Below are positions 1-64,000 of a stretch of DNA of 64,000 bases, one piece after another. Position 1 is the first letter of the stretch; each line of letters begins with the position of its first letter. The notes below the pieces were generated by a model, which was not told where the DNA came from, did not search any database, and worked only from the letters and a program-made list of their open reading frames with translations. The DNA comes from Sphingomonas taxi (GTDB taxonomy: Bacteria > Pseudomonadota > Alphaproteobacteria > Sphingomonadales > Sphingomonadaceae), in assembly GCF_000764535.1 (NCBI RefSeq), contig NZ_CP009571.1:1-64000 (forward strand). The letters are read 5' to 3'. Both the position numbers and the translations under genes were made by a program.

Positions 1-551
<551 letters not shown>

Positions 552-720
552 CGGCGGTAAAGCGCTTCTGGGTTCGTCCCGGGAGAAGAGCTTCCTCCAT
601 TCCAAAGAACATTTGCCGCCGTCCTCATGTCCCTTCATCCTGGAAACACCGCCTGACGGCGGTGCGCCTGAGCTGGCTCACGCCGCCTGCGGCCCTTGTG
701 GTCAGCCGGGCATGTGCGAT

Positions 721-797
<77 letters not shown>

Positions 798-918
798 TCG
801 CGCAGCAGCGAGACGAATTAGCGAGAGCTAATTCGCACGGCTGCAAGTGCGGCCAGCGCAGCACAGCGCGCCATAAGGCGCAGCTTTGCTGCGACTGACG
901 GCACGCGGAGTTTGGTAG

Positions 919-994
919 GGGGCCTTAGCTCAGCTGGGAGAGCGGTTGCTTTGCAAGCATCAGGTCATCGGTTCGATCCCGATAGGCTCCACCA
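919..994 (+). tRNA. tRNA-Ala(TGC) in the 16S-23S spacer
   Basis: A 76-nt cloverleaf with anticodon TGC. The acceptor stem GGGGCCT/AGGCTCC keeps the G3-U70 wobble pair that marks alanine tRNAs, and CCA is encoded. Confidence 0.97.
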
Positions 995-1384
995 CTCCCG
1001 ATATTTTCCAGAGATGAAGACACGAGATCCGCTGTCGCAAGGCAGCGGTATTGGGAGCAAGCCTCCCTCTTTGACATTGTGAATGGGTTCTTAAAATCGA
1101 TGCCGTGATGGTGTCGGTTTGGACAAACGACCGTGAGGGTCGGCCGCGAGGCTGACGCGAGCGAGCGTCTCCAGATCGGCTTCAATCACTAATGGATTGC
1201 GAGACAAGCTGAGCGCGCAAGCGTTCGGTGGAGACGCATATCCGACAATCTGGCTGAGATTATAATCATCCGCACCAAGAGGGTGTCCGTAAAGGACGCC
1301 TGGTAGAACCACGCTGCACTGCTCTGCCGAGTTTCGTGTCGCCGCCCGATGGGCGTCGATCCAGTGTTGTCGTTGGTGGTGTGG
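995..1384 (+). other. Spacer between tRNA-Ala and 23S, with the 5' arm of the 23S processing stem
   Basis: Non-coding spacer of about 390 bases. Bases 1075-1103 (CATTGTGAATGGGTTCTTAA and on) are nearly the reverse complement of 4283-4310 just after 23S. The two arms can therefore form the long stem that loops out precursor 23S for RNase III cutting. Short reading frames here have no coding support. Confidence 0.75.
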
Positions 1385-4187
<2,803 letters not shown>

Positions 4188-4361
4188 CTCACACCATCAA
4201 TGACAATCCTGGGTCACCAGCGAAACGTCAGCGACGGCGTGGATGATACAAGTCGAACGCCAGAACATACCTTCACAAAGGTGCATCGATTTTGAAAACC
4301 CGTCACAATGCAAATTGCGACGGGTTACCCCCAAGCCCGCTTCGCATCCGCCCGCTTCATT

Positions 4362-4477
4362 GCCTGGTGGCTATAGCGTCGGTGTCCCACCCGATCCCAT
4401 CCCGAACTCGGCCGTGAAACCCGACTGCGCCGATGGTACTATCGCTCAAGCGATGGAAGAGTAGGTCGTCGCCAGGC
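4362..4477 (+). rRNA. rrf: 5S ribosomal RNA
   Basis: A 5S rRNA of about 116 nt with terminal helix GCCTGG (4362-4367) pairing with CCAGGC (4472-4477). It contains the typical CCCGATCCCATCCCGAACTC block. Confidence 0.95.
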
Positions 4478-4554
4478 ATTGCAGCCGGCGGATACGAAGC
4501 AACACGCTTAGGGCAAAGAACCCATACACAATTCATCATCCGGTGACGGATGCC

Positions 4555-4583
4555 AACACCCCCGCCCAAACAGCGGGGGCGTT
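4555..4583 (+). terminator. Hairpin between 5S and tRNA-fMet
   Basis: AACACCCCCGC and GCGGGGGCGTT form a strong GC stem with a 7-nt loop and one A-C mismatch. No good U tract follows, so it may be a processing or attenuation hairpin and not a true terminator. The tRNA-fMet gene starts only 16 bases later. Confidence 0.5.
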
Positions 4584-4599
4584 CGCGTCACAACCCTGT

Positions 4600-6294
<1,695 letters not shown>

Positions 6295-6462
6295 TTCACG
6301 TCTCCATCGCGGCGGCTGGAGGTGCCAAGATGAGTCCGCGCGAGATCGCGCGCAAGCAGTCTGGCGAGCGCCAGTGCCGCGGCATGGCGTGCCGATTCGG
6401 GAGTGGAGGGTGGCCGCGCAGGGAGGGGACGGTGTTCCATCCACCAGTCCACAGGAGAAAAG

Positions 6463-6487
6463 CATCGTCCAACCCACGCGCGTGGGT
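6463..6487 (-). promoter_or_regulatory. Repeated palindromic motif, copy 1
   Basis: Contains the perfect 16-bp palindrome ACCCACGCGCGTGGGT (6472-6487), preceded by ATCGTCCA. Copies at 8415-8434 and 46092-46110 share the core and the flanking CGATSCT when read leftward. All three lie upstream of leftward element genes; here that gene is the recombinase. Probably an operator or promoter element of the mobile element. Confidence 0.55.
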
Positions 6488-6555
6488 AAGAAAAATGCGC
6501 GACCGGCAGCCGTCTCCGGGTGCTGGTCGCACCGTGTCACATACTCATGCCGGCG

Positions 6556-8268
6556 TTAATCGCGCGGCTCGCCACCAGGCTCAGTTTTTTCACCGGGGGG
6601 GGGCCACGTCGTGCGGTCGAGCAGTACGCGCCCGTCGTCGGTATGTCGGCGACCCAAACGGACCAGATCCTCGTCGCAGTAATCACGGTCGTGGCCGTCC
6701 ACCCGGTACCGGGCGACCAGACGGCCCTCCGGTCCGCGAAACGCATGCGTCTCGGCAATCGTCATTGCGCCGGCAGTGTCGTACCCGGGTGCGCTAACCC
6801 GCACCCGCTCGCCGGGATGCGCGACCTGCGGCTCAAAGGCCGCCAGTTCGTCTGGCTCGAAGCCGGCACGCCCGCGCTTGCCGAAATAGATGATCGGGGG
6901 TGCCGGCTGCGTGTAGCGAGCGCGATAGTCTCGCAGCGCCGACGTCGCCTCGTCGAGCGCGACGCGGGTGGAGGCTTCACGAGCCTGCCGTTCCGCCCAG
7001 CTTGCGACGCCCGCAGCCGTCTCTCCGTGCGGGTGGACGAAACCGCGGTCGGCCGCGCGCTGCTCGGCCAGGCGACCGCTTGCGGCGACATTGCCTGCGA
7101 CCAGCGTATCGTTGAAGCGGTGCAGATCGACATCCAGCCTCGTGCCGCGATCGAGCGACACGGCGCGGCGCGCGGCATCGCGCACCTGCTCGTGCAGTGC
7201 CTGCGGGCGCAGGTGCGGCTCATCGCCAGCGCTCAGATGCGAAAGACCAGCGTCTTCCAGCGCTCGCGTGGCGCGGTCCTGCGCCACGCCGAGGACCAGC
7301 ACACTCCCGGCCGCAGCGGCGCGGTTGCTTGTCACCGCCCAGTCGACGAGGATCATGCGCGCACTGTCGACGATGGTCGTGGCATGCTCTTTTCCCGCGG
7401 CCATCGCATTGAAGTGACGTCCTGCTGCGGCTGCAAGCCGCCCATGTTCCATGCGCCAGCCATGCTGGCTCAACCCATCGCAGATGTACCGGCTCGTCAA
7501 ATTGACCGCCTGCTCCTCCCAGCTGTTCGCGCGGCTCCGCGACGTCTTCATCGTATCCAGCCTGTACAGCATGGCCTCACCGGCGGGCGTCAGATACTCA
7601 TACATCGATGGCTCGAGCACCCGCTCGAAGTTCCTCTGCGGGAAGACCTTCGTCAGCGCCGCCTGGTCTGCCGCCTCGGCGCGGCGCCACCATTCGCGGT
7701 CGGAATGTGGCGATGGGGCAACGATGCAGCCGGCTTTCACGTCGGCATTGCGGGCAGCGAGGGCCCGCTCGGCTGCGGAATTGCTGTCCGGCAAGCCTGC
7801 TACGCTGGCGAGGTCGCGGTCGAGCGGCGTGTCCCCGTCGAACATCGCCCGCAGCAGCGTCGCCGCTTCCACGCTGTGGCGGACGAAGAAGCCACGCGGG
7901 TCGGTGGTCGTGCCGCGCAGTAGATGTGGCACGCCAAGCGAGATGGCAATGCTGTGCGCGAGGTACGCGCTTTCGATGGTGACCGGTAGCTCGGGGTCGT
8001 CGCGCGCTTCCTCGACCTTCATGCACCATGACGCCAAAACCATACGCGCGCCATCCAGCGTGCTGGCGGCGTGAACCGCGCCGTTGTCGATCTCGCACGC
8101 GATCTCTCTCGCGATGCGTCCCATCAGGCGATAGTCGATGCATTCGTCGTCCTGCGCATCCTCGAAGGCGTTGCACAAATAGGCATAGGCGATGCCCGCT
8201 GCCTTCTTCATGAGCTTCGCCGAAGGAGTCGCCTCGGGCTCGTTGGCGTTGTTGTCGATCGTATTCAT
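6556..8268 (-). CDS. Uncharacterised element-backbone protein
   Basis: A 570-residue protein I do not recognise. The ATG at 8268 is supported by GGAG 8 bases upstream. It is soluble-looking, rich in Ala, Arg and Asp, with no signal peptide or membrane segment. The first 350 residues look helical. The C-terminal 120 residues (from PPIIYFGKRG) look like a small beta-rich domain ending in a proline/glycine tail. That tail is encoded through a run of nine C (nine G on the plus strand, 6595-6603), so small slippage would change the last residues. It lies between two copies of the ACCCACGCGCGTGG motif and directly behind the recombinase, which suggests a role in element maintenance or excision control. 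Confidence 0.75.
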   Translation of the reverse strand: MNTIDNNANEPEATPSAKLMKKAAGIAYAYLCNAFEDAQDDECIDYRLMGRIAREIACEIDNGAVHAASTLDGARMVLASWCMKVEEARDDPELPVTIESAYLAHSIAISLGVPHLLRGTTTDPRGFFVRHSVEAATLLRAMFDGDTPLDRDLASVAGLPDSNSAAERALAARNADVKAGCIVAPSPHSDREWWRRAEAADQAALTKVFPQRNFERVLEPSMYEYLTPAGEAMLYRLDTMKTSRSRANSWEEQAVNLTSRYICDGLSQHGWRMEHGRLAAAAGRHFNAMAAGKEHATTIVDSARMILVDWAVTSNRAAAAGSVLVLGVAQDRATRALEDAGLSHLSAGDEPHLRPQALHEQVRDAARRAVSLDRGTRLDVDLHRFNDTLVAGNVAASGRLAEQRAADRGFVHPHGETAAGVASWAERQAREASTRVALDEATSALRDYRARYTQPAPPIIYFGKRGRAGFEPDELAAFEPQVAHPGERVRVSAPGYDTAGAMTIAETHAFRGPEGRLVARYRVDGHDRDYCDEDLVRLGRRHTDDGRVLLDRTTWPPPGEKTEPGGEPRD

Positions 8269-8414
8269 CGTTCGTCTCCGCTCGTCCACGGAGCCTGACC
8301 CGGCACATGCTGACGATTGATGAATCAGCGCGTCCTCCAAGTTGGCGGCGGCGCGCTCATCGTCGTCGAGCCCGGGTCTCGCAACTCCGAGTTCGCCTTC
8401 GAGCAGAAGAGGAT

Positions 8415-8434
8415 CGTGCAACCCACGCGCGTGG
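8415..8434 (-). promoter_or_regulatory. Repeated palindromic motif, copy 2
   Basis: ATCGTGCAACCCACGCGCGT, continuing GG, matches copy 1 with one mismatch over 22 bases. It lies about 150 bp upstream of the leftward gene starting at 8268. Confidence 0.55.
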
Positions 8435-8498
8435 AAACAAAACTGCCAAAAAATACCAAGCGGCGAAGGCGCAAACCAGAAGGTCTGTTTCCAAGGTT

Positions 8499-8649
8499 GG
8501 TGGAGAGCGGGCTGGCCGCTTTCGGGCGCCTATCAAAGTAAGCGGACGCTCGTTCAGGCGGCGGGGCGGGGGGGGGCGAACGACCGGGTATGGTGGGAAG
8601 CGGCACGGCCGCTTTCGGGGATTGGCAAGCTAAACCGGGCACTCGTTCA
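8499..8649 (+). repeat. Two degenerate tandem units of a GGCCGCTTTCGGG repeat
   Basis: Unit 1 (about 8499-8556) and unit 2 (about 8590-8649) both read GGTGG..AGCGG..GGCCGCTTTCGGG and end in CTCGTTCA. Similar CCGCTTTCGGG...AGCGGAC sequences are, from memory, common non-coding repeats in sphingomonad genomes. No coding role is seen. Confidence 0.5.
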
Positions 8650-8817
8650 TCAAGAGCGCCGTCTCAGCTGAGCACCCTAATTTCGGCTGTTTAACGTCCA
8701 GCGGATGGATCTCGATAGCTACGGCTGGCTTAAGACGAACTCGAGAAGTCAAGCCTGTCGATCGTAAGCAATCTAGAGAATGGATCGATCGCCGTTACGA
8801 TTTCGGCAATCGGTTGA

Positions 8818-9597
8818 TCAGGCCTGCGCCGCGTCGTCGTCAGCTTCGCTCCTGCTGGAAACGAACGCTTGGCTGACCCGGTTCTTCTCGTCGCTGAGCG
8901 CCTGCAACTGTTCCTGATGCTCCTGGTCCGGATTGCCGAGCGCGCGCGTCAGCACCACTGCGATCGCCAGCGCGAAATCTAGGCAGCCGATCAGCATTCG
9001 GTGGGTCTCCCAATGATCCGCGCCATAGAGCCCCGCCAGATTGACGCGGAAATAAGGATCCTCCGGCACGTCCTCCAATATTCGCACATGCCCGATCACC
9101 GACTTGATGTTGGGATGCGCGCCGAAATCGATCGCCGCGTCATAGGCGTCGGCCAGCCATTGCCCGCCACCTGGCTGCTCGCGCTCGACCCACTTCGCGA
9201 CATCGTTGACGGCGCTGCCGAACGCCTTGCGACAGGCCTTTTTGGAGTCCACATCCTTGTGCCGGTCGGTCCAGACCGCGCTCAGCTCGGGATCCTTTGC
9301 GATCAGATAGCCATAGCAGGCGGATTCGAGCGCGGTTCGCAGCACCGGAAAGCACGCCGTAACATGGCCGGTCATCGCCACCCGCACCCCGGCAAGGAAC
9401 AGCATGTAGGCGTTCATCGACAGGACCATCGCCATCGGCCCGACCCCGCCTGCGTCGCGCCACAGCGTCTTGCGGAAATAGCCGTCGAACCCGTGCAGCG
9501 TCTGCAGGATCGGACTGTTCTCCTCGCGCAACGCCGAGGTGATGGCGTCGGTTGTGTCGAAATAGTCGTCTATTGATTCGTTGATTTCGACAATCAT
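8818..9597 (-). CDS. Helical protein, last gene of a defence-like operon
   Basis: A 259-residue protein of unknown function. Its start overlaps the stop of the GHKL-nuclease gene (ATGA at 9594-9597), so translation is probably coupled and the products likely work together. It is mostly helical. A central segment (residues about 75-110, with RTALESACYGYLIAKDPE) recalls helical-bundle families such as DUF5677, but I cannot assign it. The C-terminus is charged and probably disordered. It occurs only as part of this four-gene unit here. Possible roles are an effector, a sensor or an immunity-type partner. Confidence 0.8.
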   Translation of the reverse strand: MIVEINESIDDYFDTTDAITSALREENSPILQTLHGFDGYFRKTLWRDAGGVGPMAMVLSMNAYMLFLAGVRVAMTGHVTACFPVLRTALESACYGYLIAKDPELSAVWTDRHKDVDSKKACRKAFGSAVNDVAKWVEREQPGGGQWLADAYDAAIDFGAHPNIKSVIGHVRILEDVPEDPYFRVNLAGLYGADHWETHRMLIGCLDFALAIAVVLTRALGNPDQEHQEQLQALSDEKNRVSQAFVSSRSEADDDAAQA

Positions 9598-11657
9598 GCG
9601 ACGGGATCGCCATCGTCGTCCACGACCAGCACGCCTTCGAGGAACTTCGCGTGCTTTTCTTGGAGGTATTTGATCGATTGACTTTCGTCGGCAGTGTGCT
9701 GGAGATGCTCCTGGAAGAATTGCAGCCGCGCGCGATTTTCCTCGATCAGCTCGCCCCAGGTCTTGATGCCGACGGTCACATTGCCGCCTCGCATGATCAG
9801 CCGCCGTTCGGGGTCGGGGCCGGTGTCGATCTCGTTACGCGCATAGGCATCATAGTCGTTCGAGACGAGCCAGAAGTGCCAGCGTATCCCCTTTACGCTG
9901 TGGAACCTCTCGTCGGCGAGCACCGCGATAGCGTATTTCTTCGCTTGGGTGATCGCGTCCGCGCCGATCTTGACGCTCGGTGCCTTCAGCTCGACGACCA
10001 TATGCTCCATGTCGTTGGCGCGGTGGCGCCGCGTCACGCGCGAGAACATCAGGTCGATGATGCCGCGCTTCTTGCCGATCACCTTGACCGGATCGTCGAT
10101 CGAGATCGCCGGGTCGAGATGCTGCTTATGACGCTCGAGCACCCGCTTGAGGTCCTGGTCGCTGACCCAGAGATTATATTCCTCGCCGAACACCCAGGTG
10201 TTCTCGGCGAGGATACGGTGCAGCTGGGTTCGCTCTTTGATCCGTCCCTTGGTCTCGGGGTCGAACACGATATTCTCGAGGGCGGCGATGAACTTCAGCC
10301 GGTCGGCAACCGTCTTTGCGGCGGTGATGATCGCCGACAGCGTCGTTTCCTGCAGCAAGGCCGCCAGCTCCTTTTGCTGGCGCGCGGGCAAGTCGAGCAC
10401 TTCCTTCAGTATCATCTGCAGCTCTGCCGGGCCGCGCTCGATCGCGCTTCGCAGCATCCGCAGGTGCAGCGCCTTCGACTTGTCCGAGACCAGTCCGATG
10501 TCGGGGGCAATCTCCTGGACATGGACCGCGACGATGTCGAACATCTGGCGCTCGGCCTTCTCGACCGTCGATTGCGGCTCGCCGCGATAGGGATAGACGT
10601 CGGCCGCCTTCCATTCATCGACGACATTCTGCGCGCGTTCGGCGGCCCGCTCGCGGAAATATGCCTTGATGGCGAACCGCGCTTGGTCGACCGCGCCGTT
10701 AAGCGCAGGGTCCATCTCGGCGAGCGCGATCCGCTCTTCGTTGTGGAGCCGCTCGACATAAGGCGATTTGAGGTAGGCCGAGAAATAGAAGCCCGGCACG
10801 TGGAAGCGGGTCTCGACTTGGTCGAGCGGGAAGCCTTCCGCCGAGCATAAATAGAGGGTGCGCTTGGTGTCGCTGCGCCATTCGATGACGTGGAGCTCGA
10901 CCGGATATTCGGTGCCGTCCTCGGCCGTGATCGGGCCGAGAGTGCGTTTGTGCTGGCTGGCGATCGCGGCCTCGGGATCGAGCCGTTCGCCGCCGATCCG
11001 GATCGCCACGCTGCGATAGTTTATCAGATAGAGCGCGAAGATCTCGGCGAGCTCCTGCAGTCCTTCGGCGCTTTCGAACGCCTTGAAGTCGCGGCGGACG
11101 TCGCCGATCGTGATGATCACTCCGGTCTGCCGCTCCGGCGCGGGAACTTCGGGACTGATCGAGACATCGGTCAGATCGGCGTCGAGCAGGCGGATCTCGA
11201 ACGCCCTGTTGCCGTCTTGTGCCTTATAGCAGACCTTCCACGTCACCGCCTGGCCGAGCGCGAAGGCCTTGTAGCGGCCGCGCCCTTCCTGGCCGTGGAC
11301 CATCCGCCCGGCCTTGCGCGTGCGGCGGGTCAGCCGCTTCCACGATCCGCCGAGATTGCCGAATAGCTGCTTGGCTTCCTCGCGGGGGAATCCCTCGCCA
11401 TTGTCGTAGATCACGATCCGCGACATACCGCGGGCCAGATCGTCGTGCGCGAACTCGACATTGATCGTGCTCGCATCGCCGTCGAGCCCGTTCCAGATCA
11501 GCTCGGCGAGCGCCGGTATCGGCTTCGCGCGGGTCTGCCGCGCTACGAAGTCGTCCTGTACGGCGACCGAAATATGTTCGTTATTGTCCAAGACCCCTCC
11601 CGCTTGCTCTTCATGATCTGGATCGGCAGATCGAACAAGGCGGGTGTCCTCGCTCAT
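9594..11657 (-). CDS. GHKL ATPase fused to a DUF4263 (Shedu-like) nuclease domain
   Basis: A 687-residue two-part protein. The N-terminal third is a GHKL/HSP90-type ATPase: the N box ALAELIWNGLDGDA, the G1 box IYDNGEGFP, and FGNLGGSWK..GRMVHGQEGRGRYKAF for the lid and G2 region. The C-terminal part has the features of Shedu-type PD-(D/E)XK nucleases: LHRILAENTWVFGEEY, then GIIDLMFSR and MVVELKAPSVKIG with the E-x-K pair. A linker of about 300 mixed residues joins them. It overlaps both neighbours by four bases. Shedu proteins are known anti-phage nucleases, and ATPase-nuclease fusions are typical of defence systems. Here an ATP-gated nuclease acting with the REase-HEPN and RusA-like partners is inferred, not shown. 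Confidence 0.85.
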   Translation of the reverse strand: MSEDTRLVRSADPDHEEQAGGVLDNNEHISVAVQDDFVARQTRAKPIPALAELIWNGLDGDASTINVEFAHDDLARGMSRIVIYDNGEGFPREEAKQLFGNLGGSWKRLTRRTRKAGRMVHGQEGRGRYKAFALGQAVTWKVCYKAQDGNRAFEIRLLDADLTDVSISPEVPAPERQTGVIITIGDVRRDFKAFESAEGLQELAEIFALYLINYRSVAIRIGGERLDPEAAIASQHKRTLGPITAEDGTEYPVELHVIEWRSDTKRTLYLCSAEGFPLDQVETRFHVPGFYFSAYLKSPYVERLHNEERIALAEMDPALNGAVDQARFAIKAYFRERAAERAQNVVDEWKAADVYPYRGEPQSTVEKAERQMFDIVAVHVQEIAPDIGLVSDKSKALHLRMLRSAIERGPAELQMILKEVLDLPARQQKELAALLQETTLSAIITAAKTVADRLKFIAALENIVFDPETKGRIKERTQLHRILAENTWVFGEEYNLWVSDQDLKRVLERHKQHLDPAISIDDPVKVIGKKRGIIDLMFSRVTRRHRANDMEHMVVELKAPSVKIGADAITQAKKYAIAVLADERFHSVKGIRWHFWLVSNDYDAYARNEIDTGPDPERRLIMRGGNVTVGIKTWGELIEENRARLQFFQEHLQHTADESQSIKYLQEKHAKFLEGVLVVDDDGDPVA

Positions 11658-12307
11658 ACCTCAGACAGCGCTTCTTCGATGACGTTCGCCAAGGTGTCGA
11701 CGTCCTGCTCCGTGGGTTCCATGGTCAGGTCGCCGTGCACTACGGCATTGCGCAGGAGGATAGCGGAACGCAGGCGGCGCTCCGTTTCCGGCTTGATGCG
11801 GCCCAGCATTGCCAGCCCTTGCAGGACGCTCGCTGGAGTCCGAGGGCGTGCCTCCTGCTCGCCCTCGACGTTCAGAAGCGTTGCTTCAAGGAGAGACCAA
11901 GCGAGCAGGAACGCGGCGCGGCTCTGTCCTTGCGTAATGAGAGCACGGACGTCGGCCAGCTGGCGCCGGATCGCGGGCACGGCTGCCGGTTTGATCGTCA
12001 GTGTCTTGAGCGGATCCTCCGCAGCGTAGGCGACGGCGAACGTCCAATCCGGATGGCCGTCGAACAGGGACCTGATCTGATGCAGGCTGAACTCGCTGGC
12101 CCGGCTTCGGCTCTTCCGGACTTCAATCGCCACGTTCTCCCCCGCCTTCCGCGCGATCGCGTCGGGCACGTATGATTGGAGGAAGTCCGGCAAGCCTTGG
12201 AGGTCGGGCTCCATCTCGAACGAGAAACCCTTCGACTCGTACTGCCGGCGCAGCGAGGCAAGCATATTGAGCTCCTCCTGGCTGGCCTGATGCCGAGCTG
12301 TGTTCAT
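11654..12307 (-). CDS. PD-(D/E)XK nuclease-like plus HEPN-like protein
   Basis: A 217-residue protein. The N-terminal half has a restriction-endonuclease-like core (PDAIARKAGENVAIEVRKSR: D, then E-x-R in place of the more common E-x-K). The C-terminal half is a four-helix segment with LLAWSLLEATLL and RNAVVHGD, an R-x4-H motif typical of HEPN RNases. Its start overlaps the stop of the RusA-like gene (12304-12307) and its stop overlaps the GHKL gene. DNA- and RNA-cleaving modules on one chain point to an abortive-infection or restriction role. The E-x-R variant may mean the nuclease half binds and does not cut. Confidence 0.8.
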   Translation of the reverse strand: MNTARHQASQEELNMLASLRRQYESKGFSFEMEPDLQGLPDFLQSYVPDAIARKAGENVAIEVRKSRSRASEFSLHQIRSLFDGHPDWTFAVAYAAEDPLKTLTIKPAAVPAIRRQLADVRALITQGQSRAAFLLAWSLLEATLLNVEGEQEARPRTPASVLQGLAMLGRIKPETERRLRSAILLRNAVVHGDLTMEPTEQDVDTLANVIEEALSEV

Positions 12308-12777
12308 GCTTGTGTTCTCCAGCTCAGATCGTCGTCGATCCGGATGTATACGACAGGTTGCGGCTCATCGGCGGCCGAGATGGCGTCGAGCGCCGCCGTC
12401 AGCGGAGCTGAGGGCGAGCCGAACGACCATGCGGCTTCTGGTTCGAACTTCTGCGAGACCACGCACTCGACCAGCCTGTCGTCCGTATACGCTTGGCCGT
12501 TCAGCGCATCTAGAATGGGCTTCACGATGTTGTCGATGTCGCCGGCCATGGGCGCGGTGGGGAAGTAGAAAATCGTGACCGCCACTGGAGTGTCGTCGAG
12601 CCAGATGAACTCAACGGTTTCCTCGGCCCGTTGTCGGGCGGCTTGGGCGACCATGCCTTTCCACCGTTCCTTCGAAGCGCCGCTCGCCTGAAGGGAGAGC
12701 GGCACAGCCGTCAGGTGGAATTCGAGCGGGAACATGGTCGCACATGTCGTTCCGACGGTTTCCGCGACTTCGGTCAT
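12304..12777 (-). CDS. RusA-like Holliday-junction endonuclease
   Basis: About 157 residues, first gene of the four-gene unit. RusA hallmarks are present: GDIDNIVKPILDALNG (D-x-D-N-x-x-K, as in the RusA metal and catalytic residues) followed by AYTDDRLVE. RusA resolves branched DNA as a homodimer and is usually phage-borne; in this operon it may process DNA for, or sense branched phage DNA with, the ATPase-nuclease. The start is uncertain: ATG at 12777 has only a close GAGG, while a TTG at 12813 has GGAGG 13 bases upstream. Confidence 0.75.
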   Translation of the reverse strand: MTEVAETVGTTCATMFPLEFHLTAVPLSLQASGASKERWKGMVAQAARQRAEETVEFIWLDDTPVAVTIFYFPTAPMAGDIDNIVKPILDALNGQAYTDDRLVECVVSQKFEPEAAWSFGSPSAPLTAALDAISAADEPQPVVYIRIDDDLSWRTQA

Positions 12778-13079
12778 GGCCTCGAATTTGCCAACGGAGC
12801 GTGTCACTTGCAACGCTTTGCGATCGCCTCCGCCGCAGACATGAATGAATGACCGAACCTGAAGGCCGGCAACGGTCTGCGAATGTCTGACTGTGGGTCT
12901 CGTAAGTCGACGGTTCCGGCAATTGCACCGTGAGCCGGACGCTTAGGTTTGGCGATCCGTTCGCTCGAAAGCCGCCATTCGGCAGGCCATCAGCCGGATC
13001 AGTGCCCCGGCAGCGGGTGCTCGGCTTGCAGCAGGCGAACCGTGCGGCGTATGCCACTGCTCCTGGTGGGGGTGAATGG

Positions 13080-14636
13080 ATGGCGAACGGCAGAAGAAGC
13101 CGCGGAAACTCGGTTGTCGGAGAGCGCTGGCCGCTCTTCTGGACAGGCTGTGCGGCAATCAGCGTTGGGGTTGCCCTTCACTTACCGATGCTCGCGATGG
13201 CCCATACGATGGGCAATCACCTGTCGGGTATGCCTATGGACGGATGGATGTACATGGGCATGGCGCTGATCGGCATCGGCGTGCCGGCTGCTATATTTGG
13301 CGCTTTACCCAAGAAACGGCCTGATCACAGGCCAGGCGCTGGCGCCGCATTTGAAGCGCCCGATGATACCCCTCTGACGCGCTCGCATGCGGCCGTTCTG
13401 CTGGTGCTTACCCTCGGCCTGATTATCGACACGATGAAGCCAGCAACGCTCGGCTTTGTGCTTCCGGGTATGCGTGGGGAGTACGGTCTTGCAAAGTCTA
13501 CCGTTGCTCTGCTGCCGTTCGTTGCCCTAACCGGAACCACGGTCGGCTCGTTCCTGTGGGGGTGGCTTGCAGACATTTACGGTCGGCGCGTGTCGATCCT
13601 GTTGTCCACGATCCTGTTCGTCTCGACCTCCATCTGCGGAGCTATGCCTTCCTACAGCTGGAACCTAGTTATGTGCTTTCTGATGGGGTGCTCGGCTGGC
13701 GGCATGCTGCCTGTCGTCTACACGCTGTTGGCTGAGATCATGCCTCCGCGGCACAGAAGTTGGGTCCTTGTGCTGGTTGGCGGTACGGGACTGGTCGGCG
13801 GCTACCTGGCAGCTAGCGGTGCCGCGCATCTGTTCGAGCCTCTGTTCGGCTGGCGTAGCTTGTGGCTGCAGGGCTTTCCCACCGGTTTGTTGCTGCTTGC
13901 GATGGCAAGGTGGATTCCGGAATCCCCGCGCTTTCTGATGGAACGTGGCATGAACGCGGAGCTGGCTGACATGGCTCTCAAGTTCGGCATCGTCAGGCGT
14001 GCTCCACAAGCAGCGCCAGCGGACGCTGGCAGCGCAGCGGCTCACCACCGCGAGTTGACCATCGCCCTGGTGATCACGGCCCTGTCTTGGAGCTTCGTCA
14101 ACTTCGGCTTGCTGCTATGGCTGCCTTCCGATCTCCAGGATCGAGGCTTTAGTGCTGAGATTGCGAGCGGCATCATCGCCAGCTCAGCACTCGTTGCCCT
14201 GCCCACGATCATGATCGCCGCCTTCCTTTACAGCCGGTGGAGCAGCAAGCGCACCCTGATCGGCACTGTGCTTCTCACACTTGCCGGGCTTGCTGGAGCC
14301 CTACTGCCGGCGCCTACGCTGGCTTGGCCACCACTGCTGATCGCTGTGATCGCGCTGCTGGTGGTTGGCGCAAACGGATTGATCGCCGTGCTACTTCCCT
14401 ATGCAGCCGAAAACTACGCGTTACGCGTCCGTGGACGTGCCACCGGGCTGATCGCGGGCAGTAGCAAATTTGGTGGCGTTGCTGTCCAGCTAGGAGCCTT
14501 CGCTGGGCTGATCCCGACGATGGGGGGCGCGGCAGTTGCGCTGATCATACCAATGACGCTGTCAGCGGTACTGATCGGACGCTCAGGTAGAGAGACGCGC
14601 GGCCGCAGCTTACGTGAGCTAGAAGCGGAGGCTTAG
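13080..14636 (+). CDS. MFS transporter with extended N-terminus
   Basis: A 518-residue membrane protein of the major facilitator superfamily. Two extra N-terminal membrane segments with Met/His-rich loops (LAMAHTMGNHLSGMPMDGWM) precede the 12-helix core, which starts near residue 110. The MFS signature WGWLADIYGRR follows helix 2 and a second half begins near HHRELTIAL. The ATG at 13080 has GGGGGTG just upstream; an upstream frame to 12930 lacks support. It stands alone between two defence-like loci, reading rightward. The substrate cannot be told; the sequence resembles sugar/aromatic-acid type symporters. Confidence 0.85.
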   Translation: MANGRRSRGNSVVGERWPLFWTGCAAISVGVALHLPMLAMAHTMGNHLSGMPMDGWMYMGMALIGIGVPAAIFGALPKKRPDHRPGAGAAFEAPDDTPLTRSHAAVLLVLTLGLIIDTMKPATLGFVLPGMRGEYGLAKSTVALLPFVALTGTTVGSFLWGWLADIYGRRVSILLSTILFVSTSICGAMPSYSWNLVMCFLMGCSAGGMLPVVYTLLAEIMPPRHRSWVLVLVGGTGLVGGYLAASGAAHLFEPLFGWRSLWLQGFPTGLLLLAMARWIPESPRFLMERGMNAELADMALKFGIVRRAPQAAPADAGSAAAHHRELTIALVITALSWSFVNFGLLLWLPSDLQDRGFSAEIASGIIASSALVALPTIMIAAFLYSRWSSKRTLIGTVLLTLAGLAGALLPAPTLAWPPLLIAVIALLVVGANGLIAVLLPYAAENYALRVRGRATGLIAGSSKFGGVAVQLGAFAGLIPTMGGAAVALIIPMTLSAVLIGRSGRETRGRSLRELEAEA

Positions 14637-14940
14637 CTGCCGGCAGAACATAGGCCGTGCGGAGCGTCGCCTATCGGCGCTTCCCTCTTTGAAAGCGCAC
14701 TGTCTGCTATCCTGACCCGCTGCGCCGGTGCCTGATTTGGGCCTACTTAGCTGCCGTTCAACCCGATTAACGAATGGCTGCAATTGGGAGGCAGGAAAGG
14801 GAGCTCGAACGTCCGTTTGTGGGTCCTTGAATCGTCCAAATCGCCCGGCAGATAGCATTCAGAATTAGATGTTCTGTGGTCTCTATCGGCTCCTAATTTC
14901 GACAGCGCCTGATCCTCTGTAGGACAGCTCCCAATTCTAG
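14637..14940. other. Gap between convergent genes
   Basis: About 300 bases between the ends of the MFS and NACHT genes. I see no gene, no strong terminator hairpin and no repeat. Two short leftward frames overlap here without start signals. Confidence 0.5.
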
Positions 14941-16899
14941 TCATAACAGCGTCGGCCATGCGGCGCCTGTAACTCTTTTTGGCGTTCGCCTGACGAAGAG
15001 GCTCGCGACGCGAAGCTGCTGCAATTGCGTAGGGTCGAGGAAGCGGCTCACCTCGTATACCGCCAGTTTGTAGTCAGTTCCCGCAACGCGCCGGCCATCT
15101 CCAATAGCCCTCAACATGCCGAACTTCGGTCCTTCCTCGTAGGCCTCCACCACCAAGTGTCGATCCGGCCCGAGGATGTCGCCGAGGAGATAAAGGCGGT
15201 TCGGCACGAGCAGATCAATTCGCCCTGAAGACGTTAGCGCCTCGCAAAGGCTGACGAGCTCATCGAAGCTGGGTGATCGGAACTGGCCAGGGCCGGGAGC
15301 GATGCGCAGCTGCTGGGCCAGAGGCAGCAGCACGATGTCGTGCGACAGGCTCGGGACGAGCCATTCCAGATCGCAGGCGAGATCGACGATGCCGATTCCC
15401 ATCTCCGCCTCCTCAATCCGAACGCTGTCGGCTCGCCAGCTGCTGTGCACGAGCCTTCTCACCCCATCGGTCTTGCTGCGCCGAGCTGCAGCAAGCAGGA
15501 TTTCGCCTTCCACAATGACGTTCGGCTCGGTCGGGGGATCGGAAAGCGGGACGAGCTTCGTGGCGGAGAGATCGCTCGTCAATATCTCCTTCGCGCGCTT
15601 CAGTGACGCGACGCCGGACGCCGTGTAGCCCCAGCTCACAAAGAGGTCGCGCATCACGTCAGTCCAGGCAAGCCCGAAGCACCGGTCGTCGGCGTCGATC
15701 GCCGCAAGAACGAAGAAGTACTCCATGATCGATCGATGAGCGAACTTCAGCAGCCCGTCGTTGTCGCGATTGAGCAGGGATCTGGTCGACAGATGGTCCC
15801 AGTCGGCCTGATGCCCGCTGATGCTCTTGGCTATCTCGTCCACCTCGTTTCGGCTCAGTCGGTCGCCCCGTCCGGACGACGCCCTCGCGTGGATCTCGAC
15901 CGCGATCCGTTTGGACACCGCGATCAGCAGCGCGCCGTCGATCCAGCGCTCCTCGCGCGCCACCCACTTCTGGACCATGTACTCATAGAGGTCGAACACC
16001 TCCTGAGCCACGGCGCCTTCACGGATCAGATCCGGAACAAGCTCCAGCAGCATTGGCCGCCCGCTAAGCTCCGGCACCCGGGCGACGAGGCGCTCCGCGG
16101 CGTGACGGCGCGGTAGGCTCTTCGGGTTCCATAACGGAAATTGCTTGCTGATGTAGGTCGATATTTGCGCCGTGGTGAACGGCATCAGGTAGAGGTGCCA
16201 CAGCGTGTAAGTGGAGCCGGCACCGGCCATCCTGGGCCCGATCACCGAAACGCCCGTATCCTTCGGGATCGCGCTGGCATCCCTAAAGAATTGCGACCGG
16301 CAGGTGATGATGACGGCGACGTAGTCGGCCGCGAGGCTAAGTAGCTCCGACAAGCGCGCTTCCACGCCGTTCTGCGCCGCCGGATCCTCATCGAGCGCGT
16401 CAACGATGAGCAGCGTGTCGCGCTTGTTCGCGATCGCCCCAATCTTCGCGTCGGCACCTGGTCGGGACAGGCTGACCAGAGCCACCGGGCCCGTCTTCCG
16501 TTTACCGGCGTGCCGGAAGTAATTGAGGCAGAGCGTCGTCTTGCCCATGCCGGAGTCCGCGAGCACCAGAAAATGCCGTCGACGCAGAGCGTGATCGACG
16601 AAGCGGTCAAGAGACGAGAACACCGGCTCGCGAATGTCGGCGACGTGCCGGTTATCGGTCTCGTGCGACGGATCAGCCTGTCCGCAATCGGGTTGGACAT
16701 ACGTCCTAAAGGCGGCCGCAATCTCCGCATCGGTGTAGCTTGGCGTGAAAACGGACTGGTTCCGCTGGCTTTTCAGCTTCACCGCGGCCGTGATGTGGCG
16801 CCTGTCCGAAAGCCAGTATCCCATCCGGACCAGGAGAAAGGCGGCGCCCCCTACGGCCGCAATCCACTTGCAAATCTGGACAAGGGCTTCGATCGACAT
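14941..16899 (-). CDS. Membrane-anchored NACHT-type STAND NTPase
   Basis: A 652-residue protein. One N-terminal membrane helix (ICKWIAAVGGAAFLLVRMGYWL, about residues 10-31 by position) is followed by a linker and a NACHT-like NTPase: Walker A LADSGMGKTTL (about residue 115), Walker B TLLIVDALDED, and a sensor motif AVIITCRSQFF. A winged-helix/helical region and an uncharacterised C-terminal sensor-like region follow, without clear repeats. STAND NTPases of this layout are known in bacteria as phage sensors (bNACHT, Avs). The ATG at 16899 has GAGGG upstream; the frame extends to a TTG at 16920. The gene is monocistronic and faces the four-gene defence-like unit across an MFS gene. The effector is not obvious; the membrane anchor may act as one. 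Confidence 0.8.
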   Translation of the reverse strand: MSIEALVQICKWIAAVGGAAFLLVRMGYWLSDRRHITAAVKLKSQRNQSVFTPSYTDAEIAAAFRTYVQPDCGQADPSHETDNRHVADIREPVFSSLDRFVDHALRRRHFLVLADSGMGKTTLCLNYFRHAGKRKTGPVALVSLSRPGADAKIGAIANKRDTLLIVDALDEDPAAQNGVEARLSELLSLAADYVAVIITCRSQFFRDASAIPKDTGVSVIGPRMAGAGSTYTLWHLYLMPFTTAQISTYISKQFPLWNPKSLPRRHAAERLVARVPELSGRPMLLELVPDLIREGAVAQEVFDLYEYMVQKWVAREERWIDGALLIAVSKRIAVEIHARASSGRGDRLSRNEVDEIAKSISGHQADWDHLSTRSLLNRDNDGLLKFAHRSIMEYFFVLAAIDADDRCFGLAWTDVMRDLFVSWGYTASGVASLKRAKEILTSDLSATKLVPLSDPPTEPNVIVEGEILLAAARRSKTDGVRRLVHSSWRADSVRIEEAEMGIGIVDLACDLEWLVPSLSHDIVLLPLAQQLRIAPGPGQFRSPSFDELVSLCEALTSSGRIDLLVPNRLYLLGDILGPDRHLVVEAYEEGPKFGMLRAIGDGRRVAGTDYKLAVYEVSRFLDPTQLQQLRVASLFVRRTPKRVTGAAWPTLL

Positions 16900-17232
16900 T
16901 CCGAGCCCTCGCCGGTGCAAATTAGACTCTTGTAGTCACAACGGTGTGGTCGACTCAATTCCCCGAAGCGGTATCAAGCTGCGGGAACGATGCTCGTCTG
17001 GCCCGCATAAGCAGCCGTCCGCTGTCCCATCATTCCTAGCGATGACCCGGCGTTGCGGAAGAGCGGTCGATCGAGATTATAAACGAATGGCGGAAGTCGG
17101 GTGAGCAGAGATTCCTCGCGAATGACCGCCTATGGGTCCGGCCCGCCATTTATTCGCGGTGCGCCAACCCAAATCGCGAATCGGACGGATCTTTGGTGAC
17201 TGAATTCAGCGTATCAACCGCGCTTGCGACTG
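16900..17232. other. Divergent intergenic region
   Basis: Separates the leftward NACHT gene from the rightward metabolic operon. Apart from the CGTANTTYCCGA site at its right edge and a 7-bp inverted repeat ATTCGCG/CGCGAAT (about 17152-17182), I see nothing. It marks the boundary between defence and metabolic cargo. Confidence 0.5.
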
Positions 17233-17244
17233 CGTAGTTTCCGA
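17233..17244 (+). promoter_or_regulatory. Putative FixJ-type operator, site 1 (oxidoreductase-phosphoketolase operon)
   Basis: CGTAGTTTCCGA, inside CTGCGTAGTTTCCGAG (17230-17245). The same 16-mer occurs on the minus strand at 31185-31200. It lies 120 bp before the first gene of the operon. Five related sites precede the other metabolic units of the element. Confidence 0.6.
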
Positions 17245-17363
17245 GGCTGACCCGAACGACGGCAAACGCCTAGCTCAACATCTCCTTGCAGCATGCGCCC
17301 GGCCGTTCGGCAGAATGCTCTGCCCGGACATACCGGGCGGCGCCGCTGCGCAGATGATCGGGT

Positions 17364-18056
17364 ATGTCGATGAGCGTTCAGGAACAGGTCGTCGCCCGCG
17401 ATGGGCGGCACGCGGTCATCGTCTGTCATCCCGATCTCGATAGCTTCAACCATGCGATCGCAGCCCGCTATTGCGACGAGGTGCGCGCGTCCGGGCAGAC
17501 CGTCGTGGTGCGCGACCTCTACGCCATACACTTCGATCCAGTTCTCAAGGCACACGAACGACCGACGCTCGCCGCGCCGGTCCGATCGCCCGATGTGACG
17601 GCTGAACACGAGATTCTGGCAGGATGTGACGTGTTCGTGCTGATCTATCCGATCTGGTTCGGGTCACCGCCTGCCATGATGAAAGGTTATGTCGAACGGG
17701 TGTTCGGCGCCGGCGTGTCGCCTGACGACGTTCGTCAGCAGGCACGTGGCGACCTGCTCGGCAACAAGCGGCTACTGAGTTTCACCACCTCGGCGATGTC
17801 GGAACCCTGGCTTGCCCAGGAAGGGCAAGAGATGGGTCTGGCCGCGGTCTTCGACGACTATATCGTCCACGCCTTTGGCATGCACTCGCGCGAGCACAAA
17901 CGGTTCGCGCTGATTACCGACAAGACGGGTCAGCAATCCGCCGCCAGCTATCTCTGGGAGGTGGCACAGCAGGCGCATCGGACCTGCGCGCAGGTCGCTT
18001 TCGGCGACGAAGCGCTGATGCACGACCCCCAACTTGCGCGGCAATTCTCACGATGA
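17364..18056 (+). CDS. NAD(P)H-dependent flavin oxidoreductase (flavodoxin-2 fold)
   Basis: A 230-residue enzyme of the NQO1/MdaB/KefF-type family, which transfers electrons from NAD(P)H to quinones or nitro compounds through FMN or FAD. Visible features are [17 protein letters not shown] (flavin phosphate loop) and [25 protein letters not shown], the typical hydrophobic strand plus PxWxxxxPAxMKGWxDR-like motif. First gene of a rightward operon; its stop overlaps the frame of the alcohol dehydrogenase. Probably keeps the NAD(P)H/quinone balance when oxygen is short. An upstream CGTANTTYCCGA site suggests FixJ control. Confidence 0.88.
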
Positions 18057-18103
18057 CGGCCATTGTGTCTGCCGCATCGCCCACTCTGTCGAAGGAAACA
18101 TCC

Positions 18104-19141
18104 ATGCCGCACATGATGCAGGCCGCCGTCGTCGAGGCCTTCGGCCAACCGCTGACGCTTCGGGCGTTCGAAATCCCGACCGCCGGTCCCGGGCAGATAT
18201 TGGTCAAGACCGAGGCGTGCGGGGTGTGCCACACCGATCTGCACGCCGCGCGCGGCGACTGGCCGGTCAAGCCGGCCCCACCCTTTATTCCGGGCCATGA
18301 AGGCATCGGCATCGTCGTCGAGGTCGGTGCCGGCGTCGAGGTCGTAAAGCTCGGTGACCGGGTCGGCGTGCCGTGGATGTACTCGGCATGCGGGCACTGC
18401 GAATACTGCCTGTCCGCGTGGGAGACCGTGTGTCCCGAGATGCAGTTCGCTGGCTATACCCGCAACGGCGGGTTCGCCGAATACATCCTTGCTGACCCGG
18501 ACTATGTCGCGCGCATCCCCGACGGATTGTCCGCGGTAGAGGCCGCGCCGATCATCTGCGCCGGCGTCACGACCTACAAGGGCCTGAAGGAAACCGACGC
18601 GAAGCCCGGCGAATGGGTCGCGATCTCGGGCGTCGGCGGCCTCGGCCACCTTGCCGTCCAATATGCCATTGCGATGGGCCTGCGGGTCTGCGCGATCGAC
18701 GTTGACGACGGCAAGCTGGCGCACGCCAGTGCGCTCGGTGCGGAAGTGCTCGTCAATGCGCGCGGCGCCGACCCGATCGGTGACCTGAAGACGGCGACAG
18801 GCGGAGGCGCGCACGGCGTGCTTATCACCGCGCCATCGCTCGCCGCGTTCAACCAGGGCGTCGCGATGACGCGCCGGCACGGCACGTGCGTGCTCGTCGG
18901 CCTGCCGCCCGGCGAGTTTCCGCTGCCGCTGTTCGATGTGGTGGCGAACTGCATCACCGTCCGCGGCTCGTTCGTCGGCACCCGCAAGGATATGGCGGAG
19001 GCCCTGGCCTTTGCCGCGACCGGCAAGGTGAAGGCAGATATCGAGCTGCAGCCGCTGTCGGCGATCAACGCCGTCTTCGACCGCCTGGAACATGGCCAGG
19101 TGCCCTCGCGCGTCGTCCTCGATTTCGGAAGCCAGTCATGA
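18104..19141 (+). CDS. adhP: Zinc-dependent alcohol dehydrogenase
   Basis: A 345-residue medium-chain alcohol dehydrogenase of the bacterial AdhP type, interconverting ethanol and acetaldehyde with NAD. The catalytic zinc site is seen in [15 protein letters not shown] and GHEGIG, the structural zinc site in CGHCEYC...C, and the NAD fold in [16 protein letters not shown] at 18104 follows GAAGGAAACATCC; an earlier frame to 18053 overlaps the oxidoreductase gene. The stop overlaps the phosphoketolase start (ATGA at 19138). Reducing acetaldehyde or oxidising ethanol fits a fermentative module with phosphoketolase and acetate kinase. Confidence 0.92.
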
Positions 19142-21543
19142 CCACCGCAACCCTTCCACATCAACGCTTCGTCCAGAATCTGCCGTATCGGCAGGGGCCG
19201 CTGGCGCCAGACATGCTGCGGCGGATGGACGCCTATTGGCGCGCGGCGAACTATCTGTCAGTCGGCCAGATCTACCTGCGCGACAATGCAATGCTCGACC
19301 GGGCGCTGACCATCGCCGACGTGAAGCCGCGGCTGCTCGGCCATTGGGGCACGACGCCGGGGCTGAACTTCCTCTACGTCCACCTCAACCGGCTGATCGT
19401 CGAGCATGATCTGGACATGATCAACATCATCGGTCCGGGGCATGGCGGCCCCGGGCTGGTCGCGCACACCTATCTCGAAGGCTCGTACACCGAACGCTAT
19501 CCGGCGATCGAGCGCAGCCGCAGCGGCATGCACCGGCTGTTCCGTCAATTCTCCTGGCCGGGCGGGATTCCAAGCCATGTCGCGCCTGAGACGCCCGGCT
19601 CGATCCACGAGGGCGGCGAGCTGGGCTATTCGCTCGCGCACGCCTACGGCGCGGCGTTCGACAATCCCGATCTGCTCGTCGCGTGCGTGATTGGCGACGG
19701 TGAGGCGGAAACCGGCGCGCTGGCAGCGAGCTGGCATTCAAACAAGTTCCTGAACCCCGCACGTGACGGCGCGGTGCTGCCGATCCTCCACCTCAACGGG
19801 TTCAAGATCGCGAACCCTACGATCCTCGCGCGGATCGACCATGACGAGCTTGAAGCCCTGCTGCGCGGCTACGGGCACGAGCCGATCTTCGTGGAGGGCA
19901 GCGACCCGCAAGTGGTTCACCAGCAACTGGCGGTCGCGCTCGATGACGCGCTGGCGCAGATCAGGGCGATCCAGGCCGCGGCGCGTGCTGAAGGCGCGAA
20001 CCCGGAGCGTCCGCGCTGGCCGATGATCGTGTTCCGGACGCCGAAGGGCTGGACGGGGCCGAAGGTCGTCGACGGCAAGCCCGTGGAGGGAACGTGGCGC
20101 GCGCACCAGGTGCCGATCGCCGATTTCAAGGATCCCGAGCATCTGCGCCAGCTCGAGGCGTGGATGCGCAGCTACCGGCCGGAAGAGCTGTTCGATACGA
20201 ACGGCAAGTTCCTCGACGAATACGCGTCGCTCGCCCCGACCGGACATCGGCGGATGGGGTCGAACCCGCATGCCAATGGCGGCGAGCTGCTGGCACCGCT
20301 GTCGCTGCCGGACTTCCGCACTTACGCCGTGCCGGTCGCCGCGCCCGGTCAGGTCGACGCGCCCGCGACGCGCGTGCTGGGCACCTATCTACGTGACGTG
20401 ATGAAGCTCAACATGGGCACGGTGAACTTCCGCCTGTTCGGTCCCGACGAGACCGCGTCCAATCGGCTTGCCGATGTGTACGACGTCTCGGGCAAGGTCT
20501 GGATGGCCGATATCGAACCCGTCGACGAGAATCTGTCGACCGACGGCCGGGTGATGGAGGTGCTCAGCGAGCATCTCTGCCAGGGCTGGCTCGAGGGCTA
20601 TCTGCTGACCGGCCGGCACGGCCTGTTCTCGTGCTATGAAGCGTTCGTCCACATCGTCGACTCGATGGTCAACCAGCACGCCAAATGGCTGAAGGTCACC
20701 AAGGGTATCCCGTGGCGCCGACCGATCGCTTCGCTCAACTACCTGCTGACGTCGCATGTCTGGCGCCAGGACCATAATGGCCTGTCGCACCAGGATCCCG
20801 GCTTCCTCGACCACGTCGCCAACAAGACGGCGGACGTGGCGCGGCTCTACCTGCCGCCCGATGCAAACACGCTGTTGTCGGTCGCCGACCATTGCCTGCG
20901 CAGTCGCGGCTATGTGAACGTCATCGTCGCGGGCAAGCAGCCTGAGGCGCAGTGGCTCGGCATGGACGCGGCGGTCCGGCACTGCACGGCCGGCGCCGGC
21001 ATCTGGGACTGGGCAGGGGACGACGCGGATCCCGAGGTCGTCATGGCGTGCGCCGGCGATGTACCGACGCTAGAGGCGCTGGCCGCGGTGACGCTGCTGC
21101 GCGAGTATGTGCCCGACATCCGCATCCGGGTGGTGAACGTCGTCGACCTGATGGTCCTGCAACCCCGGACGCGGCATCCACACGGCCTCGACGAGCGCGA
21201 GTTCGACGCGATGTTTACGCGCGACAAGCCGGTGATCTTCGCGTTCCACGGCTATCCCGCGCTGATCCACAGGCTGACCTATGCCCGCGCGAACCACGCC
21301 AATATCCATGTGCGCGGCTATCAGGAGCGGGGAACGACGACGACGCCGTTCGACATGGTCGTATTGAACGATCTCGATCGGTATCGCCTGGCTCTCGACG
21401 CGATCGAACACATCCCGCGCCTGCGTGACCGCGTGCCGGCGGAGACGGCGCGCTACTGGACGACGATGGAACGCCACAAGCTCTACATCGCCGAGAACGG
21501 CGACGACATGCCGGAGGTGCGCGACTGGCGCTGGCCGGCGTGA
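19138..21543 (+). CDS. xfp: Phosphoketolase (xylulose-5-P/fructose-6-P)
   Basis: An 801-residue thiamine-diphosphate enzyme, normal length for the family. It splits xylulose-5-P (and often fructose-6-P) with phosphate to acetyl-phosphate. Motifs include GPGHGGPG, the ThDP/Mg site [19 protein letters not shown], and [18 protein letters not shown]. It overlaps both neighbours by four bases: alcohol dehydrogenase before, acetate kinase after. The acetyl-phosphate made here is the substrate of the next enzyme, giving ATP without oxygen. Expression is likely from the FixJ-type site at 17233. Confidence 0.96.
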
Positions 21544-22616
21544 TCGTCGACAGCATCGCGCTGGTGCTGAACAGCGGTTCGTCGTCGCTGAAGTTCGCGG
21601 CGTTCGACCTCGCTACGCCCGACCTGCCGGCGATTGTGTCGGGGCAGGTCGACCCGGCTGACGGAGAGGCCGCGTTCGCGGCGATCGATGCGGCGCTGGC
21701 GGAGGCCGGTGCGTCTCCGCCGATCGCGGTCGGCCATCGCATCGTGCATGGCGGACCGCAGTTGCTGCGGCATTGCCGGATCGATGCGGACGTGATCTCC
21801 AAGCTCCAAGAGGCCGAGCCGTTTGCCCCGCTCCACGTGCCCGCGGCGCTGGCGCTGCTGGCGACCGCGAGCGCGCGCTACCCAGGACGCACGCAGATCG
21901 CCTGTTTCGATACCGTATTCCATGCCGGCATGCCCGACATCGCGCGGACGCTCCCGATCCCGCGGTCGCAGCGGACGGCCGGGCTGCATCGCTATGGGTT
22001 CCACGGCCTGTCATGCGAATCCATCGTGCATCAGCTCGGGCCAGACCTGCCGGCGCGGCTGGTGATCGCGCATCTCGGCAACGGCGCCAGCGTCACCGCG
22101 GTGCGTGGAGGGCAGTCGATCGACACGAGCATGGGCCTGACGCCATCGGGCGGCGTCATCATGGGCACGCGCACCGGCGATCTCGATCCGGGCATCCTGA
22201 TCCACCTCATGCGCGCGGGCGGCTATGGCCCGGCCGAGCTGGAGCGACTGATCGACAAGGAGGCCGGGATGCTCGGCATCTCCAGCCGGTCGGGCGATAT
22301 GCGCGTCCTCCACGACGCCTCGCCCGATGCCGACGCCGACCTCGCGATCGCGATGTTCTGTCGGTCGGTCGCCAAACAGATTGCGGCGATGATGACCGCG
22401 CTGGGCGGCACCGACATGATCGTGTTCACCGGCGGGATCGGCGAGCATGATGGACGCGTCCGGGAGATGATCTGCGCGGATCTCGCTTGGGCGGGTGTGA
22501 CGCAGGCCGTAGGTGATGCGACGACGCCTGAAGAGGTCTGTATCGCACTCACCCGTCCCTCGCGCGAAGAGGCGGTCATTGCCCGCCATATGCAGGCGAT
22601 CCTCGGCACGGGCTGA
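21540..22616 (+). CDS. ackA: Acetate kinase
   Basis: A 358-residue kinase converting acetyl-phosphate and ADP to acetate and ATP. Motifs are [12 protein letters not shown] (phosphate loop), [47 protein letters not shown] and [11 protein letters not shown]. It is about 40 residues shorter than E. coli AckA, as seen in several proteobacterial forms linked to phosphoketolase. It begins with GTG in a GTGA overlap with the phosphoketolase stop. Together the two make a substrate-level phosphorylation branch. Confidence 0.95.
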
Positions 22617-22772
22617 GGTCGGGTGGCGCCGTTTTTCGGTCGCGCGACGCTGACGCTGCCACCTCTATGTATAATCCGATCGTCGCGGGTCGAGCCGTGA
22701 GGGGCTACCAGATTGGGCAGCCAATCGAGGACGATTACGCGATCGCATGGCGCACGGATCAGGAGATCGTCG

Positions 22773-22958
22773 ATGTACACGAACCCGGACGAAGCCGCCT
22801 ATTGCATCACCCGGATCGCACGCTCCAACGTACTGGCCGCGGCATCGACGGACAGTTGCGCACGCGCCTCGCATCTCGGGATCGCCGAAGGCTATGAGGA
22901 GCGGCTGACGTCGCTGACCCGCTCGCGTCGCACCGGTCCGGCTCTGGCCGATGCTTGA
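22773..22958 (+). CDS. Small hypothetical protein
   Basis: A 61-residue protein starting MYTNPDEAAYCITRIARSN. ATG at 22773 has AGGAG 7 bases upstream, and its end overlaps the next small gene by 8 bases, which supports a real gene. TATAAT at about 22673-22678 might serve as a -10 box. Basic, helical, no known domain. It lies behind the acetate kinase gene. Confidence 0.55.
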   Translation: MYTNPDEAAYCITRIARSNVLAAASTDSCARASHLGIAEGYEERLTSLTRSRRTGPALADA

Positions 22959-23313
22959 GCGGACCGCACAGCCGACGGCCGCGGTGTCGCGCACTAGCGC
23001 ACTCGCCCGCTGGGACAACGAGGGCGGAGCACTCTCACACCCGGTGCCGGTCAAGGCACCTCATGTGGACGTCGTCCATCATCTGTCCGATCAGGAAATG
23101 GTCTGCCTGCGCAGCCGGGTGATCGCCCTGGAGAATGTCGTCATCGCGATGCTGGCGGGCGGATCGCACGACCAACGCGCCGTGGTCCATGACATGGCCT
23201 TGTTCGTCCGACCGCCCCTCGATGAGGTGCAGGACCGGCTAACGATGCACGCGGCCGACCTGATGGATCATCTCGCCGATCGGGCAACGCGCTTCGCGCG
23301 CGTTCTCGCCTGA
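22951..23313 (+). CDS. Hypothetical protein
   Basis: A 120-residue protein of unknown function. The second half (LSDQEMVCLRSRVIALENVVIAMLAGG and on) looks like a long helix or coiled coil. It overlaps the preceding small frame by 8 bases and is last of the rightward phosphoketolase operon, facing the iron-permease-like gene. Confidence 0.6.
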   Translation: MLERTAQPTAAVSRTSALARWDNEGGALSHPVPVKAPHVDVVHHLSDQEMVCLRSRVIALENVVIAMLAGGSHDQRAVVHDMALFVRPPLDEVQDRLTMHAADLMDHLADRATRFARVLA

Positions 23314-23378
23314 GCTTGAACGCGCCGCCCTGACGCTGCCGGACGAGGCGAGCGTCGAGGCGGTGCGTTGGGTCAGCG

Positions 23379-23789
<411 letters not shown>

Positions 23790-23843
23790 GCTCAGTGCGC
23801 CAAGGCAGGCGATGGCGATCGCGCCCCAGGCCCCGTCAATCGA

Positions 23844-25505
23844 TCAGACCGCATCGAGCACCCGTTCCGGAGTATGCTGGCCGACATCGTGGAGAGCGAG
23901 AAAGGCCTTGAACAGCACGCGCGGGTCGTAGGTGCCCTTGTACACGGGGGACGGAGTCCGCTCGAGGCCGAGCAACCCGGCTACCGCTGCCTGCGCCGAG
24001 CGGATCGAATATTCGACGGTGAAGACGACATCGTCCGGCAGCTCGACGAACTGGCCGATGAAGCCGAAATTGATCGCCTGGGCGGGCACGGCCTGCGGGC
24101 GGTCGCCATGTACCCGCGGCAGGAACTGGCTGGTGATGAAGGGCATCATGCACGGGATGCAATTCGCGGAAGCGAGGATGCGGTCGGCCTGCTCGACGAT
24201 GCCGAGATGGCCCATGATCTCCACCATGATCTCACGGCCGGTGCAGGCGGACATGGGCTTCTTCACGAAGTCACCGAGCGCATCGACCGAGAGACCGTAC
24301 CCCCAGAAGACGGTCACGTCCTCGGGCTGGCCGATGAAGTGCGGCTGATGCGGGATGACGATGGATGCCAGCCAGCTCGACTGGGGGAAAGTGACAAGCC
24401 CGCCTTCGCCCGGCACGTTGCCGGTCGCATCGCGGACCAGATCGAGGAAAGTCGGGTCGCTCAGCGTCGTGGTGAACGACACCCATTTCGAGCGATCGAT
24501 ATGATCGGCGAACACCGCTGGGCGCCCGAAGTCGCCACGGTCAGCGGCGATGTTCTGCCATAGCTGCCACGCGCCGCCATCCGCCTTCCCCTTCAGCGCC
24601 GGCACCGCATCCATGCCGCCCAGGCTCGACGCCTCGGTCATCGATCCCAGCGTGACCAGCACATAGTCGCCGTCCCGAACCTCGATGCAGTCCTTGATAC
24701 CGGCCTTCTCGATGACGATCGTCTCGACGGCGTCGCCGCCTCCACGATGCGTGAACTCGAGGTCGACGACGCGCGTGCCGGTTTCGAAGCGGACGCCGCG
24801 GTCGTCGAGCCATTTGCGCAACGGCCGCACCATTGAATCATACTGATTGTAGACGGTCCGCATGATGCCGGTCAGGCGATTGAACCCGCCGACCATGTGC
24901 GCGAAACGGACGAGATAGCGCTTGAACTCGACGGCGCTGTGCCACGGCTGGAACGCGAACGTCGTGCACCACATGTACCAGAAATTGGTCTCGAAGAACG
25001 CCGGGTCGAACTGATCGGCGATCGTCGAGCGGCCCAGCATCGCCTCGGGCTCGAGGCCGAGGCGCTCGATCGTCAGGATATGGCCTTCGGTGAGACCGAA
25101 CGCCGGCGTCGTCCGTCGTTCGCCGTCGACGAACAGCCGCGACTTCGACGACGTCTGCATCGTCCTGTTCCAGTCGAGGATCTCCTGCGTGACCGTGCCG
25201 GTGCCGTCGAGTGTCGGGATCGACGCGAAGAGGTCGAAGGTGCAGAGATACTTGCTCTCGATCATCCGGCCGCCCCGCAGAACATAACCGCTCTCCGGGG
25301 TGCCCGATCCGTCGAGACTCCCGCCGATGACGCCGGACTCCTCGAGGATCGTGATGTCCGACCCCAGCATGTCGCCGTCCCGGATCATGAACGCCGCTGC
25401 GGACAGCGAGGCGATGCCGCCCCCGACCAGCCACGCCTTGGCACTCGCCTGGGGAGCAGGGCGCTTGAACAGCAACAGCTCGGCGCCTTCTTGACTGACG
25501 ATCAT
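23844..25505 (-). CDS. ohyA: Oleate hydratase
   Basis: A 553-residue FAD enzyme that adds water to the cis-9 bond of oleic acid and related unsaturated fatty acids, often as detoxification at the membrane. The FAD motif is WLVGGGIASLSAAAFMIRDG (about residues 25-44). Other family stretches are GGRMIESKYLCTFDLF, WCTTFAFQPWHSAVEFKRY and FTVEYSIRSAQAAVAGLLGL. Start ATG at 25505 follows GGAGATTTCGCC. First gene of a two-gene leftward unit with a CGTANTTYCCGA-type site 101 bp upstream. Confidence 0.95.
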   Translation of the reverse strand: MIVSQEGAELLLFKRPAPQASAKAWLVGGGIASLSAAAFMIRDGDMLGSDITILEESGVIGGSLDGSGTPESGYVLRGGRMIESKYLCTFDLFASIPTLDGTGTVTQEILDWNRTMQTSSKSRLFVDGERRTTPAFGLTEGHILTIERLGLEPEAMLGRSTIADQFDPAFFETNFWYMWCTTFAFQPWHSAVEFKRYLVRFAHMVGGFNRLTGIMRTVYNQYDSMVRPLRKWLDDRGVRFETGTRVVDLEFTHRGGGDAVETIVIEKAGIKDCIEVRDGDYVLVTLGSMTEASSLGGMDAVPALKGKADGGAWQLWQNIAADRGDFGRPAVFADHIDRSKWVSFTTTLSDPTFLDLVRDATGNVPGEGGLVTFPQSSWLASIVIPHQPHFIGQPEDVTVFWGYGLSVDALGDFVKKPMSACTGREIMVEIMGHLGIVEQADRILASANCIPCMMPFITSQFLPRVHGDRPQAVPAQAINFGFIGQFVELPDDVVFTVEYSIRSAQAAVAGLLGLERTPSPVYKGTYDPRVLFKAFLALHDVGQHTPERVLDAV

Positions 25506-25605
25506 GGCGAAATCTCCGTGCCGCTGCCGCTGGACCCGGAATGGGGCGTTCGGTCGGGCTGGGTGAGTCTTGTCAGTACCGCCCGCGGCGGGGTTCGGCC
25601 CAGCG

Positions 25606-25617
25606 TCGGGAACTACC
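25606..25617 (-). promoter_or_regulatory. Putative FixJ-type operator, site 2 (oleate hydratase unit)
   Basis: Minus strand reads GGTAGTTCCCGA, 101 bp upstream of the oleate hydratase start, in the short gap after the receiver-domain gene's end. It differs from the consensus only in the first base. Confidence 0.5.
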
Positions 25618-25623
25618 TAACGC

Positions 25624-26043
25624 TCAGCCCTCCGCATTCCAGCCGGCCCAACTGTGATCGATCGATGCCTCAATCGCGGTCAGCAGCGCACGATCGCCGA
25701 TGTTCCGTGCGAACACCGTGTCGCCGTGGCGCTCGGCCTCGATCAGCATCGCAATGCCTGGGTTGAGCCCATCGAGGAGGATCGCCTTGCCGCGCCAGCC
25801 ACTGGCCCGCATTTCGCGCAGGAGCGCGGGGCCGTCGATGTCCTCCATTTCGAGGTCGAGGATGAGGCACGGATAATCGCGCGACCGCGGATCGGCGAGC
25901 AGCGCGGCGCAGGTCGCATAGGACCGGACGTCATAGTCTTCCGAGCGCAGCATTAGCTGTCGCGCGTGCCGGATGGTGGAATCGCCATCGACGAGGGAAA
26001 CACCGATCTTCTGTCGTGACGAAGGCGTGGTAGCGTTCTGCAT
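25624..26043 (-). CDS. Stand-alone degenerate receiver-domain protein
   Basis: About 139 residues: a single response-regulator receiver domain without output domain. The acidic pocket (SLVDGDS) and the phospho-acceptor aspartate (CLILDLEMEDIDG) are kept. The switch Thr/Ser position reads AILLDG, and no Lys-Pro follows beta 5 (VFARNIGD), so phospho-signalling is probably altered. ATG at 26043 has AAGGA upstream. It follows the FixJ gene on the same strand and may act as a phosphate sink or competitor for FixL, much as small single-domain regulators do elsewhere. Confidence 0.75.
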   Translation of the reverse strand: MQNATTPSSRQKIGVSLVDGDSTIRHARQLMLRSEDYDVRSYATCAALLADPRSRDYPCLILDLEMEDIDGPALLREMRASGWRGKAILLDGLNPGIAMLIEAERHGDTVFARNIGDRALLTAIEASIDHSWAGWNAEG

Positions 26044-26127
26044 GCGGATTTCCTTGGGTTTCTCCAAGGATCACACGGGGGGCGGCCTCACGTCTGTACG
26101 TAGAAGGCGAGGGGAAGGGGTCGCCAA

Positions 26128-26760
26128 TCAGTCGGGTTGAGTGTCGCCGAGACCCGCCGCGAACGCGATCCGCAGGACATCGGACAGACTGCGCGCGGAC
26201 AGCTTCTCCATCAGATTGGCGCGGTGAACCTCGACCGTCCGCGTCGCGATACTGAGATCGAAGGCAATCAGCTTGTTGGGCCGCCCCAGGACCATGCCGT
26301 CGAGCACGTCGCGCTCGCGCGGCGTCAGCGCCGCGAGGCGGACCGAGGCCTCGGCTGCGGCAAGCTGACCGCGATCGTTTCGACCGGCCTGGCTCAACGC
26401 TTCGTCGATCGCGGCCAGCAACGCGGTCCGCTCGAACGGCTTCTCCAGGAACTCGATCGCACCGGCCTTTACCGCACGCACCGCGAGCGTCACGTCGCCG
26501 TGGCCGGTCAGCATGATGACTGGGAGCATGATGCCCTGTTCGGCAAGCCGCGCCTGCACTTCCAGCCCGTCGATCTCGGGCATCCGTACGTCGAGCAGTA
26601 CGCACCCTCGCGTTTCGCGGGTGGCGGTCTTCAGGAATTGCACGCCCGACGCATAGGCTTCGACACTATGGTCGGCCTTCCGCAGCATGAAGCCGACCGA
26701 TTGGCGGATCGCCTCGTCGTCGTCGACGATATGGACGGTACGTGCGGGGTCAGACATCAT
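26128..26760 (-). CDS. fixJ: FixJ-type response regulator
   Basis: A 210-residue two-domain regulator. Receiver domain: VHIVDDDEAIRQS, phospho-acceptor in LLDVRMPEIDG, switch Thr in IMLTGHGDV, and Lys in FLEKPFE. Output domain: LuxR/FixJ-type helix-turn-helix (LTPRERDVLDGMVLGRPNKLIAFDLSIATRTVEVHRANLMEKL). Start ATG at 26760 or 26757, overlapping the end of the sensor kinase gene by 11 bases. It is the most likely reader of the CGTANTTYCCGA sites found in front of six element operons; this is inferred from position. Confidence 0.93.
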   Translation of the reverse strand: MMSDPARTVHIVDDDEAIRQSVGFMLRKADHSVEAYASGVQFLKTATRETRGCVLLDVRMPEIDGLEVQARLAEQGIMLPVIMLTGHGDVTLAVRAVKAGAIEFLEKPFERTALLAAIDEALSQAGRNDRGQLAAAEASVRLAALTPRERDVLDGMVLGRPNKLIAFDLSIATRTVEVHRANLMEKLSARSLSDVLRIAFAAGLGDTQPD

Positions 26761-28429
26761 CGGCTCCTGCCAGGGGCACGCAGAAATGGAAGGCCGTCCC
26801 CGATGTGGCACCGGCCTCGGCCCAGATCCGACCGCCATGCGCCTCGACGATCGTGCGGCAGATCGAGAGACCCAGCCCCATGCCGTCCTCCTTCGTGGTT
26901 GCGAACGCCTCGAACAATCGGTCGCGGATGTCCGGGGACAGGCCCGTGCCGGTATCCGCGACGGTGACGCGCACCCAGGCATCACGATCGGGCGCGGTCG
27001 CGATCGTCAGCTCCTTGCACGGCGACGACGCCATCGACTGGATCGCGTTGCGGATGAGGTTGACCAGGACCTGCTGGATCTGGACGCGGTCGACCAGTAC
27101 CGTTTCGAGCCCCGCGGCGATCGTCATCGTCACGCTGACCCCCGCCTCGTGCGCGCCAAGCAGGCCGAGGCTGGTGGCTTCCTCGACGATCGTGTCGAGC
27201 CGTTCCGCCTTGAAGCCGGTGTCGCCGCCGTCGACGAACGCGCGCAGCCGGCGCACGATCATGCCGGCGCGCAACGATTGGGCTGCTGCAAGCTCCAGGG
27301 CCTCGGCGATCTCGCCGAGCAGGCCGTCATCGGTCTCGCCGATCATGGCACGTGTCGTCTCGAGAAAGGCGGCGATCGCGGTCAAGGGCTGGTTGATCTC
27401 GTGGGCGAGCGTGGAAGCCATCGTCCCCATCGCGCTGACGCGGGAGACATGGACCAGCTCGGCCTGAAGCTCCTTCATCCGGCGCGCGGTTTCGTGCCGG
27501 TTCGTCAGGTCACGCACGAAGCCGGTGAAGATCCGCTCACCCGCGATCGACGCCTCGCCGACCGCTAGTTCGATCGGGAAGGTTTCGCCGTTGGCGCGCT
27601 GCGCAGTCGCGACGCGGACGTTGCCGATGTTGTGGGGAATGCCGGTCTGCAGATAAGTGTGGAGATGGCCATCGTGCCCGTCCCGGTCGCCGGGCGGCAT
27701 CAGCATGCTGACGTTTTGCCCAATAACGTCTGCCTTCGCATATCCGAACAGTTGCTCGGCCGTGGTGCTGAACGACGACACGATGCCGGTTTCGTCCATC
27801 ACGATCATCGCGTCGGGTACGGTCGCGAGGATCGAGCGGAGATGATGTTCGCGTCGGACGACCGCGGCTTCCGATGCCTTCTGGTCGGTGACGTCGCGGA
27901 TGACCTTGCCGAAGCCGCGCAGCTCGCCGGCGTCGTTGCGAAGCGCGGTGATCGTCACGCCGGCAAGAAATTCCGACCCATCCTTGCGGAGACGCCAGCT
28001 GTCCTCCTCGATGCGACCAAGCGCTGACGCCCGGGCCAGATCATCGGCCGGCTTTCCGGCCGCGACGTCGTCGGGGGTATAGAAGATGGCGGAATCGACG
28101 CCGATGACCTCCGCCTCGGTCCAGCCCTTCATCCGCTCCGCGCCACGGTTCCAGATCGTCACGCGCCCCTCGGGGTCGAGCATATAGATTGCGTAGCCCG
28201 TCGCCCCGTCGATCAGCAGACCAAGCTCCTCGGCCACGACCGCATTCCTGCGGGCGACGGCCTCGGCGTCGGACAAATCGCCGCGAGGCACCGCTGCGTT
28301 CACGAGGGCGGCGCGGTCTGTTTGCAGGTGCGAAAGTCGATCATCTGACGGCGTGCCTCCGGCCGGGTAAAATCCCGAACCATCGGCAACCCATGCCGGG
28401 TCAACGCTTCGCGAGGCGGTATGACGCAA
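26750..28429 (-). CDS. fixL: FixL-type PAS sensor histidine kinase, probably haem-based oxygen sensor
   Basis: A 559-residue soluble kinase. PAS domain 1 covers about residues 70-185, PAS domain 2 about 190-315, HisKA has STLAHEINQPLTAI (phospho-His), and HATPase has NLIRNAIQSM, DTGTGLSPD and GMGLGLSICR. PAS 2 aligns with the FixL haem PAS: GHDGHLHTY holds the histidine matching B. japonicum His200, IPHNIG matches His214 and NVRV matches Arg220, while the Arg206 position is Leu. This alignment is from memory. The start may lie further inside the frame. It pairs with the downstream FixJ gene. Confidence 0.92.
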   Translation of the reverse strand: MRHTASRSVDPAWVADGSGFYPAGGTPSDDRLSHLQTDRAALVNAAVPRGDLSDAEAVARRNAVVAEELGLLIDGATGYAIYMLDPEGRVTIWNRGAERMKGWTEAEVIGVDSAIFYTPDDVAAGKPADDLARASALGRIEEDSWRLRKDGSEFLAGVTITALRNDAGELRGFGKVIRDVTDQKASEAAVVRREHHLRSILATVPDAMIVMDETGIVSSFSTTAEQLFGYAKADVIGQNVSMLMPPGDRDGHDGHLHTYLQTGIPHNIGNVRVATAQRANGETFPIELAVGEASIAGERIFTGFVRDLTNRHETARRMKELQAELVHVSRVSAMGTMASTLAHEINQPLTAIAAFLETTRAMIGETDDGLLGEIAEALELAAAQSLRAGMIVRRLRAFVDGGDTGFKAERLDTIVEEATSLGLLGAHEAGVSVTMTIAAGLETVLVDRVQIQQVLVNLIRNAIQSMASSPCKELTIATAPDRDAWVRVTVADTGTGLSPDIRDRLFEAFATTKEDGMGLGLSICRTIVEAHGGRIWAEAGATSGTAFHFCVPLAGADDV

Positions 28430-28431
28430 TA

Positions 28432-28563
28432 TCAGGCCAACGGTCTGAAAAGCGTCATCGCGATCTCGCCTGCTACCAGCAGCGAAAGCACAGCACCGCC
28501 GATCGACACCCGTCGGTTCATCGTGATGATCGGCCTGAGAAGCGTCTGGATTGCCGTGTGCAT
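28432..28563 (-). CDS. Possible small membrane protein
   Basis: About 43 residues, with one predicted membrane segment near the C-terminus (SIGGAVLSLLVAGEIAMTLF). ATG at 28563 has AAGGGATG just upstream, and TATAAT with suitable spacing lies about 90 bases further up. It sits in the gap between the lactate dehydrogenase and FixL genes. No family recognised. Confidence 0.35.
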   Translation of the reverse strand: MHTAIQTLLRPIITMNRRVSIGGAVLSLLVAGEIAMTLFRPLA

Positions 28564-28663
28564 GATCGTCATCCCTTGTTGTTCAAGGGCGTGTTGGGCG
28601 CTTGGCCGAGGCGGCGATATTGTGGTTTCACACATCGCCGGCCGGCGCGAATAGCGATTATAC

Positions 28664-29653
28664 CTATCCGGCCAGCTGATAGGTGGCATGCCCACCCGTC
28701 TCGAACGATGATAGATTGGCCATCGTCGTCTTGGCGATCGCGGACAGCGCCTCGTGTGTGAAGAAGCCCTGATGGCCGGTCACGAGCACGTTCGAGAACA
28801 TCAGCAACCGCTCGAAAGCATCGTCCTGGATGACCTCGCTCGACAGATCCTCGAAGAACAGCTCTTCCTCTTCCTCATAGACGTCGAGTCCAAGATGCCC
28901 GATCCTGCCGCTCTTGAGGCCCTGGATCACCGCTGCGGTGTCGATCATGCCGCCCCGGCTCGTGTTGATGAGCATCACGCCATGCTTCATGCGGTCGATC
29001 GCGGGCGCATCGATCAGATGCCGCGTCGCATCGGTGAGGGGACAGTGCAGCGAGACGATGTCCGCTTCGGCCAGCAAGGTATCAAGCGTGGTGTAGGTGA
29101 CGCCGAGCGCGGCGCAGGCGACATTCGGAATGACGTCATGGGCGATGACCTTGCACCCGAACCCGAGCATGATCCGCGCGACGCCCGCGCCCACACGCCC
29201 GGTCCCGACAATGCCGACTGTTCGGCCGTGCAGGTTGAAACCCAAGAGTCCCTCGAGCGCGAAGTTGCCCTCCCGCACCCGGGCATAGGCGCGGTGGATA
29301 TTGCGATCGAGCGACAGGATGAGCGCCACCGTGTGCTCGGAGACTGCCTCCGGCGAGTAGGCCGGCACACGGGCGACGGCGATGCCGAGACGCTTGGCCG
29401 CGGCCATGTCGACATTGTTGAACCCCGCTGATCGGAGCGCGACGATCTCGACTCCGACATCCTTGAAGACCTGGAGGGCGGCAGCATCGACCTGATCGTT
29501 GACGAACGCGCATACCGCCGTCGAACCCTGCGCCAGGGTCGCGGTCGCGGCCGTCAGCCGGTCCTCCACAAACCTCAGGGTATGAAGGGAGCCTGCGGCC
29601 TTCTCCATGAAGGTGCGATCATAGGATTTGGTGCTGAAGACGGTGACGATCAT
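28664..29653 (-). CDS. ldhA: D-lactate dehydrogenase (D-2-hydroxyacid dehydrogenase family)
   Basis: A 329-residue NAD-dependent enzyme reducing pyruvate to D-lactate. Substrate-loop [10 protein letters not shown], Rossmann motif [14 protein letters not shown], catalytic Arg in NTSRGGMID, Glu in [11 protein letters not shown], and catalytic His in VTGHQGFFT all fit the LdhA type. It lies 54 bp behind an MFS gene, likely co-transcribed from the site at 31186. Role: re-oxidises NADH when respiration is limited. Confidence 0.93.
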
Positions 29654-29707
29654 AGAACATGCTTTCGGGTGAGTGCGAATACCGAGGCCTGGACGCCGGA
29701 AGTCGGT

Positions 29708-31057
29708 TCAGGTCGCGGCGAGTGTCGGGGAAGGCGGGATGGCGCGTGACGGGCGATCTGCGACGCGTGCATGGCCCGTCTCCTTCAGGAACAGGCTGAG
29801 GCCGATCGCGACCACCACACCCGCGACCAGCGGTAGGAACCCGTTCTGAAACTCCGGCAACGTAAGCGGCTTGCCTTGCGGGACCATCAGCCGCGAGATG
29901 AAGGGGGAGACGATGCCGCTGGTCAGGAAGACGAGGAAGTTCATCACGCCTGCAGCGGTGCCCTTGACCGCAGACGGGTTGGTCTCCTTCATCATCGAGA
30001 AGGGGACCATTGCGGCTCCCGAGGCGATGCCAAGCACGAGCGCGACGCTGTAGGGCGGGAGCAGGCCGTGGGGCACGTAGATCGCGGTCAGGCCGGCCGC
30101 CAGCATCACCAGTGCGCCGGCGATCAGCACGGGTTTGCGACGGCCCAGCCGGTCGGCCAGGAAGCCGAGCAGCGGACAGCCGATCACCCAGCCGATCGGC
30201 ACCATCGAGGCTTCCGTCGCAGCAGCGGCCATCGACAGATCCTTGCCGCCGTTGAGGAACGACGTTGCCCAGACCAGCGCGCCGATCGTGGTAGGCAGGA
30301 AGAGCAGCCCCCCGATCACCCCGGCAAGCCAGCTCTGCGGATTCGCAAGGACCGTCTTGAAGGGCTGGACAAGGCTGGCGGCGGAAAGCGGGCCGTGATG
30401 GGACGCACTGTCACCGCTGTCGCGCGGCATGACCATCCAGGTGGCGACAGCTAGCACGAAGCCGACGACGGCGAAGCCGATCCAGACATATTGCCATGAC
30501 AGATGAAGGCTTCCGGCCGGATCGATCAGCATATGGACCGGCTTCGACCCGAACGCGGCACCGGCCATGCCGAGGCACTGCGTCAGGCCGATAAACAACG
30601 CGAGCATCCGTGACGGCAGATATCGAGCCGCCACATAGGAAGCGCCGATGAACGCGAAGATCGCACCCGTTGCCTGAAGGACGAAACCGGCCATGCCGGC
30701 CGCCTCGCTGCCTTGGGCGAACACGAGGCACCCCAGACCGACGACGGCGATACCATAGGGTATCGTGCGTTGCGGGCCGTATCGATCGAGCAGAACGCCG
30801 GCGATGAGCGCCATCAGCGCATAGGCGACGTAATAGGCCGAGATCATCCCGCCGATGTGATTGCCGCCCCATGCGGCCGAGAGTTCGTGCTGCATGACGC
30901 CCGGCGCCGAACGGACGGCGTACTGGAAGAAATAGAAGACCGCGCACAGCGCCCAGGCCAGCAGGAACAGCGGCTTGAGCTGGACAGGCGGTGCGTCGGC
31001 GACCACTGCTTGCGTCGGCACGCCGATGCGGGCTCCTACGGGGTCGTGGCTCGGCAT
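29708..31057 (-). CDS. MFS transporter
   Basis: A 449-residue major-facilitator transporter with about 12 membrane helices. It has a GVLLDRYGPQR loop after helix 2 and FLADRLGRRKP at the matching place in the second half. ATG at 31057 follows GAGGATCCATCC; the longer frame lacks support. It precedes the D-lactate dehydrogenase gene, so organic-acid transport is a reasonable guess, but the substrate is unknown. A perfect copy of the 16-base FixJ-type site lies 129 bp upstream. Confidence 0.88.
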   Translation of the reverse strand: MPSHDPVGARIGVPTQAVVADAPPVQLKPLFLLAWALCAVFYFFQYAVRSAPGVMQHELSAAWGGNHIGGMISAYYVAYALMALIAGVLLDRYGPQRTIPYGIAVVGLGCLVFAQGSEAAGMAGFVLQATGAIFAFIGASYVAARYLPSRMLALFIGLTQCLGMAGAAFGSKPVHMLIDPAGSLHLSWQYVWIGFAVVGFVLAVATWMVMPRDSGDSASHHGPLSAASLVQPFKTVLANPQSWLAGVIGGLLFLPTTIGALVWATSFLNGGKDLSMAAAATEASMVPIGWVIGCPLLGFLADRLGRRKPVLIAGALVMLAAGLTAIYVPHGLLPPYSVALVLGIASGAAMVPFSMMKETNPSAVKGTAAGVMNFLVFLTSGIVSPFISRLMVPQGKPLTLPEFQNGFLPLVAGVVVAIGLSLFLKETGHARVADRPSRAIPPSPTLAAT

Positions 31058-31185
31058 GGATGGATCCTCGGCAAAATGACCCATGAGCGGGCGCCAGGGA
31101 CGCAGGACAGCGGCGAAAATGACCTTGCTGTCGGGAGCGTCGTTGGCGTCGCTGGGTAGCGCGTCGGTCATTCCGGTCGCTACGC

Positions 31186-31197
31186 TCGGAAACTACG
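31186..31197 (-). promoter_or_regulatory. Putative FixJ-type operator, site 3 (MFS-lactate dehydrogenase unit)
   Basis: Minus strand reads CGTAGTTTCCGA inside CTGCGTAGTTTCCGAG, identical over 16 bases to the site at 17230-17245. It lies 129 bp upstream of the MFS start and shares a divergent region with site 4. Confidence 0.6.
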
Positions 31198-31269
31198 CAG
31201 TCGAAGGTGTCCGCCGCGTGCCGGATGGTCGGCCGCTCGGGGGTGATCGCGATATGCGCGCGATACCTG

Positions 31270-31281
31270 CGTAATTGCCGA
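31270..31281 (+). promoter_or_regulatory. Putative FixJ-type operator, site 4 (L,D-transpeptidase-ATPase unit)
   Basis: CGTAATTGCCGA, inside CTGCGTAATTGCCGAT, on the plus strand, 281 bp before the L,D-transpeptidase start. This is further than at the other sites, so a long leader or an unrecognised upstream start is possible. Confidence 0.45.
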
Positions 31282-31561
31282 TGGTGATGCGCGATGGGCC
31301 AGGCGGGTAGAGGGTTATCACCCCCGCCTCCCGCGAGGCGGGTTGCGCGGCAGAAGCCGCAGGATCGGATGCCACAGCTATGACGATCAACCGCACTTCG
31401 GACGGATCAGCGCCGGTCCTGCGCCGTCCCATTCTACACCTAGCCGATGGTGCGGCGCGGTCACTTTCGCTCGCCTTCGACCCGCTCAAGGATCGACGCC
31501 CGCGGCGTCTTGTGAAGGGCGCTGGCCCTGCGTCCAGGCTGGCCGTGGCGGTCGACCTGAC

Positions 31562-32515
31562 GTGACGAGCAAATTGATTCTGGCGATCGCCTTCGCCCTG
31601 TCGGTGCCGATCGCCGTCGCGGCGCAGACGCTACCGATCCCCGCCGCTGACGGCAGGATCGAGGCGCTGAAGCCCGGCGAATATCTGTGGGCACCCGGGA
31701 TCGCGCCCGAAGGCCCGGTCACGATCATCGTCAGCCTCAAGACCCAGAAAGCCTACGCCTATCGCAACGGTGTCGCGATCGGGGTTTCCACCGTCTCCAC
31801 GGGTACGAAGGGCTTTGCGACGCCGACGGGGGTGTTCACCGTCCTCCAGAAGGACGCGGACCATGTGTCCAACCTCTACAAGGATGCCGCCATGCCGTTC
31901 ATGCAGCGGCTGACCTGGGGCGGGATCGCGATGCATGCCGGCAACCTGCCGGGCTATCCCGCCTCGCATGGCTGTATCCGGATGCCACTGGCCTTTGCCA
32001 AGCTGCTGTTCGGCATCACCAAGATGGGCATCACCGTGGTCATCACGCAGGACGCGCTGGTTCCAGTGGTGGTCGCGAAACCCGGCGTTCTGAAGCGCGA
32101 CGAGCGCGGGACCGGTGGTGACCGCGCCTTTGCCTGGAACCCCGCACGCGCGCCCACCGGTCCGGTGTCGATCGTCATCAGCGGTCGCGACCGCCGGGTG
32201 GTCGTCCTGCGCAACGGCGTCGAAATCGGATCGAGCGCAATCGACCTCGACGCTCCTGTGGAAGAGACCGCGGCGTTCACCCTCCAGGCGATCGATGACG
32301 GGGGAGAGCATTGGCTGCGATTGCCGCTGCCCGGGCAAACCCGAACCGGGGAGCTGAGTGACGCGGATCGGGCGAAGGGCCGTCTTCCCGATGGCTTCCG
32401 TGCCGCGTTGGCGACGGTTCTCACGCCGGGGACGACGTTGCTCGTCACGCGCGAAACGCTGGCGAGCGCGGGCACTGGCAAGCCGGTGACGGTGATCGAG
32501 GCCGACCGCCCATGA
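31562..32515 (+). CDS. Secreted L,D-transpeptidase (YkuD domain)
   Basis: About 317 residues. A signal peptide (KLILAIAFALSVPIAVAAQ) directs it to the periplasm. The catalytic YkuD motif is HAGNLPGYPASHGCIRMP, with the nucleophile Cys in SHGC. The family makes 3-3 peptidoglycan crosslinks or attaches proteins to the wall. A second domain of about 120 residues follows (from TGPVSIVISGRDRRVVVLRNG), which repeats the start of the first domain and may be an inactive copy. GTG at 31562 has a weak ribosome site. The stop overlaps the next ATG (32512). Confidence 0.88.
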   Translation: MTSKLILAIAFALSVPIAVAAQTLPIPAADGRIEALKPGEYLWAPGIAPEGPVTIIVSLKTQKAYAYRNGVAIGVSTVSTGTKGFATPTGVFTVLQKDADHVSNLYKDAAMPFMQRLTWGGIAMHAGNLPGYPASHGCIRMPLAFAKLLFGITKMGITVVITQDALVPVVVAKPGVLKRDERGTGGDRAFAWNPARAPTGPVSIVISGRDRRVVVLRNGVEIGSSAIDLDAPVEETAAFTLQAIDDGGEHWLRLPLPGQTRTGELSDADRAKGRLPDGFRAALATVLTPGTTLLVTRETLASAGTGKPVTVIEADRP

Positions 32516-35175
32516 TCGCCGACCACACCCGAGAGGAAACCGCTCCGGTTATCGCATGGCACGCGATGTCGAGCACGGACATCGCAGCCCGGCTTGGCAC
32601 GTCCGATCGGGGTCTGGAGCCTGACGAGGCGACCGCGCGCCTTGTTCGGGACGGGTTGAACGAATTGGCGCCCCCGCCGGCGCCTTCGATTATCCTGTTG
32701 TTCGTGCGGCAGTTCAACAGCCCGCTGATCTGGTTGCTCGTCGCTGCGGCGGCTGTATCGCTGGGCCTTGGACACACGACCGACGCCGGGTTCATCGGCG
32801 TCGTGCTGATCGTCAACGCACTCATCGGCACGTTCCAGGAGGGCAAGGCTGCTGGCAGCCTCGCCGCCCTGCGCGATATGATCGGCCATACCGCACCAGT
32901 CCGCCGCGGGGGATCCGTGTCGGTGATCGATACGCGCGACATCGTCGTCGGCGATGTCGTCGAGCTGGAAAGCGGTATGGCGGTGCCGGCCGATATCCGT
33001 TTGTCGTCAAGCGTGGCGCTACGCGTCGATCAATCGACTTTCACCGGCGAGTCGGTCGCGGTCCTGAAGGATGAGGCGGCGCCCCTCGTCGAGCGCACGC
33101 CGCCCGGCGACCGCACGACGATGCTGCTCGCGGGCACGATGATCGACGAGGGACGGGGGGCTGGCGTCGTCGTGGCGACCGGTGCCGATACAGCCCTCGG
33201 CGCGATCGATGCATCGCTGCGCGATACCAAGGCAACACCCCCGCCGCTCGTCGTGCGCCTCAACCGGTTGGCGCGGCAGATCAGTATTGCCAGCATTGCG
33301 CTGATCGTGCCGTTCGCGATCGTCCTGCTTGTCCAGGGCCGTCCGGGCGACGAGATCCTGCTGCTGGCAGTCGCGCTTGCGGTATCGGCGATCCCGGAAG
33401 GACTGTCGATCGCGGTCACCGTCGCACTTGCGGCGGGAACTCGCCGCATGGCGGCACGCAAGGTCATCGTCCGGTCGCTGCCGGCGGTCGAGGGACTTGG
33501 CGCCTGCACCGTCATCGCCAGCGACAAGACGGGCACGCTCACCCGCAACGTGCTCTCGGTCGAACGCATCCTGCTTGCTGACGGACGGGCGTTCGATCGC
33601 GCAGAATGGGCGGCGAATGCAGACGCGCTGGTTGCCATCGGTCGCGCCGCAGCGCTCTGCAACGAAGCGTCGCTCGGTGCCGACGGCCTACCGGTTGGCG
33701 ATACCGTCGATGTCGCCCTTCTGGGGTTCGCGCGGGACAACGGCGCCGATCTCGCGGCGATTCGGGCGATCGTCCGGGTCGCAGGGCTGCCTTACGAGCC
33801 AGCCCGCAAATTCTCGTCCGTGGCGGTCGATGAAGGACAGGGCATCCGCGTGTTCGCCAAGGGGGCGCCCGAAGTCGTCCGGCCGATGTGCCACCCGATC
33901 GATGCTGCCACGATCGCCAAGGCTAGCGCGATGGCAGGCGACGGATACCGCATTATCGCCGTTGCCATGTCGGACGGATCGGCGACGGTCGACCCCGCCT
34001 CGCCAAGCGGCCTCGTCTTCCTCGGGTGGATCGGGTTGATCGACCCGGTCCGCCCGGAGGTGCCCGCGGCGATCGCGCGCTGCGCCGAGGCTGGTATCGG
34101 CGTCCGCATGGTGACGGGAGACCATCCCGGCACGGCGCTGACGATCGCGCGCGAGCTCGGACTCGAGGTCCGCGAGGATCAGGTGGTGACAGGCACGCAG
34201 ATGAGCGCGCTGACGCAGAAGCCGGCAGAGCTTTCCACGCTCGTGCTGGCAGGCCGCGTGTTCGCGCGGATCGAGCCGGTCCAGAAGCTCGAGATCGTCC
34301 AGATTCTGGCCGCCAGCGGCGAGCTGGTCGCGGTTACCGGGGACGGCGTCAACGACGCCCCCGCGCTTCAGGCGGCGCATATCGGCGTCGCTATGGGCAT
34401 TGCCGGCACCGACGTCGCGCGCGGTGCGGCCGATCTGGTGCTGGCGGACGACAATTTCGCCTCGATCGTGGCGGGCGTCGAGGAAGGCCGGGTGACATAT
34501 GCCAATGTCCGGCGGATCGTCATCATCCTGCTGGCGACGGGGATGGCCGAGATCGGCATGTTCCTCGGGGCGGTCGCCTTCGGTCTGCCGATGCCGCTGA
34601 CCGCGGTCCAGCTCCTCTGGCTGAACCTCGTCACCAACGGCGCGCAGGATGTGATGCTGGGGTTCGGCCGTGGCGAAGGCGACGAGTTGCGGCAACCTCC
34701 ACGCGCGCCGGGCGAACCGCTGCTCGATCGCAGTGCGATCGCGCTGATGATCCCGCCCGCCGTGGTGATGACGGGCTTTGCGCTCTTCCTGGTCTATGCC
34801 TTGCGGCGGGACGGGCATCCGCTTGCCGAGATCCAGAACGCGGTGCTGCTGATGACTGTGCTGTTCCAGAACGTCTATGTGCTGTGCATGCGCAGCGAGC
34901 GACGCTCGATCTTCCACGAGCCGTTGTTCTCCAACCCGTGGCTACTGCTGGGCATCGGCGTCGCACTCGCGCTGCAGCTGGTCGCCATGTTCTGGCCCCC
35001 GTTGGGCGGCATCCTCGGCACCTCACCGGTGGTCAGCCGTACGCTCTGGTTCTGCCTCGGCGCGACGGGGTCGACGGTCATCGTGACCGAAGCCACCAAG
35101 CAGATCGTCGCACGGTGGCAGGCCGCAAGAATCGTAGAAACGGTTGCGAGGAGGGGAGCCGATAGATCCCGATGA
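32512..35175 (+). CDS. P-type cation-transporting ATPase (P2-like)
   Basis: An 887-residue inner-membrane pump. N-terminal cation ATPase domain, TFTGES actuator loop, membrane motif SAIPEGLSIAV (PEGL, as in P2 Ca/Mg/Na pumps), phosphorylation site SDKTGTLT, MVTGDHPGTA and the hinge GDGVNDAPAL. About ten membrane helices. The PEGL motif argues against heavy-metal P1B pumps. Starts by ATGA overlap with the transpeptidase gene. Ion unknown; similar ATPases occur in oxygen-limitation regulons of other alphaproteobacteria, as I recall. Confidence 0.92.
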   Translation: MIADHTREETAPVIAWHAMSSTDIAARLGTSDRGLEPDEATARLVRDGLNELAPPPAPSIILLFVRQFNSPLIWLLVAAAAVSLGLGHTTDAGFIGVVLIVNALIGTFQEGKAAGSLAALRDMIGHTAPVRRGGSVSVIDTRDIVVGDVVELESGMAVPADIRLSSSVALRVDQSTFTGESVAVLKDEAAPLVERTPPGDRTTMLLAGTMIDEGRGAGVVVATGADTALGAIDASLRDTKATPPPLVVRLNRLARQISIASIALIVPFAIVLLVQGRPGDEILLLAVALAVSAIPEGLSIAVTVALAAGTRRMAARKVIVRSLPAVEGLGACTVIASDKTGTLTRNVLSVERILLADGRAFDRAEWAANADALVAIGRAAALCNEASLGADGLPVGDTVDVALLGFARDNGADLAAIRAIVRVAGLPYEPARKFSSVAVDEGQGIRVFAKGAPEVVRPMCHPIDAATIAKASAMAGDGYRIIAVAMSDGSATVDPASPSGLVFLGWIGLIDPVRPEVPAAIARCAEAGIGVRMVTGDHPGTALTIARELGLEVREDQVVTGTQMSALTQKPAELSTLVLAGRVFARIEPVQKLEIVQILAASGELVAVTGDGVNDAPALQAAHIGVAMGIAGTDVARGAADLVLADDNFASIVAGVEEGRVTYANVRRIVIILLATGMAEIGMFLGAVAFGLPMPLTAVQLLWLNLVTNGAQDVMLGFGRGEGDELRQPPRAPGEPLLDRSAIALMIPPAVVMTGFALFLVYALRRDGHPLAEIQNAVLLMTVLFQNVYVLCMRSERRSIFHEPLFSNPWLLLGIGVALALQLVAMFWPPLGGILGTSPVVSRTLWFCLGATGSTVIVTEATKQIVARWQAARIVETVARRGADRSR

Positions 35176-35246
35176 TCAGACTTGCGCTTGGGAAAGCCGC
35201 AACCGATCATGCTGCCGGGCCGGCATCAAGGGGAGTGAGAGCAGCG

Positions 35247-35459
35247 ATGGCAGACGAATCGGTCAAGGGGCCTGCTTCCTACTTCCCGTCGATCGAGCAG
35301 AAATATGGTCGCCCGATCGACGAATGGCAGGGGCTGATCCGGCAGAAGCTGCCGGCAAAGCACATGGAGCTGGTCGCCATGTTGAAGAGCGATCATGGCA
35401 TGGGGCATGGCCACGCGAACGCGGTGGTGGCACATACATTGTCCACCCAAAAGGCATAA
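35247..35459 (+). CDS. DUF4287 domain protein
   Basis: A 70-residue protein, almost entirely the DUF4287 domain (YFPSIEQKYGRPIDEWQGLI...HANAVVAHTL). Function unknown; often near stress genes. ATG at 35247 was preferred to one at 35172 because the domain starts right after it and a GAG-rich site precedes it. It is last in the transpeptidase-ATPase unit. Confidence 0.85.
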   Translation: MADESVKGPASYFPSIEQKYGRPIDEWQGLIRQKLPAKHMELVAMLKSDHGMGHGHANAVVAHTLSTQKA

Positions 35460-35488
35460 GGCGAGTGACCCGGTCGCGTCGCTTGCGG

Positions 35489-36772
35489 CTATCGCATCGC
35501 GGCGATCAATCGGTCGATTGGCATGGTCGCGAACGTCGTGAAGCTGTCGGCGACCGCATAGGGCAGGACCAGCGTCCGGCCGTGGAGCAGCGCACCGCAG
35601 CTGTAGGTGACGTTGGGGACGTAGCCTTTGCGTTCCGTCGTATCGGGACGAACCAGCGGGCGGGTCAGCCGCCCGAGCAGCTTCGACGGGTCGTCACGAT
35701 CGAGCAGGCAGGCACCGATCGCGTAGTTGCGCATCGGTCCGACCCCGTGGGTGAGCACCAGCCAACCCTCAGCGACCTCGATCGGCGAGCCGCAATTGCC
35801 GATCTGCACAAACTCCCACGGCCATCGCGGTTCGATGATCGTCGTACCGAGCGGCCAGTCGTAGAGGTCGTCCGAATAGGCCAGCGAGATGGTCTCGTTG
35901 TCGGCGCGGCCGAGCATGGCGTAGCGGCCGGCGATGCGCCGCGGGAACAGCGCCATGCCCTTGCCGGCGCCGGCCGCTCCGTGGATCGTGTCCAGGGCAA
36001 AGGAGCAGAAGTCATTGGTCCGCAACAGCTCCTGGCGGATGCCTTGCCCGCTATAGGCCGTATAGGTGCCGAGCCATGAAACCGTCCCGTCATCGTCGGC
36101 AAAGCGCACGAGGCGCAGATCCTCGATCCCGTTGCGCTGCGCGGGGGTCGAGGGAAAGATGACGATCTCGGACAGCGCGTACCCGGGCTCGCATTGCATG
36201 CGGACGCCGGCAGGTCGCGAGCCGCCCAAGGCGGCATCCTCGATCCGCGGCACGATCGCCCGCGCGCCCTGTGGCTCGAGGGCAATTCCCCCGGAGGCGT
36301 CGCACACCCCCGTCCTGAATGTGATTGAGGAGACATGGCCCTCGCCGACGGCGCGCAACGAGAGGACGAAACGCACCGACCCTGCGGGGATCCTCGTCTG
36401 GTCGGGATGGGCTACGATGCTGGGGTTGAAGAGGGCGGCTGCCTCGTAGCCATATTCCTGGCAGAAATAGGCGCCGATCAGCAGGATACGCTCCTCGCCA
36501 ATCGGATCATCGTGACCGATGACGCCTTTGACCTCGGCATAACGCTGCGCGAACACCGCCTCGACCTCGGCGTGATGCCCCGCGAAGTCGCGCGTCAGGT
36601 CGCAGAGTTCGTCCGCGACCGTGGCGTCGTCGAGCGCCATGACGCGCGACGCGATCCGTCGCGCGCGCGCATGATCGTCGTCGGAACCCGGAACATAGGG
36701 TCGGATCACGACCCGCGAAGGGTCGGGGCGCAGGACGATATCCAGGCGATCGACGAATGCGGCATTGGACAA
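35489..36772 (-). CDS. GH130-family glycoside phosphorylase
   Basis: A 427-residue protein of glycoside hydrolase family 130, which phosphorolyses or hydrolyses beta-mannosides. Visible family features are ALFNPSIVAHPDQ, LRLVRFADDDG..WLGTYTAYSG, FPRRIAGRYAMLGRADNE, and GNCGSPIEVAEGWLVLTHGVGPMRNYAIGA. A TTG start at 36772 has AAGGA 9 bases upstream and gives a normal length. It is last of a four-gene leftward unit (acetyltransferase, alternative oxidase, universal stress protein, GH130). Substrate unknown. Confidence 0.88.
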   Translation of the reverse strand: MSNAAFVDRLDIVLRPDPSRVVIRPYVPGSDDDHARARRIASRVMALDDATVADELCDLTRDFAGHHAEVEAVFAQRYAEVKGVIGHDDPIGEERILLIGAYFCQEYGYEAAALFNPSIVAHPDQTRIPAGSVRFVLSLRAVGEGHVSSITFRTGVCDASGGIALEPQGARAIVPRIEDAALGGSRPAGVRMQCEPGYALSEIVIFPSTPAQRNGIEDLRLVRFADDDGTVSWLGTYTAYSGQGIRQELLRTNDFCSFALDTIHGAAGAGKGMALFPRRIAGRYAMLGRADNETISLAYSDDLYDWPLGTTIIEPRWPWEFVQIGNCGSPIEVAEGWLVLTHGVGPMRNYAIGACLLDRDDPSKLLGRLTRPLVRPDTTERKGYVPNVTYSCGALLHGRTLVLPYAVADSFTTFATMPIDRLIAAMR

Positions 36773-36812
36773 TCGAGCGTTCCTTCGGGGCGGGGATCCG
36801 GTCTCGACGACG

Positions 36813-37610
36813 CTAGTGCGCCAGCAGCAGGGGAATGCGGCTGTTCGAGAGGGCCGCCTGGGTGGCTCCGCCCAGCAGGAACTCGACCGTGCGCGAATGA
36901 CCATAGGCACCCATGACCAGCAGGCTGGCGCCCACCTCTTCTGCCACCTTCAGAATGGCACCCCCCGCATCCCCGCTGTCCGCGCCGCGACGGACGACAT
37001 GAGCGTCGATCCCATGTCGCGACAGGTAATGCGCGCCTTGCTCGCTATATGTCCGCAAGGTCCGGTCCTCGATCTCGACGAGGTGGACGGACGCTGCCTT
37101 GCGCAGCAGCGGCAGCGACGCGCGCAGCGCGACCGAGGATTCCGCGGAGCCGTCCCACGCGACCGCCACGACACCGGCAGGATCGAACGGCGTGTCAGAC
37201 GGAGGAATTGCGAGGACCGGCGCGCGCGCGGTCGCGGCAACCGTCGCGGCGAGCGACTGCGCCTTCCGGCCTGATCCGAGGCTCAACACGATGACATCGA
37301 CGATCGGCGCCTTGCGCAGAAGCGCAAGATGCGGCTCGTCATCAAGATGCACCCAGTCCCAATCCGACCCGGCCTCGCGCAGCCGCATCTCGACCTTTTT
37401 CCGGAGATCGAGGCGCAGCGCCTCCATCTTCGTCGAGAAGTCGACCGGGAAGATGGTCGCGATGAACGGGTCGTTGGTCAGATACTCGGCATAGGGTGTC
37501 GCGTGCAGACAGGTGATATGTCCACCGAACGCCCTCGCAAGCGTCACCGCCGCGTCGATGCGGCCGTCGAGATCGTCATCGTCCTGAACGTGGAGAAGGA
37601 TGGACTGCAT
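36813..37610 (-). CDS. Universal stress protein, two-domain
   Basis: A 265-residue protein with two Usp-like halves. The second is the better conserved (VVAVAWDGSAESSVALRASLP...LLVMGAYGHSRTVEFLLGG), with the GAYGHSR nucleotide-binding segment. ATG at 37610 has GGAAGAACC upstream. It sits 50 bp behind the alternative oxidase gene. Usp proteins are classic members of low-oxygen and stationary-phase regulons. Confidence 0.9.
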   Translation of the reverse strand: MQSILLHVQDDDDLDGRIDAAVTLARAFGGHITCLHATPYAEYLTNDPFIATIFPVDFSTKMEALRLDLRKKVEMRLREAGSDWDWVHLDDEPHLALLRKAPIVDVIVLSLGSGRKAQSLAATVAATARAPVLAIPPSDTPFDPAGVVAVAWDGSAESSVALRASLPLLRKAASVHLVEIEDRTLRTYSEQGAHYLSRHGIDAHVVRRGADSGDAGGAILKVAEEVGASLLVMGAYGHSRTVEFLLGGATQAALSNSRIPLLLAH

Positions 37611-37660
37611 GGTTCTTCCGATCTGATCTGGCGTCGGCAGGGCGGGCATTGCGAGGCCGG

Positions 37661-38386
37661 TCAGCCGCCGACGGCGAGCTGGGTCGCGTGCTGAGGGTAG
37701 GGGGCGATGACGCTCGCATCGGCGGGTTTGCCGCCCAGCGTGCTGGCGAAGCCGTGATTGACGTCGCGGTGATGGGCCTCGTCGGCGCGGACGACGAGCA
37801 CGACATCGCGAAGCGTCGCATCGTCGGCCATTTGCCAATAGTGCTTGGCGATTGCCGGGGCCGGCACATTGGCCGACCGGCCCTCATCGATCTCCTGGAG
37901 GTAGAGGGTGTAGCTGGTGACAGCCTCCTCCTCGAAATAGCCGACCACCCGGTGCGCGGTGCGCGACGAGACCAGATACAGGATGGAGAAGCCGACGAGG
38001 AACACGCCCTGGACGCCAAGGATCACCAGCCGCTCGAACCATGTCGGCTTGGCGATCTCGATGAACGTCATCAGGTGCATGCGCTCGTTCTCCGCTTCCT
38101 CCATCAGGGTGCGGATCCAGCCTTCGTCGTCTCGCATCCGCCGCAGGCAGGTCAGATGCGTGAACATCGCGCCGACCATGCCCGGCACGGCTGCGACCGT
38201 CTCGAGAACGATGGCACGGTGACCGTAGCGCTTGGCGAAGAAGGTATCGGCGCTGAAGCGCAGCAGCTTGGTGAAGCCCAGCGCGAACCGGTCGGAAAAG
38301 CCCTTGGGTACGTGATGCACGACCGGCTCGGCTGCCCGCTCGTCGGCCAGCGCGCGCGCATCGGGGGTAAGGACTGAATTGACCAT
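37661..38386 (-). CDS. aox: Alternative oxidase (ubiquinol oxidase, di-iron)
   Basis: A 241-residue monotopic membrane di-iron oxidase that takes electrons from ubiquinol to oxygen without pumping protons. Iron ligands are visible: Glu in [13 protein letters not shown]-x-x-H in AENERMHLM, Glu in [10 protein letters not shown] and E-x-x-H in [11 protein letters not shown]. The hydrophobic segment [20 protein letters not shown] anchors it. ATG at 38386 follows AGGAACATCCCG. AOX is uncommon in bacteria but known in some alphaproteobacteria. It gives a cytochrome-independent electron sink, relevant when nitric oxide or cyanide blocks haem oxidases. Confidence 0.92.
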
Positions 38387-38469
38387 CGGGATGTTCCTGG
38401 GTTCGGGCGTGGGCTGATGCCGGCGAGGGGCAGACAGCGATCCTGCCACTGGCTGGGATCGCCAACCGC

Positions 38470-39054
38470 TCAGGCGGCCTGGGGTTCGAGTGCCATGCGC
38501 AGCACGATGAGCGTGGAATCGCCGGGGCAGGGTGAGGCGGACCAGCCCATCTCGCGCTCCAGCTTGATCGCCTGATGATTGTCGCGGCTCTCGACCGATT
38601 CCAGCGTTTTGATGCCCTTGGACCGGGCGAACCGCACGACATGCTCGACGAGCGTCCAGCTGATCCCGCCGCGCTTGAAGTCCGACCGGATCGCGACCGC
38701 GACCTCGGCATTGGTCAACGTCTCGTCCGAGGCGAGCATGGCGGTTGCGATGACCAGGCCGGTGCCGCTCTCGATCGCCAGGAAGTTTTCGGTGCGCGTA
38801 TGATCGACCGAGACCAACGCCTTCAGCTGGTCGTGCCCGACCTTCTGGATCGCGCTGAGAAAGCGGAACCGCAAATCCTCCTTGTCGACATGGGTGAAGA
38901 ACTCGGCGAGGACCGCTTCGTCCGCCGGCGCCGCAGGGCGCACGTGAAAATGGTAGCCGGCACGCGAGACCAAGTCAGCGCTCCAGTCCGCGTCGTGAAG
39001 TGGTATCGCCGGTGCCCCGGGGCTGTCCGGGCGAGTGGTGACGAGTTCGATCAC
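38470..39054 (-). CDS. GNAT-family N-acetyltransferase
   Basis: A 194-residue acetyltransferase. The acetyl-CoA motif A region reads [32 protein letters not shown], with a degenerate R/Q-x-x-G-x-G/A loop. GTG at 39054 with AAGGGATC upstream gives a compact GNAT. It is first of the leftward four-gene unit, with a FixJ-type site 95 bp upstream. It resembles the GNAT part of acetyl-CoA synthetase-like regulators; substrate unknown. Confidence 0.85.
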
Positions 39055-39148
39055 GGTGGATCCCTTGGCTGTGCGTGAGGGCAGGCGGTCGGCATTGCGA
39101 CCACCGCTTGTCGACGCTTCTAGCCTGGAGCGGACGGCCATCGCAGGC

Positions 39149-39160
39149 TCGGGAAACACG
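39149..39160 (-). promoter_or_regulatory. Putative FixJ-type operator, site 5 (acetyltransferase-AOX-Usp-GH130 unit)
   Basis: Minus strand reads CGTGTTTCCCGA, 95 bp upstream of the acetyltransferase start, in a divergent region shared with site 6. Confidence 0.5.
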
Positions 39161-39224
39161 TAAGCGCCTTTGCATGAGAGGCGCGCCGACACCGATCGCG
39201 ATGCGCGATCCCTTTGGTCGGGCA

Positions 39225-39236
39225 CGTATTTCCCGA
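39225..39236 (+). promoter_or_regulatory. Putative FixJ-type operator, site 6 (BON-exporter unit)
   Basis: CGTATTTCCCGA on the plus strand, 84 bp upstream of the BON gene. It is oriented away from site 5, so each divergent unit has its own copy. Confidence 0.5.
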
Positions 39237-39319
39237 TCCTAGGCCGTCAGCCGCCCGGCGTTACATCGAGGGGACGGGGCATCCGGTTCGACGGCTTCGC
39301 CCAATCCTACGAGGAGACC

Positions 39320-39970
39320 ATGATGCCCCACGATCGCGCGCTTCAGGAGGCTGTCCTTGCCGAGCTGGTATGGGAGCCGAGCATCAATGCCGCGCATATC
39401 GGCGTTACCGCGGATGCCGGCGTCGTCACCCTGTCGGGTCACGTCGAGAATTTCCTCCAGAAGCGGAACGCGGAAAAGGCAACCGCCCGGGTCCGGGGGG
39501 TCAAGGCGGTAGTCGAGGAACTGCTGGTCAAGCTCGCGCTGCCGCTGAAGTATGGCGACGAGGAGATCGCGCGGGCAGCACTCAACCGGCTCGACTGGGA
39601 AGACAGCGTGCCGGCTGGTGCCGTGAAGGTGCGTGTCGAGCAAGGCTGGGTCACACTGTCCGGGTTGGTCGAGTGGCACTTCCAGCGCGAAGCCGCGGAG
39701 AAGGTGCTGCGCGGCATGACCGGCATCGTCGGCATCCAGAACGACACTACGGTCAAACCGCATCCGGTTGCGTCCAATATTCGTGCCGAGATCGACGCGG
39801 CCTTGCATCGCTCCCGGTTCGATCCGGATACGATCACCGTTACGGCTGAGGGCGGGACGGTGACGCTTTCCGGAACTGTCCCGACCATGTCGGACCGCTA
39901 TATTGCATGTCAGACGGCCTGGAACTCGAAAGCCACCTCGGCCGTGCATAACGATCTCGTCGTCGCATGA
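39320..39970 (+). CDS. Triple BON-domain protein
   Basis: A 216-residue protein made of three BON domains, each with a V-T-L-S-G strand (GVVTLSGHVEN, GWVTLSGLVEW, GTVTLSGTVPT). No signal peptide is seen, so it is probably cytoplasmic. ATG at 39320 follows GAGGAGACC. BON domains bind phospholipid or membrane surfaces and are linked to osmotic and stress responses. Overlaps the exporter gene by four bases. Confidence 0.9.
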   Translation: MMPHDRALQEAVLAELVWEPSINAAHIGVTADAGVVTLSGHVENFLQKRNAEKATARVRGVKAVVEELLVKLALPLKYGDEEIARAALNRLDWEDSVPAGAVKVRVEQGWVTLSGLVEWHFQREAAEKVLRGMTGIVGIQNDTTVKPHPVASNIRAEIDAALHRSRFDPDTITVTAEGGTVTLSGTVPTMSDRYIACQTAWNSKATSAVHNDLVVA

Positions 39971-41160
39971 CCGTGGGCGCTCTGCGGGACACGCGTCGCG
40001 CGGAGCGCCGTCCCCGGCTCGACCTGACATTGGCGCACTTGGCGCTCGGCGTCGTCGCCGTTGGTGTGACCATCGTGTTCCTATGGTCGATCTGGGCGTT
40101 CCTCGGCGCTATCCTGTGGAGTGTGGTGGCGGCGATCATGTTCTGGCCGCTGAACAACCGCATCCTGTCCCGCTTTCCCGGGCGGCGAAATCTCGCGGCC
40201 TTCCTCACACTGCTCGTGGTCGTCACGATGGGCGTCGTGCCGGGTATTGCGCTGTCGATGTTCCTGCTCGACCAGGCGGGCGCGATCTATGCGCAGATTC
40301 AGTCTGGTCAGATTGACATCGCCGCGACGTTCGAACGTATCCAGGCGGTCCTGCCGGGCTGGATGGCAGGCCTGATGCGGCGCACCGGTATCACCGACCT
40401 TGATTCCCTTCGTGAACAGCTGTCGATCGGTATCACGGCGCGGTTGCAAATCCTGGCGTCGCATGCGCTGAAGATCGGCCAAAGTGCCGCGAGTTTCCTC
40501 CTGTCGCTCGCCGCGATGCTCTATCTGACCTTCTTCCTACTCCGTGACGGGCGGTCGATGACGACTAGCATCGGCAACGTCGTGCCGCTCAAACCGGACG
40601 AGCGCCGGGTGCTCGCCGATCGTTTCGTGACGGTCGTTCGCGCGACGGTCAAAGGTGGAGTCCTTGTCGGGGCGGCACAGGGGTCGGTTGGCGGCATCAT
40701 CATGGCCATGCTCGGTGTGCCAAACGCGCTTCTATGGGCGGTCGTGATGGCGCTTTCGTCCCTGCTGCCGGCGGTGGGGACCGGCATCGTCTGGGTGCCG
40801 GTCGCGATCTATCTCTTTGCGACAGCCGACATGTGGCACGGTCTGATTATGACAGCCTCTGGCATCCTCGTGATCGGGTCGGTGGACAATGTGCTGCGGC
40901 CAATCCTGATCGGCCGCGAGACGAACATTCCTGATTTCGTCGTGCTCGTGACGACGCTCGGGGGGCTGGCCGCATTCGGCTTCAACGGGCTCCTGATCGG
41001 ACCAGTTGCTGCCGCGATCTTCATGACGGTGTGGAGCCTGATCGGCTCGGAAGGTGCCGCGGCCGTTGCGGAACGCGCCGACGACGTTCCCCTGATCCCA
41101 ATGGCCGGACAGGATGCCACGTCGGATGACGCTGCCAATCGGCTTGCGGCGCGCGGCTAA
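39967..41160 (+). CDS. AI-2E/PerM-family transporter
   Basis: A 397-residue inner-membrane protein with about eight membrane helices. Family features include ILWSVVAAIMFWPLNNRI near the N-terminus, LYLTFFLLRDG, and the C-terminal block PAVGTGIVWVPVAIYLF...VLRPILIGRETNIPDFVVLVTTLGGLAAFGFNGLLIGP. The family includes TqsA, and others are Na+/H+ antiporters or unassigned. It is translationally coupled (ATGA) to the BON gene; export or ion traffic under stress is possible. Confidence 0.88.
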   Translation: MTVGALRDTRRAERRPRLDLTLAHLALGVVAVGVTIVFLWSIWAFLGAILWSVVAAIMFWPLNNRILSRFPGRRNLAAFLTLLVVVTMGVVPGIALSMFLLDQAGAIYAQIQSGQIDIAATFERIQAVLPGWMAGLMRRTGITDLDSLREQLSIGITARLQILASHALKIGQSAASFLLSLAAMLYLTFFLLRDGRSMTTSIGNVVPLKPDERRVLADRFVTVVRATVKGGVLVGAAQGSVGGIIMAMLGVPNALLWAVVMALSSLLPAVGTGIVWVPVAIYLFATADMWHGLIMTASGILVIGSVDNVLRPILIGRETNIPDFVVLVTTLGGLAAFGFNGLLIGPVAAAIFMTVWSLIGSEGAAAVAERADDVPLIPMAGQDATSDDAANRLAARG

Positions 41161-41231
41161 CAGCCGAGCGCGCCGGATGTCGCGATCGATAGTCTCCCCT
41201 GTTAGGAAGTGGAGGGCGGTACGCAGCGCGA

Positions 41232-41885
41232 TCATGCTGGCGGAAAGATAGCAACCAACGGCGCATCGTCGATAGGCTGTACGTCGCGCAGTTCCACCAT
41301 CGCGATCTTCTCGACGCGTTCGGCTCCGACCGGATCGAGATAGACGTAGGTATGGTCGGCAAAGACAGGGCTGCACAGGCGCCAGATCACACCCCTGCGC
41401 CCGACACGGCGATCGGCGCGACCGTGGAGGCTGGCGAACGAGCCGACGATACGGACGCGCTGGGCGATGCGAAGCCAGTTCGCCGCGCCGGCGATGACGG
41501 CGGACCTTTCCTCTGGCGACAGTGCCGGTCGGCCGACGCCGAACGTCGCTTGCCGATCGCGCGCGATGCGCGCCAGCTTTTCCTCAACTGGCTCGGGTTC
41601 CCGGTCCGGAACCGGCCCCGGCCTGGCCTTGTGCATATGCGTCGTTGGCTTGCCGCCGAATAGATCGTGCTGCACCCCGACCAGGCGGCGGTTGAACATC
41701 GCTTCATCGTAGGCGCGCCGCCACAACGCTGCGGGCGTCGGTGGCTTGCGAGGCGCGCCGTCGCGCATCAGCGCGGCCAGCTCGTTGAATGTCGCCTCGT
41801 CCACGGTCGCAAAGCTCGGGGCATAGACCAGCCGCCCCGCGCCGGCCCGGCCCCCTTCGGGGTTAGGGTCATCGGGCTCGGTCAC
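41232..41885 (-). CDS. Hypothetical element-backbone protein
   Basis: A 217-residue basic protein that I do not recognise. It begins with GTG at 41885, only 3 bases from the left end of an IS6-type insertion, so its own promoter has been replaced and its start may be truncated. The middle (RRAYDEAMFNRRLVGVQHDLFGGKP) and the C-terminal half look folded, with no membrane segment. It marks the transition from metabolic cargo to mobilisation genes. Confidence 0.6.
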   Translation of the reverse strand: MTEPDDPNPEGGRAGAGRLVYAPSFATVDEATFNELAALMRDGAPRKPPTPAALWRRAYDEAMFNRRLVGVQHDLFGGKPTTHMHKARPGPVPDREPEPVEEKLARIARDRQATFGVGRPALSPEERSAVIAGAANWLRIAQRVRIVGSFASLHGRADRRVGRRGVIWRLCSPVFADHTYVYLDPVGAERVEKIAMVELRDVQPIDDAPLVAIFPPA

Positions 41886-41888
41886 GCG

Positions 41889-42315
41889 GGCTCCGTCAAA
41901 CCAAATGCACCGGCTGTGCCGATAATCTGAGTGGGGTAGGGCAGGGGCATGCCCCGCGCCCGCAAGCCAGCTTCGCCGTTCCGGTATTTCAACCCATCGC
42001 CGGAGGTGATCCGGCTAGTGGTGCTCATGTACGTCCGCTTCCCGCTGTCGCTGCGGAACGTTGAGGATCTGCTGTTCGAACGCGGGATCGACATTTGCCA
42101 CGAAACGGTGCGGCTGTGGTGGAACAGGTTCGGTCCGCTGTTCGCCGGCGACATCCGCCGTGCTCGGGTGAGCCGGATGCGTGGCTTTCGTCACTGGCGG
42201 TGGCACCTCGACGAAATGTATGTGAAGCTGAATGGCGAGATGGTCTACCTGTGGCGAGCCGTGGATCACGAAGGTGAGGTGCTGGAGAGCTACGTCACCA
42301 GCACACGCGACAAAG
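41889..42315 (+). mobile_element. Truncated IS6-family insertion sequence
   Basis: Left terminal repeat-like GGCTCCGTCAAACC at 41889, then a transposase frame from ATG 41949: FRYFNPSPEVIRLVVLMYVR, LFERGIDICHETVRLWWNRF and HWRWHLDEMYVKLNGEMVYLWRAVDHEG (first DDE Asp in HLDEMYV). The match stops after VLESYVTSTRDK near 42315, where another gene begins in antisense. About half the transposase and the right terminal repeat are missing. The copy must be inactive. Confidence 0.8.
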
Positions 42316-42532
42316 GGGCATCGCGCTCGTGCTGGAGGTGCGCCTTGGACCCGCCGATCACCCGGGCAAGACGTCCGATTCCGACCGACAGGATCGGCGC
42401 ACCGCAGCGCAGCTCGTCGATCGCGGCGCGGATCTCCTCGCGACGGCCGGCCGGGCGCCGCGCGGATACGGGCGGCGCCACCGGGGCTGTGGCGGCGAGA
42501 TCGCCGTACAGGTCAGGCTCGTTCGCGCTCAT
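42316..42532 (-). pseudogene. Backbone gene truncated by IS6
   Basis: ATG at 42532 overlaps the stop of the preceding gene (ATGA). About 72 residues follow (MSANEPDLYGDLAATAP...GIGRLARVIGGSKAHLQ) before the frame runs into IS6 sequence and stops at 42290. The C-terminus has been lost, so a gene of this operon is broken. Function unknown. Confidence 0.6.
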
Positions 42533-44838
42533 CGCAGCTTCGCGAAGTCTGGGTCGGCGGCGATGCCGACGAAGCCGTGCGCTAGAAAGGTGATCGCGCG
42601 CGCGGTCTGCGGGGTCGGCAGAAGCTTGGTGATTAGCGGCGGTGCCCAGGCCGCGAAGCCGGCGAGTTCGAGCATCAGGGCGTCGCGCGCCGTCGCCGGC
42701 TGGCCGTTCGTCGGCGCAGGGGCGGGCTCCTTTACGGCGTTTTGGAAAGCGCTCCAGAACGGCAGGTCGTGTTCGGGATTGTACCAATAGGCCGGCACGC
42801 ACTGGTCGGCAGCGGGCGCCGCGTCGATCGCGGTGTCGTAGCCGGTGCCCATGGTCTTCCATGCCGATGTGCGGCGCGTCTCGGCGGTCAGCTTCTTCTC
42901 GAAAGCCGCGATTCGTGTGGTCTTGTGCGCCTTGATGATCTTCTGGCCACGACGCGCCGGGCCGCGCCGGCAATGGTTGAGGGAAGCGGGGCCGTCCGCC
43001 CTCGTGCGCTTCCTGAAGCGTGCGACTTCCTCACCCGACGCATCGACGGCAGCGAGCATCAGCTCGGTCAGCTCAAAGATGCTCCAGTCGATCTCCAGCG
43101 TATGGGCGCCACCTCCTCGTGTTACTGCCGTCGCTCCGCGCCGATGCGCGGCGAGAATGGTCTGGAGACTGGCGGTGATGAACTCGATCGACGTCATGCC
43201 GAAAAAGCGCGGCAGGTCCTGGCGCTCACGATTGGTCTCGGTGACAACCGCGGATGTCGTGAAGGCGGCCGCGGTGGTCGCGACCGTCGCAACGTCGCGG
43301 TGAGCGAGCTTCGACGTCCAGTCGGTGCTCCCCTGCTGGAGCATGGGCAGGGAATGGGCGAGATCGAGCGGCTGCCCGGCAGCATGCGCCTTGTACACGG
43401 CATGTGAGAGCGCAAATTCGCGTGCGTAGGTCGCGAAGCCGTGGTGGCTGGCGAGCGCTGCATCCATCCTGCGCGACGTCGCAAAGGTGCGTTGCGCCTC
43501 GCGGATCGTCAGCCGTGGCGCGGTCGCGGGCGGGCCGGCCTCGTCGCGATCCGCCAGCGGCCCGCGGGTCCGCACGACGAGCTCGCGCAGGATCGCCCGG
43601 CAGCGCTGGAGTTCGAGCAGCACGGTGACCGCGTCGGCGAAGCCGCCGGAGAAATCCGGGAAAACGCGGTGGCGTGCCGCGAGCCATGGGAAGAGCCGTA
43701 CAGCCTCGTCGACGCGCGCGCTGTGCAGCAGCATGAAGATCCGCGTGGCATCGATGCGGGTGATCGCGGCAATGCGCTGAGCCCGCTCGGCGGTATCGAG
43801 CCCCAGCGTCTTACCCGATGTGTCGAGGAGGTCAGGCAAGCCTTCGATGGCCGTATCCGGCGTGCTGTCCACCATTTGCCGGTCCTTGATCTTCGCCATC
43901 TTGCCCAGCAGGGTCGACCATGATCCCGGCGCGCCGGCGTGATGATCGCGGACGAAGACCAATACACCGTCGATAAGCGTGCGTGCGAGGAGCAGTGCCT
44001 CGCTGACCTGCTTGTTGCGGTAGGCGAGGCCAGGAGCGGTGTGACGTGGTAGCCGGACCAATGGTGCGACCCTGACGATCAGCCGCGCGGCGGCCACGAC
44101 GGCGAGCCGGGACTTGTCCAGGCCGCCCTTTTCTTCTTCGTTGCCCGGTTTATGCGGCATCCGTTCACCGGGCTTGCTGGCGACGCGATGTCGATCGAGC
44201 AGTTCGAGCAGCGTCAGGCAAGCGCGGGCGGCGTCTACGCTGCGCTCGCGGGCGACCTCGACCTGTCGAACGCGCTCTTCCGAGGTTTCCTGGCCGAAGA
44301 TCGCGCTGTTGGCGGCATCGCGCACGGCCTCGGCGATCGTGAGCGCATCGCTGGCCTTCAGCGCGCCGATCATCACCGCGCCGAGCGTGCCGCCGCCGCG
44401 CAGCACGTCCTTGGCGATGCTGACGTCGCTGAGGGTGCAGTTAACCCGCCGCAGCATCGCTTTCGCGGAGGCGGCCGGCAAAGTCGCGGCCTCGTCCTGT
44501 GCAACCGTCTCATCGAGCGACGCCGGCCAGCGCGGCAGGCGCCCACAGAGCACCGAGGTAGCGCTCCGCAACGGATCGTCGTCGGCGACGTAATAGCCGA
44601 TCTTCGGGAGCCGCAACCCGGCGATGCGCAACGATCCTGCGTCGCCAAGCTCGCCCATGAAGTCCCAGCCGCCGACCATGACGTCGGTGAGGCCGATGTC
44701 CGCCGGAAGCCGCAGCGCCGCGATGGCGGCGGTGGGCGTGCCGTCGTCGTGGAACAGTTGCGGCAGCTCGACCGCGAGCCGCCCGAGGAGCTGCGGCACG
44801 TCGGTGCGCAGGTCGTCGTCGAGATCGCGTACGGTCAT
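42529..44838 (-). CDS. Large hypothetical protein of the mobilisation region
   Basis: A 769-residue protein of unknown function. ATG at 44838 overlaps the stop of the preceding gene (44835). It is helical overall, with no membrane segments and no clear enzymatic motif. A KPGERMPHKPGNEEEKGG linker (about residue 235) divides an N-terminal from a larger C-terminal part. The C-terminal third carries a basic stretch (CRRGPARRGQKIIKAHKTTR). It is conserved in context with two small neighbours (same strand, overlapping), so probably part of the element's replication or DNA-processing machinery. Confidence 0.7.
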   Translation of the reverse strand: MTVRDLDDDLRTDVPQLLGRLAVELPQLFHDDGTPTAAIAALRLPADIGLTDVMVGGWDFMGELGDAGSLRIAGLRLPKIGYYVADDDPLRSATSVLCGRLPRWPASLDETVAQDEAATLPAASAKAMLRRVNCTLSDVSIAKDVLRGGGTLGAVMIGALKASDALTIAEAVRDAANSAIFGQETSEERVRQVEVARERSVDAARACLTLLELLDRHRVASKPGERMPHKPGNEEEKGGLDKSRLAVVAAARLIVRVAPLVRLPRHTAPGLAYRNKQVSEALLLARTLIDGVLVFVRDHHAGAPGSWSTLLGKMAKIKDRQMVDSTPDTAIEGLPDLLDTSGKTLGLDTAERAQRIAAITRIDATRIFMLLHSARVDEAVRLFPWLAARHRVFPDFSGGFADAVTVLLELQRCRAILRELVVRTRGPLADRDEAGPPATAPRLTIREAQRTFATSRRMDAALASHHGFATYAREFALSHAVYKAHAAGQPLDLAHSLPMLQQGSTDWTSKLAHRDVATVATTAAAFTTSAVVTETNRERQDLPRFFGMTSIEFITASLQTILAAHRRGATAVTRGGGAHTLEIDWSIFELTELMLAAVDASGEEVARFRKRTRADGPASLNHCRRGPARRGQKIIKAHKTTRIAAFEKKLTAETRRTSAWKTMGTGYDTAIDAAPAADQCVPAYWYNPEHDLPFWSAFQNAVKEPAPAPTNGQPATARDALMLELAGFAAWAPPLITKLLPTPQTARAITFLAHGFVGIAADPDFAKLR

Positions 44839-45197
44839 CGCGCGCATCCCGTATCGTCGGGATCGTTGCCGCTGCGGCGGCGCTCGGCGTCGGCCGCGTC
44901 GGCGGCCTGCCAGCGTCGCCATGCCGTCCACACAGCCATGACATTGGCATCGCGCACCGGCGCTAGTGCGGCCTCCTCGGCGTCGCGCCAGCGCTGCACG
45001 ACCTCGGCGAGTTCGACGATCCTGTCGTGGAGGTCTACGATCTCGCGCTCGCGTGCGCGCAGCAGTGCCGGGCGGTTGGGATCGAAGCCGCGCATGAGAA
45101 TGCCGAGCGCGTCCTCAAGACGCTGCTGCTCGACGACGAAGGGCGCGATGTCGGTGATGGTGATGGCCTGTCCGCGATAGGTGATGGTGATCTGCAA
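44835..45197 (-). CDS. Small coiled-coil protein
   Basis: About 120 residues. TTG at 45197 is preferred: AAGGAAG lies about 9 bases upstream and it avoids overlap with the preceding gene. An initial beta hairpin (QITITYRGQAITITDIAPF) is followed by a long helix (RLEDALGIL...REREIVDLHDRIVELAEVVQRW), likely a coiled coil. Function unknown. Confidence 0.65.
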   Translation of the reverse strand: MQITITYRGQAITITDIAPFVVEQQRLEDALGILMRGFDPNRPALLRAREREIVDLHDRIVELAEVVQRWRDAEEAALAPVRDANVMAVWTAWRRWQAADAADAERRRSGNDPDDTGCAR

Positions 45198-45201
45198 GGG
45201 T

Positions 45202-46053
45202 CTACTTCCTTTCGGTGAAGCGAAGGTTGGCGTCATGGGCGTCTAGCCACCGGGCAGCCTCGCCGCGGCGGACGAGCGTCGGCACGGGCAGGTCGAGCGC
45301 CGCAGCGGTGGTGCGCGCGAGGTGACCCTGGCGGGCATTGGCGAGCCGGTTTGGCCAGGGGTGGTCGGGATGGCCGGCCTGCCAGGTGGCGAAGCGCGAG
45401 CAGTCATCGCGATAGGCGGCGACCGCGCGAAGGTGGCGGGCGTGCGCACCGCGCGCGCGTAAGTCGACGCGGTGGCGCGCGACCAGCGTCGCCAGCATTG
45501 TCCCGGCCGCCGGAAAAATGTCGCTATCCGTTATTGCGGCGCCGAGCGCCGCCAAGTCGGATAGCGGCAATGCCCAGATGCCGTCCCAAGCATCACGGTC
45601 GGCCGCGTCGAAGCCGAAGGCGACGAACGGCGCGCCCAGGCCGAATTTCGGCGCCGCGCGCCAGCGCAGCGGCAGCTCTGTGCCGGTCAGCAGGCCGTGA
45701 TCGTGCAGCATCGCTGCGCCGGCTATCTCCAGTGCGGCGCGGTCGCGCGCGATCGCGGCGGGAAAGAGCTGCAGCACGCACTGGTCTTCGCCTGCCTCGG
45801 CGAGCCGCTCGCAGAACGTCTGCCACGATTGCGCTAGCAGACCGGCGGCAGTGAGGATGTCCGCACTCCCAAGACCGCAGGCGATGGCGAGCCCCCCAGC
45901 GGTCCACCAGTGATGGTGCGGGTGGCAGGCACCACTGGTGTCAGTGGGCGCGTCGAGCAGCGCTGCGATGTGCGCCAGTTCATTGTCGATGGCAGCGAGT
46001 GCGGCGTCGATGTCGTCGAGTGAGGGCAGGGACGAGGGCAGATTGGGGGGCAT
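45202..46053 (-). CDS. Hypothetical protein, first gene of the leftward backbone operon
   Basis: A 283-residue protein without a recognised domain. ATG at 46053 has AAGGAG 7 bases upstream. It is mostly helical, with a His/Trp cluster (CHPHHHWWTAGG) near residue 45. The third palindromic motif lies about 50 bp upstream, so this operon may share control with the recombinase at the other end of the element. Confidence 0.7.
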   Translation of the reverse strand: MPPNLPSSLPSLDDIDAALAAIDNELAHIAALLDAPTDTSGACHPHHHWWTAGGLAIACGLGSADILTAAGLLAQSWQTFCERLAEAGEDQCVLQLFPAAIARDRAALEIAGAAMLHDHGLLTGTELPLRWRAAPKFGLGAPFVAFGFDAADRDAWDGIWALPLSDLAALGAAITDSDIFPAAGTMLATLVARHRVDLRARGAHARHLRAVAAYRDDCSRFATWQAGHPDHPWPNRLANARQGHLARTTAAALDLPVPTLVRRGEAARWLDAHDANLRFTERK

Positions 46054-46091
46054 GGGCGACTCCTTGTTGGAGTCGTCATCGCGCTTGAGCA

Positions 46092-46110
46092 TCGGCTGAC
46101 CCACGCGCGT
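46092..46110 (-). promoter_or_regulatory. Repeated palindromic motif, copy 3
   Basis: Plus strand reads ATCGGCTGACCCACGCGCG, continuing TG. It shares AGCATCG, four variable bases and ACCCACGCGCGTG with copy 1. It precedes the leftward backbone operon by about 45 bp. Confidence 0.5.
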
Positions 46111-46294
46111 GAAACCGCTTTTTCTGCGGTGCCCTAGTCACTGCCGGCGTCGCGGATCGCTGCGCGCCCACGCGCCTCGCTCTGGCGATGCTTCGCTGCT
46201 GAAGCACGAGTCGGGGCCGGAGCGAGCGTAATCGTCCGTTGCTTCAGACCCCGGGTGAGCAGGCGAGTAACAATTGGGGGTGGGGGCGCAATAA

Positions 46295-48493
46295 ATGAAA
46301 TCTGCGATTTCGAGCCCGCGGCCTGGCGGCCGCCGGTCTTCCCCACCCCCCTTTGCTCATGTCGAGATGATGGTCGACGGCACCTGGATCGCGGAGGGCG
46401 ACCGCGTCGTGAAGCGGGCGCTGCGCCAGGATCGCGGCGTCGAGCGCAAGCGCACGCGCGAGGAGAAGCAGAAGAAGGGCACGCGGCTACATGCCGCATG
46501 CGAGGATGCGCGCATCGCGCGCCGGCTGGCTAGGGAACTGGCCGAATGGGAGATCCGGCACCGACGCTGGGGGGCCTCGGTCAAAGTGCACGGCGAGCCG
46601 AAGAAGCCGGCCGGCGGCTCGAAGAAGCTGGCCAGGCTGGCGTCTCCTAGCCGCCGCAGCGAGCCTGGCTATTTCACCGTGCGCGACAGCCAGGGGCGGA
46701 TCGGCATCTACATCCGCGGTGATTACGTGCGCGCCGGTGGCAAGGGCGGAAGACCGGGCTGCGCGGCGGACGGGTTCTTCTACACCATCCGCGATGGCGC
46801 GGCGCTCACCGATGCCGAGGGCAACGCGCTCATCATCTCGAACCTGGGCAAGGATGCCGCCGGGATCGCCGCCGCCTGGACGGCAGTCGAGGCGGTGGCG
46901 CGTGCCACGCGCGCGAACGCCAAGATCCAGTTCCGCTTCGTCCTCGCGCTGGATGACGATGCAAGCGAGGCGGAGATGATCGACGCGGTGCGGCGCTTCG
47001 GCGAGAACTTCGAGGCGCTGGGACTTCCCTATAGTGCGACGATCCACAGGCCCGATCCGGGCGGCGACGACCGCAACTGGCATGCGCACTTCCTGACGTC
47101 GTACCGCCCGGCCGAGCAGGTCGCGCCGCGCGAATGGCGCTTCGCCGACGACCTCGTCACCGCGCTCGACGGCAAGGAAGGGATGCGCACGCTGCGCCAC
47201 CTGTGGGCGCATGCGCAGACCGGGGCGGCCCGCCGGGCTGGACGCGATGTCGAATATACCGGCCTGCCGCATGCCGCGCGCGGACTGGACCTGGAAGCGC
47301 AGACGCATTTGGGCCCGGCGCTCAGCGACCTGGTTGCACGGGGGCAGCACGTGCCCGCACACGCGCGCAACCAGCAGGTTGCGGCGCGCAACGCCGAGCG
47401 TCTGCGGCGGCGCGACCTCGAGCAGCAGCGCGCCGCGCTGCTCAAGGTTCGTGAAGCGGTGATGGAGCAGCGGGCGACGAGGTCGGCTCGCGAGGCGGCG
47501 GCGGGTACCACGGCGGTCCCTGACCCCGTGGCTGCCGCTATGCCGCGAACACCGGCATCGCCCGTGGGTGTCGTTGAACCATTCAACGTGCGTCCCACGG
47601 TCCGTGAGCGGGTGTCGCTTTCGGCTTTGCCGCCGCGACCGCGGATGACCCGATTCGGTGCGCTCGAAGTGCGGTCGGTACCTGCGCCTGCGCCGATGAC
47701 GCCGAGGCGACCCGCGATGGTCACGACGCTGCCCGCGACACCGCTGCCGGCAGCGCGAACCGGCGCAACGACGACGCCCCCCGTCATCGTGTCTCCGACG
47801 GCTCCCCAACAGGCCGCCATGCTCCGGCGTCTTGATGTGCCGCCCACGGCCGTGCGGGCCAGTGCGGTGATCCACCCGACCGCTTCATTTCCCTTCGCGA
47901 TCGCGCGCAATGCGGCGCTGGTATTCGATACCCCCGGTCAGCGCGGGAGACCGTCGCGCGAACCCGCCGACCTGTTCAATATGCCATATATCGCGGCGGT
48001 GCCGCGCGCGGCCGCGTCGATCCGGAGATTGCCCGCGCCTGCCAGTGACGAACCGATCCCGGCATGGTGGGAGCGGGTCGAGCATTATCTGGCGTGGCTG
48101 GCCTGGCGCGAGCGCGAGGACGACCGTGCCCGTACACGGCTCGGGGGCTATGCGGTCCTGCCGCCGGCCTATCGCGCCGCGGTCGAGGCGGTCGAGCGTA
48201 ATCCGCATCTCATCGTCGAGGAGCAGACACGCCCGACGGTGCGCGCCGGCGTACCGTGCGACCTCGCCACGCAGATCGAGGCGGTCGCTGGCGATCCGCA
48301 CTGGCGCGAGTTCCTGCGCCGCGTGCGCAGCGTCGCGCTCGAGCGCGAGGAGCGTGCCACGAGACCGATTCCGGCCGGGCTCGCTGATGCCTCTGCCGCA
48401 TCATCACCCGATGCGCGCGCAATGTCACCGCTCCGCGATCTGCGCGGACCGGAACGGCCGCGTTCCAGAGGATTGCGTCCACGTCGCTTGTGA
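46295..48493 (+). CDS. MobA/MobL-type relaxase-like protein
   Basis: A 732-residue protein. The relaxase core lies near residues 200-300: PYSATIHRPDPGGDDRNWHA then HFLTSYRPAEQ, with the H-x-H metal motif in NWHAHFL, as in MobA/MobL nicking enzymes. The N-terminal 100 residues are very basic. The C-terminal half is Pro/Ala-rich and low complexity, ending in a helical module. No helicase or primase motif is seen. It starts the rightward mobilisation operon. Confidence 0.75.
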   Translation: MKSAISSPRPGGRRSSPPPFAHVEMMVDGTWIAEGDRVVKRALRQDRGVERKRTREEKQKKGTRLHAACEDARIARRLARELAEWEIRHRRWGASVKVHGEPKKPAGGSKKLARLASPSRRSEPGYFTVRDSQGRIGIYIRGDYVRAGGKGGRPGCAADGFFYTIRDGAALTDAEGNALIISNLGKDAAGIAAAWTAVEAVARATRANAKIQFRFVLALDDDASEAEMIDAVRRFGENFEALGLPYSATIHRPDPGGDDRNWHAHFLTSYRPAEQVAPREWRFADDLVTALDGKEGMRTLRHLWAHAQTGAARRAGRDVEYTGLPHAARGLDLEAQTHLGPALSDLVARGQHVPAHARNQQVAARNAERLRRRDLEQQRAALLKVREAVMEQRATRSAREAAAGTTAVPDPVAAAMPRTPASPVGVVEPFNVRPTVRERVSLSALPPRPRMTRFGALEVRSVPAPAPMTPRRPAMVTTLPATPLPAARTGATTTPPVIVSPTAPQQAAMLRRLDVPPTAVRASAVIHPTASFPFAIARNAALVFDTPGQRGRPSREPADLFNMPYIAAVPRAAASIRRLPAPASDEPIPAWWERVEHYLAWLAWREREDDRARTRLGGYAVLPPAYRAAVEAVERNPHLIVEEQTRPTVRAGVPCDLATQIEAVAGDPHWREFLRRVRSVALEREERATRPIPAGLADASAASSPDARAMSPLRDLRGPERPRSRGLRPRRL

Positions 48494-48533
48494 ACGGAGC
48501 GCCGGAAAGCACCCAGAGGAAAGGAAAAGAAGC

Positions 48534-48800
48534 ATGACCTGTACGGATCTTGCTGCCCGGGACGTTGGCCGAGCCACCGCGCCAGCGATGAAAAGCAGGA
48601 GCGGCGGGGGGGCAGGAGCCCCGCGCCGCAAAAAAGGTGAGGGAAGAAGAAGCGAGCAGAAGGTCGGAAGGGAAAAACAGAAGCTCTCCTCCGCCGGCTG
48701 CTCCGGCTCGAGTGCCTCGGCACCGGGCCGCTCGCCTCACCCGCCTCGCGGGCGCTTCCCCTTGCCGGCACGCCGCCATCCCGCTCATGCGACGACATGA
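48534..48800 (+). CDS. Possible small basic protein
   Basis: An 88-codon frame with a strong purine-rich site (GAGGAAAGGAAAAGAAGC) before ATG 48534. The product is rich in Arg, Ser, Gly and Pro and probably disordered. It may be a real small gene or only leader sequence of the downstream gene. Confidence 0.3.
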   Translation: MTCTDLAARDVGRATAPAMKSRSGGGAGAPRRKKGEGRRSEQKVGREKQKLSSAGCSGSSASAPGRSPHPPRGRFPLPARRHPAHATT

Positions 48801-48841
48801 GCGGGTAGAAACGTGTGTCCGGCCCATTCCGGACTGACATC

Positions 48842-49486
48842 ATGCATCATTACACGCTGACCGCGCTCGCCATCGCCACCGTCGATCCCATCCATCTCCT
48901 CGGTGAGGGGGTAGACGAGCACGCTGTCGGCCTCGCGCTCTTCACCTGCGACGTCACCAATGGTCGTGTCGACTTCGCGCTGCGCTGCTCGGTGCTCGAT
49001 CACGGCGACCACCCCGGCGAACTCGGCACCTGGCTTGATCGCCATCTTCCGCCCACCGGCGTGGTTGCAGGCTATGCGCTCGACGAGCGCATCCTGCCCG
49101 CGCTCGCGCGGTTGCCCGCTGTCGCCGGGTCGCCTGTGCTGGCGACGCTGGCGGGCACCCAGTTGCGCATCGTCATCAACCTGCGCGGGGTCGATGACGC
49201 TGGCGAGATGGTGTCGCTGGTCGATGCCTGTGCCGCGATCGGTGCGCCGGCCTCGTGCCGCAATGCCCACGACTGCTTCATCGACTGGGCGTGGTCGCGG
49301 GTCTCGCCGGTCCTGCACGCGCTCCAGACCGATGTTATCGCCACGATGAAGCTCACGCTCCGCCAGATTGCCGCGCGGACCGCGCTCGGCCACGAAGTCG
49401 AGGCACGGCTGCGTCCCGCACTCGAGCTGTGGCTTGCCGCCAGCGACCTGCCAGCCGCGCAGATCCATCGTTCCTGCGCCGCCTGA
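48842..49486 (+). CDS. Hypothetical protein, tandem paralogue 1
   Basis: A 214-residue protein that I cannot assign. It shares a layout with the next gene: short beta strands, an acidic turn, a W-h-x-x-x-L-P-x-x-G-h-h segment (GTWLDRHLPPTGVVAGYALDE) and a helical C-terminus. The acidic strand followed by that segment recalls DEDD-type exonuclease folds, but key residues are not clear. An upstream GTG at 48815 is a possible alternative start. Confidence 0.6.
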   Translation: MHHYTLTALAIATVDPIHLLGEGVDEHAVGLALFTCDVTNGRVDFALRCSVLDHGDHPGELGTWLDRHLPPTGVVAGYALDERILPALARLPAVAGSPVLATLAGTQLRIVINLRGVDDAGEMVSLVDACAAIGAPASCRNAHDCFIDWAWSRVSPVLHALQTDVIATMKLTLRQIAARTALGHEVEARLRPALELWLAASDLPAAQIHRSCAA

Positions 49487-49557
49487 GGCGCGCGCCTTCC
49501 TCATCACCAACAACCGACGCCGATCCCGGCGCCCTCATGCCCAAGGAACCAACTCCC

Positions 49558-50211
49558 ATGTTCACTGACCTTCTGCGCCTCGAGGCGCAGGGCTTCTCGC
49601 GTGCGTCCACCGCCATCGCACTGCGCTCGGTTGCCACCTGTCCGAACCTCTTCTTTCGCCCTCTGTCGCGGCCGATGATCGGGGTGGCGCTGCTCAGCGT
49701 CGTGCCCGAGGCGGGCGGCGGCTTCCACTTCCACGCGCAGGCGACCGCATTGCGGGAAGGCGCGCTGCCGGCGACGCTCGCCGACTGGATCGAGCCGCGA
49801 CTGCCCGCCACCGGCCCGCTCGTCAGCTGGGAAACCGACGATACCCTCGTCACTAAGCTGCGCGGGATCGTCGATACGGATCGGCATCCGCGACTCGCCG
49901 CGCTCGTCGCCGATCCCGGCGAGCGGCTGCGTGTTCTCCCGCACGCGGTGATGGGGCGGCACCGTCGGGGCACTGCGCCCGGCGTGCCGTGCTTCTGCCG
50001 CTGCGCCGCCGAGTGCAGGCCGGAGCTGCCCGCGTGCTTCCTGCCCGACCCCGCCCAGACCGAATGCGAACTCGTGGACGAGGCGGAGACCGCCTGGGCG
50101 ATGTGGGCCGACCTCCACGCCGCCTTCGACGACCATGCGCATCCCGCACGCATCGCGCTGCGCGGGCTCGCCGAGCGCCGCCGCGCGCGCGGTGACACGC
50201 CGCTCCGCTGA
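49558..50211 (+). CDS. Hypothetical protein, tandem paralogue 2
   Basis: A 217-residue protein; ATG at 49558 has AAGGA 9 bases upstream. It resembles the preceding product in order of motifs (DWIEPRLPATGPLVSWETDD) and adds a cysteine group (CFCRCAAEC) near residue 145 that might bind zinc. It precedes a relaxase-like gene and probably belongs to the DNA-processing set. Confidence 0.6.
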   Translation: MFTDLLRLEAQGFSRASTAIALRSVATCPNLFFRPLSRPMIGVALLSVVPEAGGGFHFHAQATALREGALPATLADWIEPRLPATGPLVSWETDDTLVTKLRGIVDTDRHPRLAALVADPGERLRVLPHAVMGRHRRGTAPGVPCFCRCAAECRPELPACFLPDPAQTECELVDEAETAWAMWADLHAAFDDHAHPARIALRGLAERRRARGDTPLR

Positions 50212-50235
50212 CCTCTCCGCCAAAGGACATCGACC

Positions 50236-50955
50236 ATGAACGCCATGACCAACCTTCCCCTGCACGACCGCCGGCCCGTTAGCATCCGCCCGATCTCGGC
50301 ACGTGGCCTGATCGCCATGTCCGGCGACCGGCGCGCCACCCACGCTGGTGCGTATGCGAATTATCTCTACATCACCCGGCAGCGCGGCCATGATGCGCGT
50401 GGCTTCCTCGATTATCGCCACCGCGACGATCTCACCGCGTGGGGGCTGGAACTGTCGGCGAACCATCCATGCTGGGCCGAGGAGCCCGGACGCATCTGGC
50501 GCGAGATCGACGCCGCGTGCGAAGACGGCGCAGTGGACGCGGTGCGGGCTTGGCACATCGTCCTGACCCTACCGGACGACCTGCCAGAACCGGAGTGGGT
50601 GCCGCTGGTGCGTGGCTTCGTGCGCGAGACGCTGGTACGGCGTGGGCCGGCCGTCGCGTGGGCAATTCATGCGCAGCGTGGCGTCGCGGGCGGCTGGATG
50701 ATCCGCCCGCACGCGCACCTCTTGATGACGACGCGCGGGTGGAAGCACAATGCGAGATTTGGGCAGAATATTTCGGCCTGGCGTGGCGCAGCGGTGAGGA
50801 GCGCGATCCACGCCGACTGGATCGCGCTGCTGCCGCCGGTGATGCGGCAAGCGGCAACAACGCCTTACCGCTACGGCGGCTACACGCCGGCGCATCCGGA
50901 CTGTTCGAAAATCGCCCACCACTTCGCCGGTGCGCGATCGGAAGTTTCCTCGTGA
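50236..50955 (+). CDS. Second MobA/MobL-like nicking protein
   Basis: A 239-residue protein with the relaxase signature WMIRPHAHLLMTTRGW (H-x-H metal ligands) preceded by AWHIVLTLPDDLPEPEWVPL, which corresponds to the strand-helix leading to the active site in MobA/MobL. A catalytic Tyr could be in GAYANYLYIT. It is compact and lacks a C-terminal extension. ATG at 50236 follows AAAGGACATCGACC. Two relaxase-like proteins on one element suggests division of labour or different transfer origins. Confidence 0.7.
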   Translation: MNAMTNLPLHDRRPVSIRPISARGLIAMSGDRRATHAGAYANYLYITRQRGHDARGFLDYRHRDDLTAWGLELSANHPCWAEEPGRIWREIDAACEDGAVDAVRAWHIVLTLPDDLPEPEWVPLVRGFVRETLVRRGPAVAWAIHAQRGVAGGWMIRPHAHLLMTTRGWKHNARFGQNISAWRGAAVRSAIHADWIALLPPVMRQAATTPYRYGGYTPAHPDCSKIAHHFAGARSEVSS

Positions 50956-51104
50956 GTTAATCGCGGCGGCCGCGTCGTGTTCGGTCGTCGCGTCAATAGA
51001 TGCTTATCCAGATTTCGAAAGATCTATGAAGTGCAGGCGAGGGCAGAAGGGAAAAACAGGATTTCTGTTCGCGCCTGCGATCCTGCACATAACGGAGCAC
51101 GCAA

Positions 51105-51599
51105 ATGGAAGCCAAAGAGAGCCTGCAGCGTCGGTACCTCCAGACGCTGGGCGCAATGATGGACGAAGACGCATCGGAACGGCGCTGGATGCCCATGGTG
51201 TCGATCGGTACTGCCAGCGCGACCTTCGTCGATGCCGCCTACCACGCGGCCGGTGGCGTCGATCGCGACGTCGTCATCCTGGAACTGTTCGCCGATGACC
51301 GGCGGATCGTCCAGCATCGTATCCAGGCGGCCTATACCGTCGGCAAAGCGCGGCGGCGGGTTCGTGACTGCATGCTGTGGGTGCCTGACGCTGCAGCACG
51401 CGCGGTCATCATCCCGCGTGCCGGACCGGGCCGCTTCAGGATCACGGTCGACGCTGACGGCAGGCTACGGCGTGATGTTGGCTTGCCCGCGGCGGATATC
51501 ACCTTTGGTGCTGCACTGGCGGCAAAGCGCCTGCGCGACATCGCACGTACCACCGTGCCAGATGAGATCATGCCTGTTCTGGGGGTACAGGGGTGGTGA
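51105..51599 (+). CDS. Hypothetical protein at the right end of the element
   Basis: A 164-residue protein of unknown function. ATG at 51105 has GGAG upstream. Mixed alpha/beta, no membrane segment; the start is acidic and the middle basic (GKARRRVRDCMLWVPDAAAR). Last gene before the right attachment site, about 140 bp away. Confidence 0.65.
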   Translation: MEAKESLQRRYLQTLGAMMDEDASERRWMPMVSIGTASATFVDAAYHAAGGVDRDVVILELFADDRRIVQHRIQAAYTVGKARRRVRDCMLWVPDAAARAVIIPRAGPGRFRITVDADGRLRRDVGLPAADITFGAALAAKRLRDIARTTVPDEIMPVLGVQGW

Positions 51600-51736
51600 G
51601 GAAAGTACTGGAGAAAACCAGGCTTACCTCACCATTGCCTAGCACCCGCCAGGGACCGTAGGGCTATTGCCGGGCAGGCGGCACGATGTTTTCACGCTTA
51701 CCAACGTGCGCGCCGTAACAAGTCAAAATGGCTGCA

Positions 51737-51750
51737 TGTCCCCGCAACCA
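51737..51750 (+). other. attR core
   Basis: TGTCCCCGCAACCA, an exact 14-bp copy of the tRNA-fMet 3' end (4663-4676). Six bases to its left is ACAAGTCAAAATGG (51718-51731), whose reverse complement matches CCATTTTAACTTGT at the left end with one mismatch. To its right begins sequence that looks like the original downstream flank of the tRNA. Confidence 0.85.
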
Positions 51751-51757
51751 CCGTTAC

Positions 51758-51784
51758 CGACATTCGAGGCAAGGTCGAATGTCG
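51758..51784 (+). terminator. Hairpin downstream of the original tRNA-fMet
   Basis: Perfect 10-bp stem CGACATTCGA/TCGAATGTCG with a 7-base loop, followed after a few bases by a T-rich stretch. With the next hairpin it probably ended the rRNA operon before the element separated them. Confidence 0.6.
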
Positions 51785-51805
51785 GCTTCGATCAAGTTTT
51801 CTTCT

Positions 51806-51845
51806 CGAAACGCCCGTGAGCGCCGCTCCGGGCGTTTCGTCGTTT
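51806..51845 (+). terminator. Rho-independent terminator of the displaced rRNA operon
   Basis: Perfect 11-bp stem CGAAACGCCCG/CGGGCGTTTCG with a 12-base loop, then TCGTTTT. On the plus strand it has no gene to serve here except the tRNA-fMet now 47 kb away. Confidence 0.75.
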
Positions 51846-51871
51846 TCAGCCTGCTGTCGCGCCTCGACCCA

Positions 51872-52512
51872 GGCCAGGATCGCGCCGAACTCACCGTGGA
51901 GCGTCGCGTTCATTTCGCCGCGTCGCTTCCCGGGAAGCAGGCTTACACGCGCAATCAGGCTGCGCAACGCGTCGGGGGGCGAGGCGGGGAGGCCGGTGGC
52001 GATCAAGCCGATGCAAACGAGCGTGATCGCGACGATCGTCCAGAACGCCGCCTGCCATCCCGCCGCCTCGGCGATCAGCGTCAGCGTCGGTACGCCCGCC
52101 ACCGGCGAGAGCATCAGCCCCGCCAGCACTTAGGATGACGCCCGGACGCGCCGATCAGGGGCGACCAGTTCGGCGCAGATCGTCAGGGCAACGCCGAGAT
52201 AGCCGGCGCTGGCCACCCCCTGGATGATCCGGCCGAGGGGCATCGCCGTATAGCCCTGTGCGGTCGCCGCTATCAGGCTGCCGCCGAGGAACAGGGCCGG
52301 CAGCCATGCCAGCCCGCGCTTGTGCGGAACCTTGCGGTGGCGCAGCAGCGCGGTGACCAACGGTCCGCCAACCGCCATGCCGACCGCTAGAGCGAGATCA
52401 GAAAACCGATCGCTCCGATCGAAACCCGGAATGCCCGCGCCAGCGTCGGCAGCATTCCAGCAACCATGAATTCCGAACTGGTCATCGCGAAGGTCGTTAT
52501 CGCCAGCACCAT
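51872..52512 (-). pseudogene. Decayed MFS transporter gene, N-terminal half
   Basis: Leftward remnant of a DHA1-type exporter. It begins at ATG 52512 (MVLAITTFAMTSSEFMVAGM). A one-base loss near 52388 shifts frame, the frame continues as LAVGMAVGGPLVTALLRH and GRIIQGVASAGYLGVALTICAELV, then an in-frame TAA at 52130 interrupts, and it resumes as VLAGLMLSPVAG up to about helix 6. The C-terminal half is missing; sequence beyond about 51900 runs into the terminator region. Confidence 0.75.
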
Positions 52513-52759
52513 ACAGCGGGTGGGATCGTGCGTAGTCCGGTCGGGTGGGTGGCGGTACTATCGACGTCGGACAAGCTTGTGGTCATCGCCTGCGTTTCGG
52601 ACCCACCGAGTTCGGCATGATTTCCCGGGGCGATCGGCACATCCTGGCTGCCCGATTTCGGCGCGATATAGCTCATCGGCGACGCCGCGCTATACCGGCC
52701 AGCGGTGAAATCCACACTCGATCGCCAGTGGTGGTCGATTGCGCAGCGCGACGCTTTCG

Positions 52760-52845
52760 ATGAGCCGCACCGGCACTTGCTACGATAGTGTCGCGATCAA
52801 GGGTTTCTTCCGTCGCCTGAAGGTCGAACTCGTCCATCAGTGTCT
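52760..52845 (+). pseudogene. IS3-family transposase fragment
   Basis: A 28-residue relic, SRTGTCYDSVAIKGFFRRLK then VELVHQ, matching the integrase-core motif SRxGxCYDNAxxESFFxxLKxELV of IS3-type OrfB. Nothing before or after matches. The Asn and Glu usually found are replaced, in line with decay. Confidence 0.7.
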
Positions 52846-52947
52846 ATGGCGAACCGGGGGAAGATCAATCCGGGTCCATTCTATGTACCGACCCCGATAC
52901 GCCGCCGCAAGCGGCAGCGAGTTCCCGCCGCAGGGCTTGCGATATGC

Positions 52948-53331
52948 TCAACGCCGGGCGAGCAGCAGGCCCAGGATCATTGCGCCTAGGAACGGGAGCA
53001 GTCGCCATGGCGCGAACGCCAGATCGACGAGCGCCGGACCGGGACAGATGCCGGCAAGGCCCCAGCCGATGCCGAAGATCGCCGCCCCCCCGATCAGTCG
53101 GAAATCCATCCGCGTGGCCGGTGCGCTTGCCGCGATGCCATGGCGACGTCCCGCCAGCGCGAACAGGGGCGCGGCGGTCGATACCGCCGCGGCCATCACG
53201 AAGGCGAGCCCGGGATCCCAGGCACCCGCCACATCGAGAAAGCCCAGAACACGCGCCGGGTCAGCCATGCCCGACAAAGCGAGGCCCAAGCCGAAAAGCA
53301 GTCCGAAGAGCGCCGCCGGCAACAATTTCAT
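52948..53331 (-). CDS. YeeE/YedE-family half-transporter, second copy
   Basis: A 127-residue membrane protein with four hydrophobic segments and the family loops [19 protein letters not shown] and [15 protein letters not shown], carrying the cysteine believed to pass thiosulfate or sulfur in YeeE-type transporters. It overlaps the preceding copy by four bases. The two short proteins together equal one full YeeE/YedE. Last gene of the encapsulin locus. Confidence 0.88.
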
Positions 53332-53747
53332 CGCATACCGCCATGCCGGATCAGCCAGACCGTCAGCGCGGCGGTCGCCATGAAGACCGGCACCGCCACC
53401 AGCGAGCGCGGCGACATCCGTGCCAGACCGCAGATGCCGTGGCCGCTGGTGCAGCCGTTCGCAAGGCCCGCGCCCGCCCCGACCAGCAGGCCGGCGAGCA
53501 ACGCCCTGGATAGCGACAGCGCAGCGAATGACGCGCTCGCCGCATCGGGGGCGTACCAGGCCAGCATCTCGCCTGCCGCGACCAGCCCGGCGACGAACGC
53601 CAGCCGCCAGCCCCGCCCGGGTCCGACGAGCGCGTGTCGGGCGATGCCGCTGATCCCGGCGATCTCACCTGACGCCAGCATGAAGCCGCCCGCGGCAAGG
53701 CCGATCAACACGCCACCCGCGATGGGATACAGAAGCGAATAAAACAT
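53328..53747 (-). CDS. YeeE/YedE-family half-transporter, first copy
   Basis: A 139-residue membrane protein with four to five helices. It has [20 protein letters not shown] and [22 protein letters not shown], the latter with the conserved Cys residues ([10 protein letters not shown]) of the sulfur-transport family. ATG at 53747 is 13 bases behind the FadL-like gene's end. Probably brings thiosulfate or reduced sulfur into the cell for the desulfurase-encapsulin system. Confidence 0.88.
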
Positions 53748-53760
53748 TGGCGTGCGATGC

Positions 53761-55050
53761 TCAGAACCGCTTGCCGAAGGACAGGCCCAGCGACGTTTCG
53801 GCAAGATCGATATCCGCCTCGCCACCGCCGAACGGGATCGGGATCGACCCGCTGCCCGCGACCCGGTTGCGCGGCGCGCGCATGACATAGCCGGTGACCT
53901 CGACTCCCGATCGCGACGTCCAGGTCGCACCAGCCGTGTAATGCGACTGCACGACCCCGGGCGCGAGGATGTTCAGCAAGGTCTGGGACGCCGGCACCGG
54001 ATTGCCGGAGCGCCCATAGCCCGCCCGCACCGTCCAGTGCGAATCAATCGTATAGCCGATCCCCGCCTTGTAGACGGTGATGTCGCGCCAGCCGAACCCC
54101 GGACCATCGTCGCTGCTGAACGGATTGCCCGCAAACAGCCGCGACAGCGGGTTGCCGACCGCGGCGACGCCGGCATAATCGATCCGCTTCACGTCGCCCG
54201 ACAACGTCAGCGCCCGGATGGGCCGTATCGACAGCCCGGCGCCGTAAGAAGCCGGAACGTCGAAGCGGCCATGCCCGGGAAACAGGCCGGCATAATCGTC
54301 GAAGCGGCGCGAGCGCAGCTTCGACTGGTAGAAGGCGCCGAGCGTGACCCGGCTGCCAAAATGCCCCAGCCAGCCCAACCGGACTCCGGTCGCCACCGCC
54401 CAATTGGCGCCCTTGTCGGTAAACCGTGCAGGATCGAGCGACTGTGCGGCAAACGGCTGCAACCCCGTCGCGCTGAAGATCTGCACCCCCAGCAGCGGCG
54501 ACACCCCGATGCTCTGGCCGGGCAGTGCTTTCACCGCGAGCGTCGGCGCGACCAGCATCTGTTTCAGATCGACCCCCGCTGCCCCCTTCGCGCCGAAGCT
54601 GGCGAAGGGATTGCGCGCATAGGTCGTGTTCATGCCGCCGCCGCCATACAGAGCAATACCGATGGCGACCTTTTCCGACAGCTGACGGACATAGCCGACC
54701 TCGGGCAGCACGAACGGATTGGCACCGTTCCCGCTAAAATTTCCGTCCGCCCCCGCGCCGTTGCCGCGGATCGTCGCACCACGATCGGGAATGAACAGCT
54801 CGATCCCGCCATCCAGGCGATCACCCAGCTCGGTCGCAGCGGCAGGATTGGCGGCGATCGACAGTGCGTCTTGCGGCAGTGCGATCGCGACGCCCGCTTC
54901 GCCCTTTGCCTTGGTGCCTACGCCGCTCAGGAAGTAACCGTCGGTCGCCTGCGCCGCCCCGCCGTGGCCCAGCACGCCAAGCGCAATAGCGAACTTCGCG
55001 GCTATCGTACCGCCGCGCCTCGAAAACCTGGACATCACGATCGCCGTCAT
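53761..55050 (-). CDS. FadL/OmpP1-type outer-membrane transporter
   Basis: A 429-residue protein with a signal peptide (cleavage near [13 protein letters not shown]) and the FadL start [34 protein letters not shown]. Many amphipathic strands follow, ending in Phe (LGLSFGKRF), as outer-membrane barrels do. FadL proteins pass hydrophobic molecules. Its place between serine acetyltransferase and YeeE genes suggests a sulfur-containing hydrophobic substrate, or elemental/organic sulfur; that is inference. Confidence 0.9.
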
Positions 55051-55143
55051 CCCTGTCGTCGTATACCTTATATGAATATGACAGGAACGCGCTGCGCTAC
55101 ACGCCAGCTTAATTTGCCGCGACCAAACGCAAACTTGTCGCGA

Positions 55144-56145
<1,002 letters not shown>

Positions 56146-56271
56146 CGTCCGCAACGACCGGCGCGCTCGCGTTGCGCTCTTCTTATGGCGGACTGGCGCC
56201 CGCGCGGCGAACGGCCAGCGCGGGCGTCCATGACGTGCGACCGCGCCGCACCGATCGCGGCGTTCACCGCG

Positions 56272-58062
56272 TCAAAGCGCCTTGAGCACGCGAACGAGCG
56301 CATCGACATCCTCGATCGTGTTGTAGACGCCGAACGAGGGGCGCACCGTCGCCTCCACGCCCATCCGCCGCAGGATCGGCTGCGCGCAATGATGCCCGGC
56401 GCGCACGGCGATTCCCTCCCGGCTCAGGGCGCGGCCGACATGGGGAACGTCATGCCCGTCGACCACGAACGAGATCACGCCGGCACGTTGGGCTGGCTCG
56501 CCGATGATCCTCACGCCCGGCTGGGCGCGCAACTGATGCTCGGCATAAGCGATCAACATATGCTCATGCGCGCAGATCGCCTCGCGGCCGAGTGCGAGGA
56601 CATAGTCGAGCGCCGTGGCCAGGCCGGCCGCGTCGGCGATGTTGCCGGTCCCCGCCTCGAACCGCATCGGCGCGCCATGGTAGCGGATATGTTCGAAGGT
56701 GACGTCCTCGATCATATTGCCGCCGCCCTGCCACGGCGGCATCGCATCCAGCAGTTCCTTGCGCCCGTACAGCGCACCGATGCCGGTCGGACCATAGATT
56801 TTATGCCCCGAGAGTGCCAGAAAGTCGGGGTTCAGCGCCTTCACGTCGACCGGCATGTGCGAGACGCTCTGCGCGCCGTCCAGCAGCACCAGCGCACCGG
56901 CGGCATGGGCCAATTCAGTCATAATCTTCGCCGGCGTCACCGTACCCAGCGCATTCGACACCTGGGTGAAGGCGACGAGCTTGACGTCGCCGTCGAGCAG
57001 GCGGGCATAATCCTCGACGATGATGTCGCCGCGGTCGTCGACCGGCGCGACGCGGATCGAAAAGCCCAGTTCCTCTGCCAATCGCACCCAGGGGACGATA
57101 TTGGCATGGTGTTCCAGTCGCGACAGGATGATCGCGTCCCCACGGCGCAGGTTCTGGCGACCCCAGGTCTGCGCGACGAGGTTGATCGCCTCGGTGGTGC
57201 CGCGCGTGAAGACGATCGTGTCGGGCGACGGCGCGCCCAGGAACCGGGCTACGGTGGCGCGGGCATCTTCATAGGCGTCGGTCGCCCGGGCCGCCAGTTC
57301 GTGCGCCGCACGATGGATGTTCGAATTCTCGTGCGCGTAGAACCAGGCGATCCGGTCGATGACCGCCTTCGGCTTCTGGGTGGTGGCGCCATTGTCGAGC
57401 CAGACGAGCGGCTTGCCGCCGACCCGTTCGCGAAGGATGGGAAAGTCTTCGCGAATGCGCTTTGCGTCGTAGAAGCCCCCCGCCGGTGCGGCGTCCGGGT
57501 TGGACGCTGCGGCCGGCAGCGGTTCGAATGCCGGCTGCGCGACCGGTGCGGGCGCCGCCGAGTCCGCGCGGAGGAAATAGAATTCGTCGCCGCCCTGGAT
57601 CGTCGCCGCGGAATATCCGTGGCCGCCCGTCAGCGACGGATTCGCAGCCAAGGCAAGCGGCACGTCCGCCGGATCCAGCCCGCCCGCCACGCCATGCTGA
57701 TCGGCGAACGACAGGCTGCCATAATCCGGTGCTCCGACGCGGCCGAACCCGCCCAGCGCAGGCGGAGTAGACAGGAGCGGCGCGTCCATGGTCGGCGCGC
57801 GCGCATAGGTCGGCAATGCCTGATCCAGGTCACGAACGTCCGCGCCGCCGAGCGCGGCGGGCGGAACGGCGACGGGTTGCGGCCCGACGCCGTCGGTAGC
57901 GGCGTCGGGCCACCCTGCGCCACCGGGCGCGCCGACCGCCGCAGTCTGCCCGGGCAGCGCGGAGAACAGCGCGCTGGCGATCCGGGCGAGCAGCCGCTCG
58001 TCCTCGCCAGCCGAAGGCACGGACACCGACGCGTCGGGCCGATCAGTTGTACTGATATTCAT
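56272..58062 (-). CDS. Encapsulin cargo: SufS-like cysteine desulfurase with disordered N-terminal loading domain
   Basis: A 596-residue protein. Residues 1 to about 200 are Ala/Pro/Gly-rich and disordered, with short conserved-looking islands (RDLDQALPTYARAP, GGLDPADVPLALAANPSLTG). This matches the known cargo-loading domain of family 2A encapsulin cysteine desulfurases. The catalytic part follows (FYDAKRIREDFPILRE): PLP lysine in ALSGHKIYGPTG, catalytic Cys in RAGHHCAQP. It removes sulfur from cysteine to form persulfide inside the shell. The start overlaps the shell gene's end by about 20 bases. Confidence 0.94.
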   Translation of the reverse strand: MNISTTDRPDASVSVPSAGEDERLLARIASALFSALPGQTAAVGAPGGAGWPDAATDGVGPQPVAVPPAALGGADVRDLDQALPTYARAPTMDAPLLSTPPALGGFGRVGAPDYGSLSFADQHGVAGGLDPADVPLALAANPSLTGGHGYSAATIQGGDEFYFLRADSAAPAPVAQPAFEPLPAAASNPDAAPAGGFYDAKRIREDFPILRERVGGKPLVWLDNGATTQKPKAVIDRIAWFYAHENSNIHRAAHELAARATDAYEDARATVARFLGAPSPDTIVFTRGTTEAINLVAQTWGRQNLRRGDAIILSRLEHHANIVPWVRLAEELGFSIRVAPVDDRGDIIVEDYARLLDGDVKLVAFTQVSNALGTVTPAKIMTELAHAAGALVLLDGAQSVSHMPVDVKALNPDFLALSGHKIYGPTGIGALYGRKELLDAMPPWQGGGNMIEDVTFEHIRYHGAPMRFEAGTGNIADAAGLATALDYVLALGREAICAHEHMLIAYAEHQLRAQPGVRIIGEPAQRAGVISFVVDGHDVPHVGRALSREGIAVRAGHHCAQPILRRMGVEATVRPSFGVYNTIEDVDALVRVLKAL

Positions 58063-58966
58063 GGTAAAGTCCCACATCCACGTCGTCCAGCACGGCGACC
58101 GCGTCGTCGGTGAGGACGGCCAGCGAGCAATAGAGCGAGATCAGGTAGGACGAGATCGCCTTGCTGTTGATCCCCATGAAGCGCACCGAAAGGCCGATGC
58201 TTTGTTCGCCGGGCAGGTTCGGCTGATAGAGGCCGATCACGCCCTGCTTGGCCTGGCCGGTGCGGAGCAGCAGGATCTTGGTCTTGCCGCCTTCGATGCG
58301 GATCTTGTCCGACGGGACGAGCGGGATACCGCGCCACGTCAGAAACGGCGATCCGAAGATGTTGACCGTGGGCGGCGGCACGCCACGACGGGTGCATTCA
58401 CGCCCGAAGGCTGCGATGGCAAGCGGATGCGCCAGGAAGAAGGCCGGTTGCTTCCACACGCGCGCCAGTATCTCGTCCAGATCGTCCGGCGTCGGGCGGC
58501 CGTTGCGCGTCTTCAGCCGGTTGGCTGAATTGGTGTTGGCGATCAGGCCGTATTCCGGATTGTTAATCAGCTCCGATTCCTGACGTTCCTTGATCGTTTC
58601 GATCGTCAGACGCAATTGTTCCGCGGTCTGGTGATAAGGAGCGCTGTAGAGATCAGCGACGCGCGTATGGACCTCGACCACCGAGTTGACCGCACTCAAC
58701 AGGATCTCGCGCGGATTTTCATCATAATCCACGAACGTCTTGGGCAGTATCCGCTCATCCCGTGCCGAACACTCGACCTCGATCGCGCTTTCTTCCTTAA
58801 CCTTGTTCAGGCGGAAGATGCCCGCCTCGACCGGCACCCATTCGAGGAAGTGAACCAGCCAGCGTGGGGAGATCGTGGAAAGCTGCGCGGTCGTTTTGGT
58901 CGCATTGGCCAATTGCCGCGCCGCCACGTCCCCGAGCGCGGTAGGTAGAGAAACTTCCCCGGCCAT
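58043..58966 (-). CDS. Family 2A encapsulin shell protein (SrpI-like)
   Basis: About 307 residues with the HK97-type fold of family 2A encapsulins. Recognisable parts are LPTALGDVAARQLANATKT, PRWLVHFLEWVPVEAGIFRLN, ELINNPEYGLIANT and TWRGIPLVPSDKI...GVIGLYQPNLPGEQSIGLSVRFMGI. The family self-assembles into a T=1 nanocompartment, and SrpI is induced by sulfur starvation in cyanobacteria. ATG at 58966 has GGAG 6 bases upstream; 58978 is an alternative. First gene of the locus, preceded by unusually AT-rich DNA. Confidence 0.96.
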   Translation of the reverse strand: MAGEVSLPTALGDVAARQLANATKTTAQLSTISPRWLVHFLEWVPVEAGIFRLNKVKEESAIEVECSARDERILPKTFVDYDENPREILLSAVNSVVEVHTRVADLYSAPYHQTAEQLRLTIETIKERQESELINNPEYGLIANTNSANRLKTRNGRPTPDDLDEILARVWKQPAFFLAHPLAIAAFGRECTRRGVPPPTVNIFGSPFLTWRGIPLVPSDKIRIEGGKTKILLLRTGQAKQGVIGLYQPNLPGEQSIGLSVRFMGINSKAISSYLISLYCSLAVLTDDAVAVLDDVDVGLYHEYQYN

Positions 58967-59220
58967 CAAAGACTCCATTTTATATATTCTATCATAAACA
59001 AGCAGTTACCATATGGGAAACTGACTTGCTTTGATATATTGGCGGATACTTCATGAGTCGAGCATCTGTCAATTGAAGTATGTAAGTGTTCATCGGATTG
59101 AGTAGTTTAATTTTTCTCGATGTAATAGTTGCGCAATTACAGAATGTTGCCGGACGGGCAATGTCATCGCTATCCTCGACGGTCCGGCCCGCCATCCGAG
59201 CCATGTGACGTGACGGTTAC
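58967..59220 (-). promoter_or_regulatory. AT-rich promoter region of the encapsulin locus
   Basis: About 250 bases, far richer in A/T than the GC-rich surroundings, with several TATA-like stretches (TATATATTCTATCATA near 58980-58995; AATTTTTCTC near 59110). The only gene it can serve is the leftward shell gene. No single -35/-10 pair stands out. The composition suggests recent acquisition or a special regulator. Confidence 0.5.
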
Positions 59221-59249
59221 TTTTACACGATAAAGGCGACGGGGGCGCT

Positions 59250-59474
59250 TTGAAGCGGCGATAGGTGCTTCCTTGGCCAGCACTGCTTTGGCAGAAGGAT
59301 AGGTTTCGGGATCGCAAGAGCATCCAGCCCATGGCGGCGCGGGCCGACGGCTTGAACTATGGCCGGCTGCACCATTTCATCGGCGCGGCTCTCTGGGATC
59401 GTGCGCCGCTGGAGGCGATCTTGTGGCGGCAGGCGGACGCATTGGTCTGTCGGCATCGTTCCGGCGGGCCCTGA
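59250..59474 (+). pseudogene. IS701-like transposase fragment
   Basis: A frame reading DRKSIQPMAARADGLNYGRL then HHFIGAALWDRAPLEAILWRQADALV, typical of the N-terminal domain of IS701-type DDE transposases (RKSVEPMA...LHHFI...W). It stops soon after and the catalytic domain is absent. Confidence 0.7.
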
Positions 59475-59605
59475 GCGCGCGGGGGTTATGCTGGGCGGTC
59501 GGCATTCCACGGCATCAGAAGGTCTATCCGGTTGACATGCGATTGATCTTCCCGATGGCGGGGCATGGCAGACCGCGTGTCTGCCATGTGTCCGACGTCA
59601 CATCC

Positions 59606-59804
59606 CGGGGACTGTCAGGAATTTTGTGCGGGCGGCCATAGGGTGGAATGGGAAGGACCATCGAAATGGCAATCGACAAGGACGTACTGGACCAGCTTCT
59701 GGCTGGTCGTGATCCGCAAGAGTTGTTCGCCAAGGACGGTCTGCTCGACGAGCTGAAGAAGGCGCTGTCGGAGCGGATGCTGTCAGCGGAGCTCGACGAT
59801 CATC
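59606..59804 (+). mobile_element. IS256-family copy A, 5' end only
   Basis: Terminal-repeat sequence GGACTGTCAGGAATTTTGTG (starting about 59608) followed by ATG 59666 and MAIDKDVLDQLLAGRDPQEL then FAKDGLLDELKKALSERM. The frame is cut at AELDDH by the left end of an IS66-type element at 59805. An intact N-terminus of the same family lies at 61.8-62.0 kb on the other strand. Confidence 0.75.
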
Positions 59805-59889
59805 GTAAGCGTCCGGTCTTCTCCGCCTTGCTGACGAGGTGATGCGCAAGCCACAGGTGCGGCACTGTGGCAGACACCGGTGCGGCATC

Positions 59890-60240
59890 ATGGCAACGCG
59901 AATTATCGAGATGGATGGGCCTGAGCCGCGACGACGGTTCAGCGACGATGACAAGGCGCGGATCGTGTCGGAGGCGATGATGCCGGGGGCAAGCGTGCTG
60001 GACGTGGCGCGGCGACACCGGGTGTGCACGTCGCTGGTGTACCGCTGGCGACGCACGCTGCTGCGCGACGGGGTCGCGAGCGAAGCATTGCCCTTGCCGG
60101 GCGCGGCGTTCGTGCCGGTCGAAGTGGCGAACGTACCTATGGCGCCGCAGCCGGAACCGCTCGGACCGGGTGTGGTGGAAGTGGTCGGCCCGGCCGGGCA
60201 GCGCATCCACTGGCCCCTCCCATCGACGCGCGGGTGCTGA
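59890..60240 (+). CDS. tnpA: IS66 TnpA-like protein
   Basis: A 116-residue accessory protein with a helix-turn-helix: RRRFSDDDKARIVSEAMMPG then ASVLDVARRHRVCTSLVYRW, the standard IS66 OrfA start. The C-terminus looks cut short compared with usual (about 130-150 residues) and ends in PLPSTRGC, probably after a frameshift. ATG at 59890. Confidence 0.75.
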   Translation: MATRIIEMDGPEPRRRFSDDDKARIVSEAMMPGASVLDVARRHRVCTSLVYRWRRTLLRDGVASEALPLPGAAFVPVEVANVPMAPQPEPLGPGVVEVVGPAGQRIHWPLPSTRGC

Positions 60241-60262
60241 AGGCCGTGCTGGCCGGTTTTGC

Positions 60263-60610
60263 TTGATCGGGCCGCCGAGCGGCGTCCGGGTGTATCTGGC
60301 GGCCGGGGTCACGGACATGCGCAAGGGGTTCGACGGGCTGGCCGCGCTGGTGCAGTAGCGGCTGCGCCAGGATCCGTTTGGTGGTGCGGTGTACGCCTTC
60401 CGGGGCAGGCGCGGTGATCTGGCCAAGCTGCTGTGGTGGGACGGCCAGAGTCTGGTGCTCCATGCCAAGCGCCTGGAGCGGGGCCGGTTCCTCTGGCCGG
60501 CGACCGCGGACGGTGTCGCGGTACTGACCCCGGCGCAGTTGTCGATGCTGCTCGAAGGGGTGGACTGGCGGCATCCGATCCGGTCCTCGCAACCGGTACT
60601 GGCCTGGTAA
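60263..60610 (+). pseudogene. tnpB: IS66 tnpB with in-frame TAG
   Basis: The full OrfB sequence is readable (GPPSGVRVYLAAGVTDMRKG then FDGLAALVQ, stop, RLRQDPFGGAVYAFRGRRGD, LAKLLWWDGQSLVLHAKRLE). A single TAG at 60356-60358 interrupts it where a sense codon is expected. The frame continues unbroken to TAA at 60608. Confidence 0.8.
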
Positions 60611-60719
60611 AAAGCACGCTTTCCTGCGGCTTTCACGTGTATCGGCACGATTGTTACGGTATAAGTGGGCTTGTCGCCGGGACTGTCAGGAATTTTGTGC
60701 GGGAGGCCGGTTATCGTCG

Positions 60720-62022
60720 TCAGATGACGAAGCGCTCTTCGAAGATCACGGCGAACTGGCTTTTGGCCTCACCCCATTCGCGCGGTGGACGTTTCCATTC
60801 ATCCGCCGCGTGATGGAGCACGAGATATAACAGTTTCATCGCGGCATCGTCACCGGGGAAATGGCCGCGGGTACGGACGGCACGGCGAACCTTCAAATTC
60901 AGGGCCTCGATGGCGTTCGTAGTGTAGATGATCGGCGAACGCCCTCGGGAAATGCGAAGAACGGGATAACCTGGTCCCAGTGCCGCCGCCAGCTCATGGC
61001 GATGGCCGGGTGTTTGTGGCCCCAAGGGCCTTCCTCGAACGCCTCCAGCGCCGCCATGCCGGCTTCCGGCGTCTCGGCCCGGTAGACGCCGCGCAGCCCC
61101 TGGGCGATGAACTTGTGCTGCTTCCAGGACGCAAAGCTCATGCTGTTGCGGATCAGATGGACGATGCAGGTCTGGACGACGGTTTCGGGGGAGACGGCGT
61201 TGATCGCCTCGGAGAACCCCTTCAGGCTGTCCACGACGGCGATCAGGATGTCGGCGACGCCGCGGTTCTTGAGCTCGTTCATGACTCTCAGCCAGAATTT
61301 GGCACCCTCGGTCTGTTCGATCCAGATGCCGAGCACCTCTTTCGTGCCGTCTTGTTTCGTGCAGTCTGGCTGAATGCCCAGCGCGATGTACACCGCCTTG
61401 TTCCGGACGAACCCTTCGTCCCGGGTCTTCACCCGGATCGCGTCGAAGAACACCAGCGGATAGCAGGTGTCGAGCGGCTGGCCCTGCCATTCGGCAACCG
61501 CCTCCAGCACCGCATCAGTAACGCTGGAGATCAGGTCGGGCGAGACATCGATCCCGTACAGTTCCTCAAGATGTCCCCGGATCTCGCGCACCGTCATGCC
61601 ACGTGCGTACAGCGAGACGGCGTGCCGGGGCATGATCCCCCGGATCATGCCCTGTCCGGCGCGCTGTCGTCGAAGTCGGGGAGACGGCGTTGGTACTTGG
61701 CGATGAGCTTGGGGTCGAACGTCCCCGCCCGGTCGCGCGGCACGTCCAGCGTCACCTTCGACGTGCCTGTCAGCATCGTCTTTCTCGACGGTTCGTTGCG
61801 CCGGTTGATGCTGCCCGCGGCGCCTTCGTTTTCCAGATGATCGTCGAACTCCGCTGACAGCATCCGCTCCGGCAGCGCCTTCTTCAGCTCGTCGAGCAGA
61901 CCGTCCTTGGCGAACAACTCCTGCGGATCACGACCAGCCAGAAGCTGGTCCAGTTCGTCCTTGTCGATTGCCACTTCCGGTGACCAAGGCCGTCCGCCTG
62001 TTTTCCACCTTCGGTCATTCAT
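60720..62022 (-). pseudogene. IS256-family transposase, copy B, frameshifted
   Basis: Leftward transposase of about 430 codons in three pieces. N-terminal part 62022-61660 (VAIDKDELDQLLAGRDPQEL...YQRRLPDFDD), middle part to about 60935 (SLYARGMTVREIRGHLEELY, the DDE region VFFDAIRVK, VVDSLKGFSEAI), and C-terminal part (IIYTTNAIEALNLKVRRAVR). The first break is an extra segment of about 40 bp holding the palindrome GGGCATGATCC/GGATCATGCCC (61628-61652). The second is a single-base loss near 60935. One terminal repeat is at about 60680-60703; the other was not found. Confidence 0.85.
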
Positions 62023-62108
62023 TCAGGACCAAGGGAAGGGTGATGCCGGAAATACTCCTTCCTGTCTGCCAGCACAGGCCTGTCCCGAAAACGATCGGGA
62101 AACGGGAA

Positions 62109-62378
62109 TCATCCTTTGACGGCGACAGGCTCGATCAGGTCCCAGCGGTGGGCATAGAGGTCTTCGAAGACGGCAACGATGCCATAAGGATCTGGCCGAG
62201 GTTCCTCGACGAAGCGGATACCCCGTTGCGTGTAGGCAAGGTGGTCACGGGCAAAATCATCTGTTTCGAGAAATAGGAACACGCGACCACCACTTTGATT
62301 GCCGATCACCTTGCACTGCCGGTCACCGACAGCCTGCACCGGTGGCAATGGAGCCGCCGCGGCGTGCGGCGCGACCAC
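62109..62378 (-). pseudogene. VOC/glyoxalase-family gene, C-terminal fragment
   Basis: About 90 residues with the second half of a VOC domain: QPVGD-like PVQAVGDRQCKVIGNQSGGR, VFLFLETDDFARDHLAYTQR and FVEEPRPDPYGIVAVFEDLY. The N-terminal beta-alpha module, with one metal ligand, is missing. Sequence before FRWAVVAPH does not continue the family. The nearby IS256 remnant may have caused the loss. Confidence 0.65.
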
Positions 62379-62474
62379 GGCCCATCTGAAATGGTGAAAC
62401 GGGAATAACGAAGATGATGCTGGTCATTGTATGCACGAACCTGAACCGCATCGTTCGTTACTGAAGGCTCGTCC

Positions 62475-63368
62475 ATGTCCCCGCTGTTTACCGGCCTATC
62501 GGCCTTTCCGCTCACGCCCGCCAATGCCGATGGCGTCGTCGATACGGACGCGCTGGGGATATTGGTCGATCGTCTCGCGAACGCTGGTGTCGACTCGATC
62601 GGCCTGCTCGGCAGCACGGGGAGTTACGCTTATCTCGATCGTACCGAGCGCATCCGTGCGATTGCGGCCGGCATCGAAGCTGCGGGCGGACGTGTGCCTG
62701 TCATCGTTGGCGTCGGGGCGCTGCGGACAAGCTGGGCGGTCGAACTGGCCCGCAACGCGGAGCGCGCGGGCGCAAGCGGGCTGCTGCTCGCACCCATGTC
62801 CTATTTCCCTTTGAAGCAGGACGAGGCAGCGGCCCACTACCGCGCGGTCGCCGGAGCGACCGCGCTGCCGCTTTGCATCTACAACAATCCCGGCACGACC
62901 GGCTTTATCTTCTCCGATGCACTGATTGCCGATCTGGCAGCCGTGGCGGGCATAGCCGCGATCAAGATGCCGCTGCCGGCGGACGCGGACTATGTCGCCG
63001 AACTGGCCAGCCTGCGGGCGATGACGCCGGAGACGTTTGCGATCGGCTACAGCGGGGATTGGGGCGCGACCGCGTCGCTACTGGCCGGGGGCGCAGCCTG
63101 GTACAGCGTCGTTGCCGGCCTGCTGCCCGAACCGGCCCTCCGTCTGACGCGAGCAGCTCAGGCGGGACGCCGGGACGAAGCCGAAGCAATGGAAGCGGCA
63201 TTCGCTCCGCTGTGGGCGCTGTTCAAGGCACATGGGAGCCTGCGTCTCATGTACGCGATCGCAGACCGACTCGCGCTGTCCGTCGGTGACCCACCGCTGC
63301 CGCTCATGAGGGCACCGGCTCCGGCCGTGGCCGCCGTCCATGCGGCGCTTGATCGCCTCGGCGTCTGA
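62475..63368 (+). CDS. DapA-family (dihydrodipicolinate synthase/N-acetylneuraminate lyase) aldolase
   Basis: A 297-residue (beta/alpha)8 class I aldolase. Schiff-base lysine in AAIKMP (about residue 160), Tyr in LCIYNNPG (about residue 134), and phosphate/carboxylate loop GLLGSTGSYAYL (housekeeping DapA has GTTGE). The Ser-Thr-Gly-Ser loop and lack of a lysine operon suggest a catabolic aldolase, not lysine biosynthesis. ATG at 62475 follows GAAGGCTCGTCC. Confidence 0.88.
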   Translation: MSPLFTGLSAFPLTPANADGVVDTDALGILVDRLANAGVDSIGLLGSTGSYAYLDRTERIRAIAAGIEAAGGRVPVIVGVGALRTSWAVELARNAERAGASGLLLAPMSYFPLKQDEAAAHYRAVAGATALPLCIYNNPGTTGFIFSDALIADLAAVAGIAAIKMPLPADADYVAELASLRAMTPETFAIGYSGDWGATASLLAGGAAWYSVVAGLLPEPALRLTRAAQAGRRDEAEAMEAAFAPLWALFKAHGSLRLMYAIADRLALSVGDPPLPLMRAPAPAVAAVHAALDRLGV

Positions 63369-63393
63369 ACCCTCGTCGCCGGTGCGGTCGCGC

Positions 63394-64000
63394 TCACTTC
63401 ATGGCTGGCGCTGCGGTCCCCGCGTCGAGACCGAAGACGGTTCCCGGCAGTTTCGCGATACAGTCCCCGCTCAGGGGCGCGCCGGGGTCATGAAGGAACG
63501 CCAAGGTCATCTGGCCGCCGCACCGGTTGAACATCGCCCCATGCGACTGGCCGGGTATCTGTACGAACCGGGCGTTCGGCATGGTGCGGAGCAGGCGACG
63601 CCCCCAGGCGGGAGGGGTGACGGGATCGAACTCTCCGGCGAGAATGAGGACCGGCACGTCGCTTTTCACCGGCTGGTTCGCCTTCGCGTCAGCGGGTGAC
63701 ACGCGCCATGCGGCACACATTTCGGGCGTGGCGGTACGATTATCCACGCCACCCAGGTCCAGCGCCGGGGCCGTTTGCGCGGCCATCCGCAAAGACGTCT
63801 CGAACGGCATCTCCTCGCCGCACCAGATCGACAGGCGCAACCCCCAGTTGAAACTCGATGGAGTCTGTCGGGTCAGCGGCAGCAATCCGGCCAGCCGTCC
63901 ATCTGCCGCCTCGCTGATGATCCGCGGCAAAGTGGGGATGATGGCGGGCTGCTGCAGACCCGCGCCGACGGCTTCGACGATATCGCGACCACGCAACATA
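63394..64000 (-). CDS. Alpha/beta hydrolase (TAP-like), C-terminal part, runs off the window
   Basis: About 200 residues of the C-terminal half of an exported alpha/beta hydrolase related to tripeptidyl aminopeptidases. The catalytic Asp lies in LILAGEFDPVTPPAWGRRL and the catalytic His in PGQSHGAM. The nucleophile Ser and the signal peptide would lie beyond position 64000. Convergent with the aldolase gene, 25 bp apart. Confidence 0.82.
   Translation of the reverse strand, partial: MLRGRDIVEAVGAGLQQPAIIPTLPRIISEAADGRLAGLLPLTRQTPSSFNWGLRLSIWCGEEMPFETSLRMAAQTAPALDLGGVDNRTATPEMCAAWRVSPADAKANQPVKSDVPVLILAGEFDPVTPPAWGRRLLRTMPNARFVQIPGQSHGAMFNRCGGQMTLAFLHDPGAPLSGDCIAKLPGTVFGLDAGTAAPAMK

Follow-up and report, generated by a model that had tools for sequence, protein, structure and literature searches.

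A 64,000-nucleotide stretch of Sphingomonas taxi DNA (contig NZ_CP009571.1, positions 1 to 64,000; here called the window) carries four consecutive open reading frames on its minus strand, all of which are confirmed as real genes. The first, g1 (12304..12777, starting at ATG 12777, 157 residues), encodes a RusA-family Holliday-junction resolvase and opens a pair with g2 (11654..12307, 217 residues), whose product joins an AHJR-like REase domain at about residues 5-124 to a C-terminal HEPN domain. They are followed by g3 (9594..11591), a paraMORC3-like protein with a GHKL ATPase, an S5 domain, a helical part and a C-terminal PD-(D/E)XK nuclease, and by g4 (8818..9597, 259 residues), an orphan helical protein with a possible HEPN-like fold. 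An earlier note on this DNA had pointed to an ATGA overlap at every junction. The tetranucleotide is present at all three (12307-12304, 11657-11654 and 9597-9594), and the starts at the 4-base overlaps g1/g2 and g3/g4 are also used by relatives, but the overlap between g2 and g3 is probably unused. The g3 frame can be read from ATG 11657 (687 residues). The motif by which starts were compared was locatable in 92 of 120 listed relatives, 86 of which begin 3-4 residues before it, and in the relative P0001 (96% identical) the first residue aligns with Leu23 of the window protein, encoded by a TTG at 11591 with GGAGGGG ahead of it. Judged from these alignments, translation of g3 probably starts at this TTG (665 residues), so that g2 and g3 would be separated by 62 bases. 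A promoter scan of 8300-13200 found none, about one being expected in shuffled sequences. Gene overlap by itself does not define a defense system.

The genes share the window with a large serine recombinase gene (4633..6540, minus strand; PF00239, PF07508 and PF13408), a probable island integrase, whose 3' end overlaps a tRNA-Met gene (4600..4676, plus strand, found with ARAGORN) that is the probable attachment site. This arrangement bears out the earlier placement of the genes on a mobile element. A second island end was not found: the only repeat of the tRNA 3' end in the window is the tRNA copy itself, and a direct-repeat search gave no obvious att pair. A setting that is both mobile and defense-like is plausible.

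The assignment of g1 as a RusA-like resolvase holds well. The piece from 12768 matches PF05866 at E 4.4e-9 (37.4 bits, cut-off 22.8), and the D-x-D-N-xx-K and D-D residues, including the aspartates that we take to be catalytic, are kept in 5/5 aligned sequences, the window included. For g2, described before as a PD-(D/E)XK plus HEPN protein, the outcome is divided. Its N-terminal part matches REase_AHJR-like PF18743 at E 1.3e-38 (131.8 bits, cut-off 26.1) and, by profile, Hjc structures. The HEPN part of the window protein gives weak matches to a HepT-like Pfam profile (E 0.024) and to the HepT model NF047751 (E 0.0029), and PF01934 (HepT-like) is listed by Pfam for several relatives; R186, N187, H191, G192 and D193 are present in 32/32 aligned sequences, R186-N187-x3-H191 conforming to the R-x4-6-H motif. 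What did not stand is the E-x-K of the nuclease. D49 is found in 32/32 and E62 in 31/32 aligned sequences, but position 64 is lysine in 15, arginine in 14 and leucine in 3 of the 32, and the window reads E62-V-R64, so the D...E-x-K signature of an active PD-(D/E)XK nuclease is missing. With the nuclease lysine not conserved, the REase part may be limited to binding DNA, or may neither bind nor cut it. A fusion of the same kind, HEPN-M (DUF86/HepT) with an archaeal Holliday-junction-resolvase-like REase, is entered as an occasional one in a table of the 2013 HEPN survey (PMC3710099). The constant RusA partner sets the pair apart from that entry, and a text search of the survey counts no occurrence of RusA.

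RusA lies directly upstream of g2 in 14/14 other loci, namely six plasmids, the genomes G503, G865 and G937, and five further genomes of the class sample; the loci are all distinct at 99.5%, some being close kin. Of eight loci measured, seven have the two coding regions overlapping by 1 or 4 bases, and the eighth allows either an overlap of 4 bases or a start lying 5 bases downstream. The pair is rare and patchy, occurring in 1/395 other genomes of the order and 5/384 other genomes of the class (385 sampled, the own genome included), and no relative of g2 was found in viral contigs or phage records. This RusA plus AHJR/HEPN pair is the new part of the locus: in the literature searched, no paper was found that has RusA and HEPN together or describes the pair. 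It replaces an unsupported four-gene unit with a two-gene one that can be cloned and tested.

What the pair does can be read in several ways. A toxin-antitoxin module for island or plasmid maintenance, in which g2 would be the HEPN toxin and RusA its restraining partner, is possible but doubtful. HepT is a known HEPN toxin, which g2 matches weakly, the genes are coupled in what would be an antitoxin-first order, and the pair is found on plasmids. MntA-HepT, a type VII toxin-antitoxin system, likewise has a HEPN RNase (predicted in g2) as the second gene of an overlapping pair, whereas its partner is a nucleotidyltransferase rather than RusA and the HEPN part of g2 carries an N-terminal REase-like domain. 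Against this reading, RusA proteins form a family of enzymes and their aspartates are retained, and we know of no RusA protein that acts as an antitoxin. Another possibility, also in keeping with plasmid location, is that the pair serves DNA repair or recombination on plasmids and islands instead of defense, RusA and the Hjc-like protein processing junctions and the HEPN domain being a nucleic-acid-binding or regulatory tail. Both genes contribute domains of junction-resolvase families, one pair locus (L035) has genes for an error-prone polymerase, ImuA and LigD nearby, and 2 of the 99 pair-neighbor proteins match DNA-ligase models, among the matches listed. We consider this role unlikely: the R-N-x3-H-G-D residues of the HEPN domain are invariant while the nuclease lysine of the same protein is not kept, the pair is rare and patchy, and AbiE, Gabija, PD-Lambda-2 and type IV/Mrr proteins appear at some loci among the matches listed for the same 99 neighbors, a set with no matched control. 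Other neighborhoods are ordinary, as at L037 and at a locus with cobalamin genes.

The third gene belongs to an architecture that has been described. g3 matches HATPase_c_3 (PF13589) at E 1.4e-11 and, weakly, the nuclease model HSDR_N_2. In 22/22 aligned sequences both the ATPase residues (E52, N56, D59, D85, G87, G89, G125, G127 and K130) and the nuclease residues of an E-D-ExK set (E485, D535 and E556-x-K558) are present. Foldseek aligns the model with TRAP1/Hsp90, TopoVI-B, MORC2 and topoisomerase ATPase chains, among the matches listed (E 8e-11 to 2e-6, TM-score by target 0.18-0.45), and these fold matches place an S5 domain after the GHKL domain. Mean pLDDT is 68.4, rising to about 80-94 across most of residues 130-340, and the model is weak in its nuclease part. 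The GHKL ATPase of the earlier description is thus upheld together with a C-terminal nuclease; its DUF4263/Shedu label is not, because no Shedu/DUF4263 Pfam model matched g3 or nine relatives at E <= 1, and Shedu membership by Pfam was rejected; given the weak model of the nuclease, a link to Shedu at the level of fold may still exist. PADLOC gave no match for g3. The same domains in the same order, GHKL ATPase, S5 and C-terminal E-D-ExK nuclease, are found in paraMORC3, described by Iyer, Abhiman and Aravind in 2008 (PMC2292703), and in VcSduA, a GHKL-Shedu protein called type I-D Shedu in PMC12137116. According to that paper VcSduA is proven to be anti-phage, with both ATPase and nuclease residues needed for protection; the two residues reported there, E27 and K557, can be compared with E52 and K558 of g3. 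Unlike these proteins, g3 has no DUF4263/Shedu match by Pfam and sits in a run of four genes. Elsewhere g3 loci are widespread and sporadic, usually stand-alone and with no constant neighbors, although some recur, namely a TauD-like protein with its partner (7-8 of 34 loci), a polymerase set and nSTAND proteins. The combination that the earlier note called undescribed is therefore new in its RusA and AHJR/HEPN part, but not in g3.

The last gene has no Pfam family above cut-off and no relative among solved structures by sequence at E <= 1. Its model is confident (pLDDT 91.7), and its best alignments are to HEPN domains, which suggests a HEPN-like fold as a lead, the model being helical. Calling it a helical protein, as had been done, was right as far as it went. 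H161, the one histidine examined, is present in 34/34 aligned sequences, and position 156, five before it, is isoleucine in all 34, so the R-x4-6-H motif of HEPN RNases is absent at this histidine. For the PaREP1-type HEPN (structure 2q00), the relevant entry of PMC3710099 reads 'Lacks R but H is conserved'. g4 differs from it in belonging to a different family, with no sequence similarity to solved structures, and in a helical N-terminal extension. Relatives of g4 occur on plasmids and on viral contigs; 33 IMG/VR contigs hold the gene, with no shared neighbor standing out, and none was found in annotated phage records. The g4 relative in L046 has an ATP-binding protein as its neighbor; this was considered as a GHKL protein and rejected, as Pfam gives it no GHKL domain.

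The earlier note had proposed the four genes as one candidate undescribed system and suggested searching for them together in other genomes. Among the fetched loci, a set that leaves out metagenome contigs, no other has all four. Profile searches of the fetched flanks found g1, g2 or g4 at 0/40 distinct g3 loci, and g1, g2 or g3 at 0/39 distinct g4 loci, both numbers being those after a duplicate check. In the genus, 15 of 294 genomes had a DNA match, and whole-genome profile searches found more than one module in none of them: g2 in G865 and G937, g4 in G731, and g3 in G800, G1008, G840, G939 and G928. The order and class samples hold no other genome with both g2 and g3. PADLOC-DB gave no convincing system match for g1-g4, the sole match at E <= 1 being RTasHEPN with g2 (E 0.033). 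Across the genomes examined, this neighborhood evidence does not support a conserved four-gene system, and that reading was rejected. Two outcomes that the earlier note had named as refuting are seen at least in part: neighbors that vary between the genomes examined and, in g3, the architecture of an already described defense protein that often stands alone. One may still ask whether the four genes cooperate in this lineage as a single defense system, the branched-DNA and HEPN functions of g1-g2 joining g3 and g4 as sensor, gate and effector. In its favor, the genes are co-linear and tightly packed, overlapping by 4 bases at g1/g2 and g3/g4, and the nearest relatives of g2, g3 and g4 lie on metagenome contigs, where complete loci may exist. 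We regard this as very unlikely, with no second complete locus among the 40 g3, 39 g4 and 14 pair loci and the 15 genus genomes. In P0001 a C-terminus about 40 residues longer takes the place of the g3/g4 overlap, and contig sizes, in themselves a weak test, are common to the g2 and g4 protein lists (5205 and 1103) but to neither list and that of g3.

One link between modules does recur. A GHKL-nuclease distantly related to g3 (about 20% identity across 563-605 residues) adjoins the pair in three of the 13 loci whose flanks are wide; it was missed by BLAST with g3 and found by the Pfam scan. Because of these three loci, full independence of the pair from a GHKL nuclease is in doubt. They are all Rhizobiaceae plasmids with copies 86-96% identical, a single lineage that favors cooperation of the four, whereas plasmid L038 keeps the pair and the flanking REase gene without the GHKL gene.

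Since g1 and g2 are always adjacent in the loci examined and g3 and g4 are found apart, the locus is probably a composite, in which three modules that otherwise circulate separately line up in the same orientation on an island with a serine recombinase at tRNA-Met. A defense role is plausible for each. In the first module, the AHJR-like domain of g2 would recognize branched structures in DNA, for instance intermediates of recombination or replication that arise during infection or plasmid establishment. This recognition would license the HEPN domain, taken as an RNase because R-N-x3-H is invariant in it, to cleave RNA and arrest growth. RusA, translated first and coupled to g2 in translation, would work on that branched DNA as well; it could be a second effector, cleaving the DNA, or a gatekeeper, clearing the trigger away. 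The second module, g3, may restrict invading DNA as VcSduA does, its GHKL ATPase gating a DNA nuclease. The third, g4, may be an accessory gene with a HEPN fold, which could be non-catalytic or rewired. If the pair works in this way, an RNA-cutting toxin would have a junction resolvase as its partner, and a recombination structure in DNA would be linked to abortive infection. A bolder version, which we find quite improbable, makes g1-g2 the founder of a class of branched-DNA-sensing immunity: the Hjc-like domain would detect phage Holliday junctions or stalled forks and activate the HEPN RNase, RusA would remove junctions and so set the threshold as guard or antitoxin, and the recurring GHKL-nuclease neighbor would supply a second, DNA-cutting arm.

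The leader and first part of g1 (12656..12899, minus strand) make up 244 bp shared with G982 at 98% identity by blastn. In that genome, where a whole-genome profile search found no g2, g3 or g4, the open reading frames show the stretch followed by a transposase-like gene, annotated by eye.

The four minus-strand genes at 8818-12777 had been put forward in the earlier note as a single defence operon. Pfam identifies g1 (12777-12304) as a RusA-family resolvase, in line with the earlier reading and with PHROGs, which places it among RusA-like resolvases; g2 (12307-11654) has an N-terminal REase_AHJR-like domain and a C-terminal HEPN domain, the g3 reading frame (11657-9594) encodes a GHKL ATPase that ends in a nuclease-like domain, and g4 (9597-8818) has no Pfam match above cut-off. 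The four frames are consecutive, with the letters ATGA at each junction. Comparison with PADLOC gave a single, weak match for the four proteins. NCBIfam matches lie far under their cut-offs, the best being a BbrUII/HgiDII restriction-enzyme model on g3 (E 4e-11), and PHROGs assigns g3 (E 7e-68) and g4 (E 2e-32) to families of unknown function.

Most of the observation holds, but a four-gene system finds no support, and all four genes were found together nowhere among the other loci and genomes searched. For g3, 26 loci from a scan of GTDB contigs (two of them, from the same assembly, may each be half of a single gene) were supplemented by 4 of 47 matching plasmid records, six loci from the order search, two viral contigs, one locus from the class search and two from the genus search; removal of duplicates took 49 records to 40 distinct loci. 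Profile searches of six-frame translations detected none of g1, g2 and g4 in their flanks (1.5 to 8 kb). Relatives of g4 occur in 22 plasmid records, 33 viral contigs and genome G731; with seven of the plasmid records used, 42 records gave 39 distinct loci, and a profile search of their flanks revealed none of g1, g2 and g3. At the nucleotide level, 16 of 295 genus genomes match the operon, own genome included. Because diverged copies can escape a DNA-level search, the other 15 were searched whole by profile, and none holds two of the modules g1-g2, g3 and g4. Only G865 and G937 carry g2, only G731 carries g4, and only G800, G840, G1008, G939 and G928 carry g3, the relative in G1008 (G1008:C213:17085-19086) being a broken copy with internal stops. 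In G982 only 113 bases from the start of g1 are present, at 98% identity (244 bp with the leader counted), and a transposase-like gene comes next; the remaining six show 45-55-base matches inside g3 only and no profile hits for the modules. Likewise, g2 and g3 share no genome besides the own one in the order and class samples. The operon-start remnant of G982 lies at 9439-9760 of its locus L113, and a stretch of the window at 41889-42313 is 84% like part of the G982 transposase-like gene.

What does recur is the g1-g2 pair. A RusA gene lies immediately upstream of g2 in 14 of 14 other g2 loci examined, on six plasmids (from Rhizobium, Agrobacterium, Azospirillum and Methylobacterium; g1 and g2 each match exactly this set), in G503, G865 and G937, and in five other class genomes; the loci are distinct at 99.5% but not all of them independent, three Rhizobium plasmids being close kin. 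Of 8 loci whose g1-g2 junction was measured, 7 show an overlap of 1 or 4 bases. The pair is rare (2/396 order and 6/385 class genomes, own counted), and g2 relatives were absent from the viral contigs and phage records searched. In G503 it adjoins a gene that reads as tyrosine-integrase-like, itself beside tRNA-Leu. Neighbours were collected as 99 proteins of 130-800 aa within 6.5 kb of 13 pair loci, excluding G937 with its short flank. Among the matches listed (25 of 100 families; no matched control), they hit PADLOC models for AbiEi, AbiEii, GajA, GajB, PD-Lambda-2 and type IV REases; others are metabolic, such as cobalamin genes (among the matches listed, 25 of 111 families). None of the papers searched has RusA and HEPN together as whole words; RusA, anti-phage and Holliday junction resolvase co-occur in four, which are prophage, jumbo-phage and adsorption studies. 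An AHJR-HEPN fusion of the same type as g2 has been on record since 2013 (PMC3710099). What is new is the combination of RusA with the AHJR/HEPN protein, a variant among conflict modules built on HEPN, with a function that we infer.

A HATPase_c_3 domain appears in 3 of the 99 neighbours (among the Pfam matches listed). Their genes, one on each of three Rhizobiaceae plasmids, adjoin the pair and run on the opposite strand; the proteins share 86-96% identity among themselves and about 20% with g3, over 563-605 residues that extend into the nuclease part. They fall outside the 40-locus g3 set, and BLAST with g3 did not pick them up. Their position next to the pair counts against full INDEPENDENCE. 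In L038, a related plasmid, the pair and the REase gene flanking it are present but the GHKL-nuclease gene is absent. With a distant GHKL-nuclease in the Rhizobiaceae loci and g3 in the window, at least two very different forms of such a protein have come to adjoin the pair; a loose partnership may explain this, or coincidence in regions rich in defence genes. At L036 and L039, both Rhizobium plasmid loci, a restriction-endonuclease gene adjoins the distant GHKL-nuclease beside g1-g2, followed in L036 by a UvrD-helicase gene; together these are possibly a small defence cluster.

The proposed PD-(D/E)XK plus HEPN architecture of g2 stands at the domain level; the classical nuclease lysine is an arginine in the window protein, and across 32 sequences this position is K in 15, R in 14 and L in 3. 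In the same set R186, N187, H191, G192 and D193 of the HEPN domain are invariant, and therefore the HEPN part is most likely the catalytic one, while the REase part may serve in recognition. In g3, the GHKL residues together with E485, D535 and E556-x-K558 are kept in 22 of 22 sequences. Its structure model (mean pLDDT 68.4, with the ATPase half modelled best) matches TRAP1, TopoVI-B and MORC2. Iyer and colleagues define paraMORC3 as the combination of a GHKL domain, S5 and, at the C-terminus, an E-D-ExK domain, in part as stand-alone proteins (PMC2292703), and VcSduA of V. cholerae is described as combining GHKL and nuclease domains, phage protection requiring both activities (PMC12137116). 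Two of the papers searched mention paraMORC3. We file g3 as paraMORC3-like, predicted to work like VcSduA. The GHKL and nuclease-like parts of the earlier assignment hold, but we do not file g3 as Shedu, because the DUF4263 profile is unmatched in g3 and the likeness to VcSduA is one of described architecture, not of alignment. Two Pasteurella phage records (OR544134.1 and OR544131.1; H65 and H66) encode a GHKL-nuclease of the g3 type, with 34% identity across 94% of g3.

Overlap at every junction had also been claimed, and the letters are there, yet g3 probably does not begin with the ATGA at 11657. The conserved part of the family begins around residue 23 of the frame; a start motif was located in 92 of 120 relatives listed, 86 of which begin 3 or 4 residues ahead of it, and the N-terminus of P0001 (96% identical to g3) is the matching leucine. 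In the window its codon is the TTG at 11591, immediately 3' of GGAGGGGTC. As the relatives' start matches this codon, g3 is probably 665 aa long and begins 62 bases after g2.

The proposed mobile element is supported as an island, since the gene for a large serine recombinase (4633-6540) extends into tRNA-Met (4600-4676), before which the sequence reads as an rRNA operon; searches of the window found no island end. The STAND/NACHT-like NTPase (14941-16920, minus strand) has weak matches (antiphage protein EruA NF058535, E 1e-6), and an MFS transporter gene (12930-14636, plus strand) lies between it and the operon. The codon usage index of this gene, 0.415 against 0.65-0.72 in five nearby reference genes, points to a separate foreign origin. 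The metagenome protein P0143 shares 140 residues with g4 at 93% identity; the C-terminal part joined to them is unrelated, looks by eye like the tail of a serine recombinase and lacks significant similarity to the window's recombinase. DUF5677 is mentioned in one of the papers searched, on salmonellosis severity. Between recombinase and g4 lies a gene of unknown function (6556-8310, minus strand) with a weak PADLOC PprRE match (E 6e-4) and no Pfam family at E <= 1. It is flanked by a 33-bp direct repeat, 88% identical (6453-6485 and 8402-8434), whose copies are possible shared control or recombination sites.
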